DNA of 64,000 nucleotides from an uncultured bacterium (lineage in GTDB: Bacteria; Cyanobacteriota; Vampirovibrionia; Gastranaerophilales; Gastranaerophilaceae): assembly GCA_949290355.1 (NCBI GenBank), contig CASERN010000008.1, positions 124,001 to 188,000 of the forward strand, read 5' to 3'. Shown piece after piece: positions 1 through 64,000 of the stretch. The notes below the pieces were generated by a model. The model made no database searches and was not told the DNA's origin. It saw only the letters and a list, made by a program, of their open reading frames with translations. Each line of letters starts with the position of its first letter. Position 1 is the first letter of the stretch. The position numbers and the translations under genes are program-made.

Positions 1-378
1 GAATTAAAAATTCAGGCAAAACAAATAGAAAATGAATTAGCAAACCTAAAAGAACAACAAGGCAAAAGAAATTTACCGGAAAAATTAACAGAAACAGTAA
101 CTATCAAAAAAACTAAACCAAAATTATCCCCAATAGATCGCCTTGCAAGATATTTTTCAAGAAAAATACTTACTAAAATATCAAAAAAAGTTAAATCTAT
201 CATGGATTTAGGAGATTCACTTGACGCTTTAACAAGTATTAATGAAAATGTTGATGAACTTATGACTATGAAAGTTCCTTATGGCGAAACAAAAGCTAAT
301 TATGAAAAATTAACAAACTATCTTTATAGAGCAAATAAAATTCACGCTCAAATTAATAAAAAAATGAAAAGTCTATAA
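1..378 (+). CDS. 3' end of a hypothetical protein (partial)
   Basis: The reading frame is open from the first base to a TAA at 376-378, giving the last 125 residues of a protein whose start lies outside the window. The visible part is Lys-rich and helical. It has a coiled-coil-like stretch at the start (ELKIQAKQIENELANLKEQ) and a basic middle (RLARYFSRKILTKISKKVK). No catalytic motif is visible and I do not recognise a family. It lies 59 bases upstream of gatA on the same strand with no clear terminator between, so co-transcription with gatA is possible. Confidence 0.6.
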   Translation, partial: ELKIQAKQIENELANLKEQQGKRNLPEKLTETVTIKKTKPKLSPIDRLARYFSRKILTKISKKVKSIMDLGDSLDALTSINENVDELMTMKVPYGETKANYEKLTNYLYRANKIHAQINKKMKSL

Positions 379-437
379 CATCTTGCTAAACTGTTATTTT
401 TATCGTAGACTTGTCTCATAGAACTAAGGAGAAAAGT

Positions 438-1901
438 ATGAATGAGCTTTTAAAAAAATCAGCTACAGAACAAAGCAAAGCTTTAAAAAATAAAGAAATT
501 TCTGCTGTAGAATTAACAAATGCAGCTTTTGAAAGAATTAATAACCTTGATGAAAAATTAGGTGCTTTCAATTCTTTAACAAAAGAAATTGCACTTAATA
601 CAGCTAAAAAAGTTGATGAAAAGATTGCAAAAGGAGAAGAATTACCCCTTCTTGCAGGTGTTCCTTTAGCATTAAAGGATAATATGAATTTGAAAGGGTC
701 TAAAACAACAGCTTCTTCAAAAATTTTAGAAAACTTTGTATCACCTTTCAACGCTACAGTTACTGAAAAATTATTAACAAACTTAGTACCAATCGTTGGG
801 AAAGCTAATTTGGATGAATTTGCAATGGGTTCATCCAATGAAAACTCAGCATTCAAAAAAGTTCATAACCCTTGGAATTTGAATAAAGTACCAGGAGGCT
901 CATCAGGCGGATCTGCTGCATCTGTTGCAGCTTGTGAAGCAACTTTAGCACTAGGTTCAGATACAGGCGGTTCTATCAGACTACCTGCATCATTCTGCGG
1001 TATCGTAGGGATGAAACCAACATATGGTCGTGTTTCAAGGTATGGTCTAATCGCATTTGCATCTTCTTTAGACCAAATCGGACCTTTTGCAAGAACTGTT
1101 GAAGATGCTGCTAACTTGCTTGAAGTTATTTCAGGTCATGACCCTAAAGATTCTACTTCTTTAGACTTGCCTGTTGAACATTACGCAGCTAATTTAAACA
1201 ACGACATCAAAGGAATGAAAGTTGGTGTAATAAAAGAACTTATGACAGAAGGCTTATCTGAAGATGTTGCAAAAGCTATGGAAAGAGCTATTGAAGATTA
1301 CAAAAAACTTGGAGCAGAAATTGTAGAAATTTCACTTCCACATCTTAAATATTCAATTGGTATATATTATATCTTAGCAACAGCTGAATGTTCTTCAAAC
1401 TTAGCTCGTTTCGACGGTGTAAAATACGGATATAGAACTCCTGATGCTAAAAACTTATTAGAAATGTATACAAAAACTCGAGCAGAAGGATTTGGCCCAG
1501 AAGTTAAACGTCGTATAATGCTTGGAACTTACGCATTATCATCAGGATACTATGATGCATATTACAAAAAAGCTCAACAAATGAGAGCATTAGTTACTCA
1601 AGACTTTATAGAAGCATTCAAAAATGTTGATATATTAATATCACCAACTTGTCCAAATACAGCTTTTGATTTGGGTGCTAAAGCATCTGACCCATTAGCA
1701 ATGTACTTGACAGATATTGCAACAATTTCTGCAAACTTGGCAGGAATTCCTGGTATGAGCGTACCGGCAGGATTTGATAAAGACGGTATGCCAATCGGTC
1801 TGCAAATTTTGGCTTCTCAATTACAAGAAAGCAGATTGTTCAATGCTGCTCATAAATTTGAAAGAGCTAACGATTACTATCTACAATTAGCTAATATATA
1901 G
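438..1901 (+). CDS. gatA: Aspartyl/glutamyl-tRNA amidotransferase subunit A
   Basis: GatA is the amidase subunit of GatCAB. It releases ammonia from Gln to convert Glu-tRNA(Gln) or Asp-tRNA(Asn) to the amide form in the cytoplasm. The 487-residue protein carries the amidase-signature Ser-cisSer-Lys triad: Lys80 in GVPLALKDN, Ser155 in VPGGSSGGSA and Ser179 in SDTGGSIRLP. Length is normal for the family. I chose the ATG at 438 because AAGGAG lies at 426-431; an upstream in-frame ATG at 411 lacks a site. gatB and gatC are not in the window. A bidirectional hairpin terminator follows the stop. Confidence 0.96.
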   Translation: MNELLKKSATEQSKALKNKEISAVELTNAAFERINNLDEKLGAFNSLTKEIALNTAKKVDEKIAKGEELPLLAGVPLALKDNMNLKGSKTTASSKILENFVSPFNATVTEKLLTNLVPIVGKANLDEFAMGSSNENSAFKKVHNPWNLNKVPGGSSGGSAASVAACEATLALGSDTGGSIRLPASFCGIVGMKPTYGRVSRYGLIAFASSLDQIGPFARTVEDAANLLEVISGHDPKDSTSLDLPVEHYAANLNNDIKGMKVGVIKELMTEGLSEDVAKAMERAIEDYKKLGAEIVEISLPHLKYSIGIYYILATAECSSNLARFDGVKYGYRTPDAKNLLEMYTKTRAEGFGPEVKRRIMLGTYALSSGYYDAYYKKAQQMRALVTQDFIEAFKNVDILISPTCPNTAFDLGAKASDPLAMYLTDIATISANLAGIPGMSVPAGFDKDGMPIGLQILASQLQESRLFNAAHKFERANDYYLQLANI

Positions 1902-1922
1902 TTCTGGCAAAATAAAATACAT

Positions 1923-1957
1923 AAAAAATACGGTTTTTGTGAAAAACCGTATTTTTT
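1923..1957. terminator. Bidirectional hairpin terminator
   Basis: The inverted repeat AAAAAATACGG...CCGTATTTTTT has a short loop and A/T tracts on both sides. It lies between the convergent gatA and the small gene ending at 1956, and can serve both strands. Confidence 0.85.
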
Positions 1958-2192
1958 ATTTGTGATAATTATTTATATCTTGAATAATTTGTTGATACTC
2001 ATAGGCAAGTATCGCAGCTTTTTCTATATCGCCTTGATTTCTTGCTAGTTGAACTTGACGTAATTTGATATTTGCATTGCGTTTTAAATCAACTAAATTT
2101 TGAGGTTGTTTAATCTGATTTTTTAAATATGCTTGAGCATTATCATAGTCTTGCTTAGTAATATAATTATTCTGTTGAATATTTTTTATCAA
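1956..2192 (-). CDS. Small hypothetical protein, 78 aa
   Basis: Short helical protein rich in Gln, Asn and Lys (MIKNIQQNNYITKQDYDNA...), with no signal peptide, membrane segment or recognised domain. An AGGAGATAATC-type ribosome-binding site precedes the ATG. It lies 10 bases after the end of the frameshifted gene at 2203-2513 on the same strand, so the two probably form one transcript. The mostly charged C-terminal half (QLARNQGDIEKAAILAYEYQQI) could be a small helical hairpin. Function unknown. Confidence 0.55.
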   Translation of the reverse strand: MIKNIQQNNYITKQDYDNAQAYLKNQIKQPQNLVDLKRNANIKLRQVQLARNQGDIEKAAILAYEYQQIIQDINNYHK

Positions 2193-2202
2193 AGATTATC
2201 TC

Positions 2203-2513
2203 CTACACTGCTTCTTTTTCTTTTATATCAAAAATACTTTTATCCATAGGAATAGCTCCTACATTATGATTATTTTGTTCTTTTTTATTTGTTTTTTCAT
2301 TTTTGACATTTTTTACATAAGATACATCTGCAACCTGTGCACGCATACCATCATCAGTTATGTAATTGATAAATCCTTATCATTTAAAGCTGCCAATCTA
2401 GATAAATCAACAGTATCCGTTTTTTGGTAATTTGACTTTCCTGTTAAACGTCTAATCTTTGCCGGATCAAAATTCGGGTCATATTGAAATAAATCTTTAA
2501 CCGTAATCCCCAT
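2203..2513 (-). pseudogene. Frameshifted small hypothetical gene
   Basis: An ATG at 2513, preceded by an AAAGGA site, opens a frame (MGITVKDLFQYDPNFD...) that stops at 2358 after 51 residues. A second frame without its own start continues directly from the break (GFINYITDDGMRAQVADVSY...) to a TAG at 2203-2205. Joining the frames near 2366-2372 gives one protein of about 103 residues with a hydrophilic Lys/Asn-rich C-terminus. The total length of 311 bases is not a multiple of three, as expected for a one-base indel. It could be a true pseudogene or a sequencing/assembly error. No family recognised. Confidence 0.6.
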
Positions 2514-2623
2514 AATAACTATCCTTTCTTTGCTTCTATAATTTTATGAAAAACAATTAATGGGTAGAAATTTACAAGAAACTAACTTCACTTAATAATT
2601 TTTAATATTCGCAGTATAAACGA

Positions 2624-2893
2624 TTAATTTTCTGAAATTTTATTTAATTTTACTATATTTTTTCTATGTTTGTTCCAAACTTTATAATATGAAAAAATTT
2701 TTTTTAAAGGATTAATAGAATAATGCCCTGAAGTTTTAACTAATTCATCATATAAAGCCTGAGTATTGGGGTTCATCCTTTCGTAATGTCTGATTTTTGT
2801 ATCAATCTGTCTTACTAATTTTCTTTCTTTAGTTGCTTTTGAGATTGCTGAAAAACCAGCACTAATATTTACTCTAAGACTTGAAAATGACAT
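2624..2893 (-). CDS. Small basic hypothetical protein, 89 aa
   Basis: Strongly basic, helical protein (MSFSSLRVNISAGFSAISKATKERKLVRQIDTKIRHYERMNPNTQALYDELVKTSG in outline), with an A-rich AGAGAGGATT-type ribosome-binding region before the ATG. It has no signal peptide and no recognised domain. It sits between the dnaK terminator (2941-2978) and the frameshifted gene, in a run of small minus-strand genes of unknown role. Function unknown. Confidence 0.55.
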   Translation of the reverse strand: MSFSSLRVNISAGFSAISKATKERKLVRQIDTKIRHYERMNPNTQALYDELVKTSGHYSINPLKKIFSYYKVWNKHRKNIVKLNKISEN

Positions 2894-2940
2894 ATAATAA
2901 TCCTCTCTCCAATATGATTATACATGAAAATAATTTAATA

Positions 2941-2978
2941 AAAAAGGTGATTTATGTAATTATAAATCACCTTTTTTT
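2941..2978 (-). terminator. dnaK terminator
   Basis: The hairpin AAGGTGATTTAT / ATAAATCACCTT lies just downstream of the dnaK stop. On the minus strand it is followed by a T-tract. Confidence 0.85.
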
Positions 2979-2994
2979 ATTTTTTTACTAAAAG

Positions 2995-4842
<1,848 letters not shown>

Positions 4843-4883
4843 TTATCTCCTTTACTAATAATTACATCCTTTTAATTATATTT

Positions 4884-4895
4884 ATGTTATAACAT
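4884..4895 (-). promoter_or_regulatory. 12-bp palindrome upstream of dnaK
   Basis: ATGTTATAACAT is a perfect palindrome upstream of the dnaK ATG. On the minus strand it overlaps a TATAAC sequence that could be a -10 element. It could be an operator or simply an AT-rich promoter. Confidence 0.35.
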
Positions 4896-4970
4896 CGTTT
4901 TTTTTAAATCTTAAAAAAATAAACAAAAAATTAATATTTCTAACCAAAATTCAAAACAATATTTACAAAA

Positions 4971-4995
4971 AAAGACGGGGGACTAGCCCGTCTTT
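4971..4995 (-). terminator. Terminator of the small secreted protein gene
   Basis: The stem AAAGACGGG / CCCGTCTTT has a 7-base loop. On the minus strand a T-run follows, directly after the stop of the 5000-5320 gene. Confidence 0.8.
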
Positions 4996-4999
4996 CCAG

Positions 5000-5320
5000 C
5001 TATTCAAGAATTTCTCCACCAGGTTCAACACTAGGCAAGCACACACCAAACTGACAATTTGAATTATAATCATTAGTCGGAGTCTGAGTGGAAGATGCAG
5101 GTTCTGTATTAATTAAAGCATCATAATAAGGAGTTATATACTTTGGTTGAAAAGCATCTGCCCTTTGAATATCATTCAAATTATTGGGAACATACTTTTG
5201 ATCAAGAGGTTTAGACTCCCAGTTTGATGTTGCTGTGCATGCCCCTCCTGTAATACTGCATACAGCATAAACAGGTGCTACAAAAGAAAGCAAAAATAAC
5301 ATTATTATATATTTTTTCAT
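5000..5320 (-). CDS. Small secreted Cys-containing protein, 106 aa
   Basis: The N-terminus MKKYIIMLFLLSFVAPVYA is a clear Sec signal peptide with an AxA-like cleavage site at about residue 19. The mature protein of about 87 residues has four Cys (CSITGGAC near the start, CQFGVC near the end), which could form two disulfides in the envelope. The remainder is polar, with Pro/Thr-rich stretches and no recognised domain. It is a single-gene unit with its own terminator, between dnaK and a plus-strand gene. Function unknown. Confidence 0.6.
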   Translation of the reverse strand: MKKYIIMLFLLSFVAPVYAVCSITGGACTATSNWESKPLDQKYVPNNLNDIQRADAFQPKYITPYYDALINTEPASSTQTPTNDYNSNCQFGVCLPSVEPGGEILE

Positions 5321-5451
5321 ATTTTACCAGCCTTTCAAAATATACTACATTATAAGAATAAACGACTATGGTAAAAATTACATTGCCCGAAAGTAGCAAA
5401 AAATTTTTTTACACGCTTTCCTATAACAAAAAAAGGAGTAAAAGTATTAAT

Positions 5452-6009
5452 ATGAATAATATAAGTTTTCAAGGCCATACAACCCTAATCTGTAACCCTA
5501 AAAAATTTGATGAAATAGCATTCACACTAACAAGACAATCTAAAAATTTAAAACCTGGAAATAAATGTACATTACAAAACTTTCAAACATATTTAGCAAA
5601 AGCAAATGATCAAAACTTAGTTGTAATTCTTAAAAATGAAGAAAAAGGAATTTTAAAATATATTCCAACAAATGAAGATATCACAAAGTTTATTGAAGAA
5701 ATTGCGACTGCAATTGATAAATTCAAAGAAAAATCAAAAAAAACTTTAACAGCCTGGATAATTGGAGGAAGCCAAATTCATAATTCAAACGGAGAAAATT
5801 CAATTAACACTGTAAACAAACTAGCAAATGTGTTATGCGACAGATCTGACATTGATACATCTATACTTGCATGCTGTAAAGCTCCTCAGGAGAATATTAT
5901 AATACATAACAATGGAAAAGGACTTGAATTAACTTTAGAAAAACCAAAACAAACAAATCTTGAAGATTCTTTTGATATTGTAGAATTAAACAATACAGAT
6001 GTTATTTAG
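5452..6009 (+). CDS. Hypothetical protein with N-terminal ISFQG motif, 185 aa
   Basis: I chose the ATG at 5452, with AGGAG at 5434-5438; an in-frame ATG at 5368 lacks a site. The protein starts MNNISFQGHTTL, resembling the short N-terminal (S/T)F-x-G motif of two other proteins here (9442 and 50717). It is soluble-looking, with an alternating strand/helix pattern and a patch AWIIGGSQIHNSNGEN followed by CDRSDIDTSILACCK. I do not recognise a family. It overlaps the convergent YkgJ-type gene by 8 bases. Confidence 0.6.
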   Translation: MNNISFQGHTTLICNPKKFDEIAFTLTRQSKNLKPGNKCTLQNFQTYLAKANDQNLVVILKNEEKGILKYIPTNEDITKFIEEIATAIDKFKEKSKKTLTAWIIGGSQIHNSNGENSINTVNKLANVLCDRSDIDTSILACCKAPQENIIIHNNGKGLELTLEKPKQTNLEDSFDIVELNNTDVI

Positions 6010-6418
6010 TTTTTTTACGACTTTCTTTTTCCAAAACCTCTGAAAAAGATACAATTGGTTCCATTTTATAACCACAATCTTCAGATAAAGCTCCACCCAT
6101 AGAAAATAACTCTTCTTGCGGATAACGTCTGCATATCCCCGGACGAGTTTTATGTATTTTACATTTATGAGTTTCAGGATCAAGATTTTGGCATTCAAAA
6201 ATCAAGCCAATATCATCTTTACCAATTATTTTTAAATATGTATAAAATCTATGCAGATATTGCAGCTTTTTAAATTCTTTTTCATCTTGAATTACATGTT
6301 TATAGTGCTTTACATAAATTTGAGTACAACATTTACCACAAGCTTTACATTTACCTGTTCGATAATACTTTCTTCTCAAAATTTTTGACAAAAAGAATTT
6401 CCTGAATTTTTCAAACAT
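6002..6418 (-). CDS. YkgJ-family cysteine cluster protein
   Basis: The 138-residue protein has the zinc/iron-chelating cysteine pattern of the YkgJ/UPF0153 family: CKACGKCC near residue 25, then CQNLDPETHKCKIHKTRP and GICRRYP, and a late Cys in LSEDCGYKM. The family is thought to bind a metal ion or Fe-S cluster, and its biochemical role is not established. The N-terminus is short and basic (MFEKFRKFFLSKILRRKYY). It is convergent with, and overlaps, the 5452-6009 gene. Confidence 0.85.
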   Translation of the reverse strand: MFEKFRKFFLSKILRRKYYRTGKCKACGKCCTQIYVKHYKHVIQDEKEFKKLQYLHRFYTYLKIIGKDDIGLIFECQNLDPETHKCKIHKTRPGICRRYPQEELFSMGGALSEDCGYKMEPIVSFSEVLEKESRKKTK

Positions 6419-6551
6419 AATATTATTTTATCATAAAGTTTTGTAAAGTTTTAAACGTCTTTTAGCAAAACTTTAGCTTTAGGATAATTATTAGAAATAC
6501 AAAAACTAAAACAATTATATTTACTATAACATAACCAAAATAACCAACCTT

Positions 6552-6577
6552 GACCTTGATATAAACAAGGTCTTTTT
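6552..6577 (+). terminator. Hairpin terminator with no annotated gene before it
   Basis: GACCTTG-N7-CAAGGTC is followed by a T-tract on the plus strand. No plus-strand gene ends in the preceding 540 bases, so it may end a small unannotated RNA or be an isolated hairpin. Confidence 0.5.
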
Positions 6578-6702
6578 CTTTTATATTAATATTTTTTAGA
6601 AAAAATAATAATTATTCCTACTTTACAAATTAAATATTATGGTGTATTATATAATTATGAAAAAGAAGAGACACTCATTTTAGATTAAGAAAGGTGGTAA
6701 AA

Positions 6703-7245
6703 ATGGCAAAATTTGTATGTACAGTATGCGGTTGGTCAACAGAAGCTGACAAAGCTCCTGAAAGATGTCCTTTATGCGGAGCTACTACATTTAAAGAAAT
6801 CAATACAGCAGAAGGCAAAGTATATGCTTGTGAACATAAAGTAGGCGATGGCAAAGTTGAAGATAAAGAAGTAATGGAAGGTTTGAGAGCTCATTTCGCA
6901 GGAGAATGTACCGAAGTAGGTATGTATCTTGCAATGGCAAGAGTTGCAGAAAGAGAAGGATATCCTGAAGTTGCTGAAGCTTACAAAAGATATGCTTTCG
7001 AAGAAGCTGAACATGCTGCAAAATTCGCAGAATTATTAGGTGAAGTAGTTACAGATTCTACAAAGAAAAACTTAGAATTACGTGCAGAAGCAGAACATGG
7101 CGCTTGTGAAGGCAAACTTGCAATTGCTGCACGTGCTAAACAATTAGGTTATGATGCAATTCATGACACAGTTCATGAAATGGCTAAAGATGAAGCTCGC
7201 CATGGTAAAGGTTTTGATGGGCTTTTGAAAAGATATTTTTCATAG
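6703..7245 (+). CDS. Reverse-type rubrerythrin (rubredoxin domain first)
   Basis: Non-heme diiron peroxidase that reduces H2O2 in anaerobes. The 180-residue protein begins with a rubredoxin-like Fe(Cys)4 domain (CTVCGW near residue 5, CPLCGA near residue 22). A ferritin-like four-helix domain follows with diiron ligands in [30 protein letters not shown] and DEARHGKGF. This domain order matches 'reverse' rubrerythrins. I chose the ATG at 6703: the AAGGTGG site overlaps the upstream GTG at 6694, which therefore is unlikely to be the start. It is monocistronic with a terminator after it, and is consistent with an obligate anaerobe exposed to oxygen. Confidence 0.93.
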
Positions 7246-7270
7246 TTAAAATGTCATAATCAAACACCAT

Positions 7271-7303
7271 AAAAAAGACGTTCTATAGTGAACGTCTTTT
7301 TTT
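7271..7303. terminator. Bidirectional terminator
   Basis: AAAAAAGACGTTC / GAACGTCTTTTTT around a short loop lies between the convergent rubrerythrin gene and the gene at 7308. Confidence 0.85.
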
Positions 7304-7307
7304 GTAT

Positions 7308-7757
7308 TTATCTTCTTTGAAGATCAATATTATTTTCATATAAAAGTTGGTTACGTTTTATTTTATATAAATCATTTTTTTCATTTTCAATAGTTCTTAA
7401 TTTATCATAACAAGCAGATTTTGCATCATCATTTAAAGAATTACAGCTTTTTAGATATTTTTCAAAGCTTACTCGTCTTTCTGCCCAATAATTCTTTTTT
7501 ACTCTTTCAGATTTTACGAAACTAAAAATATTAAAAATGTCATTACTGTCTTTGTATACAGCATTTTCATAACCCATTTCACAAAACTCAGTCCATTTTG
7601 GCGGTATAATTATCGGTTTTTGCTCAGGTATATTTTCAGATACATTTTGAACTTGAGGAGCACTCGACGAATCTTGTTCTGATAGTTCATCAGCTGGCAC
7701 AGGTAACGCTCCAAATATTAATAAAAATAGTAACGCCGATAATAATTTTTGTCTCAT
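7308..7757 (-). CDS. Secreted hypothetical protein, 149 aa
   Basis: The N-terminus MRQKLLSALLFLLIFGALPVPADE is a signal peptide with likely cleavage after VPA. A low-complexity acidic/Ser/Gln linker follows, then a conserved-looking block (PKWTEFCEMGYENAVYKDSN) and a Lys-rich helical C-terminus. Three Cys lie at FCEMG, KSCNSL and SACYDK. No recognised domain; probably periplasmic. Monocistronic, between a shared terminator and a 329-base intergenic stretch. Confidence 0.6.
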   Translation of the reverse strand: MRQKLLSALLFLLIFGALPVPADELSEQDSSSAPQVQNVSENIPEQKPIIIPPKWTEFCEMGYENAVYKDSNDIFNIFSFVKSERVKKNYWAERRVSFEKYLKSCNSLNDDAKSACYDKLRTIENEKNDLYKIKRNQLLYENNIDLQRR

Positions 7758-8086
7758 AAATTCTCCAATTTATATATATTAACTTTTTTTATTTTTCCCC
7801 AGTTTTATTTTTTTTACTATTAATACTTGTAAAATAAGTTCTTATATTTATATTAATAGGTCTTTTATTTACAGTCAAGCACAAATATAAATTCTTAACT
7901 CCTTGTTTAATAAAATTGTTCAATTATATACAAAATCAATTTTATTATTTGCATTAATATATTTAATTTTCCCCTTAAAGTCAAGTAGATTAATTGTTTT
8001 TGTATTATAATTTATATACAAAAGTTTTTTATAAATATAAAACTTTTAATAACCAATTTTATTAACATCAAAGGATATAAAAAATA
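7758..8086 (+). promoter_or_regulatory. Intergenic region with probable miaB promoter and leader hairpin
   Basis: This AT-rich stretch of 329 bases has no open reading frame worth calling. It holds TATAAT at 8006-8011 without a convincing -35. A 9-bp hairpin (AAAAGTTTT at 8020-8028 and AAAACTTTT at 8039-8047) would fall at the 5' end of the miaB mRNA. AAAGGA at about 8070 is the miaB ribosome-binding site. Confidence 0.4.
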
Positions 8087-9445
8087 ATGAAACAAGAAAT
8101 TAAAAAAGTTTATATAGAAACAATGGGTTGTCAAATGAATAAATCAGATACGGAAAGAATTCTCGGAATTCTATCCAACTTTAACTACGAAGAAACTAAC
8201 AAACCTGAAAATGCTGATTTATTAATGGTAAATACATGTTCCATCAGACAATTAAGTGAAGATAAAGCATTCAGCCAACTAGGAGTTTGGGGGAAATGGA
8301 AACAAGACAAACCTGATTTGAAAATTGGCATCTGCGGATGCGTTGCTCAACAAAAGGGAAGAAAAATATTTTCAAGAGCTCCATATGTTGATTTTGTGCT
8401 TGGTACACACCAGATATATTCATTACCTGACATTATAAAAAAAATTAACTCAGGAGAAAAAGTATGTGCTTGTGAAGAAACAAACTTACCGACAATAAAT
8501 GAAGAAGGCTTCCCAATAAATCGTGTAAAATCAACTAATGCTTGGATTAATATAACAGAAGGCTGTAACAATTTCTGCACATACTGTATCGTACCTTACA
8601 CAAGAGGCAGAGAACGCTCAAGATTGCCCGAAACCATTATTAAAGAAGTAAAAGACGCTCTTAATGCTGGTTTTAAAGAAATTACATTATTAGGTCAAAA
8701 TGTCGACAGTTATGGAAAAGATTTTCCAACGAAACAGACAGACAAACCAGAACTTAAAAACTATCGTCTTGCAGAACTACTAAAAGATTTGAACAAATTA
8801 GAAGGGAAATTCAGAATTAGATTTGTAACATCATATCCTACTGACATTACAGACGAGCTTATAAAAACCGTTGTAGAACTAGATAAAGTATGTGAATATT
8901 TCCACATACCAATGCAATCGGGAAGTAGCGAAGTTTTGAAAGCAATGAACAGAAGATATAATCGAGAAACATATGCAAAAATTGTTGAAAAAGTACGCAA
9001 AATGGTTCCTGATGTTACAATTACAAGCGATTTTATAGCAGGATTTCCAGGAGAAACAGAAGAACAGTTTAAAGAGACACTTACTGCTATTGATGAATTT
9101 GAACTTGATTACTGCAATGTCGCAGCATACTCACCAAGAGAAAAAACAGTCGCAGCCAAATGGACAGATAAATTTATTCCCGAAGATGTGAAAAATGAAA
9201 GATTTCAACGTTTAAACAAAAAAATTCAAGAAAACTGCCTTAAATCGAACCTGAAATACGTAGGCAGAGAAATGGAAGTCTTAGTAGAAAGTTTTTATGA
9301 ACACAAAGGGGAAAAAATAAACACAGGTAAAACAAGAAACTTCAAAACTGTTCATATTCCTTGTAATAAAGATTTGACAGGAGAATTTGTAAACGTGAAA
9401 ATTACAGGCGCAAAAACTTGGTATCTTAAAGGAGAAAAAATTTGA
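8087..9445 (+). CDS. miaB: tRNA-2-methylthio-N6-isopentenyladenosine synthase MiaB
   Basis: Radical-SAM methylthiotransferase acting on i6A37 of tRNAs. The 452-residue protein has an N-terminal MTTase domain with cluster Cys15 (ETMGCQMN), Cys51 (VNTCSI) and Cys85 (CGCVAQQ). The radical-SAM triad is Cys160, Cys164 and Cys167 (TEGCNNFCTYCIVPYTRGRE), and a C-terminal TRAM domain follows (REMEVLVE...KTRNFKTVHIPC). The GRERSR sequence distinguishes MiaB from RimO and MtaB relatives. Its stop overlaps the TTG start of the phosphatase-like gene, so the two are translationally coupled. Confidence 0.96.
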   Translation: MKQEIKKVYIETMGCQMNKSDTERILGILSNFNYEETNKPENADLLMVNTCSIRQLSEDKAFSQLGVWGKWKQDKPDLKIGICGCVAQQKGRKIFSRAPYVDFVLGTHQIYSLPDIIKKINSGEKVCACEETNLPTINEEGFPINRVKSTNAWINITEGCNNFCTYCIVPYTRGRERSRLPETIIKEVKDALNAGFKEITLLGQNVDSYGKDFPTKQTDKPELKNYRLAELLKDLNKLEGKFRIRFVTSYPTDITDELIKTVVELDKVCEYFHIPMQSGSSEVLKAMNRRYNRETYAKIVEKVRKMVPDVTITSDFIAGFPGETEEQFKETLTAIDEFELDYCNVAAYSPREKTVAAKWTDKFIPEDVKNERFQRLNKKIQENCLKSNLKYVGREMEVLVESFYEHKGEKINTGKTRNFKTVHIPCNKDLTGEFVNVKITGAKTWYLKGEKI

Positions 9446-9951
9446 AAATTAATACAACTTATAATACTACCTTTACAGGTTATAATTACCCCAAAAATTA
9501 TAAAAAAATTGATGAATATCTTTTAAGATCAGCTCAGCCTGAAAAAGATGAAATTTTATTTTTGAAAAATAATGAACATATTACAGACATAATTAACTAC
9601 AGAACATTATCAACGCCTGACACAAACTTTATAGAGGCAGACATTGCGAAAAAATTAAATATAAATTATTTCCATATCCCATCTGTTTCAACCAATCCGC
9701 AAAAAGATAAAGTTTTTCAATTTTTGAATTGTATGGATGATATAAAATCTCGTAACGGGAAATGCTTACATCACTGTAAATTAGGGGCTGACAGAACAGG
9801 ATTTTATTCGCTTATATACAAAGTTATTAATGGACTTGATAATTTTGACAACTGTGTCAAAGAAATGCTGGAAATGGGATATGCACAGGCAAAATATCCT
9901 GATATGCTCACAGTTGCAAAAAAAATTCTTAACGAAATAAATATTAAATAA
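9442..9951 (+). CDS. Tyrosine/dual-specificity phosphatase-like protein
   Basis: The 169-residue protein has a Cys-based phosphatase loop HCKLGADRTG (CX5R), an upstream general-acid candidate in TLSTPDTNF, and the early motif RSAQPEKDEI. It resembles the DSP-type phosphatases found in bacteria; the substrate is unknown. The start is a TTG at 9442 that overlaps the miaB stop codon, with AAAGGAG at 9428-9433, eight bases away. The N-terminus MKINTTYNTTFTGYN carries the TFTG motif seen in other proteins here. A terminator follows. Confidence 0.8.
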   Translation: MKINTTYNTTFTGYNYPKNYKKIDEYLLRSAQPEKDEILFLKNNEHITDIINYRTLSTPDTNFIEADIAKKLNINYFHIPSVSTNPQKDKVFQFLNCMDDIKSRNGKCLHHCKLGADRTGFYSLIYKVINGLDNFDNCVKEMLEMGYAQAKYPDMLTVAKKILNEINIK

Positions 9952-9962
9952 TAAAAAAAAAC

Positions 9963-9994
9963 GGTCGAAATTATATTCGACCTTATATTTTTTT
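9963..9994 (+). terminator. Terminator after the phosphatase-like gene
   Basis: GGTCGAA (9963-9969) / TTCGACC (9976-9982) is followed by a T-rich tract. It ends the miaB operon. Confidence 0.8.
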
Positions 9995-10012
9995 GGTGAA
10001 AAAATATAAAAC

Positions 10013-10531
10013 TTACGCATTAAAGTCTGTTTTCATGACATTATGCGCAAAACCTGCTAAGAAACCTAATCCTGCACCTGCAACAATAAAAGGTGCTGTA
10101 GGTCTTATATCTTTTAACATAATATGATAAGCTCTGGCAAATTTTCTTGTTAATGTAGACGCTGTCGCATCAACATTTCTCATAATATCTCTGAATTCTT
10201 TACCTGCAAGAGAATCAGGCCCACCCAAAGCTTTAATCTTAGTAATTCTACCAGAATGAGAAAAAGCTTCTTTATCATTAGACTCAACTATTTTTACAAA
10301 AAGATCTTGAGCATTAGATTTTATGCCATCTTTTTTAAATTCTGCAACTTTTGCTTTATTTGTAACTTTACGGCAATAATTTACCATAGTTTTTCTGCTA
10401 ATTTTATCTTCCTGATTTGTAATAGGAAGCAAATATTTGGATGCTAAACCAATACCTGCACCTACTGCAGTAGATCTTACTATTGTATGAAGTCTTGAAT
10501 TATCATTTTGACCAATTGCACTTACTGTCAT
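10013..10531 (-). CDS. Hypothetical protein with two Gly-rich hydrophobic segments
   Basis: The 172-residue protein has a hydrophobic Gly/Ala segment near residues 18-36 (IVRSTAVGAGIGLASKYLL) and another near 145-165 (APFIVAGAGLGFLAGFAH). A Lys-rich polar region of about 100 residues lies between. This suggests a membrane-associated protein with both ends near the membrane. No catalytic motif and no recognised family. It lies upstream of nothing obvious: an approximately 185-base gap without a clear terminator separates it from the wecA-type gene on the same strand. Confidence 0.6.
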   Translation of the reverse strand: MTVSAIGQNDNSRLHTIVRSTAVGAGIGLASKYLLPITNQEDKISRKTMVNYCRKVTNKAKVAEFKKDGIKSNAQDLFVKIVESNDKEAFSHSGRITKIKALGGPDSLAGKEFRDIMRNVDATASTLTRKFARAYHIMLKDIRPTAPFIVAGAGLGFLAGFAHNVMKTDFNA

Positions 10532-10716
10532 AGCTAATAAACCTTTACTTAACTAACACACGCAAAATACTCTCTTATGTCAAGTTTAGATAATAAACTT
10601 AACTTTCAGAATATAGATATAGCAGATTTACACTTAAATATTTTGAGCTTCTATCCCGTAAAAACGACATGGCGCAAAACTGAGTAATTAAATCCACAAA
10701 GGATGATATCACAAAA

Positions 10717-11748
10717 CTATTTTTTTGTCAAGACTTTCATAAAGTTTAGTAACAACATTACAATCACAATTGAAAGGATATATACAAAATAATGTTTTAT
10801 AGTCTGACTTCCCATAAATAAAGAAGCCAAAGCTCCGGCAATAATAGCAACTGATGTCAAAATCATTACGGTTTTTTTCTGAGAAAAACCAGCATGCAAA
10901 AGTTTATGATGAATATGCTCAGCATCAGCAACAAAAGGAGATTTACCTTTTGCAATACGACGTAAAGAAGAAAAAGTGATGTCCATTATAGGAACAGCTA
11001 AAACTAAAAACGGCAATAAAATTGCAAGCGTAGCAGCCTTCATTACACCTGTAATAGAAATTGTTGCAAGTAAAAATCCTGAGAAAAGAGCACCGCTATC
11101 ACCCATAAATATCTTTGCAGGATTAAAATTATAAGTCAAAAATGCCAGCATGGAACCTGCAAGAATAAATCCAATCAATGCACTGATTGGATTTGGAGGA
11201 ACCATTGCAACAGCAATAATTGCAAGAGTAACTGCATTGACTGTTACCACAGAACCCGCAAGACCATCTACACCATCAATAAAATTCAAAGCATTTGAAA
11301 TTCCAACAATCCAAAGTATAGTAATAGGATATGAAAAAATACCAATATTACCAAAAAATGGGATATTACTTATTTTTACACCCAACAAATAAACTAATGT
11401 TGCAATTGCAATTTGCAAAAATAATTTGAATTTTGCATCAAGATTATAAATATCATCAACAAGCCCTAATAAAAACATCAAAGAACCACCAAGCAAAATT
11501 CCTGAAAGCAAACTACCATATGGATAATAGCTCATAAACACAAGACATAAAAAAGTAAGCATTGTACTTGCCCAAATAGCTACACCACCTATTCTCGATA
11601 TCGGTTTTGTATGAATTTTTCTTGCATTCGGCAAATCTACAAGACCTTCCTTTTTAGAAAAGCTTATTACCAAAGGTACAAGACATACTCCTATCAAATA
11701 GGCTATTACCGTTCCAATTATATGTGCATGTGTAAGTTTAATTAACAT
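10717..11748 (-). CDS. wecA: Undecaprenyl-phosphate glycosyl-1-phosphate transferase (WecA/TagO type)
   Basis: Polytopic inner-membrane enzyme of the MraY/WecA family. It transfers a sugar-1-phosphate, usually GlcNAc-1-P, from a UDP-sugar to undecaprenyl phosphate to start surface glycan synthesis. Family motifs are all visible: RKIHTKPISRIGG, the metal site LGLVDDIYNLDAKFK, NFIDGVDGLAG, IFMGDSGALF and the loop DAEHIHHKLLHAGFS typical of WecA/TagO rather than MraY. It has about ten membrane segments in 343 residues. As the last gene of the rhamnose-glyA run, it likely initiates the rhamnose-containing polymer. The exact sugar specificity cannot be read. Confidence 0.88.
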   Translation of the reverse strand: MLIKLTHAHIIGTVIAYLIGVCLVPLVISFSKKEGLVDLPNARKIHTKPISRIGGVAIWASTMLTFLCLVFMSYYPYGSLLSGILLGGSLMFLLGLVDDIYNLDAKFKLFLQIAIATLVYLLGVKISNIPFFGNIGIFSYPITILWIVGISNALNFIDGVDGLAGSVVTVNAVTLAIIAVAMVPPNPISALIGFILAGSMLAFLTYNFNPAKIFMGDSGALFSGFLLATISITGVMKAATLAILLPFLVLAVPIMDITFSSLRRIAKGKSPFVADAEHIHHKLLHAGFSQKKTVMILTSVAIIAGALASLFMGSQTIKHYFVYILSIVIVMLLLNFMKVLTKK

Positions 11749-11780
11749 TTATTATCCCTTTTCCGTTTTAAAAGATTCAT

Positions 11781-13022
11781 TTACTCACTATACAAAGGAT
11801 ATTTTTTACAAAGTTTAAGAGATCGTTCTCTCAAGTTTTGTAATCCTAATTCATTATCTGACGAAAATATTGCAGATGCAATAATTTTTGCAACTTCAGC
11901 CATATCTTCTTCTTTAAACCCTCTTGTAGTAACTGCTGGAACTCCTAATCTTATCCCGCTTGTAACAAAAGGACTTTGAGGATCATTCGGGACAGTATTT
12001 TTATTTGCAGTAATACCGACTCTTTCCAAAACATTAGCCATATCTTTACCAGTTTTACCTGTTTTTCTTAAGTCCAAAGTCATTAAATGATTTTCAGTCA
12101 TGCCTCCAACTATATCCATACCTTCATCCATAAGACCTTGAGCCAAAGCTTTAGCATTTTTCAAAATTTGTTCTGCATAAACTTTAAATTCAGGTTTTGA
12201 AGCCTCTAATAAAGCAACAGCCTTACCTGCAATAATATGTTCCAAAGGCCCACCTTGCATACCTGGGAAAATTGCTTTATCTATAATTTGAGCAAATTCC
12301 TCATCACACATAGTAATTCCACCTCTTGGGCCTCTCAAAGATTTATGAGTAGTTGTTGTAACAAACTGAGCATAACCTGCAGGAGATGGATGCAGACCTG
12401 CAGCTACAAGTCCTGCAATATGAGCTATATCCGCTAATAAATATGCTCCTACTTCATCTGCGATTTCTCTAAATTTCTTAAAATCAATAATTTTAGAATA
12501 ATTACTTGCACCACAAATAATTAATTTCGGTCTATGTTCAAGAGCCATTTTGCGAACATTTTCGTAATCAATGTTACCATTTTCATCAACTCCGTAACTT
12601 TTTACATCAAAATACAAACCTGAAAAATTTACAGGAGAACCATGAGATAAATGTCCGCCATTTGACAAATCCATACCTAAAACTTTATCACCCGGCTTCA
12701 ATACAGCCATAAATACTGCCATATTTGCCTGAGCTCCACTATGAGGTTGTACATTTGCATGATCCATATGGAACAATTCACAGGCTCTTTTTTGAGCTAA
12801 AGCTTCAATAACGTCAACATGTTCGCACCCGTTATAAAAACGTTTTTGAGGTTTTCCTTCTGCATACTTATTGGTCAATACACTGCCACATGCCTCCATA
12901 ACAGCTTGCGATGTTATATTTTCACTTGCAATTAATTCTATAGTATTTTCTTGACGTTCAAATTCTTTTTCGATCTGCTCAGCTACAGCAGGATCAACCT
13001 TTTTTATATGTTCCAAATACAT
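11781..13022 (-). CDS. glyA: Serine hydroxymethyltransferase
   Basis: PLP enzyme converting serine and tetrahydrofolate to glycine and 5,10-methylene-THF. Its 413 residues match the bacterial family length. Visible motifs include NLIASEN-like [25 protein letters not shown], the PLP-Lys motif [14 protein letters not shown], and the tail [10 protein letters not shown]. It lies 32 bases upstream of the wecA-type gene and 69 bases downstream of rfbA, so it is probably read in the same transcript; no functional link to rhamnose synthesis is known. Confidence 0.97.
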
Positions 13023-13091
13023 TTATACAACCCCTCCCTTAATCTGACTAACTATAGCAATTATAGGCTAAAAAGATTTCTATGACAACAA

Positions 13092-13976
13092 TTATTTCGA
13101 GATTTTTTCAAGCATTAATCTAACGTAATTAAAATATTCATTATTTTTGTAATTTTTAATACTTTCCTCAAGTTCTTCTTTTGTAACAAATCCCATTCTA
13201 TAAGCTACTTCTTCAAGACAAGCAATTTTTATCCCTTGATTTTCCTCGATAGTCTGAACATATTGACTTGCTTGCAAAAGTGAATGATGAGTTCCAGTAT
13301 CAAGCCAAGCGAAACCTCTACCTAAAAGTTCGACTCTAAGATCATTATTTTTTAAATAAATATTGTTTAAATCAGTAATTTCTAATTCACCTCTGGCAGA
13401 AGGTTTTAAATTTTTGGCATAATTTACAACCTTATTATCGTAAAAATAAAGTCCTGTAACTGCATAATGGGACTTTGGATTTTTTGGTTTTTCTTCCAAT
13501 GAAAGAACATTTCCTTTTTGATCAAAATCAACAACTCCAAATCTTTGAGGATCTTTTACGGGGTAACCAAATACAGTGGCACCACCTTTAGCTTTTATGG
13601 TATTTACCGTACGCTTTAATTTTCCGGAGAATCCACCGCCATAAAAGATATTATCACCTAATACTAAAGCTACATCATCATTTCCGATAAACTCTTCACC
13701 TAAAATAAAAGCCTGAGCAAGACCATCAGGCGAGGGCTGTTCTTTATATGAGAATTTAACACCAAATTGGCTGCCATTTCCCAAAAGTCTTTCAAAATTA
13801 GGCAAATCAACAGGAGTGGAAATTATCAAAATTTCTTTTATACCTGCAAGCATCAAAACAGAAATCGGATGATAAATCATAGGTTTATCATATATAGGCA
13901 ATAACTGCTTTGAAACAGCAATAGTACTCGGGTGTAACCTTGTGCCTGCACCACCTGCTAATACAATACCTTTCAT
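13092..13976 (-). CDS. rfbA: Glucose-1-phosphate thymidylyltransferase
   Basis: First enzyme of dTDP-L-rhamnose synthesis (glucose-1-P + dTTP to dTDP-glucose). The nucleotidyltransferase signature [19 protein letters not shown] is at the N-terminus, followed by [32 protein letters not shown] and [15 protein letters not shown]. Its 294 residues match RmlA. It lies in the order rfbC-rfbB-rfbD-rfbA on the minus strand, with 60 bases between it and rfbD. Confidence 0.97.
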
Positions 13977-14036
13977 AAATACCTCACTTTTAGAGAAATT
14001 ATATACTTAAACATCTGTATTGTCAAAAAAATTAAA

Positions 14037-14855
14037 CTATACGTTTCTTAGTTCAATATAATCTTTCAAAGCTGCCTGCCAATTTCTGCAAATATTGCCA
14101 TTATCCATAACACTATATGCAGGACGTTTCGCAGGGCGAGGGAATTTATCAGTAGTACAAGGTTTTAGATTTACATTCAGACCTGCTTGAGCAAAAATCT
14201 CTTTTGCAAAACCATACCAAGTAGTTGAACCGGAACCGCAGACATGATAAGTACCATATGGTTTTGAAAGGAGCTTTAAAATCCCGTTTGCCAATTCAAC
14301 AGTCCAAGTAGGACAACCTGTCTGATCATCAACAACATTAATTTCTTCTCTATCTGCAAGACCAATCATAGTTTCAACAAAATTTTTACCATGATGTCCA
14401 TATAACCAAGAAGTACGTGCAATATAATATTTCTTACACAAACTTCTTACGGCTTCTTCTCCTTCATACTTGGTAATTCCATAATTATTTATAGGGTTAG
14501 GTCTGTCCTGAGTGGTATATGGAGCATTTTTAGTTCCGTCAAATACATAGTCTGTCGAAATATATACAAGAGTAATTCCTAATTTTCCACAAGCTTCCGC
14601 AATATTTTCTGTACCTGTTACATTAATTGATTCAGCCGTTTTTAAGTCTTCTTCAGCCTTATCAACATTTGTATAAGCAGCACAATGAACTACCAAATCA
14701 GGTCTGATATCAGTTAATACCTGCTTTACCTGCTCAGCATTTGTAATATCTAATGTATCCACATCAGTTTCTATAACAAAGGCTCCTGCATCTTCAAGTA
14801 TCGGGCATAAATCCTGCCCTAACATACCTTTTGCTCCTGTTACCAATACTTTCAT
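14037..14855 (-). CDS. rfbD: dTDP-4-dehydrorhamnose reductase
   Basis: NADPH-dependent last step to dTDP-L-rhamnose. The 272-residue protein starts MKVLVTGAKGMLGQDL (Rossmann dinucleotide motif) and has the SDR catalytic YGITKYEGE (Tyr-x3-Lys), with VYISTDYVFDGT before it and ARTSWLYGHHGKNFV after it. I chose the ATG at 14855. The frame extends upstream to 14915, but that extension is encoded by the repeat arm of the four-helix cassette, and a GAGAGGAAT-type site sits before 14855. RfbD normally starts at this point. Confidence 0.95.
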   Translation of the reverse strand: MKVLVTGAKGMLGQDLCPILEDAGAFVIETDVDTLDITNAEQVKQVLTDIRPDLVVHCAAYTNVDKAEEDLKTAESINVTGTENIAEACGKLGITLVYISTDYVFDGTKNAPYTTQDRPNPINNYGITKYEGEEAVRSLCKKYYIARTSWLYGHHGKNFVETMIGLADREEINVVDDQTGCPTWTVELANGILKLLSKPYGTYHVCGSGSTTWYGFAKEIFAQAGLNVNLKPCTTDKFPRPAKRPAYSVMDNGNICRNWQAALKDYIELRNV

Positions 14856-14874
14856 TATACTAATTCCTCTCTTT

Positions 14875-15306
14875 TTAAGATGCAAAGATGCTAAGAAGCA
14901 TAGATGCATAGTCATTTACGTTAAAATTTTAGTTCGTAAAGCATTTAACATTCTTGACAATTCATTAATATCCTGCTTTACAGTATTAAAATCTTCTATG
15001 TAGTTTAATTTAACCGCAATTGCTAAAGCAACTTCAACTTCAATTAATGAAGCAGATGCAATATTTAAAAAGTGTGCGAATTCATTTGCACTAAAACTGC
15101 TTTTTCCTTCAGCAATATTCAAAGGAACAGACACTATTGCTCTTTTTATTTGCGATTTTAAATTATAATCTTCTGATTTAGGCAAAGTATCACAAATTTT
15201 ATAAATTTCAGGAACTAAATCCATTGCTTTTTGCCAAACTTTTAATTCCTTATACATTATAGCTCCTATGAAACAGACTTTGCCTCTTTACATCTTTGCA
15301 TCTTAG
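14875..15306 (-). mobile_element. Candidate four-helix-bundle cassette 1 with inverted repeat arms
   Basis: The gene at 14916-15257 lies between two 29-base arms (14875-14903 and 15278-15306) that are inverted repeats of each other at 24 of 29 positions, with a 15-base perfect core TAAGATGCAAAGATG. Each arm is built of short degenerate GATGC-type units. One arm lies upstream of rfbD. The other encodes the last residues of rfbB (DAKMQRCKEAK), as expected if the segment was inserted at the rfbB 3' end. Mobility is inferred from structure; no transposase is present. Confidence 0.55.
14916..15257 (-). CDS. Four-helix-bundle protein (23S rRNA intervening-sequence / S23 family), copy 1
   Basis: The 113-residue helical protein carries the family hallmarks: KVWQKAMDLVPEIYKIC at the start, YNLKSQIKRAIVSVPLNIAEG in the middle, and a FAHFLNIASASLIEVE helix. 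The family is best known as ORFs within intervening sequences of 23S rRNA genes, as stand-alone proteins of unknown function, and as relatives of the Avd protein of diversity-generating retroelements. Here it sits inside the rhamnose operon, 8 bases after the rfbB stop. It is clearly paralogous to the 16340-16693 protein. Confidence 0.88.
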   Translation of the reverse strand: MYKELKVWQKAMDLVPEIYKICDTLPKSEDYNLKSQIKRAIVSVPLNIAEGKSSFSANEFAHFLNIASASLIEVEVALAIAVKLNYIEDFNTVKQDINELSRMLNALRTKILT

Positions 15307-16267
15307 CATCAATGTTAGCCATCCAATCTTGATTTTTTAAATACCAATCAATTGTAATTTTAATACCTTCTTCAAATGTCAAAGATGGTTTCCAACCAAG
15401 TTCTGATTGGATTTTATCATTACAAATTGCATAACGTTTATCATGACCAAGCCTATCTTGAACATATTTTATAGAACTTTCATCTTTACCCATTGCATCT
15501 AAGATAAGATGTGTAATTTCCATATTTGTTTTTTCATTATGTCCGCCGACATTGTACACTTGACCAACTCTGCCTTTGTGTAATACAGTATCAATAGCTG
15601 CACAATGGTCATATACATATAACCAATCTCTTACATTTAATCCATCACCATATACAGGAACTTTTTCGCCTTTCAAAAGTTGAGAAATAAAGAAAGGAAT
15701 AAGTTTTTCCGGATATTGATAAGGTCCATAGTTATTAGAACATCTCGTTGTCAAAACAGGCATATTATAAGTTTCATGGTAAGCTCTCACAAGCATATCA
15801 GCTGAAGCTTTTGATGCTGAATAAGGACTATTTGGAGCAAGTGGTGTAGTTTCAGTGAAATAACCTGTCTTTCCTAAAGTTCCATATACTTCATCTGTAG
15901 ATACTTGCAAATATCTCTGAGTTTTAAATTGTCTTGCAGCCTGCAACAGATTTAATGTACCCTTTACGTTAGTTTCAATAAAAATTTCAGGACCTGTAAT
16001 TGAGCGGTCAACATGGGATTCTGCTGCAAAATTCACAATTGCATCAACTTGTTCCACTAATTCTGGAACCAATTTCTTATCACAAATGTTTCCATGAACA
16101 AATGTGTAATTAGGATTGTCTTTTACATCATCAAGGTTTTCAATATTACCTGCATAAGTTAAAGCATCAAGATTTATAATTTTATAATCAGGATGATTTT
16201 TTAACATATGTCTTACAAAACAACTTCCGATAAAACCGGCTCCACCGGTTACAAGTATTTTTGACAT
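15266..16267 (-). CDS. rfbB: dTDP-glucose 4,6-dehydratase
   Basis: NAD-dependent second step of the rhamnose pathway. The 333-residue protein has the Rossmann motif VTGGAGFIGSCFVRHM, VNFAAESHVDRSI, VSTDEVYGTLG, catalytic YSASKASAD (Tyr-x3-Lys), TRCSNNYGPYQYPEKLIP and the dTDP-binding GDGLNVRDWLYV. All are standard for RmlB. The last dozen residues (KMQRCKEAKSVS) are unusual and encoded by the repeat arm of cassette 1, so the native C-terminus may have been replaced. It is transcribed downstream of four-helix copy 2 and upstream of copy 1. Confidence 0.96.
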   Translation of the reverse strand: MSKILVTGGAGFIGSCFVRHMLKNHPDYKIINLDALTYAGNIENLDDVKDNPNYTFVHGNICDKKLVPELVEQVDAIVNFAAESHVDRSITGPEIFIETNVKGTLNLLQAARQFKTQRYLQVSTDEVYGTLGKTGYFTETTPLAPNSPYSASKASADMLVRAYHETYNMPVLTTRCSNNYGPYQYPEKLIPFFISQLLKGEKVPVYGDGLNVRDWLYVYDHCAAIDTVLHKGRVGQVYNVGGHNEKTNMEITHLILDAMGKDESSIKYVQDRLGHDKRYAICNDKIQSELGWKPSLTFEEGIKITIDWYLKNQDWMANIDAKMQRCKEAKSVS

Positions 16268-16290
16268 TATTCTAATTTCTCCTTATATTG

Positions 16291-16737
16291 AGAAGAACAG
16301 AAGTCAGGAAGGCAAGAAGACAAGCTATTTTCATAAAAATTACTCATCATTTCCCTCCGACAACTTTCTTCTTAACGCATTTATTCTTTTTGTTAATACT
16401 TTATTTTTTTCATGTATATCTGCTAAATTTTGCAAAAAACCTAATTCTTCGCAAATTGTTAATACAACATCCACTTCATCCATAGATGCAGCAGCAATAT
16501 TTAGAAAATGAGAAAAATCTTTTGATGAAGCACGACATTTTCCCTCTGCAATATTTAGAGGTACTGATACAATAGCGCGTTTTAGCTGACTTTTTAAGTT
16601 GTATTCTTCTGATTTTGGCAACTTATCAGCTAAAGCATACACATCTTTTAATAAATCAATACTCTCACGCCAGATTTCTAATTTTCTATACATTAAAGAG
16701 CTTGACCTCCTGACATCTTCTCTTCTGCCAGACTGCC
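16291..16737 (-). mobile_element. Candidate four-helix-bundle cassette 2 with inverted repeat arms
   Basis: The second four-helix gene lies between arms at about 16291-16326 and 16699-16737 that are imperfect inverted repeats. Reading outward-in, both contain AGAAGA, AGAAG, TCAGGA, GG and CAAGCT in that order, with an 8-base gap in one. The right arm encodes the C-terminus of rfbC (AEEKMSGGQAL). The left-arm 18-mer CAGGAAGGCAAGAAGACA (16305-16322) recurs exactly in priA at 58459-58476, and the right-arm 14-mer AGCTTGACCTCCTG (16699-16712) recurs in priA at 58566-58579. Confidence 0.55.
16340..16693 (-). CDS. Four-helix-bundle protein (23S rRNA intervening-sequence / S23 family), copy 2
   Basis: The 117-residue paralogue of the 14916-15257 protein has the same signature (YNLKSQLKRAIVSVPLNIAEG, FSHFLNIAAASMDEVD). 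Its ATG overlaps the rfbC stop by one base (TAATG), so it is translated by coupling inside the rhamnose operon. Function is unknown for the family; a nucleic-acid-binding pentameric bundle is known for related Avd proteins. No reverse transcriptase or template repeat is visible in the window, which argues against a diversity-generating retroelement. Confidence 0.88.
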   Translation of the reverse strand: MYRKLEIWRESIDLLKDVYALADKLPKSEEYNLKSQLKRAIVSVPLNIAEGKCRASSKDFSHFLNIAAASMDEVDVVLTICEELGFLQNLADIHEKNKVLTKRINALRRKLSEGNDE

Positions 16738-17277
16738 AAAAATCTCTTTAAGAGATTTTTGATTCTTATCTTTTTCAGACAAAATAGGTTCAAAATCAAT
16801 ACCCCAATCAATATTTATATCTTTATCGCACCACAAAACACCTCTGTCAGCTTGAGGCGCATATTCACCGCTTGCTTTGTATAATAATTCTGCTTCATCT
16901 GACAACACAACAAAGCCATGTGCAAACCCTTCAGGTATAAATAGCATATACTTATTTTCTTCTGACAATTCAACTTTTACATACTGACCAAAAGTTTCAG
17001 ATTCTGGTCTAATATCGACAGCAACATCATAAATTCTACCGCGTCCGCATCTTACAAGTTTTGCTTGCCCGTGTGGCTTTTCTTGGTAATGCAGGCCTCT
17101 TAAGACATGAGCAGTTGATTTAGAATGGTTATCCTGATTAAATTCAACCTCTATCCCATTTTCATAGAAATCAGATTTTTTATAACTTTCCATAAAAAAT
17201 CCTCGATTATCGCCAAAAACTTTTGGCTTAACTAAAATTACATCTTTAATCTTTTGCGGTTCAAATTCAAACGGCAT
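16693..17277 (-). CDS. rfbC: dTDP-4-dehydrorhamnose 3,5-epimerase
   Basis: Cupin-fold third enzyme of dTDP-L-rhamnose synthesis and first gene of the operon. The 194-residue protein shows VFGDNRGFFMESYKKSDF, the catalytic-His region STAHVLRGLHYQ, KLVRCGRGRIYDVAVDIR and FIPEGFAHGFVVLSDEAEL. The final residues (AEEKMSGGQAL) are encoded by a repeat arm and look unlike a native RmlC tail. An AAGGAGATGAG ribosome-binding region precedes the ATG. The four rfb genes together make dTDP-rhamnose for LPS or another envelope glycan. Confidence 0.95.
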   Translation of the reverse strand: MPFEFEPQKIKDVILVKPKVFGDNRGFFMESYKKSDFYENGIEVEFNQDNHSKSTAHVLRGLHYQEKPHGQAKLVRCGRGRIYDVAVDIRPESETFGQYVKVELSEENKYMLFIPEGFAHGFVVLSDEAELLYKASGEYAPQADRGVLWCDKDINIDWGIDFEPILSEKDKNQKSLKEIFGSLAEEKMSGGQAL

Positions 17278-17387
17278 AATCTCATCTCCTTATAAAAAAT
17301 ATTATACAATAAACAATTTAATTAACAAAGTGGGGAATAGATTTTAATTTATATAACAAGATAATGAATTTGTAATGAGGATTTTTT

Positions 17388-17930
17388 ATGAAAAACATAT
17401 TTAAAACTTTTTTTATTTTATTTAATTTACTTCTTATAACTCAAGGAGCATCTTACGCTATGGAAAATAAAATTAAATTTGACAAAGACACATACTACCT
17501 GTCAAATCCTGATAGTGAAACAAAAAATTATGATTACCTTTTGAAAGATGAAAATATCGGGAACTGGCATACAAAACTTCAGCTTTCTAATTTCCCTGAT
17601 TTAACTAACCCGACAGATGCAGCAGCTCAGTATGCTCATGAAATTCAAGAAAAAACAAAAGGAGCATCAGTTTTAGTTTACCCTGATGCCTCAATTGTAG
17701 GATATTTAACTTTCCCGGAAAATAAAGAATATTACGAATACAATACCGCAATTTATCAACCGTCCAAAACAAAGGGGCTAGACAGATTTTTATACGGCAA
17801 AAGATTTTATTCATCTGAACTTGGCGGGCAAGAAGAAGCTCGAAAAAAAGCTATAGATTTTGCCGAAAAAAATAATAAAAAATACATGGAACTTATCAAT
17901 AAAGAAGCCCCCAGATACAGTGTTGATTAG
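17388..17930 (+). CDS. Secreted hypothetical protein, 180 aa
   Basis: The signal peptide MKNIFKTFFILFNLLLITQGASYA has cleavage after SYA. The mature domain is polar and aromatic-rich (KDTYYLSNPDSETKNYDYLL, VLVYPDASIVGYLTFPENKEYYEY, DRFLYGKRFYSSELGG), with a Lys/Glu-rich C-terminal helix. No Cys, membrane segment or recognised catalytic motif. Probably periplasmic. It is divergent from rfbC and convergent with the pilin-like gene, which it overlaps by four bases. Function unknown. Confidence 0.65.
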   Translation: MKNIFKTFFILFNLLLITQGASYAMENKIKFDKDTYYLSNPDSETKNYDYLLKDENIGNWHTKLQLSNFPDLTNPTDAAAQYAHEIQEKTKGASVLVYPDASIVGYLTFPENKEYYEYNTAIYQPSKTKGLDRFLYGKRFYSSELGGQEEARKKAIDFAEKNNKKYMELINKEAPRYSVD

Positions 17931-18712
17931 TATACCATATTCCAGCCGTTTCTGATTATAGAATATGAACAATATAAACTAAATAAAGACACTGCAGGTG
18001 CTAGGTCCTCATTAGAATATTCTCCTTCCTTTTTACATATCTTATCAACTTCATCAAAATTAAAACCATAAGAAGAAATATTTGCATTTTGCGAAATCTG
18101 AAGAAGAAATCTATCTCTGCCTGCAACGTTAGGACCTTTATCACAATTTACATCAAAATAAAAGTCGAAATGAGCATAATCCATATTACCCCATAATCCC
18201 AAAGTAACTCCGTCCTCAAATGCAATACATGCACCATCCTTTGTATAATATGATTTAAAATCACCGCTGCTCATACCAAATCCATTTCTTGTATCTTGAT
18301 AAAATTTGGTATTTTCAGCCACCGGAGTTAACCCAATTGCAGACGCTAAGTTATCAGCATTTATTCCATAAGACCCCAAATATCCAGAAGAAGAAGAAGC
18401 TGAAGGAGCATTAAAAACAATTACATTAGTATTTAAAAGGCTATCGACACCTTCATCAGCCATAACTTTTCTGAGGCTATTCTGTACAAAATTAACCTCC
18501 TTTTTAAATTGAGTAACCAAAACTTGCTTACGGTAATTATTGATTAAAGATGGCATAGTTAATGCTGCTACAACTCCGATAATCCCTAGAGTAATCAATA
18601 CCTCTGCTAACGTAAATCCCAAGCGTGCCGCTTGACCCGACACTAAACCTTTAAAGAATCCTCGAAACCCTTGTGGTGTAAGCTTTAAACTACCCCCCCC
18701 CCGAAAGTCCAT
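17927..18712 (-). CDS. Type IV pilin-like protein with a G10 tract at its start
   Basis: Prepilin-type protein: after a long basic leader comes GFTLAEVLITLGIIGVVAA, with cleavage expected between G and F. The C-terminal domain has the DVNCDKGPNVAGRDRF motif and the ending IIRNGWNMVY shared with the other pilin-like proteins here. The frame opens with an ATG at 18712, which has no good ribosome-binding site. The strong site AAGGAG (18742-18747) serves an ATG at 18730-18732 in another frame that ends shortly after the G10 tract (18693-18702). Eight or eleven Gs would join the frames. With ten, expression is probably low or off. Confidence 0.8.
   Translation of the reverse strand: MDFRGGGSLKLTPQGFRGFFKGLVSGQAARLGFTLAEVLITLGIIGVVAALTMPSLINNYRKQVLVTQFKKEVNFVQNSLRKVMADEGVDSLLNTNVIVFNAPSASSSSGYLGSYGINADNLASAIGLTPVAENTKFYQDTRNGFGMSSGDFKSYYTKDGACIAFEDGVTLGLWGNMDYAHFDFYFDVNCDKGPNVAGRDRFLLQISQNANISSYGFNFDEVDKICKKEGEYSNEDLAPAVSLFSLYCSYSIIRNGWNMVY
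18693..18702 (-). repeat. Homopolymeric G10 tract (C10 on plus strand), candidate phase-variable
   Basis: Ten consecutive G residues on the coding strand lie between the best start codon and the prepilin leader in an AT-rich genome. Tracts like this commonly change length by replication slippage. Confidence 0.7.
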
Positions 18713-18898
18713 ATTCTGTCAAATCTTTCCATAAATCAAAGCTCCTTTCTTTATAACTCAATTTTATCATATTTTAATAAAAGTTTCAACGCTTGTATAT
18801 TTAAATTGTAAAGATTAATTTAAAATTACCCAATTAAATGTGTTTGTGATACAATATTATCAAGTAATACAGAAAATTAAATGAGCTGGGGAGATAAA

Positions 18899-21457
18899 AT
18901 GAGTAATCAGCAAAATATGTTCGCGGATGGGAAAATTGTTCCTGTAAATATTAGAGAAGAGATGAAACGTTCATATATCGATTATGCGATGAGTGTAATC
19001 GTAGGTCGTGCATTACCGGATGTTAGGGACGGTTTAAAACCTGTTCACAGACGTATTTTATATGCAATGAACGAGCTTGGAATGACTCCTGACAAACCGT
19101 TTAAGAAATGTGCACGTATCGTTGGTGAAGTTTTAGGTAAATACCACCCTCACGGTGATACTGCTGTATATGAAGCATTAGTCCGTATGGCTCAAGATTT
19201 TTCTACCCGTTATTTGACAGTAGACGGTCATGGTAACTTCGGGTCTGTCGATGGAGACGGTGCAGCTGCAATGCGTTATACAGAGGCGAGAATGCACAAA
19301 ATTACTCAATCAATGCTTGCTGATATTGATTGCGAAACTGTTGAATTTGAACCTAACTTCGACGGTTCATTACAAGAACCTTCTGTATTACCTGTAAGAC
19401 TTCCAATGCTTTTATTAAACGGATGTTCAGGTATTGCAGTTGGTATGGCTACAAATATTCCGCCTCACAACCTTTGCGAAATCGTTGACGGGACAATCGC
19501 TTTGATTGACAATCCAAATATTACCGTATCTGAACTTATGGAATATGTAAAAGGTCCTGACTTCCCGACTGCTGCAACAATAATCGGTTTAAATGATATT
19601 AAACAAGCTTACGAAACAGGACGTGGTTCTATCAAAATGCAAGCCGTTGCAAACTTTGAAGAAATTGCAGGCGGCGGCGGACGTCAAGCTAGAACTGCTA
19701 TTGTTGTTACAGAAATTCCTTACCAAGTGAACAAAGCTGTTTTAATCGAAAAAATAGCAGAACTTGTTAAAGATCAAAGAATTAATGGTATTTCAGATAT
19801 TCGTGATGAATCTGACAGAGAAGGTATGCGTATCGTAATAGAACTTAAACGTGATGCAAAACCTGATGTTGTTAAAAATAATTTATTCAAATATACTCAA
19901 CTCGCTACTACTTTCGGGGTTAATATGCTTGCATTATGCGGCAAACAACCTAGATTGATGAACTTATACGAAGTATTATCAGAATTCGTAGAACACAGAG
20001 TTGAAATCGTTACAAGAAGAACTATTTTCTTCTTGAAAAAAGCTAAAATCAGAGCTCATATTTTAGCAGGTTTGATTATTGCACTAGGTTCTATTGATGA
20101 AGTAATTGAACTTATCAAAAAATCAAAAACAACTGATGATGCAAGAGTAGGCTTGATGAGCAGATTCGGTCTTGATGTTGATCAATCTAATGCAATTTTA
20201 GAAATGCAATTAAGAAGATTAACAGGATTGGAACAAGACAAAGTAAAGGCTGAATATGATGAATTAGTTAAGAAAATCGCTGAATACGAAGAAATTTTAG
20301 CAAGCCGTCAAAAAATTCTAGACATCATCAAAGGTGAACTTTTAGAAGATAAAGAAAAATACGGAGATGACAGAAAAACTCAAATATTACCTGAACAAGG
20401 CGAAGTAACAATCGAAGATTTAACTCCAAATACACCTATGGCAGTATTTATTACTCACCAAGGATATTTGAAACGTATTTCTTTAGATACATTTGAAAGA
20501 CAAAATCGCGCAACTCGCGGCAAATCAGGTATTAAAACAAAAGAAGACGATGATATTCAACACTTCTTCACAGCAATGATGCATGATAAAGTATTGTTCT
20601 TCTCATCTAAAGGAACAGTTTACAGCTTGAATGTATATGACTTCCCAGAAGGCGGAAGACAAGCAAAAGGATTACCTATCGTAAACGTTCTTCCAATCGA
20701 TCAGGATGAAAGAATTACTGCGGTTGTACCGGTAAGTCAGTTCTCTCATGAATTGAATTTAATTATGCTTACTAAAAAAGGTTATATTAAACGTATTGAA
20801 TTAGATAACTTTGTAAACATAAGAAGAAACGGTATTATCGCTATCGGACTGGAAGAAAATGATGAATTGAATTGGGTAAAATTAGCAACAGCAAGAGATG
20901 AAATCATTATCGGTACATCTTGCGGTATGGCTATTCGATTCCCAATTGAAGACTTAAGACCGCTAGGCAGAAGTGCAAGAGGTGTTACTTCTATGAAATT
21001 ACGTTCAGGCGATGAAATCGTAGGTTGCGATATCGTTCCTCGTGATTACGATGCTGATTTGCTTGTAGTTACATCAGACGGCTTTGGCAAACGTACAAAA
21101 TTGTCAGAATTCAGAAGTCAAAACAGAGGCGGAATAGGTCTTATCGCAACTAAATTCAAATCAACTTCATCAAAACTTGTTGCATTGACTATCGTAAAAG
21201 AATCAGATGATATTATGATGGTAACTGCAAATGGTGTTGTTACAAGATTGAATGCCGGCTCAATTTCTCGACAAGGACGTCCTGCAACAGGTGTTAGAGC
21301 ACAAAACTTAACAGAAAATGACACAGTTGTATCTGTTAATAAAATCTTAAATCCTGATGAAGATGAACAGGTAAAAAAAGATGTTGCAGCAATGGATGCT
21401 AATGATATCCAGAATAATGTTTCACAAACGAGCTTGTTAGAGAATAAGGAAGAATAA
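18899..21457 (+). CDS. gyrA: DNA gyrase subunit A
   Basis: Type II topoisomerase subunit that cuts and rejoins DNA. The 852-residue protein has [21 protein letters not shown], the quinolone region [17 protein letters not shown], active-site Tyr127 in [10 protein letters not shown], and a C-terminal six-bladed propeller region ([35 protein letters not shown]). The ATG at 18899 follows GGGGAG. The gyrase-box sequence is not a clean QRRGGKG (here [10 protein letters not shown]), so a ParC role is not excluded; gyrB/parE are not adjacent. Positions equivalent to E. coli Ser83/Asp87 are Thr88 and Glu92. Confidence 0.9.
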
Positions 21458-21471
21458 GAATACATAAAGCG

Positions 21472-21507
21472 AAAAAACGGAGAAATTAAATTTCTCCGTT
21501 TTTTTTG
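21472..21507. terminator. gyrA terminator (bidirectional)
   Basis: AAAAAACGGAGAAATT / AATTTCTCCGTTTTTT lies between the convergent gyrA and the pilin-like gene at 21520. Confidence 0.85.
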
Positions 21508-21519
21508 CAAAATTTTAAA

Positions 21520-22266
21520 TTAATAATCCATTTTCCAACCATTACTCATTAAATGTTCAGTAGCACTTGTTGGACCGGAAGAATATATGTGCGGATTCTT
21601 TATTTTTCCATTTGAATCATACATATAAATAAAAAGATCTCTCCATAACTGATTTGGTCCTTTTTCCCCATTTACATCAACAGCAACTACAATACCTACA
21701 CTACCTAAATAACTCCCTAAAGGAGCAAAATAATATACAATACCATCATTAGCATAATAACCTGTAATACTTGATGACACAAATAAATCTCCTCCAATTG
21801 AAAGAATACCGGTAATATTCTGGTTATCAGTTATGTTGTTTAAAGAACATTTATTATTACTATCACATCTAAAGTTTGAAGATTTGTAACTTACGTCATT
21901 ACAAGCAGTACCTTTACAAGTTTTAACTACTTTCAAATACTGAGGTACAATTCGTTCAAAAACAGATGGATTCCCGTAATAATCTTCACAACCATTACCA
22001 TTAACTGATATATTATTTTCTAGGGTAAGAGTATAAGAACAAACTCCTTCAGAAAAAAGTGTAGTAGTTCCTAAATTAGCTGTTCCCTCGTCAGCTTGCA
22101 TTTTTGAAAACATATTTGAAGTTACATTAATTGCTTTTTTCAAACTTGTTGTATAAACCTGTTTTCTATGCTCAGCAATCAAACTCGGTAGAGTCATTGC
22201 TGCAACTACTCCAATAATACCTAGCGTGATTAGGACCTCAGCTAAAGTAAAACCGAATCTTTTCAT
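21520..22266 (-). CDS. Type IV pilin-like protein
   Basis: The 248-residue prepilin-like protein starts MKRFGFTLAEVLITLG, with a short basic leader, G/F cleavage site, Glu at position 5 of the mature form and a hydrophobic helix. The C-terminal domain contains Cys pairs (FSEGVCSYTL, NGCEDYYGNPSVF, KTCKGTACND) and a possible metal-binding loop VDVNGEKGPNQLWRDLF. It ends in LMSNGWKMDY, as does its paralogue at 24741-25469. The two share 80 identical bases over the leader-helix region. Likely a surface pilus or pseudopilus subunit. Confidence 0.88.
   Translation of the reverse strand: MKRFGFTLAEVLITLGIIGVVAAMTLPSLIAEHRKQVYTTSLKKAINVTSNMFSKMQADEGTANLGTTTLFSEGVCSYTLTLENNISVNGNGCEDYYGNPSVFERIVPQYLKVVKTCKGTACNDVSYKSSNFRCDSNNKCSLNNITDNQNITGILSIGGDLFVSSSITGYYANDGIVYYFAPLGSYLGSVGIVVAVDVNGEKGPNQLWRDLFIYMYDSNGKIKNPHIYSSGPTSATEHLMSNGWKMDY
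22153..22232 (-). repeat. 80-bp segment identical to 25356-25435
   Basis: A stretch of 80 bases within the 5' part of this pilin-like gene is identical to the same part of the pilin-like gene at 24741-25469. The flanking promoter regions are also similar. It is a direct repeat about 3.2 kb apart. Confidence 0.95.
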
Positions 22267-22417
22267 TTGCCCCCTCTTACTCTTTTGATGTACGACATCT
22301 CTATTATAACATTTTTTTACATATGTGCAATATACAAAATCAACTAATTACAATTTGTCAATATTTTTAAAATTATTGTAAAAAAAACTATCAAATGATA
22401 TCATTTTAATCAGCATA

Positions 22418-24088
22418 ATGAAAAAATATAAAGATCAAATTTTAATAATACTTTTTACTCTTATTTCAGGCATCATAAGTATAGCTAAAGGTATGGATAG
22501 AAGCTTTGATGTGAGGAATTACCATATTTATAATCCTTATGCCTTTTTAAATAACAGATTATCAATAGATTTAATGCCTGCAGACATACAAACATACTTT
22601 AACCCTATTTTAGATATTCCGTATTATCTTATGATAAAATATCTGAATGATTTTCCATTCATAGTAAATTTTATTCAAGGGCTTAGTTATGCACTTTTAA
22701 TATTCATAATATATAAATTTTCAAAATTAATTTTCAACGGAATACACAAAAATTTACTAATAATACTTTCAACAATAATTGGCAGTACTGGTGCTTTAAC
22801 ATTATATAACATAGGCACATTAACTCATGATATTTTTGTTGGGGACATAATACTTTTATCATTATATTTTTTAGTAAAATCTTTTAATAATTTTAAAATA
22901 CTAAATATTGTTATAGCAGGTTTATTACTCGGAGGAATATGCGGACTTAAACTCACAGCTGCAGTGTTTGTGGTTGCTATATTTTTATCAATAGTCTTTT
23001 TTAAATCAAAATTTAAAAATCCTGTTAAAACCATATTTTTATTTGCACTGAGTATATTATCCGGTTTTTTAATAACAAACGGTTTTTGGATGTACAAACT
23101 TTTTATAATATTCAATAATCCATTTTTCCCATATTTTAATAATATATTCCATTCTAACTTCACAAATTGCGCAAATATCCTAAAAGAAGACTTCCTAAAT
23201 TTGTACCCTGAAAACATTAAAGAATATATTTTCTTTCCTTTTTATTTTTATCAACATATACCAACCAAAGGATTTGAACTAAATTATCAAGATTTTAGAT
23301 TTGCAGGGATTTATATAGCACTTATAATAAACATTATTGTTATTAAATTTTTTAAGTTTGAAAAATTTAAAAAAGATTATGGCATTGATTTTTCAAACAT
23401 AAATTTCCTTTTTACAGTATGCTTTTTTACATACATCTTATGGATTAACACTTTTGCAACAGTAAGGTATTTAACACCAATTTCCGCAATATCAGGAATA
23501 ATAATTCTTTCTGTAACTATAAAAATATTTGAAATTATAAGAAGTAAATTCAATATTGAATTTCAAGAAATAAATTATAAGAATTATCACCTTAAAATAA
23601 ATTATAAAAAAATAATTCTTCCTATAATTCTTTTATTTATATCTATATATATTGTTGCCAAAACCATAGAACCAAACATGCTGAAAAGGATTCCTATCCA
23701 AAACAAAGTATTATACATAGATAAGATGAATATTCCCGATAAAGCAATAGTCATTGTTGCATCAGGAAGCGGAATCATACTCCCTTTCCAAAACCAAAAT
23801 GCAAAATACATATACTTAAATGCTCCCAGATTTACAGAACGTGGAGTAAATATTTTATCCGAAAATAAACAAAAAGATATTAAAGACCTAATTATGCAAA
23901 ACAAAAATAATATTTATTTTATTATGGATCTTGCAATTTATGTAAAAACTTTAAAGTTAACTAAAAAAGCATTATCTGAATATACAAATATTGATTTTGA
24001 TAAGTCTGAATGTAAAGTAATAAATACCAATATTAATAGCAAAAAAACTTATTCTTTCTATATTTTATGTAAAGCTAAAACTAAATAA
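22418..24088 (+). CDS. Polytopic membrane protein, probable GT-C-type glycosyltransferase
   Basis: The 556-residue protein has about ten or more hydrophobic segments. After the first segment comes a polar loop MDRSFDVRNYHIYNPYAF, with an acidic residue in the position where GT-C enzymes place catalytic Asp, and DIQTYFNPILDIPYY. The C-terminal 130 residues are soluble (IVIVASGSGIILPFQ...). This layout fits lipid-linked-sugar glycosyltransferases, but the sequence is not diagnostic. No strong ribosome-binding site is visible. Its end overlaps the convergent GT2 gene by 31 bases, and the two flank a plausible surface-glycan role. Confidence 0.7.
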   Translation: MKKYKDQILIILFTLISGIISIAKGMDRSFDVRNYHIYNPYAFLNNRLSIDLMPADIQTYFNPILDIPYYLMIKYLNDFPFIVNFIQGLSYALLIFIIYKFSKLIFNGIHKNLLIILSTIIGSTGALTLYNIGTLTHDIFVGDIILLSLYFLVKSFNNFKILNIVIAGLLLGGICGLKLTAAVFVVAIFLSIVFFKSKFKNPVKTIFLFALSILSGFLITNGFWMYKLFIIFNNPFFPYFNNIFHSNFTNCANILKEDFLNLYPENIKEYIFFPFYFYQHIPTKGFELNYQDFRFAGIYIALIINIIVIKFFKFEKFKKDYGIDFSNINFLFTVCFFTYILWINTFATVRYLTPISAISGIIILSVTIKIFEIIRSKFNIEFQEINYKNYHLKINYKKIILPIILLFISIYIVAKTIEPNMLKRIPIQNKVLYIDKMNIPDKAIVIVASGSGIILPFQNQNAKYIYLNAPRFTERGVNILSENKQKDIKDLIMQNKNNIYFIMDLAIYVKTLKLTKKALSEYTNIDFDKSECKVINTNINSKKTYSFYILCKAKTK

Positions 24089-24741
24089 AATAAATGTCTT
24101 AGCCCATCTCTTAATGGATTTAACTTTGATTTTCTACCCTTGACAGGGTATAAATGGATAGGAATTTCTTTAATAGTATAATTCTTTTTTGCAAAAGTAA
24201 CAAAAAGCTCAGAAGCAAACTCCATGCCTGTGGTATTAAATTCAATATTATCTAAACAAGATTTTTTAAACATTCTCATACCACATTGAGAATCAGACAA
24301 TTTTGTTCCATAAAACAAATTTAAAATAAAAGTTAAAACAGGGGTTCCCAAATATCGATGTAAAAAAGGCATAGCCCCTTTATGAATAATACCTTTCAAA
24401 CGTGTTCCTGTAATCATATCAAAATCTTTTATTTCATTATAAAATCTGGGAATTTCCGAAAAATCATAGCTGTCATCTCCATCAGCCATAAAAATATATT
24501 TACCTTTAGCAGAATTAAATCCACACCTTAGAGCACTTCCATAACCAATTTGTTTGCAAAAAACAACTTTTGCACCATTGTTTTTGGCAATTTCAGCAGT
24601 ATTGTCGGTAGAATTATTGTCAACTACAATAATTTCCCCAGACACATTAATATCATCAAATGCCTTTAATGCTTTTGATATACATTTTTGAATATTATTT
24701 CCTTCATTATAACAAGGGATTACAACACTGATATCAATCAT
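24058..24741 (-). CDS. Family 2 glycosyltransferase (polyprenol-phosphate sugar synthase-like)
   Basis: The 227-residue GT-A-fold enzyme has ISVVIPCYNEGNNIQKC, IIVVDNNSTDNTAEIA, YGSALRCGFNSAKGKYI, the metal-binding DxD as MADGDDSYDF, and DSQCGMRMFKK. It resembles dolichol/undecaprenyl-phosphate mannose or glucose synthases without the membrane extension. I chose the ATG at 24741, which overlaps the pilin stop as TAATG; the frame extends 18 bases further upstream into the pilin gene. Coupling to the pilin gene suggests, but does not prove, a role in pilin or surface glycosylation. Confidence 0.9.
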   Translation of the reverse strand: MIDISVVIPCYNEGNNIQKCISKALKAFDDINVSGEIIVVDNNSTDNTAEIAKNNGAKVVFCKQIGYGSALRCGFNSAKGKYIFMADGDDSYDFSEIPRFYNEIKDFDMITGTRLKGIIHKGAMPFLHRYLGTPVLTFILNLFYGTKLSDSQCGMRMFKKSCLDNIEFNTTGMEFASELFVTFAKKNYTIKEIPIHLYPVKGRKSKLNPLRDGLRHLFYLVLALHKI

Positions 24742-25469
24742 TAATAATCCATCTTCCAACCATTACTCATTAAATGGTTAATTGGACTACTTTGATCTCC
24801 AGATTGGCAAGCCGATTCTGCATTGTGCCCACCTATTATATTTCCATTTTTATTTAAACACGCTTGCATTGCAAAAAGATCTCTACCTGATTCATTTGGA
24901 CCTTTTTCTCCGTTTACATCAACTTGAATATATATTGAATTATTTGCAGGAGCAAAATAATATATCATACCATCTGTTGTATAAAAACCTACTACACCTT
25001 GTCCATATATATCTTGAGAAGAACTAATAGTAGCTGGACCTATTCCACCATACAATGTACATTTATTATTACTATCACAATTTAGATATTTATCAAGCTT
25101 ATAAATAACATCACATTCCTGATTATTACAAGTCTTTACTACTTTTAGATACTTAGGAATGTATTCTTCAAATTTGGATGGATTTCCATAATTATCTTCG
25201 CATCCATTAACATTATGATAATTTGAATCAAATTTTATAGCACAAACAGCCTCAGATACAAATGAGGTATTTGCTAAATTTGTAACTGAATCATCTGCCA
25301 TCATTTTTTTAAACATATTAGACATAACATTCACAGCTTTTTTAGCACTTGTTGCATAAACCTGTTTTCTATGCTCAGCAATCAAACTCGGTAGAGTCAT
25401 TGCTGCAACTACTCCAATAATACCTAGCGTGATTAATACTTCCGCTAAAGTGAAACCGAACCTTTTCAT
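24741..25469 (-). CDS. Type IV pilin-like protein, paralogue of the 21520-22266 protein
   Basis: The 242-residue prepilin-like protein starts MKRFGFTLAEVLITLG, with the same Cys pattern (VSEAVCAIKF, NGCEDNYGNPSKFEE, KTCNNQECDV), the loop VDVNGEKGPNESGRDLF and the end LMSNGWKMDY. The leader and helix are nearly identical to the 21520-22266 protein and the middle has diverged. An Asn/His-rich insertion with AESACQSGDQSS lies before the end. Its stop overlaps the start of the GT2 gene. Likely pilus or pseudopilus subunit. Confidence 0.88.
   Translation of the reverse strand: MKRFGFTLAEVLITLGIIGVVAAMTLPSLIAEHRKQVYATSAKKAVNVMSNMFKKMMADDSVTNLANTSFVSEAVCAIKFDSNYHNVNGCEDNYGNPSKFEEYIPKYLKVVKTCNNQECDVIYKLDKYLNCDSNNKCTLYGGIGPATISSSQDIYGQGVVGFYTTDGMIYYFAPANNSIYIQVDVNGEKGPNESGRDLFAMQACLNKNGNIIGGHNAESACQSGDQSSPINHLMSNGWKMDY
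25356..25435 (-). repeat. 80-bp segment identical to 22153-22232
   Basis: Second copy of the identical leader-helix coding segment; see the pilin-like gene at 21520-22266. Confidence 0.95.
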
Positions 25470-25559
25470 TTTAATCCTCTTATTTTTTGATGCACAACAT
25501 TTCTATTTTAACATTATTTTTACATATATGCAATATATTAATTATTTCTATATACATTT

Positions 25560-25973
25560 TTATATAGAATCTACATAAAATTCTGCAGCTGCAAAAACTT
25601 TTTGAGGATTGTCTTTTGAATACACTTTCATAAAATAATACCCTTTTTCGTTGATTACAAAATAATCAGTAAAATAATTTATTTCCTCATCTTTTAATCT
25701 TATATCTCGTGTCTGTATAAGCTTATAACCTAACCTGCCATAATCATTATCTTTTTTTACTATTTGAATATATAAATATCGGGTCTCAACTTTTTTAGGC
25801 ATTAAAATTATATAGTAAATTCTTTTACCAGTATAAAATGTATTTGAATAATCATATATATTTTTTTCAGTTATCGGAGATTTATTAAATAAAATCCCCG
25901 CTTTTTGATTGGTACAAGAGCACACAAAAAAAGACAATAAAAGAACTACTAAAATTGATATTAATTTCTTCAT
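25560..25973 (-). CDS. Small lipoprotein, 137 aa
   Basis: The N-terminus MKKLISILVVLLLSFFVCSC is a lipoprotein signal with Cys at 18 and 20; either could be lipidated. The mature part looks like a beta-rich domain (RIYYIILMPKKVETRYLYIQIV, YFTDYFVINEKGYYFMKVYS). No recognised family. Its ATG overlaps the stop of the upstream TPR gene by four bases (ATGA), so the two are translated from one mRNA and may act together in the envelope. Confidence 0.7.
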   Translation of the reverse strand: MKKLISILVVLLLSFFVCSCTNQKAGILFNKSPITEKNIYDYSNTFYTGKRIYYIILMPKKVETRYLYIQIVKKDNDYGRLGYKLIQTRDIRLKDEEINYFTDYFVINEKGYYFMKVYSKDNPQKVFAAAEFYVDSI

Positions 25974-28006
25974 TTTTCTAAATTCTTAATTTTTTCCTGA
26001 ATAGTTTTTACTAATGCAGCATCTTTATTCTGTACCAAGAATATCTTGTAATTATTTATAGCTTCTTTTTTATTACCATCCTGCTCGTAAGCAATGCCCA
26101 GAGCATAATATGCATAGGCATAATTTGGATTCAAAGTAATTACACGATGAAAACATTCTTTTGCTTTACCGTTATTTTTATCATTTGCGTATGCTAGTCC
26201 TAAATTGAACCAACCATCAGCATAGTTAGGATTAACAACTATAGCTTTTTTATAAAAATTTATAGCATTTTTATTGTCATTTTTAAGCTTGTATATATTC
26301 CCTATTTTTAAAAGTGTAACTTCATCTGATGGATTTATTTTTAAAGCTTCCTGATAATTTTTTATTGATACATCATAATTTTTAGATTTATAATTATCAT
26401 CTCCTATTTTTATCAACTCTTTATTATTTTTTTCCTGTTCTGCTTCCAAACTATTTTCTGACTCCATTGATAAAACTACTTCTTTTATTTCTCCGGAATT
26501 GTTTTCAGAAGCTATCTTAGTCTCCGCTGATCTGTTTGTTGAAGAAATAAATTCTGCGAATTCTTCACTATATTGAGTCTTTTCAGGAGCCATAGAAATT
26601 GCTTTTTCATAGTACTCTGAAGCTTTATCATTCAAGCCGCATTCTCTATATGATTTTGCCAAACCATAATAAGCATAACTGTCTTTTGTGCCATTTTCTA
26701 TTGCACTTTCAAACGCAGTTGTTGCTAATGAATAATTATGCGCCGTCAAATACTCATCTCCTTGAGCTACAAGAGCTGCTATCAGATTATTTTTTACATC
26801 TGAATCTTCTTTTTCTTTCAACAACGATTCATATATCGCAATAGAATCACTATAATTTTTCATTGCATGCAAAACCAAGGCTTTATTATAGCGAATATTA
26901 TAATCATCTTTTTTTACTAGCAAAACTTCATCATAATATTTTAAAGCATTAGGATAATCTTTTTTTAAGTGATAACATTCTGCAAGATCCTCTTCTAATT
27001 CAACATCTTTTTTATCTTTTTGAAGAGCTATAGCCTTTTCATAATTTGTAATTGCATCATCAAGTTTATTTAATCGTTTATATACAATACCAATATTTTG
27101 GTAAGCCCTTGAATCTTGAGGATAATTTGCAATAAAAATCTTATAATTTTCAATAGCAGCCTCATCCTGTCCCATACCAGCAAGAAGATTACCATAATCT
27201 AAACGTAAAAAATTTAACCCCGGCTGCTGTCTGAATATAACATCATACTGAGATAATGCCTGATCATCTTTTCCTAACTCTTGATAAGACATAGCAAGGC
27301 TGACACGTGCAGAAATATTGTCAGGGTCAGATTCTATAGCCTTTTCTAAAAATTCAGAAGCTTTTTGAAAATCTTTTACTTGATATAAAGACAAACCGTA
27401 ATTTGCAAAATCTTTAAACCCTGTAGGATTTTTACTGTACAAACTTTCATATTCATTAACAGCAGCTGTATAATTTCCACTATTAACATATGATGCTGCC
27501 AAATTTTCTCTTGCCTCAGAATGTTGAGAATAAGTAGCTAAAAATTTATTATAATTTTCAATAGCAGATTTATAATCTCTTAATTGATATTGAACGTTAG
27601 CAATATTCAAATAATTATACAAATATTCAGGGCACATTTCCAAAACTTTTTTATAAGCTTCTAAAGCTTGATTATATTTCCCTTGATTTTCATATATACT
27701 TCCAATACTCAAATATATATAACCATCACTAGGTTTCAATTCCAAAACCTTTGCATAAGCATCAAGAGCTTTTTCATACTCACCCATATCACTATATATA
27801 CCAGCAAGTTTTGTATACAACATAACATCGTTGCCGGAAAGTTTTAAGGCTTCTGTCAATTTTTGTATTGCAGAAGTATAATCCCCACGATATTCCGCAG
27901 AACATGCCTGTTGGTATAAAGAATTAACCTCAGGAGTCATTGTATACCCCGGAATAGTTGTTAACACCAATAATAATGCCGAAATTAATAACTTATTTTT
28001 AATAAT
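25970..28006 (-). CDS. Secreted TPR-repeat protein, apparent ATT start
   Basis: More than a dozen tetratricopeptide repeats, e.g. AEYRGDYTSAIQKLTEAL, GEYEKALDAYAKVLELKPS, NKLDDAITNYEKAIAL and GNKKEAINNYKIFL, are interrupted by a low-complexity acidic linker near residues 480-520. The first conventional start is a TTG at 27968-27970, giving only a fragment of a signal peptide. Reading in frame from ATT at 28004-28006, directly after AGGAG, gives I-I-KNKLLISALLLVLTTIPGYT, a complete Sec signal. A TAG lies just above. I therefore propose an ATT start (about 678 aa). Likely a periplasmic or surface scaffold. Confidence 0.8.
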   Translation of the reverse strand: MIKNKLLISALLLVLTTIPGYTMTPEVNSLYQQACSAEYRGDYTSAIQKLTEALKLSGNDVMLYTKLAGIYSDMGEYEKALDAYAKVLELKPSDGYIYLSIGSIYENQGKYNQALEAYKKVLEMCPEYLYNYLNIANVQYQLRDYKSAIENYNKFLATYSQHSEARENLAASYVNSGNYTAAVNEYESLYSKNPTGFKDFANYGLSLYQVKDFQKASEFLEKAIESDPDNISARVSLAMSYQELGKDDQALSQYDVIFRQQPGLNFLRLDYGNLLAGMGQDEAAIENYKIFIANYPQDSRAYQNIGIVYKRLNKLDDAITNYEKAIALQKDKKDVELEEDLAECYHLKKDYPNALKYYDEVLLVKKDDYNIRYNKALVLHAMKNYSDSIAIYESLLKEKEDSDVKNNLIAALVAQGDEYLTAHNYSLATTAFESAIENGTKDSYAYYGLAKSYRECGLNDKASEYYEKAISMAPEKTQYSEEFAEFISSTNRSAETKIASENNSGEIKEVVLSMESENSLEAEQEKNNKELIKIGDDNYKSKNYDVSIKNYQEALKINPSDEVTLLKIGNIYKLKNDNKNAINFYKKAIVVNPNYADGWFNLGLAYANDKNNGKAKECFHRVITLNPNYAYAYYALGIAYEQDGNKKEAINNYKIFLVQNKDAALVKTIQEKIKNLEK

Positions 28007-28047
28007 CTTACTCTCCTAATCTTTTTGACAACATTATATCAGAAAAA

Positions 28048-28962
28048 CTATATTTGTGTAAAGCTGTGAGTATAAATTTCTTTATTCAACAATATTCTCA
28101 CAGTTTTTATAACATCCGTCTGTTCTTTTGAGCTTCTATCATAATCAATATCATCAAGATTACTAAAATCCCTCATCATTTCAGAAAGACTTACATACAA
28201 ATTATCAATTTCAGATTTTGGAGAATTATTCTCTAACATTTTTAATATTCTAATAAGTTCTAAATCTCTTGCGTCAACAATAACAGCATCTAGACCTGCG
28301 CCAAAAGCAAGAGTTGCATATACTCTATTTAATAATAACCTATTTTCTTTATTACACCCATTAGAAATATTCGAAAGACCAATAACAGTTTTTACTGGAG
28401 GATCAAAACTTTCCTTTATCATTTTAAGCGTATTTAATGTTTCAATCCCTTGACCTTGATCAACACAAACAGGTAAAACTAATGGATCAAAGAATAATTT
28501 TTCATTACTTATCCCCTTTTCCAAACACTTTTCATAAATTTCAAAAGCGATTTCTAATCTCCCATCGGAAGTTTTTGGAATTCCGCTATCTTTACTTAAT
28601 GTTAGAGCTATAAGATTACTACCATATTTTAAAGCTATATCAGTCATATTGTTCAATCTTTCTTCTTCAGAAGAAGCACTGTTTATAAACGTATCTCCAG
28701 AGAAAAACTCTATAGCTTCTGCGATCTCTTTAGAATTTGTAGAATCAAAAGATATACCAACTTTTGAATTTTCTTGAACAATTTTACTCAACCAACTTAA
28801 AACTCCTGATAGTTCCCCCCTTGCAGGCCCAACATTCAAATCAATATAATCCATAGTTGATTGAATTTGTATAAGTTCTTTAATAAAATCCTCATTTTTA
28901 TTAATTAATGCATTCCTGACATTTTTAGAAATAACATGAATATTTTCGCCAATTAAAATCAT
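28048..28962 (-). CDS. Pterin-binding methyltransferase, AcsE-like
   Basis: The 304-residue TIM-barrel protein resembles the methyltetrahydrofolate-binding domain of AcsE and MetH. Visible motifs are LIGENIHVISKNV at the start, YIDLNVGPARGE, VGISFDSTNSKEIAEAIEF, FFDPLVLPVCVDQGQG and TVIGLSNISNGC. AcsE moves a methyl group from methyl-THF to a corrinoid Fe-S protein in the Wood-Ljungdahl pathway. No CODH/ACS, corrinoid or metH gene is in the window, so the methyl acceptor is unknown. It is not a folate-making DHPS by motif. It lies 41 bases upstream of the TPR gene. Confidence 0.72.
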   Translation of the reverse strand: MILIGENIHVISKNVRNALINKNEDFIKELIQIQSTMDYIDLNVGPARGELSGVLSWLSKIVQENSKVGISFDSTNSKEIAEAIEFFSGDTFINSASSEEERLNNMTDIALKYGSNLIALTLSKDSGIPKTSDGRLEIAFEIYEKCLEKGISNEKLFFDPLVLPVCVDQGQGIETLNTLKMIKESFDPPVKTVIGLSNISNGCNKENRLLLNRVYATLAFGAGLDAVIVDARDLELIRILKMLENNSPKSEIDNLYVSLSEMMRDFSNLDDIDYDRSSKEQTDVIKTVRILLNKEIYTHSFTQI

Positions 28963-29221
28963 AGAAAAATATTATCATAAAAATTAAAAAAAAGATTAGC
29001 TAATTAGGTAATTGAAAAATGACATTATAACAGCTAATATTTATATGTCGATATTGTATCCAAATTGTTTACAAAATTTTACATCTGATTTATACCGATA
29101 TAACTCGATTTCGGTCTTTGCTATAATGCACATCACTAGAAAAAGTTTCAAAAATATGTTATAATTTAGTCAATGAATTATATATGGGGTCGCTAATTGC
29201 AAAACAAAAAGGAGTAGGTCT
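28963..29221 (+). promoter_or_regulatory. Intergenic region upstream of the small ORF at 29222
   Basis: About 260 AT-rich bases lie between the divergent AcsE-like gene and the small ORF. TATAAT occurs at 29122-29127 and 29160-29165, neither with a convincing -35. AAAAAGGAG at about 29206-29214 is the ribosome-binding site of the small ORF. Nothing else is recognisable. Confidence 0.3.
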
Positions 29222-29383
29222 ATGACAGTGTTAGTTTCAAAAATCAGTAAGGAAAAAAGAAGTAAATCCAAATTTAATGACGAATTCGAAAATTATTTAA
29301 AAAATCAATGCTTAAAAACAACTTTTAACGGAATTGAGTTAGAAACTTTCTCTTGGTATAAAAAAGTTTTAGGCTTAATTTAA
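29222..29383 (+). CDS. Small protein, 53 aa
   Basis: ATG at 29222 follows AAAAAGGAG with an 8-base gap and is read for 53 codons to TAA at 29381-29383. The product is basic then acidic/aromatic (MTVLVSKISKEKRSKSKFND, ending ETFSWYKKVLGLI), with no signal peptide. A strong site before it and a terminator after it (29443-29476) support expression as an independent unit. No homologue recognised. It could instead be part of a regulatory RNA. Confidence 0.55.
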   Translation: MTVLVSKISKEKRSKSKFNDEFENYLKNQCLKTTFNGIELETFSWYKKVLGLI

Positions 29384-29442
29384 CTTATTACAAGAGGATA
29401 GTAGAGATTTCAAGAATGCTTATGGATTTTTAAGAGAACAAA

Positions 29443-29476
29443 ATCGGCCGCAAAAAAGAAGAGCGGTCGGTTTTTG
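29443..29476 (+). terminator. Terminator after the 53-aa ORF
   Basis: ATCGGCCGC / GCGGTCGGT (9 pairs including two G-U) is followed by TTTTT. It ends the small-ORF transcript and lies just before the convergent TPR gene. Confidence 0.7.
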
Positions 29477-29486
29477 CTCGTCTTTT

Positions 29487-31244
29487 TTATGAAATTTCTC
29501 GAATCATTTCTTGTGCTTCTTCACACTCAGGGAAAGCATCTACTATCTTATTCAATTGTTCTAATGCAGCATCTACATCCCCTAATTTTTCATAACATCT
29601 GGCACTGTTCAATAATAAATTTACATTCAACGGATTTTTTTCAAGCATATGTGCAAAAATATTATTTGCCTGCTCGTAATTTCCAAGCTCAAAATAACAT
29701 AGACCTAACATATTTTCACAATCATGTGTTTTTTCTAATTCATAAGACTTCACTAAATACATTTTTGCATCGTCAAATTTCTTTTGCAGAAATTTGATTT
29801 TTCCTGCTATAAAATACATAAATCCGTTATCTGCATGATGGTTTAAAACATCTTCGATTTGTTCATAAGCTTTATCAAAATCCTTTAATTGAATTTTATT
29901 CAATGCAGAAAATCCAAGCGCCTCAAAATTGTGAGGATTAATCTCCAATGCTTTTTGATAATATTCATCAGCTTTTTCAAAATTGGTAGTTGCATGAAGA
30001 TAATTTGCATATTCAAATAAAATATCAAAATTATTAGGAGCCAGTTTCAAAGCCTGATTAAACTCATCTTCAGCATAATCAAATAATCTTTTACTTAAAT
30101 ATAATACTCCTAAATCCTTATGTGCTTGAGCGAATTCAGGATTAAGCTCCAAAACTTTTTTCAAGATTTTTTCAGCTTTATCCATATCATCAGTTTTTAC
30201 ACAAATATGAGCGAATTCATAATATATTTCAAAGGAGACATTCCCTTGAATTATAATTTTCTCATACAACAATTTTGCATTCGCATACTGTCCTATTTTT
30301 GCATATATACCTGCAAGTTTCCTTGTAATTGAAACAGATTTCGGATTTAAAAGCACTAAATGAGCTAGAATAGCTATTGCATCATTATATTTTCCTGCAG
30401 CATCATAGCAACAAGCCAAATTATATTGATAGTTTGGCTTATCAGGGTGGTGCTCAACTAAAATTTTATAATGTTTAATAGCTTCTTCAAACTGCAAAGA
30501 TTTTACCTCAGAAAGAGCTAAAGCTACCAAATAATTATCTTGAGGTTCAATATCATATGCTTTAATAAAATATGAGCAAGCTTCCTTATGTTTTCCTTGC
30601 AATTGAAGGATTGAAGCTATATTAAAATAAGTTATGGAATTTTTGGAATCGTATTCACTAGCTTTTAAAAAGTTTTCATAAGCTTTATCCAAATTACCTA
30701 CCGTTACATAACAAGTACCAAGATTATTATAAAGTTGGGAATGTTCAGGATTAAGTTCAAGAGCTTTTTCTAAAAATTCGACAGCTTCATCAAATTTTTT
30801 CAAAGCCATATAAGCTGTTCCAACTATGTAATAGATAGTGTAATCATCTTTTACATATTCTAGAGCATTTTTACCAATCTCCACAGCTTTTTGAGGTTCT
30901 TTGTTTTTAACATAAACTATTGCTAAATTTTTATATGCATCAATATAGTTGCTTCTTAGGCGCAAGACTTCTTCATAAGCAGCTATTGCATGTAAATAAT
31001 CATCTTGATTGTCATAACAATTTGCAAGATAAAACCAACTTGAAGCATCATCTTTATATTTAACAACTGTTTCAAAAACACCTTGTCCTTCCCTAAATTT
31101 TTCAAGATTGATATAGCACAACCCTAGCAATTTTAGTGCTTCAATATCTTTTTCATCTTTTTGCAAAGATGCCTCTATTTCCTTTTTAGCCTCTTCAAAC
31201 TTCTTATTTTTTATTAAATCATTAATTTTATCTATATTTTCCAT
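29487..31244 (-). CDS. Cytoplasmic TPR-repeat protein, 585 aa
   Basis: The protein is almost wholly built of tetratricopeptide repeats (for example NKKFEEAKKEIEASLQ, KKFDEAVEFLEKALELNPE, GNLDKAYENFLKASEYDSK, RLFDYAEDEFNQALKLAPN), about sixteen in all. There is no signal peptide or catalytic domain, so it is likely a protein-interaction scaffold. I chose the ATG at 31244 (MENIDKINDL); an in-frame TTG at 31262 would add six residues, and neither has a good ribosome-binding site. Partner unknown. Confidence 0.82.
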   Translation of the reverse strand: MENIDKINDLIKNKKFEEAKKEIEASLQKDEKDIEALKLLGLCYINLEKFREGQGVFETVVKYKDDASSWFYLANCYDNQDDYLHAIAAYEEVLRLRSNYIDAYKNLAIVYVKNKEPQKAVEIGKNALEYVKDDYTIYYIVGTAYMALKKFDEAVEFLEKALELNPEHSQLYNNLGTCYVTVGNLDKAYENFLKASEYDSKNSITYFNIASILQLQGKHKEACSYFIKAYDIEPQDNYLVALALSEVKSLQFEEAIKHYKILVEHHPDKPNYQYNLACCYDAAGKYNDAIAILAHLVLLNPKSVSITRKLAGIYAKIGQYANAKLLYEKIIIQGNVSFEIYYEFAHICVKTDDMDKAEKILKKVLELNPEFAQAHKDLGVLYLSKRLFDYAEDEFNQALKLAPNNFDILFEYANYLHATTNFEKADEYYQKALEINPHNFEALGFSALNKIQLKDFDKAYEQIEDVLNHHADNGFMYFIAGKIKFLQKKFDDAKMYLVKSYELEKTHDCENMLGLCYFELGNYEQANNIFAHMLEKNPLNVNLLLNSARCYEKLGDVDAALEQLNKIVDAFPECEEAQEMIREIS

Positions 31245-31351
31245 AAAATTATTATAGCTCAAACAAAATTACTTTACAGATTTTATCAAAATATGGTATA
31301 ATTTGTTATCAACGCCTTTAATTCATCAAATTTTGTTCGGAAAGGAACAAA

Positions 31352-32050
31352 ATGGGAAAATCTTCAAAATACCCTTCATATTCTGGCGGAACTATCTCGA
31401 TAAATGGTTCTGATAAAGCTTCTACATACAAAAAAGGGAACACAATAGTCTCTAATTACAATATGTCAGATGATGAAAAAAGAGCTTATGAATATGCTCA
31501 AAAATCTTTTGCTGATTCATTATCTAAAGTAAACGTATTTGATGAAGACACTAAAAATAATCTGCAATCACAACTTGAAGCTTACACTCTTAACGGCCAA
31601 AAGATGGTTGATAAAATGTATACACCAATGCTTGAAGATCTTAAGACTGATATTGCATCACGTTTTGGTAATTTCGACAATTCTGTATTTATGGACAATC
31701 TTAACAGTATTGAAGAAAACAGAGCAGAATCAATGAATAATCTTGCTCAGGACGTACTTGCCAAAAGAGATGAATTAATTAGCAATGAACTTTCTCAAAG
31801 ATATACTTATTTAGGATTTTTACAAGACATACAAAATCAAATGAATTCTAATATCCTAAATTATATATCAGGCTCACAAGCTAACAGCTCATCAGGAAAT
31901 TCTTATAATGCGCAAGCTTATGCTGCAAATCAATCAAAATCAAGTTCGTTAGGTAATTATGCAAATCTGGCATCAGGAGCCTTAAGTATGATGGGGCCTT
32001 ATGGAATGGCCGCAGCAGCAGCATTACAAGTCGCTAAACAATACGTATAA
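31352..32050 (+). CDS. Hypothetical protein, 232 aa, helical with Ala/Ser-rich tail
   Basis: AAAGGAAC lies before the ATG. The N-terminal 40 residues are Ser/Gly/Thr-rich (MGKSSKYPSYSGGTISING). A long helical region follows (residues 45-165), then a Ser/Gln/Ala linker and an Ala/Met-rich hydrophobic end (SGALSMMGPYGMAAAAALQV). There is no signal peptide. The layout recalls phage virion or secreted fibrous proteins, but no neighbouring gene supports either and I do not recognise a family. A terminator follows. Confidence 0.6.
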   Translation: MGKSSKYPSYSGGTISINGSDKASTYKKGNTIVSNYNMSDDEKRAYEYAQKSFADSLSKVNVFDEDTKNNLQSQLEAYTLNGQKMVDKMYTPMLEDLKTDIASRFGNFDNSVFMDNLNSIEENRAESMNNLAQDVLAKRDELISNELSQRYTYLGFLQDIQNQMNSNILNYISGSQANSSSGNSYNAQAYAANQSKSSSLGNYANLASGALSMMGPYGMAAAAALQVAKQYV

Positions 32051-32067
32051 AAATAATTAAAATAATT

Positions 32068-32096
32068 AAAACGGACTAATTATAGTCCGTTTTTTT
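32068..32096 (+). terminator. Terminator between the 31352 gene and mnmE
   Basis: AAAACGGACTA / TAGTCCGTTTT with a T-run ends directly at the mnmE promoter -10 element. Confidence 0.8.
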
Positions 32097-32100
32097 GATG

Positions 32101-32106
32101 TATAAT
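32101..32106 (+). promoter_or_regulatory. mnmE -10 element, possible leaderless start
   Basis: TATAAT lies six bases before the mnmE ATG at 32113, which has no ribosome-binding site. Transcription from this element would begin at or next to the start codon. Confidence 0.45.
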
Positions 32107-32112
32107 CTCAAT

Positions 32113-33447
32113 ATGAACATATTACAAGAATTTGATACAATAGCAGCAATCGCAACACCAATAGGCACAGGCGGAGTCGGTGTTATTAGAATTTCAGGCG
32201 ACAAAAGTTTTGACATTATTGATAAAATTTATTCAAAACATAATTTGGAAGCAGGTAAAATTTCCCATGGCTGGATTTTAGATGGTGATAAAAAAATTGA
32301 TGAAGTTTTGCTTCTTCCGTTCAAAAATCCTCATAGCTACACAGGGGAAGATGTAATTGAAATTCATTGCCACGGGGGTATCAATGTTGTAAGAAACATT
32401 CTTGATGTTGTTTTGAAAAACGGAGTAAGAATGGCTGAGCGTGGAGAATATACAAAACGAGCATTTTTAAATAAAAAAATGGATTTATCACAAGCTGAAG
32501 CCGTTGCAGATTTAATTCACGCAAAAACAAGAGATTTCGCAAAACAATCAGCTAAAAACTTATCAGGTGTACTTAGTAAAAAAATTAAAGAAATAAGAAC
32601 TGATATTTTTAATGTTCTATCAAAAATCATAGCAGGAATTGATTTCCCTGAAGATGTCGCAGAACCTGAATATGATTACATAATTTCTGAATTTGAAAAA
32701 ACTCTTGAAAAAATCAATAAAATTTTATCTTGCGCGAATTCATCAAACATAATGCGACAGGGAATAAAAATCGCAATTGTCGGAAAACCTAATGTAGGCA
32801 AATCTTCATTATTCAATACACTACTAAATGTAGAACGTGCAATCGTTACAGATATTGCAGGTACAACTCGTGATGTCTTGAAAGAAACTCTTGATTGGGA
32901 TGTCGCAATCACTTTGATTGACACAGCAGGCATAAGAGATAACGACGAAGTCGGGAAAGTTGAAGAAATCGGGATTGAATACTCTAAACAATCCGCTGAT
33001 GAAGCTGATTTGGTCTTATTTTTATATGATGTTTCAAAAGGTATGGATGATGAAGACAAGGCTATTTTAGATTTGATAAAAGATAAAAATCATATAGTTA
33101 TTGCAAACAAATGCGACTTGATAAATGAAAGAAAAGACGACATTTTTTATCTTTCAACAGAAACAAAAGAAGGTTTAGATGAGCTTAAAAACAAAATTAA
33201 AGAAATTTCATATAACTTCTCACTAGATGATACTGAATTTATCACCAATAACCGCCAGCAAGATTGTCTTGTAAAATGCAAAGAAAGTCTTACGCAAGCA
33301 CTTGAGGCTGCAAAAATTCACGAGCTTCAAGATCTAATTTCAATTGATTTGAAATCAGCATTGTTATTTTTAGATGAAATTACTGGTGAAGTAATTACTG
33401 ATGATATTTTAAATAACATCTTTGACCATTTCTGCATAGGGAAATAA
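32113..33447 (+). CDS. mnmE: tRNA uridine-5-carboxymethylaminomethyl modification GTPase MnmE
   Basis: With MnmG it modifies the wobble uridine of several tRNAs. The 444-residue protein has the N-terminal folate-binding domain (DTIAAIATPIGTGGVGVIRISG; HCHGG; AERGEYTKRAFLNKKMDLSQA). A G domain follows with G1 VGKPNVGKSSLFN, G2 TDIAGTTRD, G3 DTAG and G4 NKCD, then the C-terminal motif FCIGK with the catalytic Cys. I chose the ATG at 32113 (MNILQEFDTIAAIAT); an in-frame ATG at 32095 lies inside the preceding terminator tail. mnmG is not in the window. Confidence 0.96.
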   Translation: MNILQEFDTIAAIATPIGTGGVGVIRISGDKSFDIIDKIYSKHNLEAGKISHGWILDGDKKIDEVLLLPFKNPHSYTGEDVIEIHCHGGINVVRNILDVVLKNGVRMAERGEYTKRAFLNKKMDLSQAEAVADLIHAKTRDFAKQSAKNLSGVLSKKIKEIRTDIFNVLSKIIAGIDFPEDVAEPEYDYIISEFEKTLEKINKILSCANSSNIMRQGIKIAIVGKPNVGKSSLFNTLLNVERAIVTDIAGTTRDVLKETLDWDVAITLIDTAGIRDNDEVGKVEEIGIEYSKQSADEADLVLFLYDVSKGMDDEDKAILDLIKDKNHIVIANKCDLINERKDDIFYLSTETKEGLDELKNKIKEISYNFSLDDTEFITNNRQQDCLVKCKESLTQALEAAKIHELQDLISIDLKSALLFLDEITGEVITDDILNNIFDHFCIGK

Positions 33448-33771
33448 TTAATAACTAAAATACTTATCAAAATCTACATCGTCAAAACAACAAAGTAGTT
33501 TATAAACCTCATCATCTTCATCCATTCGCTGAAAATTATAATTATCAAATTTCCACAATTTTGGATTTATACCTTTTACACTAACAATACCTGCATCACG
33601 AAGTATAACAAGTTTTTTCTTGACCGTTTCAACAGGCAAATCAACCATCTTAGCTAATTCTACGGCAGTAACCCAATTATCAACAGCACCTTTTTCAGGT
33701 GTCATAAACATCAGCTCCAGACCTACCTGCTTTAATTCTTTATCTTCAATTGTGGATTGATAATCGTACAT
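33448..33771 (-). CDS. Winged-helix DNA-binding protein, 107 aa
   Basis: The HTH core is WVTAVELAKMVDLPVETVKKKLVILRDAGIV in outline, followed by a wing-like segment SVKGINPKLWKFDNYNF, as in ArsR-type or general winged-helix regulators. The C-terminus is acidic with a CC pair (LLCCFDDVDFDKYF) that could sense a metal or redox state; this is speculative. It lies 83 bases downstream of hydF on the same strand and next to the convergent mnmE stop. An inverted repeat (33780-33835) lies directly before its start. A role in hydrogenase control is an inference from position. Confidence 0.7.
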   Translation of the reverse strand: MYDYQSTIEDKELKQVGLELMFMTPEKGAVDNWVTAVELAKMVDLPVETVKKKLVILRDAGIVSVKGINPKLWKFDNYNFQRMDEDDEVYKLLCCFDDVDFDKYFSY

Positions 33772-33779
33772 ACTAACAT

Positions 33780-33835
33780 CCTACCGTAAAAAAATTTTTT
33801 CTTTATCATTCTTCTACATTAAATATTACGGTAGG
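33780..33835 (-). promoter_or_regulatory. 10-bp inverted repeat before the winged-helix gene
   Basis: CCTACCGTAA (33780-33789) and TTACGGTAGG (33826-33835) are perfect inverted copies 36 bases apart, between hydF and the winged-helix gene. They may be paired operator sites or the ends of an RNA stem. Confidence 0.5.
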
Positions 33836-33854
33836 TTTATAAAAAAACTTTAAA

Positions 33855-35030
33855 CTAATTTTCAAAAATTTTCACAGCTCTAGGTAAAATCCCAAGGCAA
33901 TATGATATTACAACTCCATAATTAGTAATTGGGACTTGATTTTTATTCGCAATTAATATACGTGATAAAACTTCACGCCTATTTGTCATGCATGCTCCAC
34001 AATGTATTATGAGTTTATAATCCTTTATATCAGGGAAATCATGGCCTGCATAATTATGAATAACCAGATTTTTACCTGTTTTTTTACGCAGCAAATTTGG
34101 GATTTTAACTCTTCCGATATCATCTTCAATTGCATGATGAGTACAGCTTTCAAGAATTAAAACACAATCTCCGTCTTTTAAATTTTCAATAGCTTCAGCT
34201 CCTTTTACAAATTCATCTAAATCACCTTTCAACCTTGCAAAAAGAATTGAAAAAGACGTAAGAGGAATATTTTCAGGTACAATTTCTGAGACCTTTTTGA
34301 ATGCCTGACTATCGGTTATGACTAATGCAGGCGGTGTTTTCAAGTTTTCGATAGCTTGTTTTAATTCAGTTTCTTTAACCACATAAGGCATACAATCACT
34401 GTCTAACAAATCTCTTATTGTCTGAACCTGAGGTAAAATAATTCTGCCTTTAGGTGCCTCTTTATCAATTGGAATTACAAGAATTACCGTACTTTTAGGA
34501 GGCACCAAATCCCCAACAATTTTTGGAGAATTTACAAAATCATCAGGCAAAAGTTTAACAAGAGCATCTTTAAATTTAAACACAAGATTTTCATCATCTT
34601 TCACAGATGTGTACAAAACATTTTTATAATCAGGAATTTCAACTTTTTTAATATCGCATTTATTTTCAACGACTAAATAAGGAATCTTCAGCTCTTCAAA
34701 CTTTTTGATAAGCTCTTTTTCATAATCATCTAGACCGTTATAATCACAAATAACAACAGCTACATCAATACGATTGACAATTTTCATTGTCTTTTCAACA
34801 CGTTTTTCGCCCAATTCGGTTTCATCATCCAAACCTGCTGTATCAAGAAAAGTTACAGGTCCAACAGGCAAAAGTTCCATAGATTTTTCAACAACATCCG
34901 TTGTAGTTCCTGCAATTTCAGATACAATAGAAATTTCCTGATCTGTAACTCTGTTCAAAAAAGATGATTTGCCGACATTTGTCCTGCCGAAAACACCTAT
35001 TTGCAAACGCATTGATTTTAAAGCTCTCAT
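33855..35030 (-). CDS. hydF: [FeFe]-hydrogenase H-cluster maturation GTPase HydF
   Basis: HydF is the scaffold on which HydE and HydG build the 2Fe subcluster before delivery to the hydrogenase. The 391-residue protein has a GTPase domain (VFGRTNVGKSSFLN, AGTTTDV, DTAGLDD, NKCDI), a dimerisation domain (VPPKSTVILVIPIDKEAPKG, LPQVQTIRDLLD) and a cluster-binding domain with CTHHAIEDDIGRVKIP and HCGACM. hydE and hydG are not in the window. It lies downstream of rpsO with a terminator between, and upstream of the winged-helix gene. Confidence 0.95.
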   Translation of the reverse strand: MRALKSMRLQIGVFGRTNVGKSSFLNRVTDQEISIVSEIAGTTTDVVEKSMELLPVGPVTFLDTAGLDDETELGEKRVEKTMKIVNRIDVAVVICDYNGLDDYEKELIKKFEELKIPYLVVENKCDIKKVEIPDYKNVLYTSVKDDENLVFKFKDALVKLLPDDFVNSPKIVGDLVPPKSTVILVIPIDKEAPKGRIILPQVQTIRDLLDSDCMPYVVKETELKQAIENLKTPPALVITDSQAFKKVSEIVPENIPLTSFSILFARLKGDLDEFVKGAEAIENLKDGDCVLILESCTHHAIEDDIGRVKIPNLLRKKTGKNLVIHNYAGHDFPDIKDYKLIIHCGACMTNRREVLSRILIANKNQVPITNYGVVISYCLGILPRAVKIFEN

Positions 35031-35061
35031 TATTCAACCTCAATCAAAATTTTATATTAAA

Positions 35062-35085
35062 AAAGGCCGTCAAAAGACAGCCTTT
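35062..35085 (-). terminator. rpsO terminator
   Basis: On the minus strand, a 9-bp stem AAGGCTGTC / GACGGCCTT (one G-U pair) around TTTT is followed by a T-run. Confidence 0.8.
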
Positions 35086-35108
35086 AGACTTTTTCATTAG
35101 TTAAAAAA

Positions 35109-35372
35109 CTAACCTCTGATACCCAATTTCTTGATTAATTCTCTGTATTCATCAAGATTTTGAGATTTCAAATAAGAAAGTAGTCTTTTTCTTTTACCTA
35201 CCATCATCAAAAGACCTCTTTTTGTAGCGAAATCTTTTTGGTTAGATTTTAGATGTTCAGTAAGTTCAGTAATTTTTTGGCTCATCATAGCAACTTGAAC
35301 TGCCGTAGAACCAGTATCTTTTTCGTTTTTACCGTACTTTTTAACTATTTCTTGTTTGTTTTTCAAATTCAT
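35109..35372 (-). CDS. rpsO: 30S ribosomal protein S15
   Basis: The 87-residue S15 binds the 16S rRNA central domain. Visible motifs are [23 protein letters not shown] in outline, [26 protein letters not shown] and [20 protein letters not shown]. Length is standard. It is monocistronic, with a leader hairpin directly before its AAAGGA ribosome-binding site and a terminator after it. pnp is not adjacent. Confidence 0.97.
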
Positions 35373-35387
35373 ATCAGTTTTTCCTTT

Positions 35388-35425
35388 ACTTGTTGAGTGA
35401 TTATTGGCGTAAGCACTCTACAAGT
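35388..35425 (-). promoter_or_regulatory. rpsO leader hairpin, possible S15 autoregulation site
   Basis: In the rpsO mRNA, ACTTGTAGAGTG and CACTCAACAAGT can pair (11 of 12, one A-A mismatch) around a 14-base loop. The AAAGGA site follows at once. S15 represses its own translation through leader structures in several bacteria; whether this is one is inferred. Confidence 0.5.
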
Positions 35426-35469
35426 TGCATGATAATATATAAAGGAAAAATTGCAAGCGTAATGTATAG

Positions 35470-35955
35470 TTAAGTTAAGTTTGTAGTCAAATAAGCTTTA
35501 AAAGCAGAAGTATTTGCAAAATTAAATTGATCCCTTGCTATATCTAAATTAACATTAGCACCAAAAAGAGTCTTGCTGCTTAAATTATATTTTTTTAAAG
35601 CATCATTATAATACGAAGAATCTTCTCCATAGGTATTAGTTGCATATTTTAAATTTTTCAATGCGGATTCTTGATTTGATTTCATTGTCTGATATTGTTC
35701 CAATGCTGCATAATATTTTTCTTCAGCTTGTGCTTTTTTATTTTCTTTTTCAATATAATAACCTTTTACAGAGTCTTTTATATTATTAACTGTACTTTCT
35801 GCTTTAATAAGAGAATAAGCTCTTGAAAATGTAAAAGCAGAGCCAAGTTTTAATGCTTTTTCAAAATAATCTTTATAAGACATTAAATTTTTAAAAGGAG
35901 AAGCATTAAATTGTTGTTCAGTTAATATTCCTTGGGTTTGATTTACTTTAGTCAT
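35470..35955 (-). CDS. Hypothetical coiled-coil protein, 161 aa
   Basis: I chose the ATG at 35955, preceded by TTGAGG; an in-frame codon twelve bases upstream lacks a site. The protein (MTKVNQTQGILTEQQFNASP...) is Tyr/Lys/Asn-rich and largely helical, with a coiled-coil-like centre (KENKKAQAEEKYYAALEQYQ) and no signal peptide or Cys. No recognised family. It is isolated between rpsO and a palindrome-rich intergenic element. Confidence 0.55.
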   Translation of the reverse strand: MTKVNQTQGILTEQQFNASPFKNLMSYKDYFEKALKLGSAFTFSRAYSLIKAESTVNNIKDSVKGYYIEKENKKAQAEEKYYAALEQYQTMKSNQESALKNLKYATNTYGEDSSYYNDALKKYNLSSKTLFGANVNLDIARDQFNFANTSAFKAYLTTNLT

Positions 35956-36094
35956 ATTAAGCCTCAATCTCTTATACTCTTAAATATATAAAGTATATAT
36001 ACCCCAAAAAATTGACTTTTTTGTAACGATTTATTACATAATAAATATTATTTTTACTAATAAATTTAAAATTAAAAATTTTAATAATATGTAT

Positions 36095-36459
36095 GTCCTA
36101 CGCGGACGGCGGGAACTTTGTGTGGACAAAGTTCCACAAAACCAGCGGCACGCTGCACTCATTAATAATTATAATAATCTCAGCATCAAGGTGTGTAAAC
36201 TCGTTTCACTCAAACAATACACACCTTTGTTGTTTGCTTCGATTATAATTATTATTCGTTTCGCTATCGCCGCCTTTTAGTGTTTTGGTCGGCTATTAAC
36301 GAAGAGAACAATCAATGTTTGCGAAACAATAGCAGGCTGAGCATTGTTTGAGCGTTAGCGAGTTTGCTCAGCTTATGTTGAGCAATTACAATTGATTAGT
36401 GAACGAAGTGTCAGCCGAGAGTTTCTTTGTGGTACTTTCTTGTCGGTACAAGAAAGTAC
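36095..36459. repeat. Palindrome-rich intergenic element, about 365 bp
   Basis: This stretch is visibly richer in G+C than its surroundings and packed with perfect inverted repeats: GGAACTTTG/CAAAGTTCC (36112-36135), AATAATTATAAT/ATTATAATTATT (36164-36253) enclosing AAGGTGTGTA/TACACACCTT (36188-36227), TCGGCT/AGCCGA (36289-36418) enclosing GCTGAGCA/TGCTCAGC (36335-36372), and a 12-bp hairpin GTACTTTCTTGT/ACAAGAAAGTAC (36432-36459) with a CGGT loop. No convincing gene lies within it. It could be a palindromic repetitive element or a structured RNA. Confidence 0.6.
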
Positions 36460-36516
36460 AAAATAAATAATTTTATAAATTTAGTTTCCAATAATATTTA
36501 TTATGGAATTTTATGT

Positions 36517-36522
36517 TAATAT
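36517..36522 (+). promoter_or_regulatory. purB extended -10 element, possible leaderless start
   Basis: TGTTAATAT (extended -10 form, hexamer TAATAT) lies six bases before the ATG at 36529. No ribosome-binding site is visible. Confidence 0.4.
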
Positions 36523-36528
36523 ATGAAT

Positions 36529-37818
36529 ATGATTGATAGATATTCTAGAGAAGAAATGGCAAAAATTTGGACATTAGAATCCAAATTTCAATATTACCTT
36601 AATGTTGAATTGGCTGTCGCTCAAGCATACGCTGAACTTGGGATGTTTCCAAAAGAAGATATTGAAATATTAAAAAACAAAGCTTCATTTGATGTCAAAA
36701 GAATTGACGAAATTGAAGCAGAAGTTAAACACGACGTAATCGCATTTTTAACCTGCGTGAATGAAAGTTTAGGCGACTTGGCAAAATATATGCATGTCGG
36801 TATGACAAGCTCAGATGTCATAGATACAGCCTTTGCTTTGCAAATTCAAGACAGCGGGAAAATTATTCTAAAAGACTTGGATGAAACTATTCAATCACTG
36901 AAAGATTTAGCAAAAAAACATAAAGATACAATATGCATAGGGCGCTCACACGGTGTTCATGCTGAAGTTATGACATTCGGGGTGAAAATTTGCAGCTGGA
37001 TAGATATTTTAGAACGTCAAAGAGCAAATTTTATTCACGCACTTGATGAAATAAGAGTTGGTCAAATTTCAGGTCCTGTCGGAACATACAGTAATATTCC
37101 GCCTGAAGTCGAAGAAATTACTTGCAAACATTTGGGGTTAAGACCTGCAAGAATTTCAACTCAAATTATCGCAAGAGATTATCACGCATACTTTATGCAG
37201 TCTTTGGCACTAATTGCAAGTGTACTTGAGCAATTCGCAACAGAAATAAGACATTTACAACGCACAGAAGTTTTGGAAGTAGAAGAAGGTTTTGGCAAAA
37301 ATCAAAAAGGATCCTCTGCTATGCCACATAAGAAAAATCCTGTTTTGTCAGAGAATTTGTGTGGACTTGCAAGAGTTGTAAGAGCTAATTCAATGGTTGC
37401 TATGGAAAATATCCCTTTATGGCATGAAAGAGATATCTCACATAGTTCTGCAGAACGTATAATATTTCCTGACAGCTTAACATTAGTTGATTTCATGCTT
37501 AATAGATTTAACGGGATTGTTAACAATTTAGTTGTACATGAAAAAAATATGCTTAAAAATTCCAATAAATTTGGCGGGATTGTATTTTCACAAAAAGTAC
37601 TTTTAAAATTAATAGAAAAAGGAATAACAAGAGAGGAAGCATACAGACTTGTTCAACGTAATGCACTTGATGCATTTGAAAATGACGGAGATTTTAGGGT
37701 TAATCTTTTAAATGATGAACAAGTAACAAAATTACTTACACCTTTAGAAATAGATGAAATTTTTAATAAAGAAGAATTTTTGAAAAATATTAATAAAATT
37801 TATGCAAGAATTTTATAG
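36529..37818 (+). CDS. purB: Adenylosuccinate lyase
   Basis: Fumarase-superfamily enzyme of purine synthesis (SAICAR to AICAR and adenylosuccinate to AMP). The 429-residue protein starts MIDRYSREEMAKIW, the usual PurB beginning, and has HVGMTSSDVIDTA, GRSHGVHAEVMTFG and the family signature GSSAMPHKKNPVLSENL. I prefer the ATG at 36529 over 36523 because PurB normally begins MI-RY and because of the -10 spacing. It is followed by the hydrogenase cluster with 114 bases between. Confidence 0.96.
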   Translation: MIDRYSREEMAKIWTLESKFQYYLNVELAVAQAYAELGMFPKEDIEILKNKASFDVKRIDEIEAEVKHDVIAFLTCVNESLGDLAKYMHVGMTSSDVIDTAFALQIQDSGKIILKDLDETIQSLKDLAKKHKDTICIGRSHGVHAEVMTFGVKICSWIDILERQRANFIHALDEIRVGQISGPVGTYSNIPPEVEEITCKHLGLRPARISTQIIARDYHAYFMQSLALIASVLEQFATEIRHLQRTEVLEVEEGFGKNQKGSSAMPHKKNPVLSENLCGLARVVRANSMVAMENIPLWHERDISHSSAERIIFPDSLTLVDFMLNRFNGIVNNLVVHEKNMLKNSNKFGGIVFSQKVLLKLIEKGITREEAYRLVQRNALDAFENDGDFRVNLLNDEQVTKLLTPLEIDEIFNKEEFLKNINKIYARIL

Positions 37819-37932
37819 TTTATATGAACTTTTTTCTAAAAAACTTTTAAAAAATGCAAATTTTATTGTTGTAAAGACTGTTGATATATTAAAAAATATG
37901 ATATAATATTAATGTATAGTTAAAGGAATTTT

Positions 37933-38181
37933 ATGGCTAAGATAAAAATAACTGTTTGTATGGGTAGTTCCTGTTTTGCCCGAGGAAATCAACAAAATTT
38001 AGCATTTATTGAAGCTTTTATTAAATCTCATGATTTAGAAGCTGAGATTGATCTTGCCGGAGCAAGATGTGAAAATGAATGTGCTTTGGGACCTAATGTA
38101 ACTATCAATGGGGTAAAATATAATAGTGTTAATGAAACTAAGCTTGAAGAAATTCTTACAAAACTAATTAAACAAAAATAA
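37933..38181 (+). CDS. Thioredoxin-like [2Fe-2S] protein (NuoE type), copy 1
   Basis: The 82-residue protein has the NuoE/HydC-type [2Fe-2S] ligand pattern Cys9-x4-Cys14 (CMGSSC) and Cys46-x3-Cys50 (CENEC). This is the stand-alone C-terminal domain of the 24-kDa subunit, an electron carrier. AAAGGAAT precedes the ATG. It lies 23 bases upstream of the sensory-type hydrogenase and is probably its redox partner, a common pairing in group C [FeFe]-hydrogenase clusters. It is similar in design to the 41175-41432 protein. Confidence 0.85.
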   Translation: MAKIKITVCMGSSCFARGNQQNLAFIEAFIKSHDLEAEIDLAGARCENECALGPNVTINGVKYNSVNETKLEEILTKLIKQK

Positions 38182-38204
38182 GCATCTGAATAACGGAGTT
38201 AAAT

Positions 38205-39920
38205 ATGGATAGTCATTATCCGGTCTACACATTAATTAATGAATGTCATGACTGTTATAAATGCATAAGGGAATGTCCTGTTAAAGCAATCAAAATAGAA
38301 AACGGACATGCATCTGTAATCCCTGAAAAATGTATAGCTTGCGGGAATTGTGTTAAAGCCTGCCCGTCCAATGCTAAAAGAGTAAGAAGCGATATTGCAA
38401 AAGCTAAAAACTTAATTTTGGCACAAAAAGAGGTTTTTGTATCTCTCGCACCCTCTTGGAGCGGAGTATTTGAATATACTCCACAAAAAATGATCGCACT
38501 ACTAAAAGGTTTGGGATTCAAAGAAGTTTCAGAAACAGCACTTGGAGCTCAAGAAGTTTCAATAAAAACATCAGAAATTCTTAACCATTCAGACAAAGGA
38601 CTTTTTATTTCAAGTGCTTGTCCTGTAATAGTTGATTATATAAAACATTACAAGCCAGAATTTTTAAAATACATAACCCCAATAGGCTCACCTGCTATGA
38701 CCCATGCAAAAATTCTTAAAGAAAAATATGGGGAAAATATTTCAATAGTATTTATAGGTCCTTGTATAGGGAAGAAAAATGAAGTTTCATATTCTGATTT
38801 GATAGATGTTGCTCTTACATTTGAAGAATTGAAATTATGGATTCATGATGAAGGGCTTGATTTTACTGATTTTGTTGAAACTCAAAACAATCATTTTGTT
38901 CCTTATAAGGCTTTTGAGGGTTCTTTATATCCTATTGACGGAGGAATGAATCAGACTCTCAAACAAATTGGGATAAAAAAAGAAGTACAATTAATAAATG
39001 TATGCGGAATCCAATCGTTTGAAAAAGCATTAAATAACCTTAATCCTGACAATATAGACAAACCAATTTTTGTAGAAGCATTGGCTTGTGAAGGAGGATG
39101 CGTAAGTGGCCCTTGTATTTCTACGACTAAATCAAGTTTATGTATCATTTCAGATGTTTTATCAAAAGTTAAAAACAGAGACTATATTCCTAAAAAAGCA
39201 TCCACAGTTGTAGATTATGAAATGAAACCGTGTAAAGTCGTTAATACTGAATATCCGTTAGAAGACATTTTAAAAACACTTAAGAAAATTGGGAAACATA
39301 CAGTCGATGATGAACTAAATTGTGGAGGCTGCGGATATGCAACATGCCGAGATTTAGCAAAAGCATTATTAGATGGAGATGCTGAGACATCGATGTGTGT
39401 TTCATATATGCGCAAAATAGCCATGAGAAAAGCTGCAGCAATGATAAGGTGTATGCCGGCAGCAGTTGTTATGGTAGATAATAATATGAATATCCTTGAA
39501 GCAAATGACAGCTTCATGAAAATGTTTACAGGTGATATGTATGAAGTTTTCAAAGCCCGCCCAGATGGACTTACAGGTGCTGCAATTGATAGAATTGTGG
39601 ATTTTGCAAATATTTTTAAAACAATCTTAAAAACAGGTAAAGATCTGCATAAAGAGCATTATCATATTAAAAATCGCTTATATGATATATCAGCATTCAC
39701 AATTGAAGAAAATGAAATTGTAGGCGCAGTAATAACTGACGTTACATCATCTGAAACGAACAGAGAAAAAATATCACAAAAAGCGCATGAAGTAATTTCG
39801 AAAAATATTTCAATAGTCCAAGAAATAGCTTGTCTGCTTGGAGAACATATGGTTGAGACAGAGACATTATTGAGTTCAATTGCAGAAGACTATGAAGATA
39901 AGGAGGAACAAGATAAATAA
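38205..39920 (+). CDS. Sensory-type [FeFe]-hydrogenase with PAS domain (group C-like, HydS)
   Basis: 571 residues. Two [4Fe-4S] motifs are at Cys14/17/20/24 and 43/46/49/53. The H-cluster domain has ligands Cys139 (SSACP), Cys187 (GPCIGKKNE), Cys295 and Cys299 (ALACEGGC). An additional Cys motif is at 373/376/381/398, and a PAS domain spans about 415-525. The residue before Cys139 is Ala138, where catalytic hydrogenases have the proton-relay Cys. This change, with the PAS domain, is known from sensory hydrogenases such as T. maritima HydS. It probably reports H2 to the phosphatase encoded next. Confidence 0.9.
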   Translation: MDSHYPVYTLINECHDCYKCIRECPVKAIKIENGHASVIPEKCIACGNCVKACPSNAKRVRSDIAKAKNLILAQKEVFVSLAPSWSGVFEYTPQKMIALLKGLGFKEVSETALGAQEVSIKTSEILNHSDKGLFISSACPVIVDYIKHYKPEFLKYITPIGSPAMTHAKILKEKYGENISIVFIGPCIGKKNEVSYSDLIDVALTFEELKLWIHDEGLDFTDFVETQNNHFVPYKAFEGSLYPIDGGMNQTLKQIGIKKEVQLINVCGIQSFEKALNNLNPDNIDKPIFVEALACEGGCVSGPCISTTKSSLCIISDVLSKVKNRDYIPKKASTVVDYEMKPCKVVNTEYPLEDILKTLKKIGKHTVDDELNCGGCGYATCRDLAKALLDGDAETSMCVSYMRKIAMRKAAAMIRCMPAAVVMVDNNMNILEANDSFMKMFTGDMYEVFKARPDGLTGAAIDRIVDFANIFKTILKTGKDLHKEHYHIKNRLYDISAFTIEENEIVGAVITDVTSSETNREKISQKAHEVISKNISIVQEIACLLGEHMVETETLLSSIAEDYEDKEEQDK

Positions 39921-39974
39921 ATTTTATATGCAAGACTACAAAATCTTGTATATTAGATTTAATCATCTGATAAT

Positions 39975-41138
39975 ATGTTCATAGATATTGATTGTACACA
40001 AATAAAAAAATATAATCAAAATGCTTATGGAGATTATTTTATTTCTAAAAGATATCCAGAAGAAGCAAAGCTTATTGCTGTACTTTCAGATGGACTAGGA
40101 AGTGGTATAAAAGCAAATATTCTATCCTGTATGACTGCTACTATGCTTTTAAAATTCATTGAAGGAGACCAAATCCCTATTAGTAAAGCTGCAGAAATTA
40201 TTATGAATTCTCTACCTGTATGTCAGGTGAGGAAAATCAGTTATTCCACTTTTTCTGCAATTGAAGTTAACGATGATGGAATCGCCAAAATAGTTGAAGA
40301 GGGTAATCCTGAATTTATATGGATTAGAGATAACGAAATTATGCAACCGAATTTCAAATCTATACCTTCAAAAACTTTTAAAAATAGAGTTTTAAAAGTA
40401 TATAAAATAGATTTGAGACTGGGAGACAGATTAATATTTTGTTCAGACGGAGTAACTCAATCAGGACTTGGCAGTGGGAAATTAAAACTTGGATTACGCC
40501 GAGAAGGATTAATAAATATAATTCAAGATAAATTAAATGAAAATCCTGATATTTCAAGCACAGAATTATCACAATATATAATCAACCAAGCAAGAAATAT
40601 AGAAACAGACAGGTTACCCAAAGATGATATTTCAGCTTGTGTATTATTTTTTAGAGAACCTAGAGAAGCACTTGTTTTTACAGGGCCTCCATATCATCAA
40701 GAAAAAGATGCAGAATATGCAAAAATGTTTGCAAATTTTAAAGGTAAAAAAGCTATTGCAGGAGGTACAACTGCAAACTTAATATCACGAGAACTTAATA
40801 GACCAATTACAATGGATACTACAATTAGTATAGGCAAACTTCCTTCCTGTTCTTACATGGATGGGGTAGATCTTGTTACAGAAGGGATACTAACATTAAC
40901 CAAAACTCTTGAATACCTTGAAGCTAATACTTCAAATATTGACAATGCAGCAGGTAAACTGGTAAAATTCTTATTAGATAGTGATTGCATAACATTTATG
41001 GTAGGTGCAAAACTAAATCAGGCTCATTATGATCCTGCACTACCAATAGAAATAGAAATCAGAAAAAATATAATAAAAAAAATGGCAAATGTACTTCAAG
41101 ATAAGTATTTTAAAAAAGTAAATATCCAATATATGTAA
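39975..41138 (+). CDS. SpoIIE-type PP2C phosphatase linked to the sensory hydrogenase
   Basis: The 387-residue protein has the SpoIIE/PP2C metal-binding pattern: YGDYFISKRYPEE, VLSDGLGSGIKANILS (Asp-Gly), the core FSAIEVNDDGIAKI, GDRLIFCSDGVTQSG and PKDDISACVLFF. The last 150 residues, with a Gly-rich KAIAGGTTANLISRELN segment, form a second domain of unknown role. PP2C phosphatases adjoin group C [FeFe]-hydrogenases in other anaerobes, where they are thought to relay H2 signals. The target is unknown. No clear ribosome-binding site; it follows the sensor gene by 54 bases. Confidence 0.85.
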   Translation: MFIDIDCTQIKKYNQNAYGDYFISKRYPEEAKLIAVLSDGLGSGIKANILSCMTATMLLKFIEGDQIPISKAAEIIMNSLPVCQVRKISYSTFSAIEVNDDGIAKIVEEGNPEFIWIRDNEIMQPNFKSIPSKTFKNRVLKVYKIDLRLGDRLIFCSDGVTQSGLGSGKLKLGLRREGLINIIQDKLNENPDISSTELSQYIINQARNIETDRLPKDDISACVLFFREPREALVFTGPPYHQEKDAEYAKMFANFKGKKAIAGGTTANLISRELNRPITMDTTISIGKLPSCSYMDGVDLVTEGILTLTKTLEYLEANTSNIDNAAGKLVKFLLDSDCITFMVGAKLNQAHYDPALPIEIEIRKNIIKKMANVLQDKYFKKVNIQYM

Positions 41139-41174
41139 AATTTAAAATCAACAGTTAATAGAGAGGATAAAAAA

Positions 41175-41432
41175 ATGGACAAAAAAATTAGTGTTAAAGT
41201 ATGTTTAGGAACTACATGTTTTGTTATGGGATCATCCAATTTACAGGAATTAATTGAAACTGTACCAAAAAAATACGGCGACAAAGTAGAAGTATCAGGA
41301 GTACCCTGTTTAGGTCTTTGCTCGATTGATTGGGAATTTTCAAAAGCACCTTATGTTAAAGTTGATAATGAAGTAATTAAAGAAGCTACTGTAGAAAAAG
41401 TTTTAAAAGCAATTGATGAAAAATTAAAGTAG
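41175..41432 (+). CDS. Thioredoxin-like [2Fe-2S] protein (NuoE type), copy 2
   Basis: The 85-residue protein has ligands Cys9-x4-Cys14 (CLGTTC) and a Cys-x3-Cys pair in VPCLGLCSIDW, the NuoE-type [2Fe-2S] fold. AGAGAGGATAA precedes the ATG. It lies 36 bases after the phosphatase gene and is followed by a strong terminator, so it closes the sensor operon. It could carry electrons to or from either hydrogenase. Confidence 0.85.
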   Translation: MDKKISVKVCLGTTCFVMGSSNLQELIETVPKKYGDKVEVSGVPCLGLCSIDWEFSKAPYVKVDNEVIKEATVEKVLKAIDEKLK

Positions 41433-41483
41433 CAAGTAAAATTACATAAAACATATCAGAAAAAATATTATTAATAAAACAAC

Positions 41484-41518
41484 AAAATAGCGGTCTTAGC
41501 ATTTAAGACCGCTATTTT
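41484..41518 (+). terminator. Terminator of the H2-sensing operon
   Basis: AAAATAGCGGTCTTA / TAAGACCGCTATTTT, a 15-bp stem, separates the sensing genes from the catalytic-type hydrogenase gene. Confidence 0.85.
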
Positions 41519-41595
41519 GTATTAATTTTGAAAATTTTCATGTTCATGCCATAATATAATTAATTTATGTAAGAATAGTAAGAGGTGTAGAAAAA

Positions 41596-43080
41596 ATGGC
41601 AATGAATACCAGTACTCCAAAACAGACATCACATTTAAAAAGAGAAATTTTAGTAAGACTAATAAAAGCATATCTAAGTGATAATTTTGAAGAAAATACA
41701 AGATTAATCCCTTATGATATGAGACCCAAAGGACATGAAGTTCCTTACAGGTGTTGTATATACAAAGAAAGAGCTATCCTAAGAGATAGAGCTATTGCAG
41801 GTTTAGGATTTTCTATAGAAGAAACTGATGACAGCACTCTTTTATCAGAATTAGCTTCTAAAGCAGAAAAAAGAGAAACTCCGGAAGATCATCCTTTAAC
41901 CGTGCTTACAACAGCCTGCAAAGGTTGTGTTCCATCAAGAATATATGTAACAGATTTATGCCAAGGTTGTGTAGCAAGACCTTGTGTAAATACTTGTAAA
42001 TTTGGTGCAATTTCAATTCAAAACGGTAAATCAGTGATTGATCCTGCAAAATGTAAAAATTGTGGAATGTGTGCACAAGTTTGTCCATACCAAGCAATTC
42101 AAAAAATTATAGTTCCATGTGAAAGTGCTTGTCCTGTAGGAGCAATTGCAAAAGGTGAAGATGGACATGCAAGAATAGATTTTGATAAATGTATTTCTTG
42201 CGGGAAATGCGCATCTGCTTGTCCTTTTGGAGCTGTTCATGAAAAAAGTCAGATTATTGACGTATTAAAACAAATTAAAGCAGGCAAAAAAGTAATTGCA
42301 ATGGTTGCTCCTGCTATGTTTGGGCAACTTCCTTGTACTCCTACACAACTAAAAGAAGCAATTATGAAATTAGGCTTTAAAGACGTTTATGAAGTCGCAC
42401 AAGGTGCAGATGTTACTACAAAAAATGAAGCTCACGAATTTGTTGAAAGACTTGAAAACGGGGCAGAATTTATGACTACATCATGCTGTGCAGGATATAA
42501 TGAATTGGTTGATAAACATATTCCTGATATGAAACCATTCAGATCAGATACAAAAACTCCAATGTACTATACAGCAGAAATTGTGAAACGCGAAAATCCA
42601 GATGCTGTTACAGTATTTTTCAGCCCTTGTGTAGCTAAAAAACGTGAAGCTCTTAATAATTCAAATGTAGATTATGTTCTAAATTATGAAGAAATAGGAG
42701 CTTGGATGATAGCTCTTGGAATTCAAGTTGCAGAATGCGGAGAAAGCAAATTTAAAACAGAAGCTTCTGCAGAAAGCCGAAATTACTGCGTAACAGGTGG
42801 CGTTGCAAAAGCTGTTCAAACCCTACTACCTGAAGAAATTCCGGCTCATCCTGTAATTATTGACGGACTGACAAAACAATCCGTTAGAGATTTGAAAAAA
42901 TATGCTAAAAACGGAATGTGTGATTTAGGTAACTTAATAGAAGTAATGGCCTGCACAGGCGGATGTCTTGGCGGGAATTCAACTGTTAATGCATTCAAAC
43001 CTGCACTTAAACAGGTAACAAATTATGTCAATGAAAGTAATTCTATAAAAGATCAAATTGAAGAATCTGTTAAACATTAA
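41596..43080 (+). CDS. [FeFe]-hydrogenase, group B-like
   Basis: 494-residue hydrogenase, presumably oxidising ferredoxin to make H2. After an N-terminal region with CC (residues 53-54), it has Cys-rich [4Fe-4S] motifs between residues 108 and 209 (CKGC, CQGC...C, CKNCGMC, CISCGKC). The H-cluster domain has TSCCAG (relay Cys297, ligand Cys298), SPCVAKKRE (Cys345) and EVMACTGGCLGG (Cys453, Cys457). TSCCAG rather than TSCCPGW resembles the group B enzymes. It has its own terminator, so it is likely a separate unit from the sensing operon. Confidence 0.92.
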   Translation: MAMNTSTPKQTSHLKREILVRLIKAYLSDNFEENTRLIPYDMRPKGHEVPYRCCIYKERAILRDRAIAGLGFSIEETDDSTLLSELASKAEKRETPEDHPLTVLTTACKGCVPSRIYVTDLCQGCVARPCVNTCKFGAISIQNGKSVIDPAKCKNCGMCAQVCPYQAIQKIIVPCESACPVGAIAKGEDGHARIDFDKCISCGKCASACPFGAVHEKSQIIDVLKQIKAGKKVIAMVAPAMFGQLPCTPTQLKEAIMKLGFKDVYEVAQGADVTTKNEAHEFVERLENGAEFMTTSCCAGYNELVDKHIPDMKPFRSDTKTPMYYTAEIVKRENPDAVTVFFSPCVAKKREALNNSNVDYVLNYEEIGAWMIALGIQVAECGESKFKTEASAESRNYCVTGGVAKAVQTLLPEEIPAHPVIIDGLTKQSVRDLKKYAKNGMCDLGNLIEVMACTGGCLGGNSTVNAFKPALKQVTNYVNESNSIKDQIEESVKH

Positions 43081-43084
43081 AATA

Positions 43085-43114
43085 AAAAAGCGGGTTAATA
43101 AATCCCGCTTTTTT
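43085..43114 (+). terminator. Hydrogenase gene terminator
   Basis: AAAAGCGGG / CCCGCTTTT with a T-run, directly before the dxr -10 element. Confidence 0.8.
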
Positions 43115-43119
43115 TATAA

Positions 43120-43125
43120 TATAAT
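43120..43125 (+). promoter_or_regulatory. dxr -10 element, possible leaderless start
   Basis: TATAAT lies six bases before the dxr ATG (a second copy lies at 43115-43120). There is no ribosome-binding site, and a terminator lies immediately upstream. Confidence 0.45.
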
Positions 43126-43131
43126 AAAATT

Positions 43132-44235
43132 ATGGAAAATAAGAAGAGAAAAATAAGTATTATAGGCTCCACAGGTTCTATAGGGACACAAGCACTGGAA
43201 GTCATTGAAAAATTACAAGATAAATTTGAAATCATTGCCCTTGCAGGCGGTCATAATAAGGAGCTTTTAAAAAGGCAAGCTGAAAAATTCAAACCAAAAT
43301 ATACTTGTCTTGGAGAAGAAGGGCTAGAAAAAATTTGTTCAGACAAAGAAAATGATATTATACTCGTAGCCTGCTCAGGGAAAATCGGACTTCGACCGAC
43401 ATTAACTGCTATTAAAAACGGAATTGATATTGCGCTTGCTAATAAAGAAACTCTCGTAATGGCAGGTGATATTGTAATGAATGAGGCTAAAAAATATGGG
43501 GTAAAAATTATTCCTGTAGATAGCGAACATTGTGCAATACATCAATGCATAAAAGATATAAAACAAGTTGATAAATTAATAATTACAGCCTCCGGCGGAC
43601 CATTTTTACACAAATCAATTAACGACATGAAAAATGCAACAGTAGAGCAAGCTCTTGCTCACCCAAGATGGAACATGGGGAAAAAAATTACTGTAGATAG
43701 CGCAACTTTGATGAATAAAGGGTTGGAAATTATTGAAGCTCACCATCTTTTTGGATTTGATTACGATGATATTGATGTCGTTGTACACCCTCAAAGCATC
43801 GTACACTCTGCAATTGAATACGTTGATGGCAGCGTAATCGCTCAACTTGGTCTTCCAAGTATGCACATACCTATTCAATATGCAATTACTTATCCTGAAA
43901 GATTTGAAGGCATTAAATCGAAAAGCTTTAGTTTTGCAGAAATTGCACGACTGGATTTTGAAAAACCCGATTATGAAAAATTCCCTACAGTAAAACTTGC
44001 TTATAATATGGGAAAAATGGGCGGAAGTGCAACTGTATGTATGAATGCAGCAAACGAAGAAGCTGTATTTGCATTTTTAAATGGGAAAATAAAACTTTAT
44101 AACATATACGAAATTACCAAAAAAATGTGTGATGAACATAAAGTTATTAAAAATCCTACAATTGACAAAATATTTGAAATAGATAGAGAAATTCGACAAG
44201 AAACTAATTTATACATAAAAAGTCTTGTTAAATAA
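43132..44235 (+). CDS. dxr: 1-deoxy-D-xylulose 5-phosphate reductoisomerase
   Basis: NADPH-dependent second enzyme of the MEP isoprenoid pathway, converting DXP to MEP. The 367-residue protein has ISIIGSTGSIGTQALEVI (NADPH site), ANKETLVMAG, the metal site PVDSEHCAIHQC, TASGGPF, HPRWNMGKKITVDSATLMNKGLEIIEA and HPQSIVHS. The MEP pathway is expected in relatives of cyanobacteria. It is slightly shorter at the C-terminus than the E. coli enzyme (398). It starts at the ATG at 43132, with no Shine-Dalgarno sequence. Confidence 0.96.
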   Translation: MENKKRKISIIGSTGSIGTQALEVIEKLQDKFEIIALAGGHNKELLKRQAEKFKPKYTCLGEEGLEKICSDKENDIILVACSGKIGLRPTLTAIKNGIDIALANKETLVMAGDIVMNEAKKYGVKIIPVDSEHCAIHQCIKDIKQVDKLIITASGGPFLHKSINDMKNATVEQALAHPRWNMGKKITVDSATLMNKGLEIIEAHHLFGFDYDDIDVVVHPQSIVHSAIEYVDGSVIAQLGLPSMHIPIQYAITYPERFEGIKSKSFSFAEIARLDFEKPDYEKFPTVKLAYNMGKMGGSATVCMNAANEEAVFAFLNGKIKLYNIYEITKKMCDEHKVIKNPTIDKIFEIDREIRQETNLYIKSLVK

Positions 44236-44330
44236 GCTTTTTAAGGTAGAATAATGCTGGTTTCTAAAATATATTTTTTGTTGTAAAATGTTGAATGTAG
44301 ATAGTACTACTTAAGAAAGGTAAGAAAAAT

Positions 44331-46013
44331 ATGGAAAAACTTTCACCATTACAAATCGAAAGATTAAAGTATCAACCAAAACTTCCAGAAAGCCTTGCTA
44401 ATGGCATTAATAACTTGGAAATGGTTGAAGGTTCCAAAACTCAATCAGTAAGAGATCAGGAACAAATTCAAAATTTATTTAAAAATACTTACGGAAAACC
44501 TGTTGTAACTTTCAAGACTTCTGCATCTTCAAAAGCTTCAGAAGTAAGAAATGTTGGTGTAATCCTTTCAGGCGGACAAGCTCCTGGTGGACACAACGTA
44601 ATTGCAGGTCTATATGATGCTTTAAAACAAGCTAACCCTAATAATAAATTATACGGATTCTTAGGCGGTCCTTCAGGTATTATTGATGGGAAATACGTTG
44701 AATTTGATGATAAATTTATGGATTCATACAGAAATACCGGTGGATTTGATATTATCGGATCTGGAAGAACTAAACTTGAAACTGAAGAACAATTCCAAAA
44801 ATCTTTGGAAGTTTGTAAAAAATTAAATATTTCTGCTGTTGTAATTATTGGCGGAGATGATTCAAATACAAACGCAGCACTTTTAGCTGAATGGTTTGTT
44901 AAAAACAACACAGGTATCCAAGTTATTGGATGTCCTAAAACTATTGACGGTGATTTGAAAAATGACCAGATTGAAATATCTTTCGGATTTGATACAGCTA
45001 CAAAGACTTATGCTGAACTTATCGGAAATATTGAACGTGATGCTAATTCTGCTAAAAAATATTGGCACTTCGTTAAAATTATGGGAAGAAGTGCTTCTCA
45101 CGTAGCATTGGAAGCAGCTTTACAAACTCAACCTAACATTACTTTAATTTCTGAAGAAGTTGAAGAAAAGAAAATGTCTCTTGAAAGTATTATTAATTAT
45201 ATGTGCAATATAATTGTTAAACGTGCAGACATGGGTAAAAACTTCGGTATAGCTGTTATTCCTGAAGGTTTAATTGAATTTATTCCTGAAATGAAATCTA
45301 TGATTTCAAACCTTAACGATATTATGGCTACATTAGAAAATGACCCTGATTTTGTTAATGCTACAACTATAAGAGATAAATTTGATATAGTAGAAAACAG
45401 ATTAGAACCTGCTAATGCAAAAGTATACAACTCTCTACCTGCACTAATTAAAGGACAATTATTAGCTGACCGCGACCCTCACGGTAATGTTCAAGTTTCT
45501 AAAATTGAAACTGAAAAACTTCTAATCGAAATGATTTCTACAAGATTAGATGAATTAAAATCTCAAGGTGAATATATTGGTAAATTTAACGCACAATCTC
45601 ATTTCTTCGGATACGAAGGAAGATGTGCTTTCCCATCAAACTTTGATGCTGATTACTGCTATTCATTAGGATTTAATGCATTTGCTTTAATCAATTTCGG
45701 TTTGACAGGTTATTTGTCATCAGTAAGAAACCTTACAGCTCCTGCTAATCAATGGGTAGCAGGCGGTGTTCCTCTTACAATGATGATGAATATGGAAAAA
45801 CGTCATGGCGAAATGAAACCTGTTATTCAAAAAGCACTTGTTAAACTTGACGGACCTGTATTCAAACAATTAGAACAAAACAGAGAAGACTGGGCATTGA
45901 ATGACAGATATCTATTCCCTGGTGCTATACAATACTTTGGACCATCTTGTGTTTGTGATGTTACAACTTGCACATTACAACTTGAAAGATCTAAAGAACT
46001 AGCAAATGTATAA
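44331..46013 (+). CDS. pfp: Pyrophosphate-dependent 6-phosphofructokinase (long type)
   Basis: The enzyme phosphorylates fructose 6-phosphate reversibly with PPi. The 560-residue protein belongs to the long PFP class. Motifs are GVILSGGQAPGGHNVIAGL, FLGGPSGIIDG, VVIIGGDDSNTNAA (Asp rather than Gly after GGD, a PPi-type feature), PKTIDGDLKN, IMGRSASHVALEAAL, ISEEVEE and HFFGYEGRC. AAAGG lies near the ATG. It is monocistronic with a terminator at 46032. PPi use saves ATP in fermentative glycolysis. Confidence 0.93.
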   Translation: MEKLSPLQIERLKYQPKLPESLANGINNLEMVEGSKTQSVRDQEQIQNLFKNTYGKPVVTFKTSASSKASEVRNVGVILSGGQAPGGHNVIAGLYDALKQANPNNKLYGFLGGPSGIIDGKYVEFDDKFMDSYRNTGGFDIIGSGRTKLETEEQFQKSLEVCKKLNISAVVIIGGDDSNTNAALLAEWFVKNNTGIQVIGCPKTIDGDLKNDQIEISFGFDTATKTYAELIGNIERDANSAKKYWHFVKIMGRSASHVALEAALQTQPNITLISEEVEEKKMSLESIINYMCNIIVKRADMGKNFGIAVIPEGLIEFIPEMKSMISNLNDIMATLENDPDFVNATTIRDKFDIVENRLEPANAKVYNSLPALIKGQLLADRDPHGNVQVSKIETEKLLIEMISTRLDELKSQGEYIGKFNAQSHFFGYEGRCAFPSNFDADYCYSLGFNAFALINFGLTGYLSSVRNLTAPANQWVAGGVPLTMMMNMEKRHGEMKPVIQKALVKLDGPVFKQLEQNREDWALNDRYLFPGAIQYFGPSCVCDVTTCTLQLERSKELANV

Positions 46014-46031
46014 TTGAAATTTGTAATAAAT

Positions 46032-46065
46032 AAAAACGCCCTTTAATTATAAAGGGCGTTTTTTT
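46032..46065. terminator. pfp terminator (bidirectional)
   Basis: AAAAACGCCCTTT / AAAGGGCGTTTTT with A/T tracts on both sides, between convergent pfp and the XRE gene. Confidence 0.85.
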
Positions 46066-46273
46066 ATTCAATATTTAAAAGATCTTTTAATTGTACCTTT
46101 AAACAAACAGATATTTTTTCTAAGGTTTTAAAATTATATATAACATTACCTTCTTCAATTTTTAAAAGTTTACTTGTCGCAATACCTGTTCTTGCGGACA
46201 TTTCAGATAAAGGCAATGAAATTTTTTCTCTATATAATTTTATATCATTACCGATTTTTTTATATCTATTCAT
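46064..46273 (-). CDS. XRE-family helix-turn-helix protein, 69 aa
   Basis: Small single-domain Cro/C1-type DNA-binding protein. KKIGNDIKLYREKISLPLSE leads into the HTH MSARTGIATSKLLKIEEGN, followed by YNFKTLEKISVCLKVQLKDLL. No effector domain. It is alone on the minus strand, convergent with pfp and about 100 bases from the GNAT gene end. Target genes unknown. Confidence 0.85.
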   Translation of the reverse strand: MNRYKKIGNDIKLYREKISLPLSEMSARTGIATSKLLKIEEGNVIYNFKTLEKISVCLKVQLKDLLNIE

Positions 46274-46372
46274 TAAATTACCTGTAAATTTACTATATCT
46301 TCAAACAACATTTTGATTTAATTTCAAAATAATTTCAAATTGAAAAATATTATTCGGAATAAATTATAATAT

Positions 46373-46948
46373 TCAAATTTCTTTTTTAAAAATTAACGTA
46401 TTTATTTTTCTATAATTCACCATATATTCAAATTCTTTAAGTAAAATAAATTTATGCCTCTGATAATAATCATAATCACAAGTTGTATCTGTCCAAAGAT
46501 AAATATTTTTTATCCTGTTATTAATTGCAGTTTCAATGAGTTTAGAAAGGAGTATTTTGCCCCCGCCTTTTTTCCTGCTGATAAAAAGTCCCATCATCAA
46601 ATCATCATCATTCATAGCTTTTTTAACCTCTTTGCCAGCATTTTCAACATAGTCAAAAAGGTTTTGTGTTACTTTTTTATCATTATCATTTAACGTTGCA
46701 ATTTTATTTTTATATTCCTCTATAACTGAATTTTCATCTGTTTTTAATGACGCAAAAATTAATCCGCACAAATTTTCATCTTGCAGAGCAAAAGAATAAT
46801 TTTTATTCAAATAGTAATATCTTAGCGTAAATTCATAAATGAGTTTTTGCAATTCATCATTTTGATTTGCATACAAATCGCCCCAGACTGTGTGAGTAAT
46901 TTTTGAAGATGCTTCAATATCACTATCTGAAAAATTTCTTACAATCAT
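46373..46948 (-). CDS. GNAT-family acetyltransferase-like protein
   Basis: The 191-residue protein starts MIVRNFSDSDIEASSKIT and has the GNAT-like sequence pattern LCGLIFASLKTDE, then the acetyl-CoA loop SRKKGGGKILLSKLIETAI and YQRHKFILLKEFEYMV. The substrate is unknown. Its ATG overlaps the aminopeptidase stop by four bases, so the two are translated together; a role in modifying peptides or amino acids is possible but only suggested by that. Confidence 0.75.
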   Translation of the reverse strand: MIVRNFSDSDIEASSKITHTVWGDLYANQNDELQKLIYEFTLRYYYLNKNYSFALQDENLCGLIFASLKTDENSVIEEYKNKIATLNDNDKKVTQNLFDYVENAGKEVKKAMNDDDLMMGLFISRKKGGGKILLSKLIETAINNRIKNIYLWTDTTCDYDYYQRHKFILLKEFEYMVNYRKINTLIFKKEI

Positions 46949-48051
46949 ATTATGAATTTTCCGTTTTCATAAATAAGCTTGTCATCAGCATATATTGAAG
47001 AATTATGTTTCATATTCTTTATCATATCCCAATGAACACCTGAGACATTTTTACCGCCTGTTTCAGGGTAAGATGCTCCAACTGCCATATGTATTGCACC
47101 GCCGATTTTTTCATCAAAAAGGATATTTCCTGTAATCTCTTGAATTTCATCATTAGTTCCGATTGCAATTTCTCCAATACCTCTTGATCCCTCATCAGTA
47201 TTAAGCATTGCTTCAAGAAAATCCTTCCCTGTTTCAGCATCAAATTTTACAATTTGACCGTTTTCAATCCATAAGTGAACATCCGTTGCAGAGTTGCCGC
47301 GGTAATTTTGGGGGAAATCAAAATAAATTTCACCATTAATACCATCTTCTACAGGCGATGTAAACACTTCACCGTCAGGATAATTGTTCAATCCAGAACA
47401 ACTAATCCATTTTCTACCTTCTACATTAAATGTGATATCAGTTTTTTCTCCGACTATACGAAGCTTTTTGACCCTATTTAAATAATTTGCCCATTTTGTT
47501 TGTTTTTCATCTAACTCACGCAATTTTGCAACAGGATCATCTAAATTTAAATAACATGAATTGAATAAGAATTCCGAATATTCATCAAAAGACATTTTAG
47601 CTTCCTGCGCAAGAGCATGAGTTGGGACATCTGCTACAACCCATTTAGCATCACCGCTTGCAGATCTGTCCATTAAAGTTTTAGACAAACCTTGAGATGC
47701 TTTTGAACGACGAGAAAGTTTTTGCATATCAGCACGAGCCATATTTTTTGTATTCATAGGAGCGCCAATTGAAATAAATTTGTCGATAGTTTCATATTCA
47801 AGTTTTATTATCGGGTCAATAAAATCAAGCTGTTCATCAGAAGCATATTTTATAAAAATATCAGAAAAATCTTCGAAAGATGTTCTCAAAATTGGATGAG
47901 CACCTTTTTCAATAACCCTTTTATAAACAGCTTTTACCAAATCTTTTGCATAAATGCTTGTTGCTCTGATTTGTACCAAATCGCCTTTTTGTACATCTGT
48001 TGAATAATCAACCAAAACTTGTGCATATTTATCCCAAATTGTTTTTTGCAT
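46945..48051 (-). CDS. M29-family aminopeptidase
   Basis: The 368-residue metallopeptidase resembles AmpS/PepS/aminopeptidase T. Visible regions are GDLVQIRATSIYAKDLVKAV, GEVFTSPVEDGINGEIYFD (metal Glu), DEGSRGIGEIAIGTND (Glu), IGGAIHMAVGASYPETGG (His) and VHWDMI (His, Asp). It removes N-terminal residues from peptides in the cytoplasm. It is about 110 bases downstream of lpxA and coupled to the GNAT gene. No signal peptide. Confidence 0.92.
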   Translation of the reverse strand: MQKTIWDKYAQVLVDYSTDVQKGDLVQIRATSIYAKDLVKAVYKRVIEKGAHPILRTSFEDFSDIFIKYASDEQLDFIDPIIKLEYETIDKFISIGAPMNTKNMARADMQKLSRRSKASQGLSKTLMDRSASGDAKWVVADVPTHALAQEAKMSFDEYSEFLFNSCYLNLDDPVAKLRELDEKQTKWANYLNRVKKLRIVGEKTDITFNVEGRKWISCSGLNNYPDGEVFTSPVEDGINGEIYFDFPQNYRGNSATDVHLWIENGQIVKFDAETGKDFLEAMLNTDEGSRGIGEIAIGTNDEIQEITGNILFDEKIGGAIHMAVGASYPETGGKNVSGVHWDMIKNMKHNSSIYADDKLIYENGKFII

Positions 48052-48164
48052 ATAATTTCTCCTATTTATATTAGTTTAAAAAAGCACCATTATAATTTCA
48101 ACTTTTAACAAATATATTTTATAATGATGCTTTTATTTATTGTAATAATTTACTGCTTTAATAA

Positions 48165-48971
48165 TTACTCATCTTGCAAAGATTCATGTCCTGACTTGTG
48201 AGATTTTAAAAGCACGCCTCTTTTTGAAGTTTTAATAAATTCAATCATTTTTTCAATATATTCATTCATCGGAATTTCAGCTTTAATTTTTTCGATAGCT
48301 TGAGTTGTGTTGTATTCTTCAGAAATCAATAATTTGAAAGCTTCGTTAACATGAGTTCTAATTTCCTGAGGTACACCACGTCTTTTCATAGCTATAACAT
48401 TCAATCCGCGTGGAACAGGAGGTCTGCCTTCACCTTTTGAATAAGGTAAAATATCTTGGCGAGAAGCAGAAAATCCGCTAATAATTGCCATATCACCAAT
48501 TCTGATATTTTGATGGAATACGCTCATTCCGCCAACAAATGCACCAAAACCAACATGAACATGCCCGCCTAAAGTTACAAGGTTTGCTAAAATAACTTGG
48601 TCATCCAAAACACAGTTATGAGCGACATGAGATCCTACCATTAAAAGACATTTTTTACCAATTCTTGTAGTAAAATCACCGCAAGCTGCACCTCTGTGAA
48701 CAGTTACATTTTCTTTAATAATTGTGCCATCCCCAATTACAACTTTTGTAGGTTCACCTTTGTAACCCAAATCTTGAGGTTCAGAACCAATTGTTGCAAA
48801 TGGAGATATTGTACAATCATCTCCTATTTCTGCAAATTCAATATGAGCATTTGATATTACTCTTGTCCTATGACCAATAGTAACATTTTCACCTATAACT
48901 ACATATGGGCCTATAATCGCATCATCTGCAATCTTTGCTGACGGATGGATAATTGCGGTTTTGTCTATCAT
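48165..48971 (-). CDS. lpxA: Acyl-ACP--UDP-N-acetylglucosamine O-acyltransferase
   Basis: First step of lipid A synthesis. The 268-residue left-handed beta-helix protein has hexapeptide repeats (IHPSAKIADDAIIGPYVVIGE, ...) and the catalytic-His region SHVAHNCVLDDQVILANLVTLGG, with DLGYKGEPTKVVIGDGTIIKENVTVHRG. The C-terminal helical domain has MKRRGVPQE and IRTHVNEAFKLLI. It is last in the lipid A region, separated from fabZ by the unknown 558-residue gene and a terminator. Confidence 0.96.
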   Translation of the reverse strand: MIDKTAIIHPSAKIADDAIIGPYVVIGENVTIGHRTRVISNAHIEFAEIGDDCTISPFATIGSEPQDLGYKGEPTKVVIGDGTIIKENVTVHRGAACGDFTTRIGKKCLLMVGSHVAHNCVLDDQVILANLVTLGGHVHVGFGAFVGGMSVFHQNIRIGDMAIISGFSASRQDILPYSKGEGRPPVPRGLNVIAMKRRGVPQEIRTHVNEAFKLLISEEYNTTQAIEKIKAEIPMNEYIEKMIEFIKTSKRGVLLKSHKSGHESLQDE

Positions 48972-49040
48972 AAAATCCTCTCTTTCATATACTATAGTTC
49001 AATTATATTACAAATTTTTAAAAAATTAAGGATTTTTATA

Positions 49041-50717
49041 TTATTTTAATACACCTTCTGCCATTTCTCTATTCATGAGAACAGGTTTTCCATTCAATTT
49101 ATCTACATAATTATATGCATTATCCAAATTCTTTTTAAATAATGTTAACAATTTTTGTGCATTATTATGAGTTAAATTTAGCATCAACACATTACTATAT
49201 ATTTTCTGAATTTCTTGAGCATCAAATACTTTTAGTTTTCTATTTAATCCATCACCTTTTTCAAATATTGACTCTCTTATGTACACTCTCACAATATTTA
49301 TAATCTGTTTAAATTCATCAGACACGCGCTTTTGTCCCATTTTTTTCAAATCTTTAGCAATATTTACTAATGCTAACAAATAAGTATTTGCCATAACCGA
49401 ACTTTGGTCTATTCCAAACTTGTCAGAATACTCATCTATAAAATTGGGAGTATATTTACTTAATTCTGCTCCATCGCCAGAGTTAAGCTCAGGCTTATGC
49501 TTATAAATTTTAAATACAAAACTCAAATTGCTTAAATCAATACCTTTTTCGTCCGCCCATTCATAAAATTTTTCTTTAAACCCATCAGGGGTCATATCAA
49601 CATAATAAAATTTATCTTGATCTTCTTTTTCTTTTTTCCAAGCAGTTTTCATATTTTTTGAAAATAACTTCTTTGCCCACTCATTTTGGCTCCAAAATTT
49701 GCTCATTGATTTTGATTGGTCTGATGTCAGATTTGCAGGATTTCCATCTGGATAAAAAGACTTAACATTTTTCTTTTTCAAATAATTACTCAAAGCGAAT
49801 TTTATTTTTTCAGAGCCAGATAAATGCCAAGCTCTTTTTAAAACTCTTGTTAATTCTTCTGCTTTTTCAGGATTTTGCTTGTAAAATTCCTTCATCCTTT
49901 CAGACATAATATATAGTCTTTCAGGATTTTCTTCCCAGTATTTTTTCAAACCTTCTGAAATATGTTTTTTCTGTTCTTCAGAAATTACACGACGAGGAAT
50001 ATATACAGGCTCTCCACTTTCTTTCTGTGCTTTTTTGTCTATAGATTCTAGACGTTTTGCAATCATTTCACGAGTAAGTCTATCATTATATTCAGGATCT
50101 GAAAATTTTAAAATATGACCATAATCTCTACTTACAGTTGGAATTTGTAATTTTGTCATTGTATAATACAAATCTTGACCATCAACATATTTTTTTAAAT
50201 CATTCAAAGAGAAACCTTCGCCCCAGTATAGTTTTATTAACTGAACAGATAAATCTTCATCATTATTAAAATATTCGAGTTCACCTTTTTGAAATTTATC
50301 TATAAAAGATCCATTTTTTACATTGATTGAATCGGCAGGTAAAACGCCTTTAAATTCTTCAAAATTTTCCTTTATTTCATCAAGAGTAAAACACTCTTTT
50401 AGTTTTTCAAAATATTTTTTATGAATAGATATCAATGTATCCTTTGTTTTATTACCTTCTTCTAATATCATCCCTGCCCATTCTCTGATATTAGGAGGAT
50501 ATATAGATGAATTTTTTTCAGCAAGTTTATCCAACTGCTTGACTGTTTGAGCTAAGTCTAAACTGTAACCTCCGGTAAATGCCAAATACTGTGCGGTTGT
50601 CGGGAGTTGTGTATTTGACATTGAAGGTTCTTGAGCATTTGTTCTTGGTTGGGATGTATATTTATAAGTTTTTAATTTAGGGGTAATATTATAATTCTGT
50701 ATATTATTAATTTTCAT
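49041..50717 (-). CDS. Unknown 558-aa protein inside the lipid A locus
   Basis: The N-terminus MKINNIQNYNITPKLKT leads to a Ser/Thr/Gln linker and the motif YLAFTGGYSLDL. A central region (about 230-380) holds related helical units such as ISEGLKKYWEENPERL, MSERMKEFYKQNPEK and MSKFWSQNEWAKKLF, resembling the NUMOD3-type modules beside homing endonucleases. No nuclease motif is visible. The C-terminal half is helical. It lies between fabZ and lpxA but has a terminator upstream of it (50766-50800), so it probably has its own promoter. Function unknown; DNA or RNA binding is a guess. Confidence 0.7.
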   Translation of the reverse strand: MKINNIQNYNITPKLKTYKYTSQPRTNAQEPSMSNTQLPTTAQYLAFTGGYSLDLAQTVKQLDKLAEKNSSIYPPNIREWAGMILEEGNKTKDTLISIHKKYFEKLKECFTLDEIKENFEEFKGVLPADSINVKNGSFIDKFQKGELEYFNNDEDLSVQLIKLYWGEGFSLNDLKKYVDGQDLYYTMTKLQIPTVSRDYGHILKFSDPEYNDRLTREMIAKRLESIDKKAQKESGEPVYIPRRVISEEQKKHISEGLKKYWEENPERLYIMSERMKEFYKQNPEKAEELTRVLKRAWHLSGSEKIKFALSNYLKKKNVKSFYPDGNPANLTSDQSKSMSKFWSQNEWAKKLFSKNMKTAWKKEKEDQDKFYYVDMTPDGFKEKFYEWADEKGIDLSNLSFVFKIYKHKPELNSGDGAELSKYTPNFIDEYSDKFGIDQSSVMANTYLLALVNIAKDLKKMGQKRVSDEFKQIINIVRVYIRESIFEKGDGLNRKLKVFDAQEIQKIYSNVLMLNLTHNNAQKLLTLFKKNLDNAYNYVDKLNGKPVLMNREMAEGVLK

Positions 50718-50765
50718 AACTATTCTCCGGATTATATAAAGTTTCTAAAAAAAATCTTTTTCATT

Positions 50766-50800
50766 AAAAAAAGTAAATCTTAATAAAGATTTACTTTTTT
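50766..50800 (-). terminator. Terminator after fabZ
   Basis: A 15-bp perfect stem AAAAAAGTAAATCTT / AAGATTTACTTTTTT with an AATA loop, ending the lpxD-lpxC-fabZ transcript. Confidence 0.85.
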
Positions 50801-50819
50801 ATATATTCAAATATTTAGG

Positions 50820-51272
50820 TTATTTTAAAGCAAAAGTCATATCTGCTTCTACACAAATTTTACCGTCTACTTTACCAACACCATGTGCTTTGCATATAGG
50901 GCCTTTTACCTTTACGAGTTCAACTTCCATTTCGAATCTATCACCTGGTCTTACAATATTTTTGAAACGAACACCGTCAACTCCAGCATATAATGTTAAT
51001 TTACCCTTAAATTCAGGCATTGTCATTAAGATAGGTGCACAACATTGAGCCATAGCTTCTAATTGCAATACTCCAGGCATAATAGGGTTGTTAGGGAAAT
51101 GACCTTGGAAAAATTGTTCATTCATAGTCATATTTTTATAACCCTTAGCTGATTTACCAGGAATACACTCTGTAATTCTATCCACTAATAAAAATGGATA
51201 ACGGTGAGGAATCATTTTCATGATATCCATAACATCAAAACTTAATACTTCTGTTTTTGTTTCTTCTGTCAT
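50820..51272 (-). CDS. fabZ: 3-hydroxyacyl-[acyl-carrier-protein] dehydratase FabZ
   Basis: Hot-dog-fold enzyme of fatty acid elongation, commonly in lpx operons. The 150-residue protein has MKMIPHRYPFLLVDRI (catalytic His), NEQFFQGHFPNNPIMPGVLQLEAMAQ (catalytic Glu) and a C-terminal GRFEMEVEL-like strand. I chose the ATG at 51272 because AAGGAG lies at 51279-51284; the frame extends upstream to 51296 inside lpxC. The lpxC stop lies ten bases before this start. Confidence 0.96.
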   Translation of the reverse strand: MTEETKTEVLSFDVMDIMKMIPHRYPFLLVDRITECIPGKSAKGYKNMTMNEQFFQGHFPNNPIMPGVLQLEAMAQCCAPILMTMPEFKGKLTLYAGVDGVRFKNIVRPGDRFEMEVELVKVKGPICKAHGVGKVDGKICVEADMTFALK

Positions 51273-51282
51273 TTTTTTCTCC

Positions 51283-52101
51283 TTATTTATATTCAATAAT
51301 CTTATCTCTTAAAATTTTAGCAGTTTTTAAATGTACAGCATGTCCAGCTTCTTTCACCAATATTTGGCATTTTAGGTTCAGCGGATTTACACCGGTTAAA
51401 TATAAATCCCCAATCAAATCCAAGATTTTATGTTTTATAGGTTCATGTTCTGAACGCAAAGGTGAAGTATATCCATCATCTTTTAAGCCTAAAGTATTTT
51501 CAATATTTACACCCTTTGCAAAACCAAGCATTTGGAATTTTTTCAGATCTTTATAAAACCCAAAAGTTCTTGCTTCTATAATTTCCTGCTTATTTTTTGG
51601 ATTATATGCAACCCATCTTCTTGTTAAATCAGGATGATCATAATTTACTGCATACGAAATATACAACTCATCAGATGGAAGAATAACTAAACTGGTTTTT
51701 CCATTCAAATAATAAACAGGTTCTTTTACTGTATAGTATTTTGTTTTTTCAAATAAATGCTTTTCAATACCGGCTTTTTCAAAAAGTTCAACCCATTTTT
51801 TTGAACTTCCGTCAAGTGCAGGAACTTCCATTTCATCCATACAAATATCTATGCTGTCTATTCCACAAAATGCCAAAGCTGCAGTTAAATGTTCGGTCAA
51901 CATTGCCTTAGATTTTGAATTTCCTATCACAACACAATGATCTGTAGAAAGAACATTATCCACATTTGCCTCAAAAGGTTCTGCCCCTTTGATAAAATAT
52001 CGAATTTTACCTGTTTTTGAAGGAAAAAAGTTTACCGTACAAGGTTTATTTTTCATCAAGCCATTGCCTGATATTGATGTTTCTTTAAGAATTGTGGTCA
52101 T
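51283..52101 (-). CDS. lpxC: UDP-3-O-acyl-N-acetylglucosamine deacetylase LpxC
   Basis: Zn-dependent committed step of lipid A synthesis. The 272-residue protein has LKETSISGNGLMKNKPC, the zinc His in SKAMLTEHLTAALAFCGID, ARTFGFYKDLKKFQMLGFAKG, and the second zinc site HEPIKHKILDLIGDLYL with a catalytic His later. I chose the ATG at 52101 (MTTILKE), which overlaps the lpxD 3' end by 17 bases, with GAGGA upstream. LpxC is here not fused to FabZ, unlike in some Bacteroidetes. Confidence 0.95.
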   Translation of the reverse strand: MTTILKETSISGNGLMKNKPCTVNFFPSKTGKIRYFIKGAEPFEANVDNVLSTDHCVVIGNSKSKAMLTEHLTAALAFCGIDSIDICMDEMEVPALDGSSKKWVELFEKAGIEKHLFEKTKYYTVKEPVYYLNGKTSLVILPSDELYISYAVNYDHPDLTRRWVAYNPKNKQEIIEARTFGFYKDLKKFQMLGFAKGVNIENTLGLKDDGYTSPLRSEHEPIKHKILDLIGDLYLTGVNPLNLKCQILVKEAGHAVHLKTAKILRDKIIEYK

Positions 52102-53188
52102 TGTTAAAATTATCCTCAAATTCTTTTAGTAATGGTTCATATTTTCTGAATTTTGCAAAGATTTCCTGAGCATCTTTCAATGTTTTTAATTGTTTTATGA
52201 AATCTTTTCTTGGCATTGCAGGAATACCTACAACAATTGATTTTTCTGGGAATGATTTTGTAACACCAGCTTTTGCTGTAATAATTGTGTCTGAACCGAT
52301 TTCAATATGATCTGCAAGACCTGCCTGACCTGCAATAACTACTCTATCACCGATTACGCAGCTACCTGCAATACCTACTTGAGAAACAATTAAACAACCT
52401 TTTCCAATTCTACAATTATGCCCGATCATTACAAGGTCATCAATTTTTGTATTATCTCCAATTGTAGTATTTTCAATTGTACCTCTATCAATTGCAGTAT
52501 TTGCACCGATTTCCACATTGTTCCCTATCACTACGGAACCTATTGAAGGAATTTTAAATATAACATGTTTTGTATCAGTATCTTTAATTTCACCATCTTT
52601 TCTTGCTTGTTCAATATTGTCAGGGTTTTCTGTAACAAAGCTGAAACCATCAGCTCCTAAAGAAACTCCATGATGTAAAATTACATCATTACCTACTTGA
52701 ACTCTATCACCTACATTTACACCAGGATGGAATAAGCAATTTTTACCAATCTTTGCACCTGCTCCAACATATGTGTTTGCCATAATTTTTGTATTATCAC
52801 CAATTACTGCATCACGCGAAATCACTACATTAGGGCCGATTTGAACATTTTCACCCAATTTAGCTGTTTCATCCACTGTAGCTGAAGGGTGAACTCCTTT
52901 GTTTACTTCAGGAGCAACATAGAACATATTTAAAAGTTTCATCATTGCAAGTCTCGGTCTTTCAACTTCAATTGTTGAAAATCCGTCAAGTTGTACTCCT
53001 AAAGGTACAAGTGCTGCTTTTGCTCTAGATTTAGCAAGATTTGCGATTTCTTCTTCTCCTAATGCCAAAGCAAGTGTGCACTCATCTGAAAGTAAAGGTG
53101 GCGCAATTCTTGAGATTTTGGCATCTTCAACTTTTGTCAGCATGCCGCCTGTAATATGTGCAATTTCTTCTAATGTAAAGGTTTTCAT
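52085..53188 (-). CDS. lpxD: UDP-3-O-acylglucosamine N-acyltransferase LpxD
   Basis: Third step of lipid A synthesis. The 367-residue protein starts with the LpxD N-terminal domain (MKTFTLEEIAHITGGMLTK) and continues with a hexapeptide left-handed beta helix (VHPSATVDETAKLGENVQIG, ...). The catalytic-His region is HHGVSLGADGFSFVTE, with TAIDRGTIENTTIGDNTKIDD, and a C-terminal helix follows. It overlaps lpxC by 17 bases and lies 14 bases after the GIY-YIG-like gene. Confidence 0.96.
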   Translation of the reverse strand: MKTFTLEEIAHITGGMLTKVEDAKISRIAPPLLSDECTLALALGEEEIANLAKSRAKAALVPLGVQLDGFSTIEVERPRLAMMKLLNMFYVAPEVNKGVHPSATVDETAKLGENVQIGPNVVISRDAVIGDNTKIMANTYVGAGAKIGKNCLFHPGVNVGDRVQVGNDVILHHGVSLGADGFSFVTENPDNIEQARKDGEIKDTDTKHVIFKIPSIGSVVIGNNVEIGANTAIDRGTIENTTIGDNTKIDDLVMIGHNCRIGKGCLIVSQVGIAGSCVIGDRVVIAGQAGLADHIEIGSDTIITAKAGVTKSFPEKSIVVGIPAMPRKDFIKQLKTLKDAQEIFAKFRKYEPLLKEFEDNFNNDHNS

Positions 53189-53202
53189 ATATTATCTCCT
53201 TT

Positions 53203-53535
53203 TTATCTGATTTGTTTTTTATCGTGAAGTTTCGCTTCTTTATTCCATATTTTTAAAATCGTATCATGTAAATCATTCCATTGAGGATTATCTATTGCTA
53301 CAAGATCTATAATTTCCTCTTTTGAATAATTATCCAACTCTGATTTTCTTATAATTGCCTGCGCAAGATCATCAAATCTTTCATAATACGCAAGTTTATT
53401 TGTCCTATACTCTAATTTATTAATATCATTAATTTTATTTTTTATTTCGTGCATATGCATTAATAAATTTGAAGTAATTCCTATTATCAAGTCATCTTTT
53501 GGCTTATTAAAGAGTATGTATACATATTCACTCAT
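53203..53535 (-). CDS. Degenerate GIY-YIG nuclease-like protein, 110 aa
   Basis: The layout follows the small stand-alone GIY-YIG (UPF0213-like) family: EYVYILFNKPKDDLIIGITSN, then NKLAYYERFDDLAQAI and NPQWNDLHDTI. Expected catalytic residues are changed: the YIG Tyr is Ile (IIG), the Arg that follows LxxR in active members is absent (LLMHMHEIK), and the RE-type pair is RKSEL. It is therefore probably inactive as a nuclease. It lies between rfaE2 and lpxD, with 14-base gaps on each side, so it is co-transcribed with lipid A genes for no known reason. Confidence 0.7.
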   Translation of the reverse strand: MSEYVYILFNKPKDDLIIGITSNLLMHMHEIKNKINDINKLEYRTNKLAYYERFDDLAQAIIRKSELDNYSKEEIIDLVAIDNPQWNDLHDTILKIWNKEAKLHDKKQIR

Positions 53536-53549
53536 AATTAATTGAGAAT

Positions 53550-54014
53550 TTACGCCTCCTTCATTTTTTCAATAGTCTTTGTTGTTGATTTTCCCTGTAC
53601 AAAACTTATAAACTCCACTCTTGTTCCATTTTTTTTCATTATATCAGCCTCTGGAAGAGTTTCCATAGTATAATCCGCACCTTTCGTATAAACGTCAGGT
53701 TTCATTTCATCTAAAAGATCACGAGGACTATCTTCATCAAATAATACCACATAATCAACACATCTCAAAGCACTTAATATTTCAGCTCTATCATTTTCAT
53801 TATTTATCGGACGAGTAGGGCCTTTTATGCTCCTAACCGATTTATCGGAATTTAATAAAACAATAGAATAATCGGCAAAAGATTTTGTCTTTTCCAAATA
53901 TCTCACATGTCCCACATGCAAAATATCAAAACATCCGTTAGTTGCAACAACTGTTTTCCCTGAATGATGAATAACATCTATTAATGCTCTTAAATCTTCT
54001 CTTTTTATTAACAT
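53550..54014 (-). CDS. rfaE2: D-glycero-beta-D-manno-heptose 1-phosphate adenylyltransferase
   Basis: Nucleotidyltransferase that makes ADP-heptose for the LPS inner core. The 154-residue protein corresponds to the C-terminal (HldE-C) domain alone. Motifs are VVATNGCFDILHVGHVRYLE (HxGH), LLNSDKSVRSIKGPTRPI, LSALRCVDYVVLFDEDSPRDLL, KPDVYTKGADYTMETLPEA and the STTKTIEK tail. The kinase half (hldA) is not in the window. It implies heptose in the LPS core. Confidence 0.94.
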   Translation of the reverse strand: MLIKREDLRALIDVIHHSGKTVVATNGCFDILHVGHVRYLEKTKSFADYSIVLLNSDKSVRSIKGPTRPINNENDRAEILSALRCVDYVVLFDEDSPRDLLDEMKPDVYTKGADYTMETLPEADIMKKNGTRVEFISFVQGKSTTKTIEKMKEA

Positions 54015-54085
54015 ATCCCTTTGTCCTTACTTAAATTATAGCAAAAAAAGGGTGGAAAGCTTAGATACGTTAACAAAAAGTAATA

Positions 54086-54277
54086 TTATGCAAGCTTATC
54101 TAAAATTTTACCTAATTTAGCACCAAGACAATAAGTTTTCGGTTGAGGTTTAGGGGCATTTTCTTTTAGATAATCCATAGCTTTTGCTAAACGATCTTCT
54201 TCCATAATATCGTCATATAAGGACTTAATGTATGTAATTTTTTCTTTCCCATTAACTAAAGTTTTTATTGGAATCAT
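54086..54277 (-). CDS. Small protein, 63 aa, with an occluded ribosome-binding site
   Basis: The soluble-looking small protein (MIPIKTLVNGKEKITYIKSL, ending GAKLGKILDKLA) is helical in the middle (EEDRLAKAMDYLKENAPKP), without Cys pairs or a signal peptide. GAAAGGAAT precedes the ATG. That site and the AUG lie in the 3' arm of an 18-bp RNA hairpin (54275-54315), so translation should be low unless the stem is opened. No homologue recognised. It lies between asd and rfaE2 on the same strand. Confidence 0.6.
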   Translation of the reverse strand: MIPIKTLVNGKEKITYIKSLYDDIMEEDRLAKAMDYLKENAPKPQPKTYCLGAKLGKILDKLA

Positions 54278-54315
54278 TTTACATTCCTTTCAATACATGA
54301 AAGAAATGTAAAATG
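54275..54315 (-). promoter_or_regulatory. Translation-occluding hairpin over the 63-aa gene start
   Basis: On the minus-strand RNA, CAUUUUACAUUUCUUUCA pairs with UGAAAGGAAUGUAAAAUG over 18 positions (one G-U) around a 5-base loop. The 3' arm contains the Shine-Dalgarno sequence and ends in the AUG of the small gene. There is no U-tract, so it is not a terminator. Confidence 0.75.
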
Positions 54316-54348
54316 AAAAATTGCCATATTATTAAATTTTGTTAAAAT

Positions 54349-54582
54349 TTAACCAATCGTAGAAAATTTTCTTTCCGTAGAAACTTTACATTGAGGATTT
54401 ACTAAACCTTTCAATTGCTTCGGAATTTTTCGGAAAACTCTTGATGTTTGATTATTTTTAGCAATTGATGAACTTAATTTTTCTTTTATCAATCTGCCAG
54501 CACTATCAATGGAAGGTCGGTCTATAATAACTTGAGGCCATCCTTTTGATAATGGGGTAATTGTTAATTTATTAATATTCAT
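54349..54582 (-). CDS. Small basic hypothetical protein, 77 aa
   Basis: I chose the ATG at 54582 (MNINKLTITPLSKGWPQVII), with GGAG about 12 bases upstream inside the asd 3' end; the frame continues upstream within asd. The product is basic and Ser/Lys-rich (SSSIAKNNQTSRVFRKIPKQ), with no signal peptide and no recognised domain. It begins six bases after the asd stop and is probably co-transcribed with it. Confidence 0.55.
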   Translation of the reverse strand: MNINKLTITPLSKGWPQVIIDRPSIDSAGRLIKEKLSSSIAKNNQTSRVFRKIPKQLKGLVNPQCKVSTERKFSTIG

Positions 54583-54587
54583 AATAA

Positions 54588-55604
54588 TTAAAACAGCTCC
54601 ATTTCTATTACTTTTTGACAAATCCTTACAGTATTCAAAGCAGCGCCAATTCGTAAGTTATCTGCAACACACCATAGGGATATACCGTTTTTGAATGCTA
54701 AGTTTTTCCTAATCCTTCCAACAAATACAGGATTTACACCTGATGCATCTCTTGTTGTAGGGTATTCAAAATTTTCCGGATTATCTATAACTTTTACTCC
54801 AAAAGAATTTTCTAGGACTTCACGCACTTCATCAGGATTGAATTCATCTTCAAATTCAATATCCACAGCTTCAGAATGTCCGTTATATACAGGAACACGA
54901 GCTGCCGTACAAGAGATAGGCAAATCTTCAGGCAAATGAAGAATTTTCTTTGTTTCATTTACAACTTTCATCTCCTCTTTTGTATATCCGTTATCACAGA
55001 AAACATCTATTTGAGGAATAACATTAAATGCAATCGGTTTTTTGAAACATTTATTTTCAAAATCTTTACCCTCAAGCCTTGCTTCAGTATTAGCCGTTAA
55101 TTCTTTAATAGCAGCAAGACCTGCGCCTGATACTGCCTGATAAGTAGATACTATCAATCTTTTCATCTTAACTTTTTCTATTAAAGGTTTTAATACAAGC
55201 ATTAATTGAGATGTTGAGCAATTTGGATTTGCAATAATTCCTTTATGCTTTCTCAAATCTTCGTCATTTACATAGGCAATAACCAGCGGTACATCTTTTT
55301 CCATTCTGAAAGCACTTGAATTATCGATTAATACACCGCCTCTTTTTACAATCTCAGGGGCAAAAAGTTTAGAAGTTGACCCTCCTGCTGAAGCTAATAC
55401 AATATTCACTCCATCAAAACTTTCAGGTTTAGCTTCTTCTACTGTGTAGGTTTTCCCTTGAAATTCCAATTGTGTACCTGCAGATCTTGCACTTGATAAA
55501 AATTTAATTTCATTAAACTGAATACCCAGTTCGTCTACGATTTTCGTAATTTCTCTACCTACAACACCAGTTGCACCTAAAATTGCAATATTTGGTTTTT
55601 TCAT
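54588..55604 (-). CDS. asd: Aspartate-semialdehyde dehydrogenase
   Basis: NADPH-dependent enzyme supplying aspartate semialdehyde for lysine/diaminopimelate, threonine and methionine. The 338-residue protein starts MKKPNIAILGATGVVGREI. It has LASAGGSTSKLFAPEIV, the catalytic Cys in GIIANPNCSTSQLMLVLKPL, STYQAVSGAG and VPVYNGHSEAV. I chose the ATG at 55604, after GAGGTGG. With dapB nearby it supports DAP-type peptidoglycan. Confidence 0.96.
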   Translation of the reverse strand: MKKPNIAILGATGVVGREITKIVDELGIQFNEIKFLSSARSAGTQLEFQGKTYTVEEAKPESFDGVNIVLASAGGSTSKLFAPEIVKRGGVLIDNSSAFRMEKDVPLVIAYVNDEDLRKHKGIIANPNCSTSQLMLVLKPLIEKVKMKRLIVSTYQAVSGAGLAAIKELTANTEARLEGKDFENKCFKKPIAFNVIPQIDVFCDNGYTKEEMKVVNETKKILHLPEDLPISCTAARVPVYNGHSEAVDIEFEDEFNPDEVREVLENSFGVKVIDNPENFEYPTTRDASGVNPVFVGRIRKNLAFKNGISLWCVADNLRIGAALNTVRICQKVIEMELF

Positions 55605-55679
55605 TCTGCCACCTCTCAAAATTCTATAAACAAGTCAAAATTATATGACTTATGATAATTATAGCACAATGAATTTATA

Positions 55680-56411
55680 TTACCACAAATTTTCTTTATC
55701 AATTTGCCAACCGTTACGAATTATTTTTTCAAAACAAAAATAACCGGTACCATTTTTACTGCAATCGGCATTTACTTCTTCGTCTGTTTTATCCCTTCCT
55801 GCAGGAACAAATCCTCTATCTGAAAATACAAATACAAAAGTATCTTTCCCAATTACATTTGGGCCTTTTTTACCGTTTACATCTACATACAAAACCACAT
55901 ATTGTGTACTTGAAATATTAACTCCCCAAAATCTTCCACTATCAGCACAAGCATCTATACTAACAGAATAACCATCAACAGTATCAAAAATTACTATATT
56001 TTGACCTATGCCAATATTACCTCTATCCCAATTAGGCGTACCCCCATTCATAAGTTTTGTTCCGCTGTCCGCCCAACATCCTGCTTTATCAAAACATTCA
56101 TTTGTTATTTTTATATAAGGCTTAAGATTTTGAGTATACCAATTCTGGATACTTTGAGAATTAACATCAACTATATTAAATAAAGATGAATAATCTCCCT
56201 CTTTTTGAACAGTAAATAACATTGCCTGAGACATAACAGAATACATCTTTTTTAGTTGACTAATACATACCGATTGTCTATACTTTGCTGTTAGAACGGG
56301 GATAGTCATTGCTGCAACAACCCCGATAATTCCTAATGTAATTAATACTTCTGCAAGAGTAAAGCCTCTATTTGTTATATATGTTTTATTTTTGTTTAAT
56401 ATATTAATCAT
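55680..56411 (-). CDS. Type IV pilin-like protein
   Basis: The 243-residue prepilin-like protein has a longer basic leader (MINILNKNKTYITNRG) before FTLAEVLITLGIIGVVAA, then a domain with Cys pairs (TNECFDKAGCWAD, DACADSG, ADCSKNGTGYFCFE), the loop VDVNGKKGPNVIGKDTF and a C-terminal IIRNGWQIDKENLW. It shares the DVNGxKGPN loop and NGW ending with the three pilin-like proteins at 17.9-25.5 kb, but its leader DNA is not nearly identical to theirs. It is divergent from an XRE regulator gene 53 bases away. Confidence 0.87.
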   Translation of the reverse strand: MINILNKNKTYITNRGFTLAEVLITLGIIGVVAAMTIPVLTAKYRQSVCISQLKKMYSVMSQAMLFTVQKEGDYSSLFNIVDVNSQSIQNWYTQNLKPYIKITNECFDKAGCWADSGTKLMNGGTPNWDRGNIGIGQNIVIFDTVDGYSVSIDACADSGRFWGVNISSTQYVVLYVDVNGKKGPNVIGKDTFVFVFSDRGFVPAGRDKTDEEVNADCSKNGTGYFCFEKIIRNGWQIDKENLW

Positions 56412-56424
56412 AATTTTATTATAT

Positions 56425-56442
56425 CTTATAGAGTAATATAAG
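56425..56442. promoter_or_regulatory. Inverted repeat between pilin-like and XRE genes
   Basis: CTTATA-N6-TATAAG lies in the 53-base divergent intergenic region, 14 bases from the pilin start and 23 from the XRE start. It is a plausible operator for the XRE protein. Confidence 0.4.
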
Positions 56443-56464
56443 TCAACCCATTAAAATAAAAGCT

Positions 56465-56680
56465 ATGATTAATGAAAGACTAAAAACATTAGGGTTAAAT
56501 ATAAAATTTGCAAGGATGAAAAAAGGCATTTCACAAGAAGAACTTGCAGAATTAGTTGACACATCAAGAATTACTATTAGTTTTATTGAAACAGCAAAAC
56601 AAAACCCTACTATATTAAAAATAATTGATATAGCAAGGGTTTTGGATGTTGATATAAATGATTTAATTAAAGATGTATAA
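56465..56680 (+). CDS. XRE-family helix-turn-helix protein, 71 aa
   Basis: Single-domain Cro/C1-type regulator: GLNIKFARMKKGISQEELAEL, then the recognition region VDTSRITISFIETAKQNPTI, and LKIIDIARVLDVDINDLI. It is divergent from the pilin-like gene at 55680-56411 with 53 bases between, an arrangement that suggests control of that gene. The stop abuts the convergent dapB end. No clear ribosome-binding site. Confidence 0.87.
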   Translation: MINERLKTLGLNIKFARMKKGISQEELAELVDTSRITISFIETAKQNPTILKIIDIARVLDVDINDLIKDV

Positions 56681-57430
56681 CTACATTATATTGTCTAACC
56701 CATAGACAAAGTCATTTTTCTCAGCGATATGTTTTACTGCAAGTAGCACACCTTGCATGTAACATTTTCTGTCCATAGAGTCATGACGGATTGTCATAAT
56801 TTGACCTGATGATCCGAAAATCACTTCTTGAGATGCTATGTAACCTGGCATTCTAACAGAATGAATATGAATGTTCGAATAAGAATTACCACCTCTTGCA
56901 CCTTCTATAGTTTCTGTTTCTGGACAATTATTTTTTGTAAAATCATCTTTTACTTCTGCCATCATAGCGGCGGTTTTAATCGCAGTACCTGATGGAGCAT
57001 CTTTCTTTTGGTTGTGGTGAAGTTCTATAATTTCTGCATTATCAAAGTATTTTGAAGCTTGACGAGCAAACATCATCATCAAAACAGCACCTGTAGAAAA
57101 ATTTGGAGCAATAAGACAACCGATATTTTTTTCTTGCGAAAGTTTTTTCAAATATTCTATTTCTTCATCTTTCAGTCCTGTTGTGCCTATTACAATTTTT
57201 ATTCCATTATTCAAGCAATATTTTGCATTTTCAAAAATTGATTTTGGCTGAGTAAAATCAACCAGCACATCTATATCTACAACTCGATTTGCATCTTCAA
57301 TATGATGATACATTTCATCACTTGCAATATCTATTTTGGCTACCAATTCTGTATCAGGACAGTCAAGAACTGCTTGACATACTTCTTTCCCCATTTTGCC
57401 CATTGCACCGCATACTGCTACTTTTATCAT
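56681..57430 (-). CDS. dapB: 4-hydroxy-tetrahydrodipicolinate reductase
   Basis: NAD(P)H-dependent step of the lysine/diaminopimelate pathway. The 249-residue protein has the Rossmann motif VAVCGAMGKMGKEVCQAV, DVLVDFTQPKS, IGTTGLKDEEIEYL, NFSTGAVLMM and the signature IIELHHNQKKDAPSGTAIKT. An AAGGAGAAA site lies before the ATG. It is divergent from the PC4-like gene. Confidence 0.96.
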   Translation of the reverse strand: MIKVAVCGAMGKMGKEVCQAVLDCPDTELVAKIDIASDEMYHHIEDANRVVDIDVLVDFTQPKSIFENAKYCLNNGIKIVIGTTGLKDEEIEYLKKLSQEKNIGCLIAPNFSTGAVLMMMFARQASKYFDNAEIIELHHNQKKDAPSGTAIKTAAMMAEVKDDFTKNNCPETETIEGARGGNSYSNIHIHSVRMPGYIASQEVIFGSSGQIMTIRHDSMDRKCYMQGVLLAVKHIAEKNDFVYGLDNIM

Positions 57431-57523
57431 GAATTTTTCTCCTTATTTTTATTTAAACTTTAGCATAAAAAAAGTTTTCTGTGCTAAGATTAAAATGTAG
57501 TATTTAATTAAGGAGAGATAAAT

Positions 57524-57760
57524 ATGGCTGATGCAAAAATCTTAGCAACCATCGAAAGAAGTGAAACTGAACAATTACAAATCTCAGTTAGTGAATATAA
57601 AGGGAGAAGTTACTTGAATATGAGAATATTCTACACAACTGATGACGGTGCAACTTGGCTTCCAACTAAAAAAGGTGTAACTTTTTCACCTGATCAGCTT
57701 GATTTGTTAGAAGAAGCTATCCAAGAAGCTCGTAAAGAATTTATGTCAGAAGCTGAGTAG
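57524..57760 (+). CDS. PC4/YdbC-like ssDNA-binding protein, 78 aa
   Basis: The small protein matches the transcriptional coactivator p15 (PC4) domain pattern: EQLQISVSEYKGRSYLNMRIFY in outline, then DDGATWLPTKKGVTFSPDQ and LDLLEEAIQEA. Bacterial members bind single-stranded DNA and are often near replication or recombination genes. Here it precedes priA by 56 bases on the same strand, with AAGGAGAG before the ATG. The link to replication restart is by neighbourhood only. Confidence 0.85.
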   Translation: MADAKILATIERSETEQLQISVSEYKGRSYLNMRIFYTTDDGATWLPTKKGVTFSPDQLDLLEEAIQEARKEFMSEAE

Positions 57761-57815
57761 GTATTTTACCTACTCCTTCTATTTTTAAATTATTTTTTAA
57801 TTTAAAGGAGGTTTT

Positions 57816-60167
57816 TTGAGCAAATACGCATCAGCACTTGTAAATATTAAAGGTTTGGGAGTTAAGACATTTAGCTACTTAATTCCTGATGAAATGCAAA
57901 ATAAAATTAAAATTGGTCAAGCAATACTTGTACCTTTTGGGCGACAAGGGCTGATTAATGCTTTCTGTGTTGGATTTTCAGATTATTTACCGGGGGATTT
58001 CAAAGTAAAAAAAATTAATAAAATCCTTGATGAAACCCCTCTTTTTTCTATTGAATATTTAAAACTTCTTGAGTGGGTGGCAAATTATTATTGTTGTGAT
58101 TTGGTAACTGTTTTAAATGCTGCTATTCCAATGAAGTTAATTGAAAAAGCTTCAAAAACAGAACAATTAATTGAATTTGTAAAATATGACGGAGCAACAA
58201 AAAGACAAATTGAAGTTTTACAATTGCTTGAAAAATCAGGGAAAATGCCTCTTATTTTGTTTGAAAAATATGCAAAAACAACAAGAGCAACAATTAAAAA
58301 ACTTGAGCAATTGGGTTGTGTACAACTTATTCAAGAAGAATTATACAGAAACCCTCTTGATATTTTAAGGATTACTGAAAGAGAGGCGTTATTTGAACTT
58401 TCAGGAGATCAAAAGAAAGTTTATGAAGGAATTAAAAGACTTATAGAGGGCAAGATGACAGGAAGGCAAGAAGACAGGCCTGTTTCGAATGAAGAAGAAC
58501 TAAGAATAATAGAGCAAGATGATGAGAAAGTTATTGAAAATAAAGTTGTGCACAACACCGACAATAGCTTGACCTCCTGTCATCCTTCCCTCTGTTCTTC
58601 TTCACCTGAAATCCTTCTTCATGGTGTTACTGCATCCGGCAAAACTGAAGTTTATTTCAAACTTATTGATGACACCATAAAATCTGGGAAAAACGTCCTT
58701 TTCCTTGCTCCTGAAATTGCGCTTGCATCACAGTTAACAAAACGCCTTGCAAAAAAATTTGGGACAAAAGATGTAGCAATTTGGCACAGCAGTATATCAG
58801 ACGGTGAAAGATATGATGTTTGGCAAAAACTTTATAAAGATGAAATAAAAATTCTTGCAGGAGCAAGATCTGCTGTTTTTGCCCCTTTGAAAAATATCGG
58901 TTTAATAATTATAGATGAAGAACACGAAAGTGCATATAAACAAACAACCCCTACACCAAGATATGATGCCAGAGTAGTTGCCAAAAAGTTATCTGAATTT
59001 CATAACTGCCCGCTTCTTTTAGGTTCGGCAACTCCTGATATTTCAACTTATTATAAAGCTTTAAATACAAAAAATCTTTTTGAATTAAAAAAACGATATA
59101 ATGATGCAAAAGTTCCGCCTGTAACTGTTATAAATATGCAAGAACATGGAAGAGCGGCTTACAAAAGTGTAATTTCTATTCCTCTGCAAACAGAAATTAA
59201 AGAAACTCTTGAAAAAGGACAGCAAGTAATACTTTTGATAAATAGACGCGGTTTTTCAACTTTCACACAATGTCAGGCCTGCGGACATGTAATTGAATGC
59301 CCAAATTGTGCAATTCCAATGATTTGGCATTCAAAAGATCAGATGCTCAAATGTCATTACTGCAACCACAGTGAATATTTCCCTGATACTTGCCCAGAAT
59401 GCGGTTCCGATGCTTTTAAAAACAGCGGTACAGGAACTCAAAAAATTGAACAGTATATAAAAGATATTTTTCCTGAAAATAATGTTGAACGTATAGACAG
59501 CGATATTTTAGTACGTAAGGGAGAACATATAAGATTATTAGAAAAATTCCAAAAAGGGGATATTGATATATTGGTTGGAACGCAGATGATTGCCAAAGGT
59601 CTTGATAATCCAAATGTTACGCTTGTTGGAGTAATTTCTGCAGATGCAAGTTTTAACCTGCCTGATTTTAGAGCATCAGAAAGAGGGTTTCAACTTCTCA
59701 CACAAGTTGCAGGCCGTGCAGGGAGAGGAGAATTTGCAGGAAAAGTTCTATTCCAAACATACAACCCTGATTTTTATGCACTTGAAAGTGCTAAATCGCA
59801 AAACTATCTGGAATTCTATACAACAGAAATTGCAGCAAGAGAAGAATTTGATTATCCGCCTTTTAGTCAAATTATTAGGTTAATCCTAAGTTCTCAAAAT
59901 AATTTTCGTGCAGAAAAATCATCACAAGAAATAGCACTTAGGCTATGTACGATGATAGAAAAATTTGGGATATCAGAAAGAATTGAAATTCTCGGACCTA
60001 CCCCTTGTGTAATTGAAAGAATTAACGGGCAATATAGATTCCAAATCATTATCAAAAATAAATTAGGACAAAAAGGACATCAATTTATTTCAAGTTTTTT
60101 AAATAAAATAATTATGCCAAAAGACATAAAACTAGCTATAGATGTAGACCCCCTTGATATCCTTTAA
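57816..60167 (+). CDS. priA: Primosomal protein N' (replication restart helicase PriA)
   Basis: 783-residue 3'-5' helicase that reloads the replisome at stalled forks. The TTG start follows AAAGGAGG. Domains are the 3'-end binding and winged-helix region (1-190), Walker A GVTASGKTEV, DEEH box, GSATPDIST, the zinc-binding Cys array (CQACGHVIECPNC, CHYCNHSE, CPECGS) and GTQMIAKGLDNPN. An extra hydrophilic segment of about 50 residues (roughly 212-264) lies between DQKKVYEGI and Walker A. It is encoded by repeat-like DNA also found around the four-helix gene at 16340-16693. Confidence 0.95.
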   Translation: MSKYASALVNIKGLGVKTFSYLIPDEMQNKIKIGQAILVPFGRQGLINAFCVGFSDYLPGDFKVKKINKILDETPLFSIEYLKLLEWVANYYCCDLVTVLNAAIPMKLIEKASKTEQLIEFVKYDGATKRQIEVLQLLEKSGKMPLILFEKYAKTTRATIKKLEQLGCVQLIQEELYRNPLDILRITEREALFELSGDQKKVYEGIKRLIEGKMTGRQEDRPVSNEEELRIIEQDDEKVIENKVVHNTDNSLTSCHPSLCSSSPEILLHGVTASGKTEVYFKLIDDTIKSGKNVLFLAPEIALASQLTKRLAKKFGTKDVAIWHSSISDGERYDVWQKLYKDEIKILAGARSAVFAPLKNIGLIIIDEEHESAYKQTTPTPRYDARVVAKKLSEFHNCPLLLGSATPDISTYYKALNTKNLFELKKRYNDAKVPPVTVINMQEHGRAAYKSVISIPLQTEIKETLEKGQQVILLINRRGFSTFTQCQACGHVIECPNCAIPMIWHSKDQMLKCHYCNHSEYFPDTCPECGSDAFKNSGTGTQKIEQYIKDIFPENNVERIDSDILVRKGEHIRLLEKFQKGDIDILVGTQMIAKGLDNPNVTLVGVISADASFNLPDFRASERGFQLLTQVAGRAGRGEFAGKVLFQTYNPDFYALESAKSQNYLEFYTTEIAAREEFDYPPFSQIIRLILSSQNNFRAEKSSQEIALRLCTMIEKFGISERIEILGPTPCVIERINGQYRFQIIIKNKLGQKGHQFISSFLNKIIMPKDIKLAIDVDPLDIL
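58449..58606 (+). mobile_element. In-frame repeat insertion in priA, empty-cassette-like
   Basis: The segment begins with a tandem pair GGCAAGATGACAGG / GGCAAGAAGACAGG and ends with AGCTTGACCTCCTG and related sequence. The left 18-mer and right 14-mer are identical to the two arms of four-helix cassette 2 and in the same order. Between them lie about 90 bases with no four-helix gene. GATGACAGGA also occurs inverted at both ends. It is read through in frame by priA. Confidence 0.55.
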
Positions 60168-60238
60168 AAAAACTTTAATTTTGTATAATAAAATTTTTAT
60201 AATATAATAATATAGCTAGATAAAGGGGGATATTAATA

Positions 60239-61192
60239 ATGGCAAAAAATAGAATAGGAATAGATGTTGGCGGTACTAACGTAAAAATAGCACTTGTAGA
60301 TAATAAAGGTAATATTATCTATTCAAATTCTGTACCGACTCGTGCCGAAATGGGATATGAGTATACAGTAAATAACATTAAACAAGCTATATATGATTTG
60401 ATGAAAGAAACAAAACTTTCTACAAAAGATATTGAAGGTATAGGTTTCGGTTTCCCCGGTCAAGTCGATTACAAAGCCGGAATTGTAAGAAATGCTCCTA
60501 ATATTCCAGGTTGGGTTGAAGTTCCTATTGCAAAACTTATCGAAGATGAATTTCATATACCAACTCGTGTTGATAATGACGTAAGATGCGCAGCATTAGG
60601 GGAATTAAATTATGGAGCAGGCAAAGGATGCGAAAATCTTATCTGTATTACTGTAGGGACAGGCATAGGATCTGGACTTATCGTGAACGGAAAGCTTGTC
60701 AGAGGTGCATCAAATGCTGCAGGTGAAATTGGTCATATAAAACTCCAAATGGATGGCGGACCTCTTTGCGGATGCGGAGATACAGGATGTTTGGAAGCTT
60801 TTGCCTCAGGACCTTCTATTGTCGCTATGGCAAATGATTATATTAAAGGCGGCAAATCTGCTAAATTCAGAGAAATGGCAGAAGGCGGAGCTATTACTCC
60901 ATATATTGTTTGTGAAGCAGCTAAAGCAGGAGATCCTGTTGCTAAAAGAATTTTCACAATCATGGGTGAATATATAGGAATAGGACTTGCTAGTGTCGTA
61001 AATCTCCTAAATCCTGAAAAAATTATAATAGGCGGTGGTGTTGCTGATGCAGGGGATATACTTCTTGCTCCTTTGACAGAAACTCTTAAAAAACGTGCAA
61101 TGAAAATTGCAGGTTCTGCAGTACAAGTTGTTCCTGCAGAATTGGGAAATACCGCAGGGGTAATAGGTGCAAGTCTTTTAATCGAATCATAA
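60239..61192 (+). CDS. glk: ROK-family glucokinase
   Basis: 317-residue sugar kinase. ATP site RIGIDVGGTNVKIALVD, sugar-binding DNDVRCAALGELNYGAG, the ROK signature GEIGHIKLQMDGGPLCGCGDTGCLEAFAS in outline with zinc Cys residues, and IIIGGGVADAG. This arrangement is typical of ATP-glucokinases of glycolysis. AAAGGGGG precedes the ATG. It is followed after four bases by holA. With pfp it outlines the glycolytic entry. Confidence 0.92.
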   Translation: MAKNRIGIDVGGTNVKIALVDNKGNIIYSNSVPTRAEMGYEYTVNNIKQAIYDLMKETKLSTKDIEGIGFGFPGQVDYKAGIVRNAPNIPGWVEVPIAKLIEDEFHIPTRVDNDVRCAALGELNYGAGKGCENLICITVGTGIGSGLIVNGKLVRGASNAAGEIGHIKLQMDGGPLCGCGDTGCLEAFASGPSIVAMANDYIKGGKSAKFREMAEGGAITPYIVCEAAKAGDPVAKRIFTIMGEYIGIGLASVVNLLNPEKIIIGGGVADAGDILLAPLTETLKKRAMKIAGSAVQVVPAELGNTAGVIGASLLIES

Positions 61193-61196
61193 AATT

Positions 61197-62153
61197 ATGG
61201 CAGTATACTTTTTTTACGGCGAAGAAGATTATAATATTGAACAAGAAATCGGGAAATTAAAAAAAGGACTTGATAAGAATTTTCTTGAAATGTCTTTCAA
61301 GACTTATTCAAACCCTAAATTTCCCGATTTGATTTCAATACTCCGTTCTCAGCCTATGATGTTTGGGAAAATGTTAATTGTAATTAACTGCCTTGATTAT
61401 TTCTCTAAATCTTTCGAAGACAAAGAAATAAAAGAAATTGAAAATGCACTTGAAAATAATAATGATAACCTTGATATAGTATTTGTAGCACAATTACCCA
61501 GAAATGAAGGTAAAAAACTCGACAGCCGCAAAAAGCTGTTTAAACTTTTAAAAAAATTCAATTCGATTGAATGTCCGCTTATCCCAACTTACAAAACTGC
61601 AGAACTTGAAAGTTGGATTATAAAACAGGGCAAAACTAAAGGAATAAAGCTTGATAAAGATTCTTTGACTGCAATAATATCACAAATTGGGAATAACTTA
61701 AGACAGATAGATGGAGAATTAGATAAGCTAAAACTTTTTGCTTATCCTGATAATTTAGTTACCGCAAAAATGGTCAAAGAAATTTGTATTTCAAATGAAG
61801 ATTTGTTTGCTTTTTCTGATTTTCTTATGGAAAATCAGAAAGATAGAGCTCTTTTAGAATATAGAAAACTTCTTGATACAAGATATCCACTAGAAATTTT
61901 ATCAACACTACAGACAATGCTCAGAAGATGGATAATTCTCAAAGCAAAAGCCCAAAATTGCACAACTTTAGAATTATCAAGAATGACAGGAATGCATGAA
62001 TATGTAGTAAAATTAAGTTTGCAAAAACTTAAAAAGACAAACCTTAAAGATTTAGTGAAACTTAAAGAAAATTTAACTGAAGCAGAATATAAAATTAAAT
62101 CTGGACAAACTTTTGATGTAGAAAAAGAAGTAGAAAACGCTTTGTTCAGATAA
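61197..62153 (+). CDS. holA: DNA polymerase III subunit delta
   Basis: Clamp-loader subunit that opens the sliding clamp. The 318-residue protein starts MAVYFFYGEEDYNIEQEIGKL, the usual HolA beginning. It has KMLIVINCLDYFSK, VFVAQLPRNEGKKLDSRKKL, SWIIKQGKTKGIKLDKDSL, IGNNLRQIDGELDKL and the C-terminal LSTLQTMLRRWIILKAKAQN. It follows glk by four bases without its own Shine-Dalgarno sequence and precedes holB, so both clamp-loader genes are together. Confidence 0.92.
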   Translation: MAVYFFYGEEDYNIEQEIGKLKKGLDKNFLEMSFKTYSNPKFPDLISILRSQPMMFGKMLIVINCLDYFSKSFEDKEIKEIENALENNNDNLDIVFVAQLPRNEGKKLDSRKKLFKLLKKFNSIECPLIPTYKTAELESWIIKQGKTKGIKLDKDSLTAIISQIGNNLRQIDGELDKLKLFAYPDNLVTAKMVKEICISNEDLFAFSDFLMENQKDRALLEYRKLLDTRYPLEILSTLQTMLRRWIILKAKAQNCTTLELSRMTGMHEYVVKLSLQKLKKTNLKDLVKLKENLTEAEYKIKSGQTFDVEKEVENALFR

Positions 62154-62171
62154 CATAGAAAGGCCAAAATT

Positions 62172-63029
62172 TTGAATTTGCAAGAACAATATCCATTTCT
62201 AATGAAATATTTCAATAAAGGTATAAATAATAATGACAAAAATATTGCTCATTGCATTTTGTTTTACGGCTCAGATATACAGGCACAATATGAAATTGCA
62301 TTAGAAATTGCAAGAATGCTAAATTGTACGCAAGATCATAATGAAAATTGCAATTGTCTGAATTGTAAATGGATTAGAGAAAATAATCATCCGGCAGTTT
62401 TAACAATATCTAAAGTAGACAACAAACCCTCAGATGATACATCAAAAAATGTAATATCCATAGAACAGGCAAGAATGATAAAAAATGATCTGCTTGTAAC
62501 ATCTGATTACCACAGAGTCCTAATATTTTGCGACAAAGATAAAGAGGGAAATTTGCAAGGACTAAATCAACAAAATTTTCAAGCAGATGCTGCAAATGCT
62601 TTATTAAAAACTTTTGAAGAACCTCCATCTAAAACTACGTTTATATTCCTTACAAAGGATAAGTCAGACATGATTACTACAGTAGTTTCACGTGCGCAAT
62701 GTTTTTATGTCCCATCAATGAAAAATGAAGCCAATGATTTTTCTCTTGTAAAAAATGCAATGGAAGGATATCTTGAACTTGATAGAAATGAAGTCCTTGA
62801 TTTTAATGACAAAATTCTTGATCTTACTAAAATGGTAGATGCATTAGAAATATTTACTCAAATGCAAAACTATATGGAATATATTTTGAAAGCTAATCTT
62901 GAAAATTTGCCTATCAAAGTAAAATTAATTTCTGATATTAAAGCCGTAGAAAAAGCAAAAAAAGAATATAAATTAAATATAAATATACAAACCATAGTTG
63001 AAACATTAAGTTTTGAGCTGATATTGTAA
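62172..63029 (+). CDS. holB: DNA polymerase III subunit delta' (HolB)
   Basis: The 285-residue AAA+-fold clamp-loader protein has HCILFYGSDIQAQYEIALEIA, a zinc module (CTQDHNENCNCLNCKWI), ISIEQARMIKNDLLVTSDYHR, ANALLKTFEEPPSKTTFIFLT and VVSRAQCFYVPS (sensor/SRC-like Arg). The P-loop is degenerate, as usual for delta'. The start is a TTG at 62172 after GAAAGGCC. It lies 18 bases after holA. Confidence 0.92.
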   Translation: MNLQEQYPFLMKYFNKGINNNDKNIAHCILFYGSDIQAQYEIALEIARMLNCTQDHNENCNCLNCKWIRENNHPAVLTISKVDNKPSDDTSKNVISIEQARMIKNDLLVTSDYHRVLIFCDKDKEGNLQGLNQQNFQADAANALLKTFEEPPSKTTFIFLTKDKSDMITTVVSRAQCFYVPSMKNEANDFSLVKNAMEGYLELDRNEVLDFNDKILDLTKMVDALEIFTQMQNYMEYILKANLENLPIKVKLISDIKAVEKAKKEYKLNINIQTIVETLSFELIL

Positions 63030-63062
63030 TATTTACAAATTGCACGCAGACACTTATTCAAA

Positions 63063-63068
63063 TATAAT
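63063..63068 (+). promoter_or_regulatory. -10 element of the GAF-protein gene, possible leaderless start
   Basis: TATAAT lies six bases before the ATG at 63075, with TTGCAC 17 bases further upstream as a partial -35. There is no ribosome-binding site. Confidence 0.45.
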
Positions 63069-63074
63069 ATTATT

Positions 63075-64000
63075 ATGAGAAAGTTCGATTTTTTCAGACA
63101 ATTTAGGGATGCAGTTTTAATTCTGAATAAAAAATATGAAGTAGTATATAAAAACCATACTTTTAAAAGATGGTTCAATGATTTTACAAACATAAAAAAA
63201 CTTGCTCATCACACAAGCTTTGATATCTGTCCTATCAATTCAGAAAATATCGAAATATACTCTCCAATATATCATGCTATAACTTCTAAAGAAAATTTCT
63301 TTGCACACATTGCATACCAATCGGAACTAAACAAAATTTTTTATTACGATTTACAATCAATCAAAAAAGGAAATTACATAATTCTGTTTTTTTCTGATGT
63401 AAGCGCCCAAAATACTCTTAGAGATATATTTAAAGAAAATGAAAAATTAAAAGAAGAAATCTCAAAACTTACATTTGAAAATTCTGATCTGCAAAAAATT
63501 AAACAAAAAGCCCAAAGTCAAGCAATCCGTATTGCACTGATAAACAAAGTTTCCAATACAATCAGAGAAAGTATTGATATATCACAAATACTTCAATCAA
63601 CTCTTAAAGAATTATCCATAATGTTCGGAGCATACAAAGCCTATTATGCAAAAGCTCAAAATGATAACTTTATTATTCAAGAAATTTATGGAGAAAAAAA
63701 GGCTAAAAAAGATTTCTTAATAAATTTTGATAAAAAAACTACTGAAACTATTAATATGAAAGAGATTTCGGTATGTAACTGTTTGGTAGAATACAATAAT
63801 GCAAAACCGCTTAAACAACCGGTTCTGAGAATAATTATCCCTGTCCATCATATGCAAAACCTAACAGGTATAATAGTTTTGCTTAGTTACCATAAACGAG
63901 AATTAAATGAAGAAATAGAAATCCTTGAAGCAATTTCTTCTCAACTTTCAAACGCAATAATAAGAGCAGAATTATATCAAAAGAATATTCATACAGTTAA
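63075..64000 (+). CDS. GAF-domain sensor protein (N-terminal part, runs off the window)
   Basis: Open from ATG at 63075 to the window end, 308 residues visible. Residues 1-120 look like a PAS-type domain (MRKFDFFRQFRDAVLILNKK, YIILFFSDVSAQNTLRDIF). A coiled coil follows (KENEKLKEEISKLTFENSDL), then a GAF domain from about 160 (NKVSNTIRESIDISQILQST, LRIIIPVHHMQNLTGIIVLL, EAISSQLSNAIIRAELYQ). This order is typical of hybrid sensor kinases in cyanobacteria-related lineages. The output domain lies outside the window. Confidence 0.75.
   Translation, partial: MRKFDFFRQFRDAVLILNKKYEVVYKNHTFKRWFNDFTNIKKLAHHTSFDICPINSENIEIYSPIYHAITSKENFFAHIAYQSELNKIFYYDLQSIKKGNYIILFFSDVSAQNTLRDIFKENEKLKEEISKLTFENSDLQKIKQKAQSQAIRIALINKVSNTIRESIDISQILQSTLKELSIMFGAYKAYYAKAQNDNFIIQEIYGEKKAKKDFLINFDKKTTETINMKEISVCNCLVEYNNAKPLKQPVLRIIIPVHHMQNLTGIIVLLSYHKRELNEEIEILEAISSQLSNAIIRAELYQKNIHTV

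Follow-up and report, generated by a model that had tools for sequence, protein, structure and literature searches.

A run of ten guanines separates the well-initiated start codon of a type IV pilin-like gene from its prepilin motif in the 64,000-nucleotide stretch of Gastranaerophilaceae DNA analysed here (hereafter the window). Its most probable role, at a rough probability of 0.83 judged from the sequence, is that of a translational ON/OFF switch within a default-OFF, slipped-strand phase-variable pilin repertoire whose tracts equilibrate near a length of ten. Phase variation by tract slippage had been proposed for this copy in an earlier sequence-only reading, and it is the best-supported reading now that the same architecture has been found in dozens of paralogues and in more than 100 copies in relatives. 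Among the pilin genes of this genome the tract is the rule and not the exception, and the OFF state looks like a built-in default, ten being one base short, rather than one random state of three. Homopolymer slippage as a source of phase variation has been studied mainly in a few pathogens, and the exceptionally large set of candidate phase-variable surface genes reported here is apparently undescribed.

The tract-bearing pilin gene of the window

The locus lies on the minus strand. Its Shine-Dalgarno (SD) sequence AAAGGAG (18742–18748) stands 9 nt 5′ of an ATG (18730–18732), which is followed by ten codons, ten Gs (18702–18693) and a stop codon (18687–18685); ribosome-binding site, ATG and leader are common to paralogues genome-wide. 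The sequence-only reading had assigned the AAGGAG at 18742–18747 to the ATG at 18732 and had placed a stop shortly past the ten Gs, and both statements hold. In the OFF state the leader frame (18685–18732, MERFDRIWTFGGGVV) ends after 15 codons, and across tract lengths of 9, 10 and 12 it ends after 13–15 codons; with 8 or 11 Gs, the predicted ON lengths, it becomes a continuous prepilin of 267 or 268 aa from the first ATG, in agreement with the fusion foreseen for exactly these two lengths. No other G/C run of at least 7 occurs in the window, and a G10 appeared in none of 100 dinucleotide-preserving shuffles of it.

The pilin frame is open from a second ATG (18710–18712), which has no usable SD, as had also been noted. 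That this start is conserved and used, one of the refuting conditions named at the time, was rejected, since it is missing from the paralogues and no more than 7 of 147 OFF copies have an in-frame upstream ATG that is open; it is judged a chance codon.

The linker between tract and prepilin motif (18620–18692) is open in the pilin frame only and contains neither an ATG nor an SD-preceded start. At its conserved end (the GQAARLGF class), directly before the prepilin cleavage/methylation motif GFTLAEV (18599–18619), lies the dyad CAAGCG-GCA-CGCTTG (18620–18634), which is also found in paralogues and in other species. The mature protein (17927–18619) is type IV pilin-like. It exceeds the cut-off of TIGR02532 (21.8 vs 16.3 bits) and falls just below that of PF07963 (19.9 vs 21.2 bits), which three relatives surpass; a GFxxxE prepilin motif followed by a long hydrophobic helix is present, and among solved structures the family profile matches geopilins, PilA and GspG. 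An AlphaFold2 model (mean pLDDT 84.8) consists of a 52-residue N-terminal helix (4–55) and a sheet. With this model Foldseek returned no significant match, and VIA-align ranked type IV pilins first at a weak Z of about 4. The genome has one match to the prepilin peptidase family PF01478 and four above cut-off to the pilus-type assembly ATPases of PF00437.

The whole pilin unit of 875 bp (17931–18805) sits between a 180-aa ORF and the gyrA promoter region; the pilin stop codon, overlapping with that of the 180-aa ORF, forms its end. In five relatives (L009, L010, L012, L164, L167) these flanks are intact and nearly adjacent and the unit is missing; pilin genes and their switches are therefore gained or lost as whole units. 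No target-site duplication is evident around the unit. When the gyrA-side pilin was sought in relatives for comparison of tract length, most proved to be without the gene, and the window locus has no close orthologue.

Tract repertoire and tract lengths

The window (C8:124001–188000) is part of a 1.85-Mb genome in 14 contigs, whose placement in the order Gastranaerophilales agrees with gyrA matches to Candidatus Gastranaerophilales MAGs that reach 98% protein identity. This genome contains 37 G/C runs of at least nine, vs 0.2–0.35 expected from composition; four are nine long, 29 ten and four eleven. Thirty-five of them lie 20–112 nt 5′ of a GFTLAEV-type motif and 3′ of an SD and ATG. A 36th, with the same leader at a contig end, may belong to one of the 35 as its second half, and a single tract, L123, is placed elsewhere. 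The coding strand carries G in about three quarters of the copies and C in the remainder. The genome encodes 53 pilin-like genes, about two thirds of which (35) bear a tract; the earlier remark that the other pilin-like genes have none is thus correct within the window, where there are two others (21520–22266 and 24741–25469), and wrong genome-wide. Where linkers are at least 60 nt long, the pilin frame is open in 34/34 cases and the other frames in 0/34. Four copies are ON at eleven (L094 with G11; L095, L096 and L115 with C11) and one (L116) is ON at G10, with two bases fewer 3′ of the tract. With these relatives ON in the same genome and lengths from 8 to 13 across the sets compared, OFF is the best-supported state of the window copy, as the sequence-only reading had it.

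Of 288 family genomes, 233 have tracts, and across 33 species of the genus their number ranges from 0 to 176 per genome. Run lengths counted over 1.14 Mb from three relatives have a sharply bimodal distribution that falls to zero at 7 and peaks at 10: runs of 4 to 8 number 1482, 189, 9, 0 and 3, and runs of 9 to 13 number 4, 113, 6, 1 and 1. Exactly ten is the length of 129 tracts across 146 genus copies, of 15/15 in G015 and of 63/67 in G011. It had been held that a length invariant across strains would speak against switching; the peak at ten within the genus is indeed strong, but lengths are not invariant. Among about 16 aligned pairs of orthologous tracts from G001 and G011, only one or two differ in length, and L204_14316 has C11 where its orthologue has C10. 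Genus g41, unlike the genus of the window, has a modal length of 9–10, with the peak at 9, and named public contigs of other relatives show a broad spread from 9 to 13.

It is highly improbable that these lengths are an artefact of sequencing or assembly in which real tracts of 11 were undercalled. Long G runs are difficult to call and several contigs end at tracts, both as such an error would have it, but the non-pilin genes that are open at ten would become broken, and lengths from 9 to 13 occur in independent public assemblies. Those of the checked contig ends that recur in other loci are shared leader repeats; for this reason contig ends at tracts were also rejected as a sign of mixed lengths.

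Surface-polysaccharide genes hold most tracts of g41; the functions they encode include glycosyl, pyruvyl and acetyl transfer and FkbM methylation. Six loci of this genus (L243, L244, L246, L248, L261, L262) have G/C tracts densely placed inside such genes; L262 has two tracts within one 973-aa ORF, and L246 has them in four similar AlgX-like genes in a row. Another leader class, at G011 and G015 loci (L187, L194, L199, L200, L201), lacks a near SD, has about 84 nt between start and tract and carries a repeated motif like CVEVSTCV (DNA GTGTCTACGCACGTAG). Three large proteins of about 660–680 aa that start with MVD and have the tract in their first codons (L225:14950, L209:15719, L237:15231) possibly form another switched secreted family; the one tested, L237:15231, has no Pfam match.

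Tracts are nearly absent from genus g36 and most of g21 (family f1) and number about 100 in neighbouring genera, with MutS in both kinds. Loss of MutS was rejected as the cause of instability: the gene is present in all 60 family genomes tested, so that loss of repair offers no explanation. The count of G9 tracts was rejected as a mark of the group; tract count alone is not diagnostic, and placement and frame are, because other cyanobacteria have 0–86 such tracts in larger genomes. No tract-plus-pilin pattern was found in viral contigs.

Reading frame and possible routes past the tract

Frame was compared over 146 non-identical pilin copies of the genus, many of which are paralogues treated as independent, so that all p-values of this comparison are rough and overstate independence. 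The ON length is of the 8/11 class in 134 copies, of the 7/10 class in nine and of the 9/12 class in three. With one count per distinct flank-distance pair, the 8/11 class still comprises 63 of 75 (p = 2e-19, independence being overstated by paralogy), and 11 of the 146 genes are ON, vs one third under neutrality (p = 2e-13, paralogues counted as independent). The ATG-to-tract and tract-to-pilin distances each occur in all mod 3 classes, and their sum nearly always leaves ten one base short, in poly-C and poly-G copies alike.

Lengths near ten are likewise found in the 15 tract genes of the genus that do not encode pilins, but 10/15 are open at a 10-type length, vs 9/146 pilins (Fisher p = 9e-8, with the same overstatement). 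Tract length is not tuned to frame, because the non-pilin tract genes are mostly ten long and yet two thirds of them are open there; and since ten is common to non-pilins that open at ten, it is the pilin frame that is chosen against this length. Ten looks like the genome-wide slippage equilibrium, and the off-by-one frame like a property of the pilins. This contrast separates the readings, favouring DNA slippage with a mutational equilibrium over a programmed frameshift, although a frameshift could still apply to the pilins taken by themselves.

Known cases of programmed slippage by RNA polymerase occur mostly on A/T runs, and no A/T tract takes such a part here. That the DNA stays at ten while the polymerase adds or drops a base, giving a low and constant fraction of in-frame mRNA, would suit the very tight length, the constant one-base shortfall of the pilins and the near-equal lengths of the G001 and G011 orthologues. 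It is nonetheless unlikely: the non-pilin genes of the same genus argue that ten is not tuned to a frameshift, lengths of 8, 9, 11, 12 and 13 exist, some copies are ON in the DNA itself, and poly-G and poly-C behave alike. A –1 ribosomal frameshift at ten would likewise yield the pilin frame, but the equivalence of poly-G (Gly codons), poly-C (Pro codons) and all codon phases fits ill with a codon–anticodon slippery site, and programmed ribosomal frameshifting on the tract is the least credible of the alternatives.

The survey of start sites covered 161 tract/pilin copies, all chosen because their SD has 4 bases or more; in this preselected set the SD comprises 5–7 bases in 158. In the 135 OFF copies the OFF peptide has a median of 15 aa and its stop lies a median of 7 nt 3′ of the tract. 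Between tract and pilin, a start codon of any kind is absent from 78 of the 161 copies, and 114, the window gene included, have neither an ATG nor an SD-preceded start. An internal ATG with SD occurs in 20 copies (15/34 in the genome of the window) and one without SD in 26 more. In addition, about a quarter of the tract pilins carry a promoter-like TTGnnn-N16/17-TATAAT and a dyad (TATAATAGTGATAT..ATCAC) in the coding linker (L089, L094, L108, L117, L144, L235 and about 35 others), the TATAAT element being followed by GGAG and then by an ATG ahead of the prepilin. A similar promoter-like element lies 5′ of a tractless pilin in the window (at about 22.3 kb), as though leader sequence had been made out of a former promoter.

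Such elements are what would be seen if internal starts or promoters served to translate the pilins, the upstream ORF and tract being a by-standing leader. This is very unlikely as a general account, given the 114 copies that offer no such start and the openness of the linkers in the pilin frame, which an untranslated leader would not need. The promoter-like or start-bearing linkers of about a quarter of the copies could, however, bypass the tract and count against its role as a gate, and the copies in the genome of the window with an internal ATG and SD, or with promoter-like linkers, may leak past it. Substitutions in the linker show no codon-position bias (338, 340 and 345), so that openness alone seems to be constrained and not the peptide sequence; this even spread is that of a freely varying linker peptide, as expected of a leader that is cleaved off.

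The proposed switch and known systems

If the tract is the translational switch favoured here, ribosomes would start at the ATG after AAAGGAG, read the short leader and cross the homopolymer, reaching the prepilin only at tract lengths of 8, 11 or 14. Slippage of DNA polymerase in living cells would hold the tracts near the genome-wide equilibrium of ten, and pilin genes framed one base short at that length would leave most pilins OFF in most cells. A one-base gain in a tract would turn one pilin ON and allow its expression; each gene is probably switchable by such a random one-base slip. The prepilin peptidase should remove the tract-bearing leader ahead of GFTLAEV, and in-frame changes of tract length would leave the mature pilin unaltered. 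The varied surface pilins may play their role under phage, immune or adhesion pressure. Counting against this account are the very tight lengths of the genus, tighter than in Campylobacter, the almost constant equality of G001 and G011 orthologous tracts, the presence of MutS and the even spread of linker substitutions over codon positions.

It is somewhat more likely than not that selection fixes the pilin frames one short while slippage keeps the tracts at about ten, such that cells display rare, random subsets of pilins; with up to 176 tracts, no larger set of homopolymer switches would then be known from a single genome. This would be a case of selection acting on which length means ON. 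Indeed, pilin and non-pilin tracts with the same modal length and different framing in one genome constitute a natural test of mutation bias vs selection in the control of switches. With phase variation on this larger scale, acting on the pilin genes of an uncultured, non-photosynthetic cyanobacterial relative from the gut, the cells of a gut population should differ strongly from one another in their surface pili. Metagenome assemblies would hide such differences because they show the commonest length only, and tract pilin genes are mis-annotated or truncated in databases.

The class of mechanism is already known from Campylobacter (PMC6321876) and Neisseria (PMC5953494). No report coupling the order Gastranaerophilales with phase variation was found in the accessible parts of the open-access literature; as far as that literature shows, the lineage, the target (pilin-like genes themselves), the number of tracts, the use of poly-C beside poly-G and the default-OFF framing are new. 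The poly-G/C phasome of Campylobacter is similar in its G/C homopolymers of about 9–10 (9G 53%, 10G 26%), its small AT-rich genome and its intragenic ON/OFF control of surface functions, and it shares with genus g41 the placement of tracts in polysaccharide-modification genes (PMC6321876). Campylobacter strains have 5–81 phase-variable genes (PMC6321876) and Neisseria genomes at most 90 (PMC5953494), whereas up to 176 tracts occur here. The present set also differs from that of Campylobacter in its sharper mode, at ten, and in a default-OFF frame that is consistent across one gene family.

In Neisseria opa and pilC the repeat lies in the leader or signal region and the mature protein is unchanged, opa being a multigene family and pilC a pilus-related gene. 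The pilin genes described here resemble both in their leader repeat and predicted unaltered mature protein, opa in forming a multigene family and pilC in their relation to the pilus; they differ in that dozens of pilin-like genes themselves carry the repeat, as G/C mononucleotides before a type III (prepilin) signal. Antigenic variation of Neisseria pilE/pilS, in which a surface pilin is likewise diversified, proceeds by gene conversion; here every gene is complete and has a putative slippage switch of its own.

Follow-up and report, generated by a model that had tools for sequence, protein, structure and literature searches.

The PriA protein encoded in the window, by which we mean the whole 64,000-nucleotide stretch of DNA analysed here, from a species of Candidatus Gastranaerophilales (gut Melainabacteria), carries an extra segment just ahead of Walker A, and the question that this locus raises is what the segment is and how it came to lie within a conserved gene. 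A sequence-only reading had seen in it the ends of cassette 2, an element of the rfb cluster, and had proposed a MITE-like relative that inserted without breaking the frame. The host protein has the Pfam domains PriA_3primeBD, DEAD, Helicase_C, Zn_ribbon_PriA and PriA_C, and also matches PriA structures in the PDB. The features of the locus are:

57816..60167, + strand: priA, the host gene, 783 aa, TTG start
58446..58607, + strand: in-frame insert in priA, residues ~211–264, defined against the empty alleles L039, L040, L042, L048 and L057
58446..58478, + strand: left arm of the insert, a purine-rich degenerate octamer array (GAGGGCAAG ATGACAGG AAGGCAAG AAGACAGG)
58479..58565, + strand: middle of the insert (PVSNEEELRIIEQDDEKVIENKVVHNTDN), homologous in L032, L033, L034 and L038
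58566..58601, + strand: right arm of the insert, an inverted octamer array with the terminus CTGTTCTTCT, as in cassette 2

The peptide crossing the insert is TGRQEDRPVSNEEELR. PriA relatives align to residues 1–212 and 261–783 of the window protein, with little or nothing between. The insert lies in the loop that leads from the helix QKKVYEGIK to the strand EILLHG preceding Walker A (LLHGVTASGKTE), and this loop is 75 aa long in the window versus 23–28 aa in the empty alleles, order-level outgroups included. As most relatives have empty alleles, the extra segment is an in-frame insertion, which bears out that part of the sequence-only reading; it is ~160 nt long with terminal inverted repeats, adds a net 50 aa, and leaves the priA reading frame open and unbroken. 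That reading would have been undone by a segment alignable in distant relatives, and the outgroups at order level are without one. These empty outgroup alleles also disfavour a segment ancestral to the order and lost elsewhere. AlphaFold models the insert as disordered (pLDDT 23–31) between a well-modelled helix and the Walker A strand, and the predicted structure therefore makes it likely that the insert is a surface loop.

The resemblance to cassette 2 is exact at both ends. The 18-mer CAGGAAGGCAAGAAGACA occurs at 16305–16322 and 58459–58476 and the 14-mer AGCTTGACCTCCTG at 16699–16712 and 58566–58579, in all four cases on the + strand, as had been reported; by chance, 0.03 sites are expected per window for the 18-mer (three mismatches allowed) and 0.14 for the 14-mer (two mismatches allowed). 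In priA, 89 bases separate the two end copies and contain no four-helix ORF, again as described. The rfb cluster holds the counterparts that carry a gene:

16291..16726, no strand: cassette 2 element, with the ends AGAAGA...TCTTCT, between rfbB and rfbC
16340..16693, − strand: four-helix-bundle gene of cassette 2, 117 aa, PF05635 23S_rRNA_IVP, E 1.4e-29
16693..17277, − strand: rfbC, whose final ~12 codons (AEEKMSGGQAL) are cassette arm
14876..15305, no strand: cassette 1, with the second IVP gene of the rfb cluster (14916–15257, − strand)

The rfbC stop overlaps the IVP start (TAATG), and because the arm supplies the C-terminal residues of RfbC, cassette arms are coding at this site too. At the rfbC–rfbB junction, a cassette with the same end type is complete in six genomes, one with other ends is present in G019, those of G024 and G017 are truncated, and the junction is empty in others, G001 and G015 among them. 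No target-site duplication was seen by eye at rfbC–rfbB when full and empty alleles were compared. The ends of cassette 1 are octamer-array inverted repeats too, with a sequence unlike that of cassette 2 (GATGCAAA..).

The two ends in priA are related to each other, a point beyond the sequence-only reading. The arms are imperfect inverted repeats (AGAGGGCAAGATGACAGGAAGGCAAG versus the reverse complement AGAGGGAAGGATGACAGGAGGTCAAG), with an inverted-repeat score of 19 against a maximum of 12 in 200 shuffles, and the left arm has a lag-8 periodicity (z 3.7). The ends are octamer arrays, not fixed terminal sequences. Among the IVP cassettes of the group, the arm sequences differ, yet the strongest internal periodicity is 8 nt in 16 of 19; in the remaining three it is 7, 14 or 9 nt.

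Copies of the end motif were located by pattern search in the window genome (1.85 Mb, 14 contigs), where 13 matches with at most one mismatch were found versus none for the reversed pattern; across 33 genomes of the genus, 397 matches were found versus 27 for the reversed control. Matches inside the ORFs L009 and L010 look like chance single motifs, and we set them aside. The priA segment has the ends of cassette 2 without its gene, and the same ends form gene-less hairpins elsewhere in the genome, as a non-autonomous relative of the cassette would have. Many genomes with an empty priA have no end-motif match at all, and genomes with an IVP-type priA insert have more copies than those with an empty priA (p 0.003–0.005, which is indicative, as species are phylogenetically non-independent). 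For the DUF559-type ends described below and for a heptamer type, there are tens of end copies versus a handful of genes per genome.

These results bear on whether the segment could have grown de novo, by slippage of purine-rich repeats in a native linker, the match to cassette 2 being low-complexity convergence. Such growth would suit arms that are degenerate octamer arrays and the tandem in-frame growth seen in G007 (L038), and ordinary length change does occur in some clades, whose 34-aa and 40-aa loops have no inverted repeat and were left uncounted as ordinary loops. Slippage, however, yields no inverted copy on the far side; the 18-mer and the 14-mer are shared exactly with cassette 2, the dispersed family is matched far above the reversed control, and the cassette 2 site has clean full and empty alleles. 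We consider de novo expansion improbable.

The MITE label is partly earned by the window insert. Like MITEs, it is short, has terminal inverted repeats, is multi-copy and has no gene of its own, and the insertion, the frame and the gene-less ends all stand as proposed; unlike MITEs, it has a variable octamer-array end. No target-site duplication was seen by eye between full and empty priA alleles (old insertions may have lost one), and we could link no transposase to the ends. The gene-carrying partner that was found with matching ends has the IVP four-helix gene, not a transposase, and to our knowledge the IVP protein is no known mobility enzyme.

How an array of octamers can persist in a coding sequence may follow from its composition. 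The repeat (RRGRCAAG)n was computed to be stop-free in all six frames with one eight-residue cycle per strand, RARGQEGK on one and LPSCLPAF on the other, and both types are seen in PriA. Since eight bases do not make a whole number of codons, each frame gives the same peptide, and this frame-independent, stop-free peptide may explain why (RRGRCAAG)n is tolerated inside genes; most other octamer types contain stops. Two further proteins of the group hold such peptides. In a TyrA-like (prephenate dehydrogenase-like) protein, L012/L248 (G000:C11:130065-130823, − strand), a loop is longer by seven residues with the octamer array KEDKKTRGQE, which is absent from G031 and G006. In a glycosyltransferase, L011/L278 (G000:C11:90968-92044, − strand), octamer-type peptides occur in some species in the loop preceding IAHMPS, and G015, G003 and G008 have heptamer-type peptides instead (FTLHTSHFTLH); this loop is a second in-frame hotspot.

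The history of the priA site was surveyed in 122 PriA loci, which give 96 distinct loop sequences, some loci being one genome in two collections. In most of them there is no insert in the loop, and this holds for every other family of the order whose sequences were read. IVP-type arms are found in the window clade (L031–L038, L041, L052 and L054) and in the distant G042 (L122/L210; inverted repeat p<=0.005), where the insertion is independent of that in the window clade. A complete DUF559 ORF lies in frame in the loop of four species (G002, G019, G021 and G024), with ends in PriA that read PSPAGGEG...PLPLRERVGVRG; this hotspot for whole DUF559 genes had likewise gone beyond the sequence-only reading. 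DUF559-type ends without a gene are present in L175 and L184, and L045 retains a short degenerate DUF559 remnant. All distinct filled alleles are in frame and stop-free between the anchors. On a PriA tree (97 sequences, loop excluded; a quick tree with many weak branches), the loop changes between filled and empty at least 12 times, and the four DUF559 alleles fall in four separate places.

Because the insert is common to several relatives, the idea of a single recent insertion fails for the window copy: relatives share the segment, with tandem expansion in G007 and decay. The inverted repeat is no longer significant in L034, L035 and L037, and part of the distribution is vertical inheritance with decay. 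The insert of G007 (L038/L136) is a mosaic, with window-like outer ends and inner tandem units like those of G016 (L033), a pattern in the sequence that suggests recombination between alleles. Other PriA loops, in L136, L146 and L163 (PriA C-terminal third), hold in-frame inserts of other repeat types, with KEIPDLVRNDEYK as that of L146. Window-type inserts have a dN/dS of ~0.5–0.9 (small counts) versus 0.04 for host PriA, and we propose that they may evolve almost neutrally.

DUF559 is also found outside priA. It lies in frame at the same place within an M14-type carboxypeptidase of three species (L099, L109 and L127). Four more loci (L092, L113, L128 and L114), each from a different species, have it at the ksgA–ispE junction, with an in-frame ispE fusion in three.

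The DUF559 alleles of priA bring in another explanation of the recurrent filling, namely homing: non-splicing selfish inserts would reach the same priA site via the DUF559 nuclease, or, for the IVP type, through recombination that relies on homology in the priA flanks, and gene-less copies would be degenerate forms or passengers. We regard this as a serious possibility that falls somewhat short of an even chance. In one species pair only, L044 and L049, is the insert younger than the host (dS 0.11 versus 1.10), with insert dS like host dS in other DUF559 pairs, which speaks against homing as a general account. In this pair, 10 of 154 insert codons differ at third positions versus ~38% elsewhere (p 1e-15); the inserts have short identical flanks and an abrupt change at the edges, and their hosts are not sisters. 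In a DUF559 tree, the priA-resident copies form one clade (97/94) and those at the ksgA–ispE junction form their own (98/97, including L114), which indicates that DUF559 lineages keep to their site, but the M14-resident copies form no clade. Taken together, near-identical inserts in diverged hosts and a single priA-resident clade imply, as far as sequence can tell, that the DUF559 variant of L044 and L049 underwent horizontal, probably homing-like, spread. The dN/dS of the DUF559 inserts in priA (0.16–0.22) indicates a nuclease held by purifying selection, as homing would predict, and the catalytic-type motif DF..IELDGGQH is conserved in four of four; the degenerate form in L045 also fits. The AlphaFold model of a DUF559-carrying PriA is poor as a whole (pTM 0.36), with only the DUF559 domain usable (pLDDT ~77–89).

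For the window insert itself, the case for homing is different. Of 56 third positions compared between the inserts of L031 and L038 (G007), 5 are different, versus 0.35 downstream (p 7e-5), and those of the sister hosts L033 and L038 are more diverged than this pair, in keeping with movement between hosts. However, the ~65 codons upstream of the L031 and L038 inserts are also similar (0.14–0.17), and since the similarity includes this stretch, ordinary recombination suffices; the sign of horizontal spread is weaker than for the DUF559 variant. No DUF559 gene was found in the window genome, so DUF559 homing is no direct explanation of the window insert.

It could further be asked whether mature PriA contains the segment at all, as it would not if this were an intervening sequence that is spliced out or excised (as an intein, intron or RNase III-excised IVS would be). 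The priA segment folded as RNA gives a strong predicted hairpin (−42.6 kcal/mol, z −3.2), and the IVP family takes its name from 23S rRNA intervening sequences. Against an intein, ~50 aa is far below intein length (over ~130 aa) and Pfam found no intein or splicing domain; against an intron, positions 57700–60300 hold no Rfam family at gathering score, a weak match to DLEU2_4 under that score being taken as chance. Splicing, moreover, needs no conservation of frame, yet every distinct filled allele keeps frame without a stop, and excision by RNase III would sever the transcript. We judge removal of the segment highly improbable.

We are left with the reading that the window segment is very probably an in-frame, gene-less, MITE-like member of a family with inverted octamer arrays, residing in a hotspot loop of Candidatus Gastranaerophilales. 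Gene-carrying members of the family hold a 23S-IVP-type four-helix protein, as in cassette 2. Elements would enter the priA loop by copying or recombination, possibly mobilised by a factor acting in trans, and (RRGRCAAG)n arrays would persist easily by giving the same open eight-residue peptide whatever the frame. As PriA is needed, selection would leave only in-frame, stop-free products. PriA and its insert would be translated as one protein, with a disordered or extra-domain loop, and spread between species would go through recombination or homing.

Several known systems resemble parts of this picture. The Rickettsia palindromic elements are reportedly those of Ogata et al. in 2000. They are ~100–150 bp long, dispersed, and inserted in frame within conserved protein genes at positions predicted to be surface-tolerated (PMC2229807, PMC10969869). 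The present elements are likewise palindromic, dispersed, gene-less and in frame in conserved genes (PriA, TyrA and a glycosyltransferase), a likeness of description; they differ in belonging to another phylum, in their octamer-array ends, in having a gene-carrying IVP form in the same genome, and in recurring at a hotspot in one protein loop that accepts whole nuclease genes. ShiLan, in a phage DNA methylase, is a non-splicing in-frame insert that encodes an endonuclease, has evolved in a homing-like manner and, by prediction, loops out (PMC11855218). Its HNH nuclease is in another frame, whereas in priA, a bacterial gene, the DUF559 nuclease shares the frame of the host and lies within inverted-repeat bounds, and the window copy encodes no nuclease. 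The Coxiella IVS is a 23S rRNA intervening sequence with an IVP gene (PMC4990558); cassette 2 shares the PF05635 gene and long inverted-repeat ends, whereas the elements here lie in protein genes and operons, not in 23S rRNA. PARCEL coding palindromes are reportedly intragenic tandem repeats of surface-type proteins (PMC2996958), similar to the present elements as palindromic coding repeats in proteins and unlike them in that the insertion here is into a replication helicase.

The kind of element is thus already known, and it is the combination of features that stands out. In the limited literature searched, we found no description that brings together a recurrent hotspot, octamer ends that are open in any frame and nuclease genes lying in frame, and nothing on point for DUF559 with inverted repeats or for IVP genes as mobile cassettes. 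More tentatively, and as a possibility that we rather doubt, PriA of gut Melainabacteria may house a non-splicing homing system, in which DUF559 cassettes, translated in frame as an added domain, would spread from species to species into this one site, decay to their ends, be lost and return, gene-less octamer-array elements would share the loop, and frame-independent ends would permit life within a gene.

For in-frame mobile DNA in conserved proteins there is the Rickettsia precedent, mostly of scattered cases. Here, one PriA loop in dozens of related species presents all stages: empty, gene-less ends, tandem expansion, nuclease gene and remnant. The loop is therefore a natural system in which to study how mobile DNA gives conserved proteins new segments or domains, and it also allows in-gene homing by non-splicing nucleases and the tolerance of end sequences to be tested. 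With the octamer-array ends, the IVP (four-helix) and DUF559 genes, which are widespread yet unexplained, gain a first rule at the sequence level.
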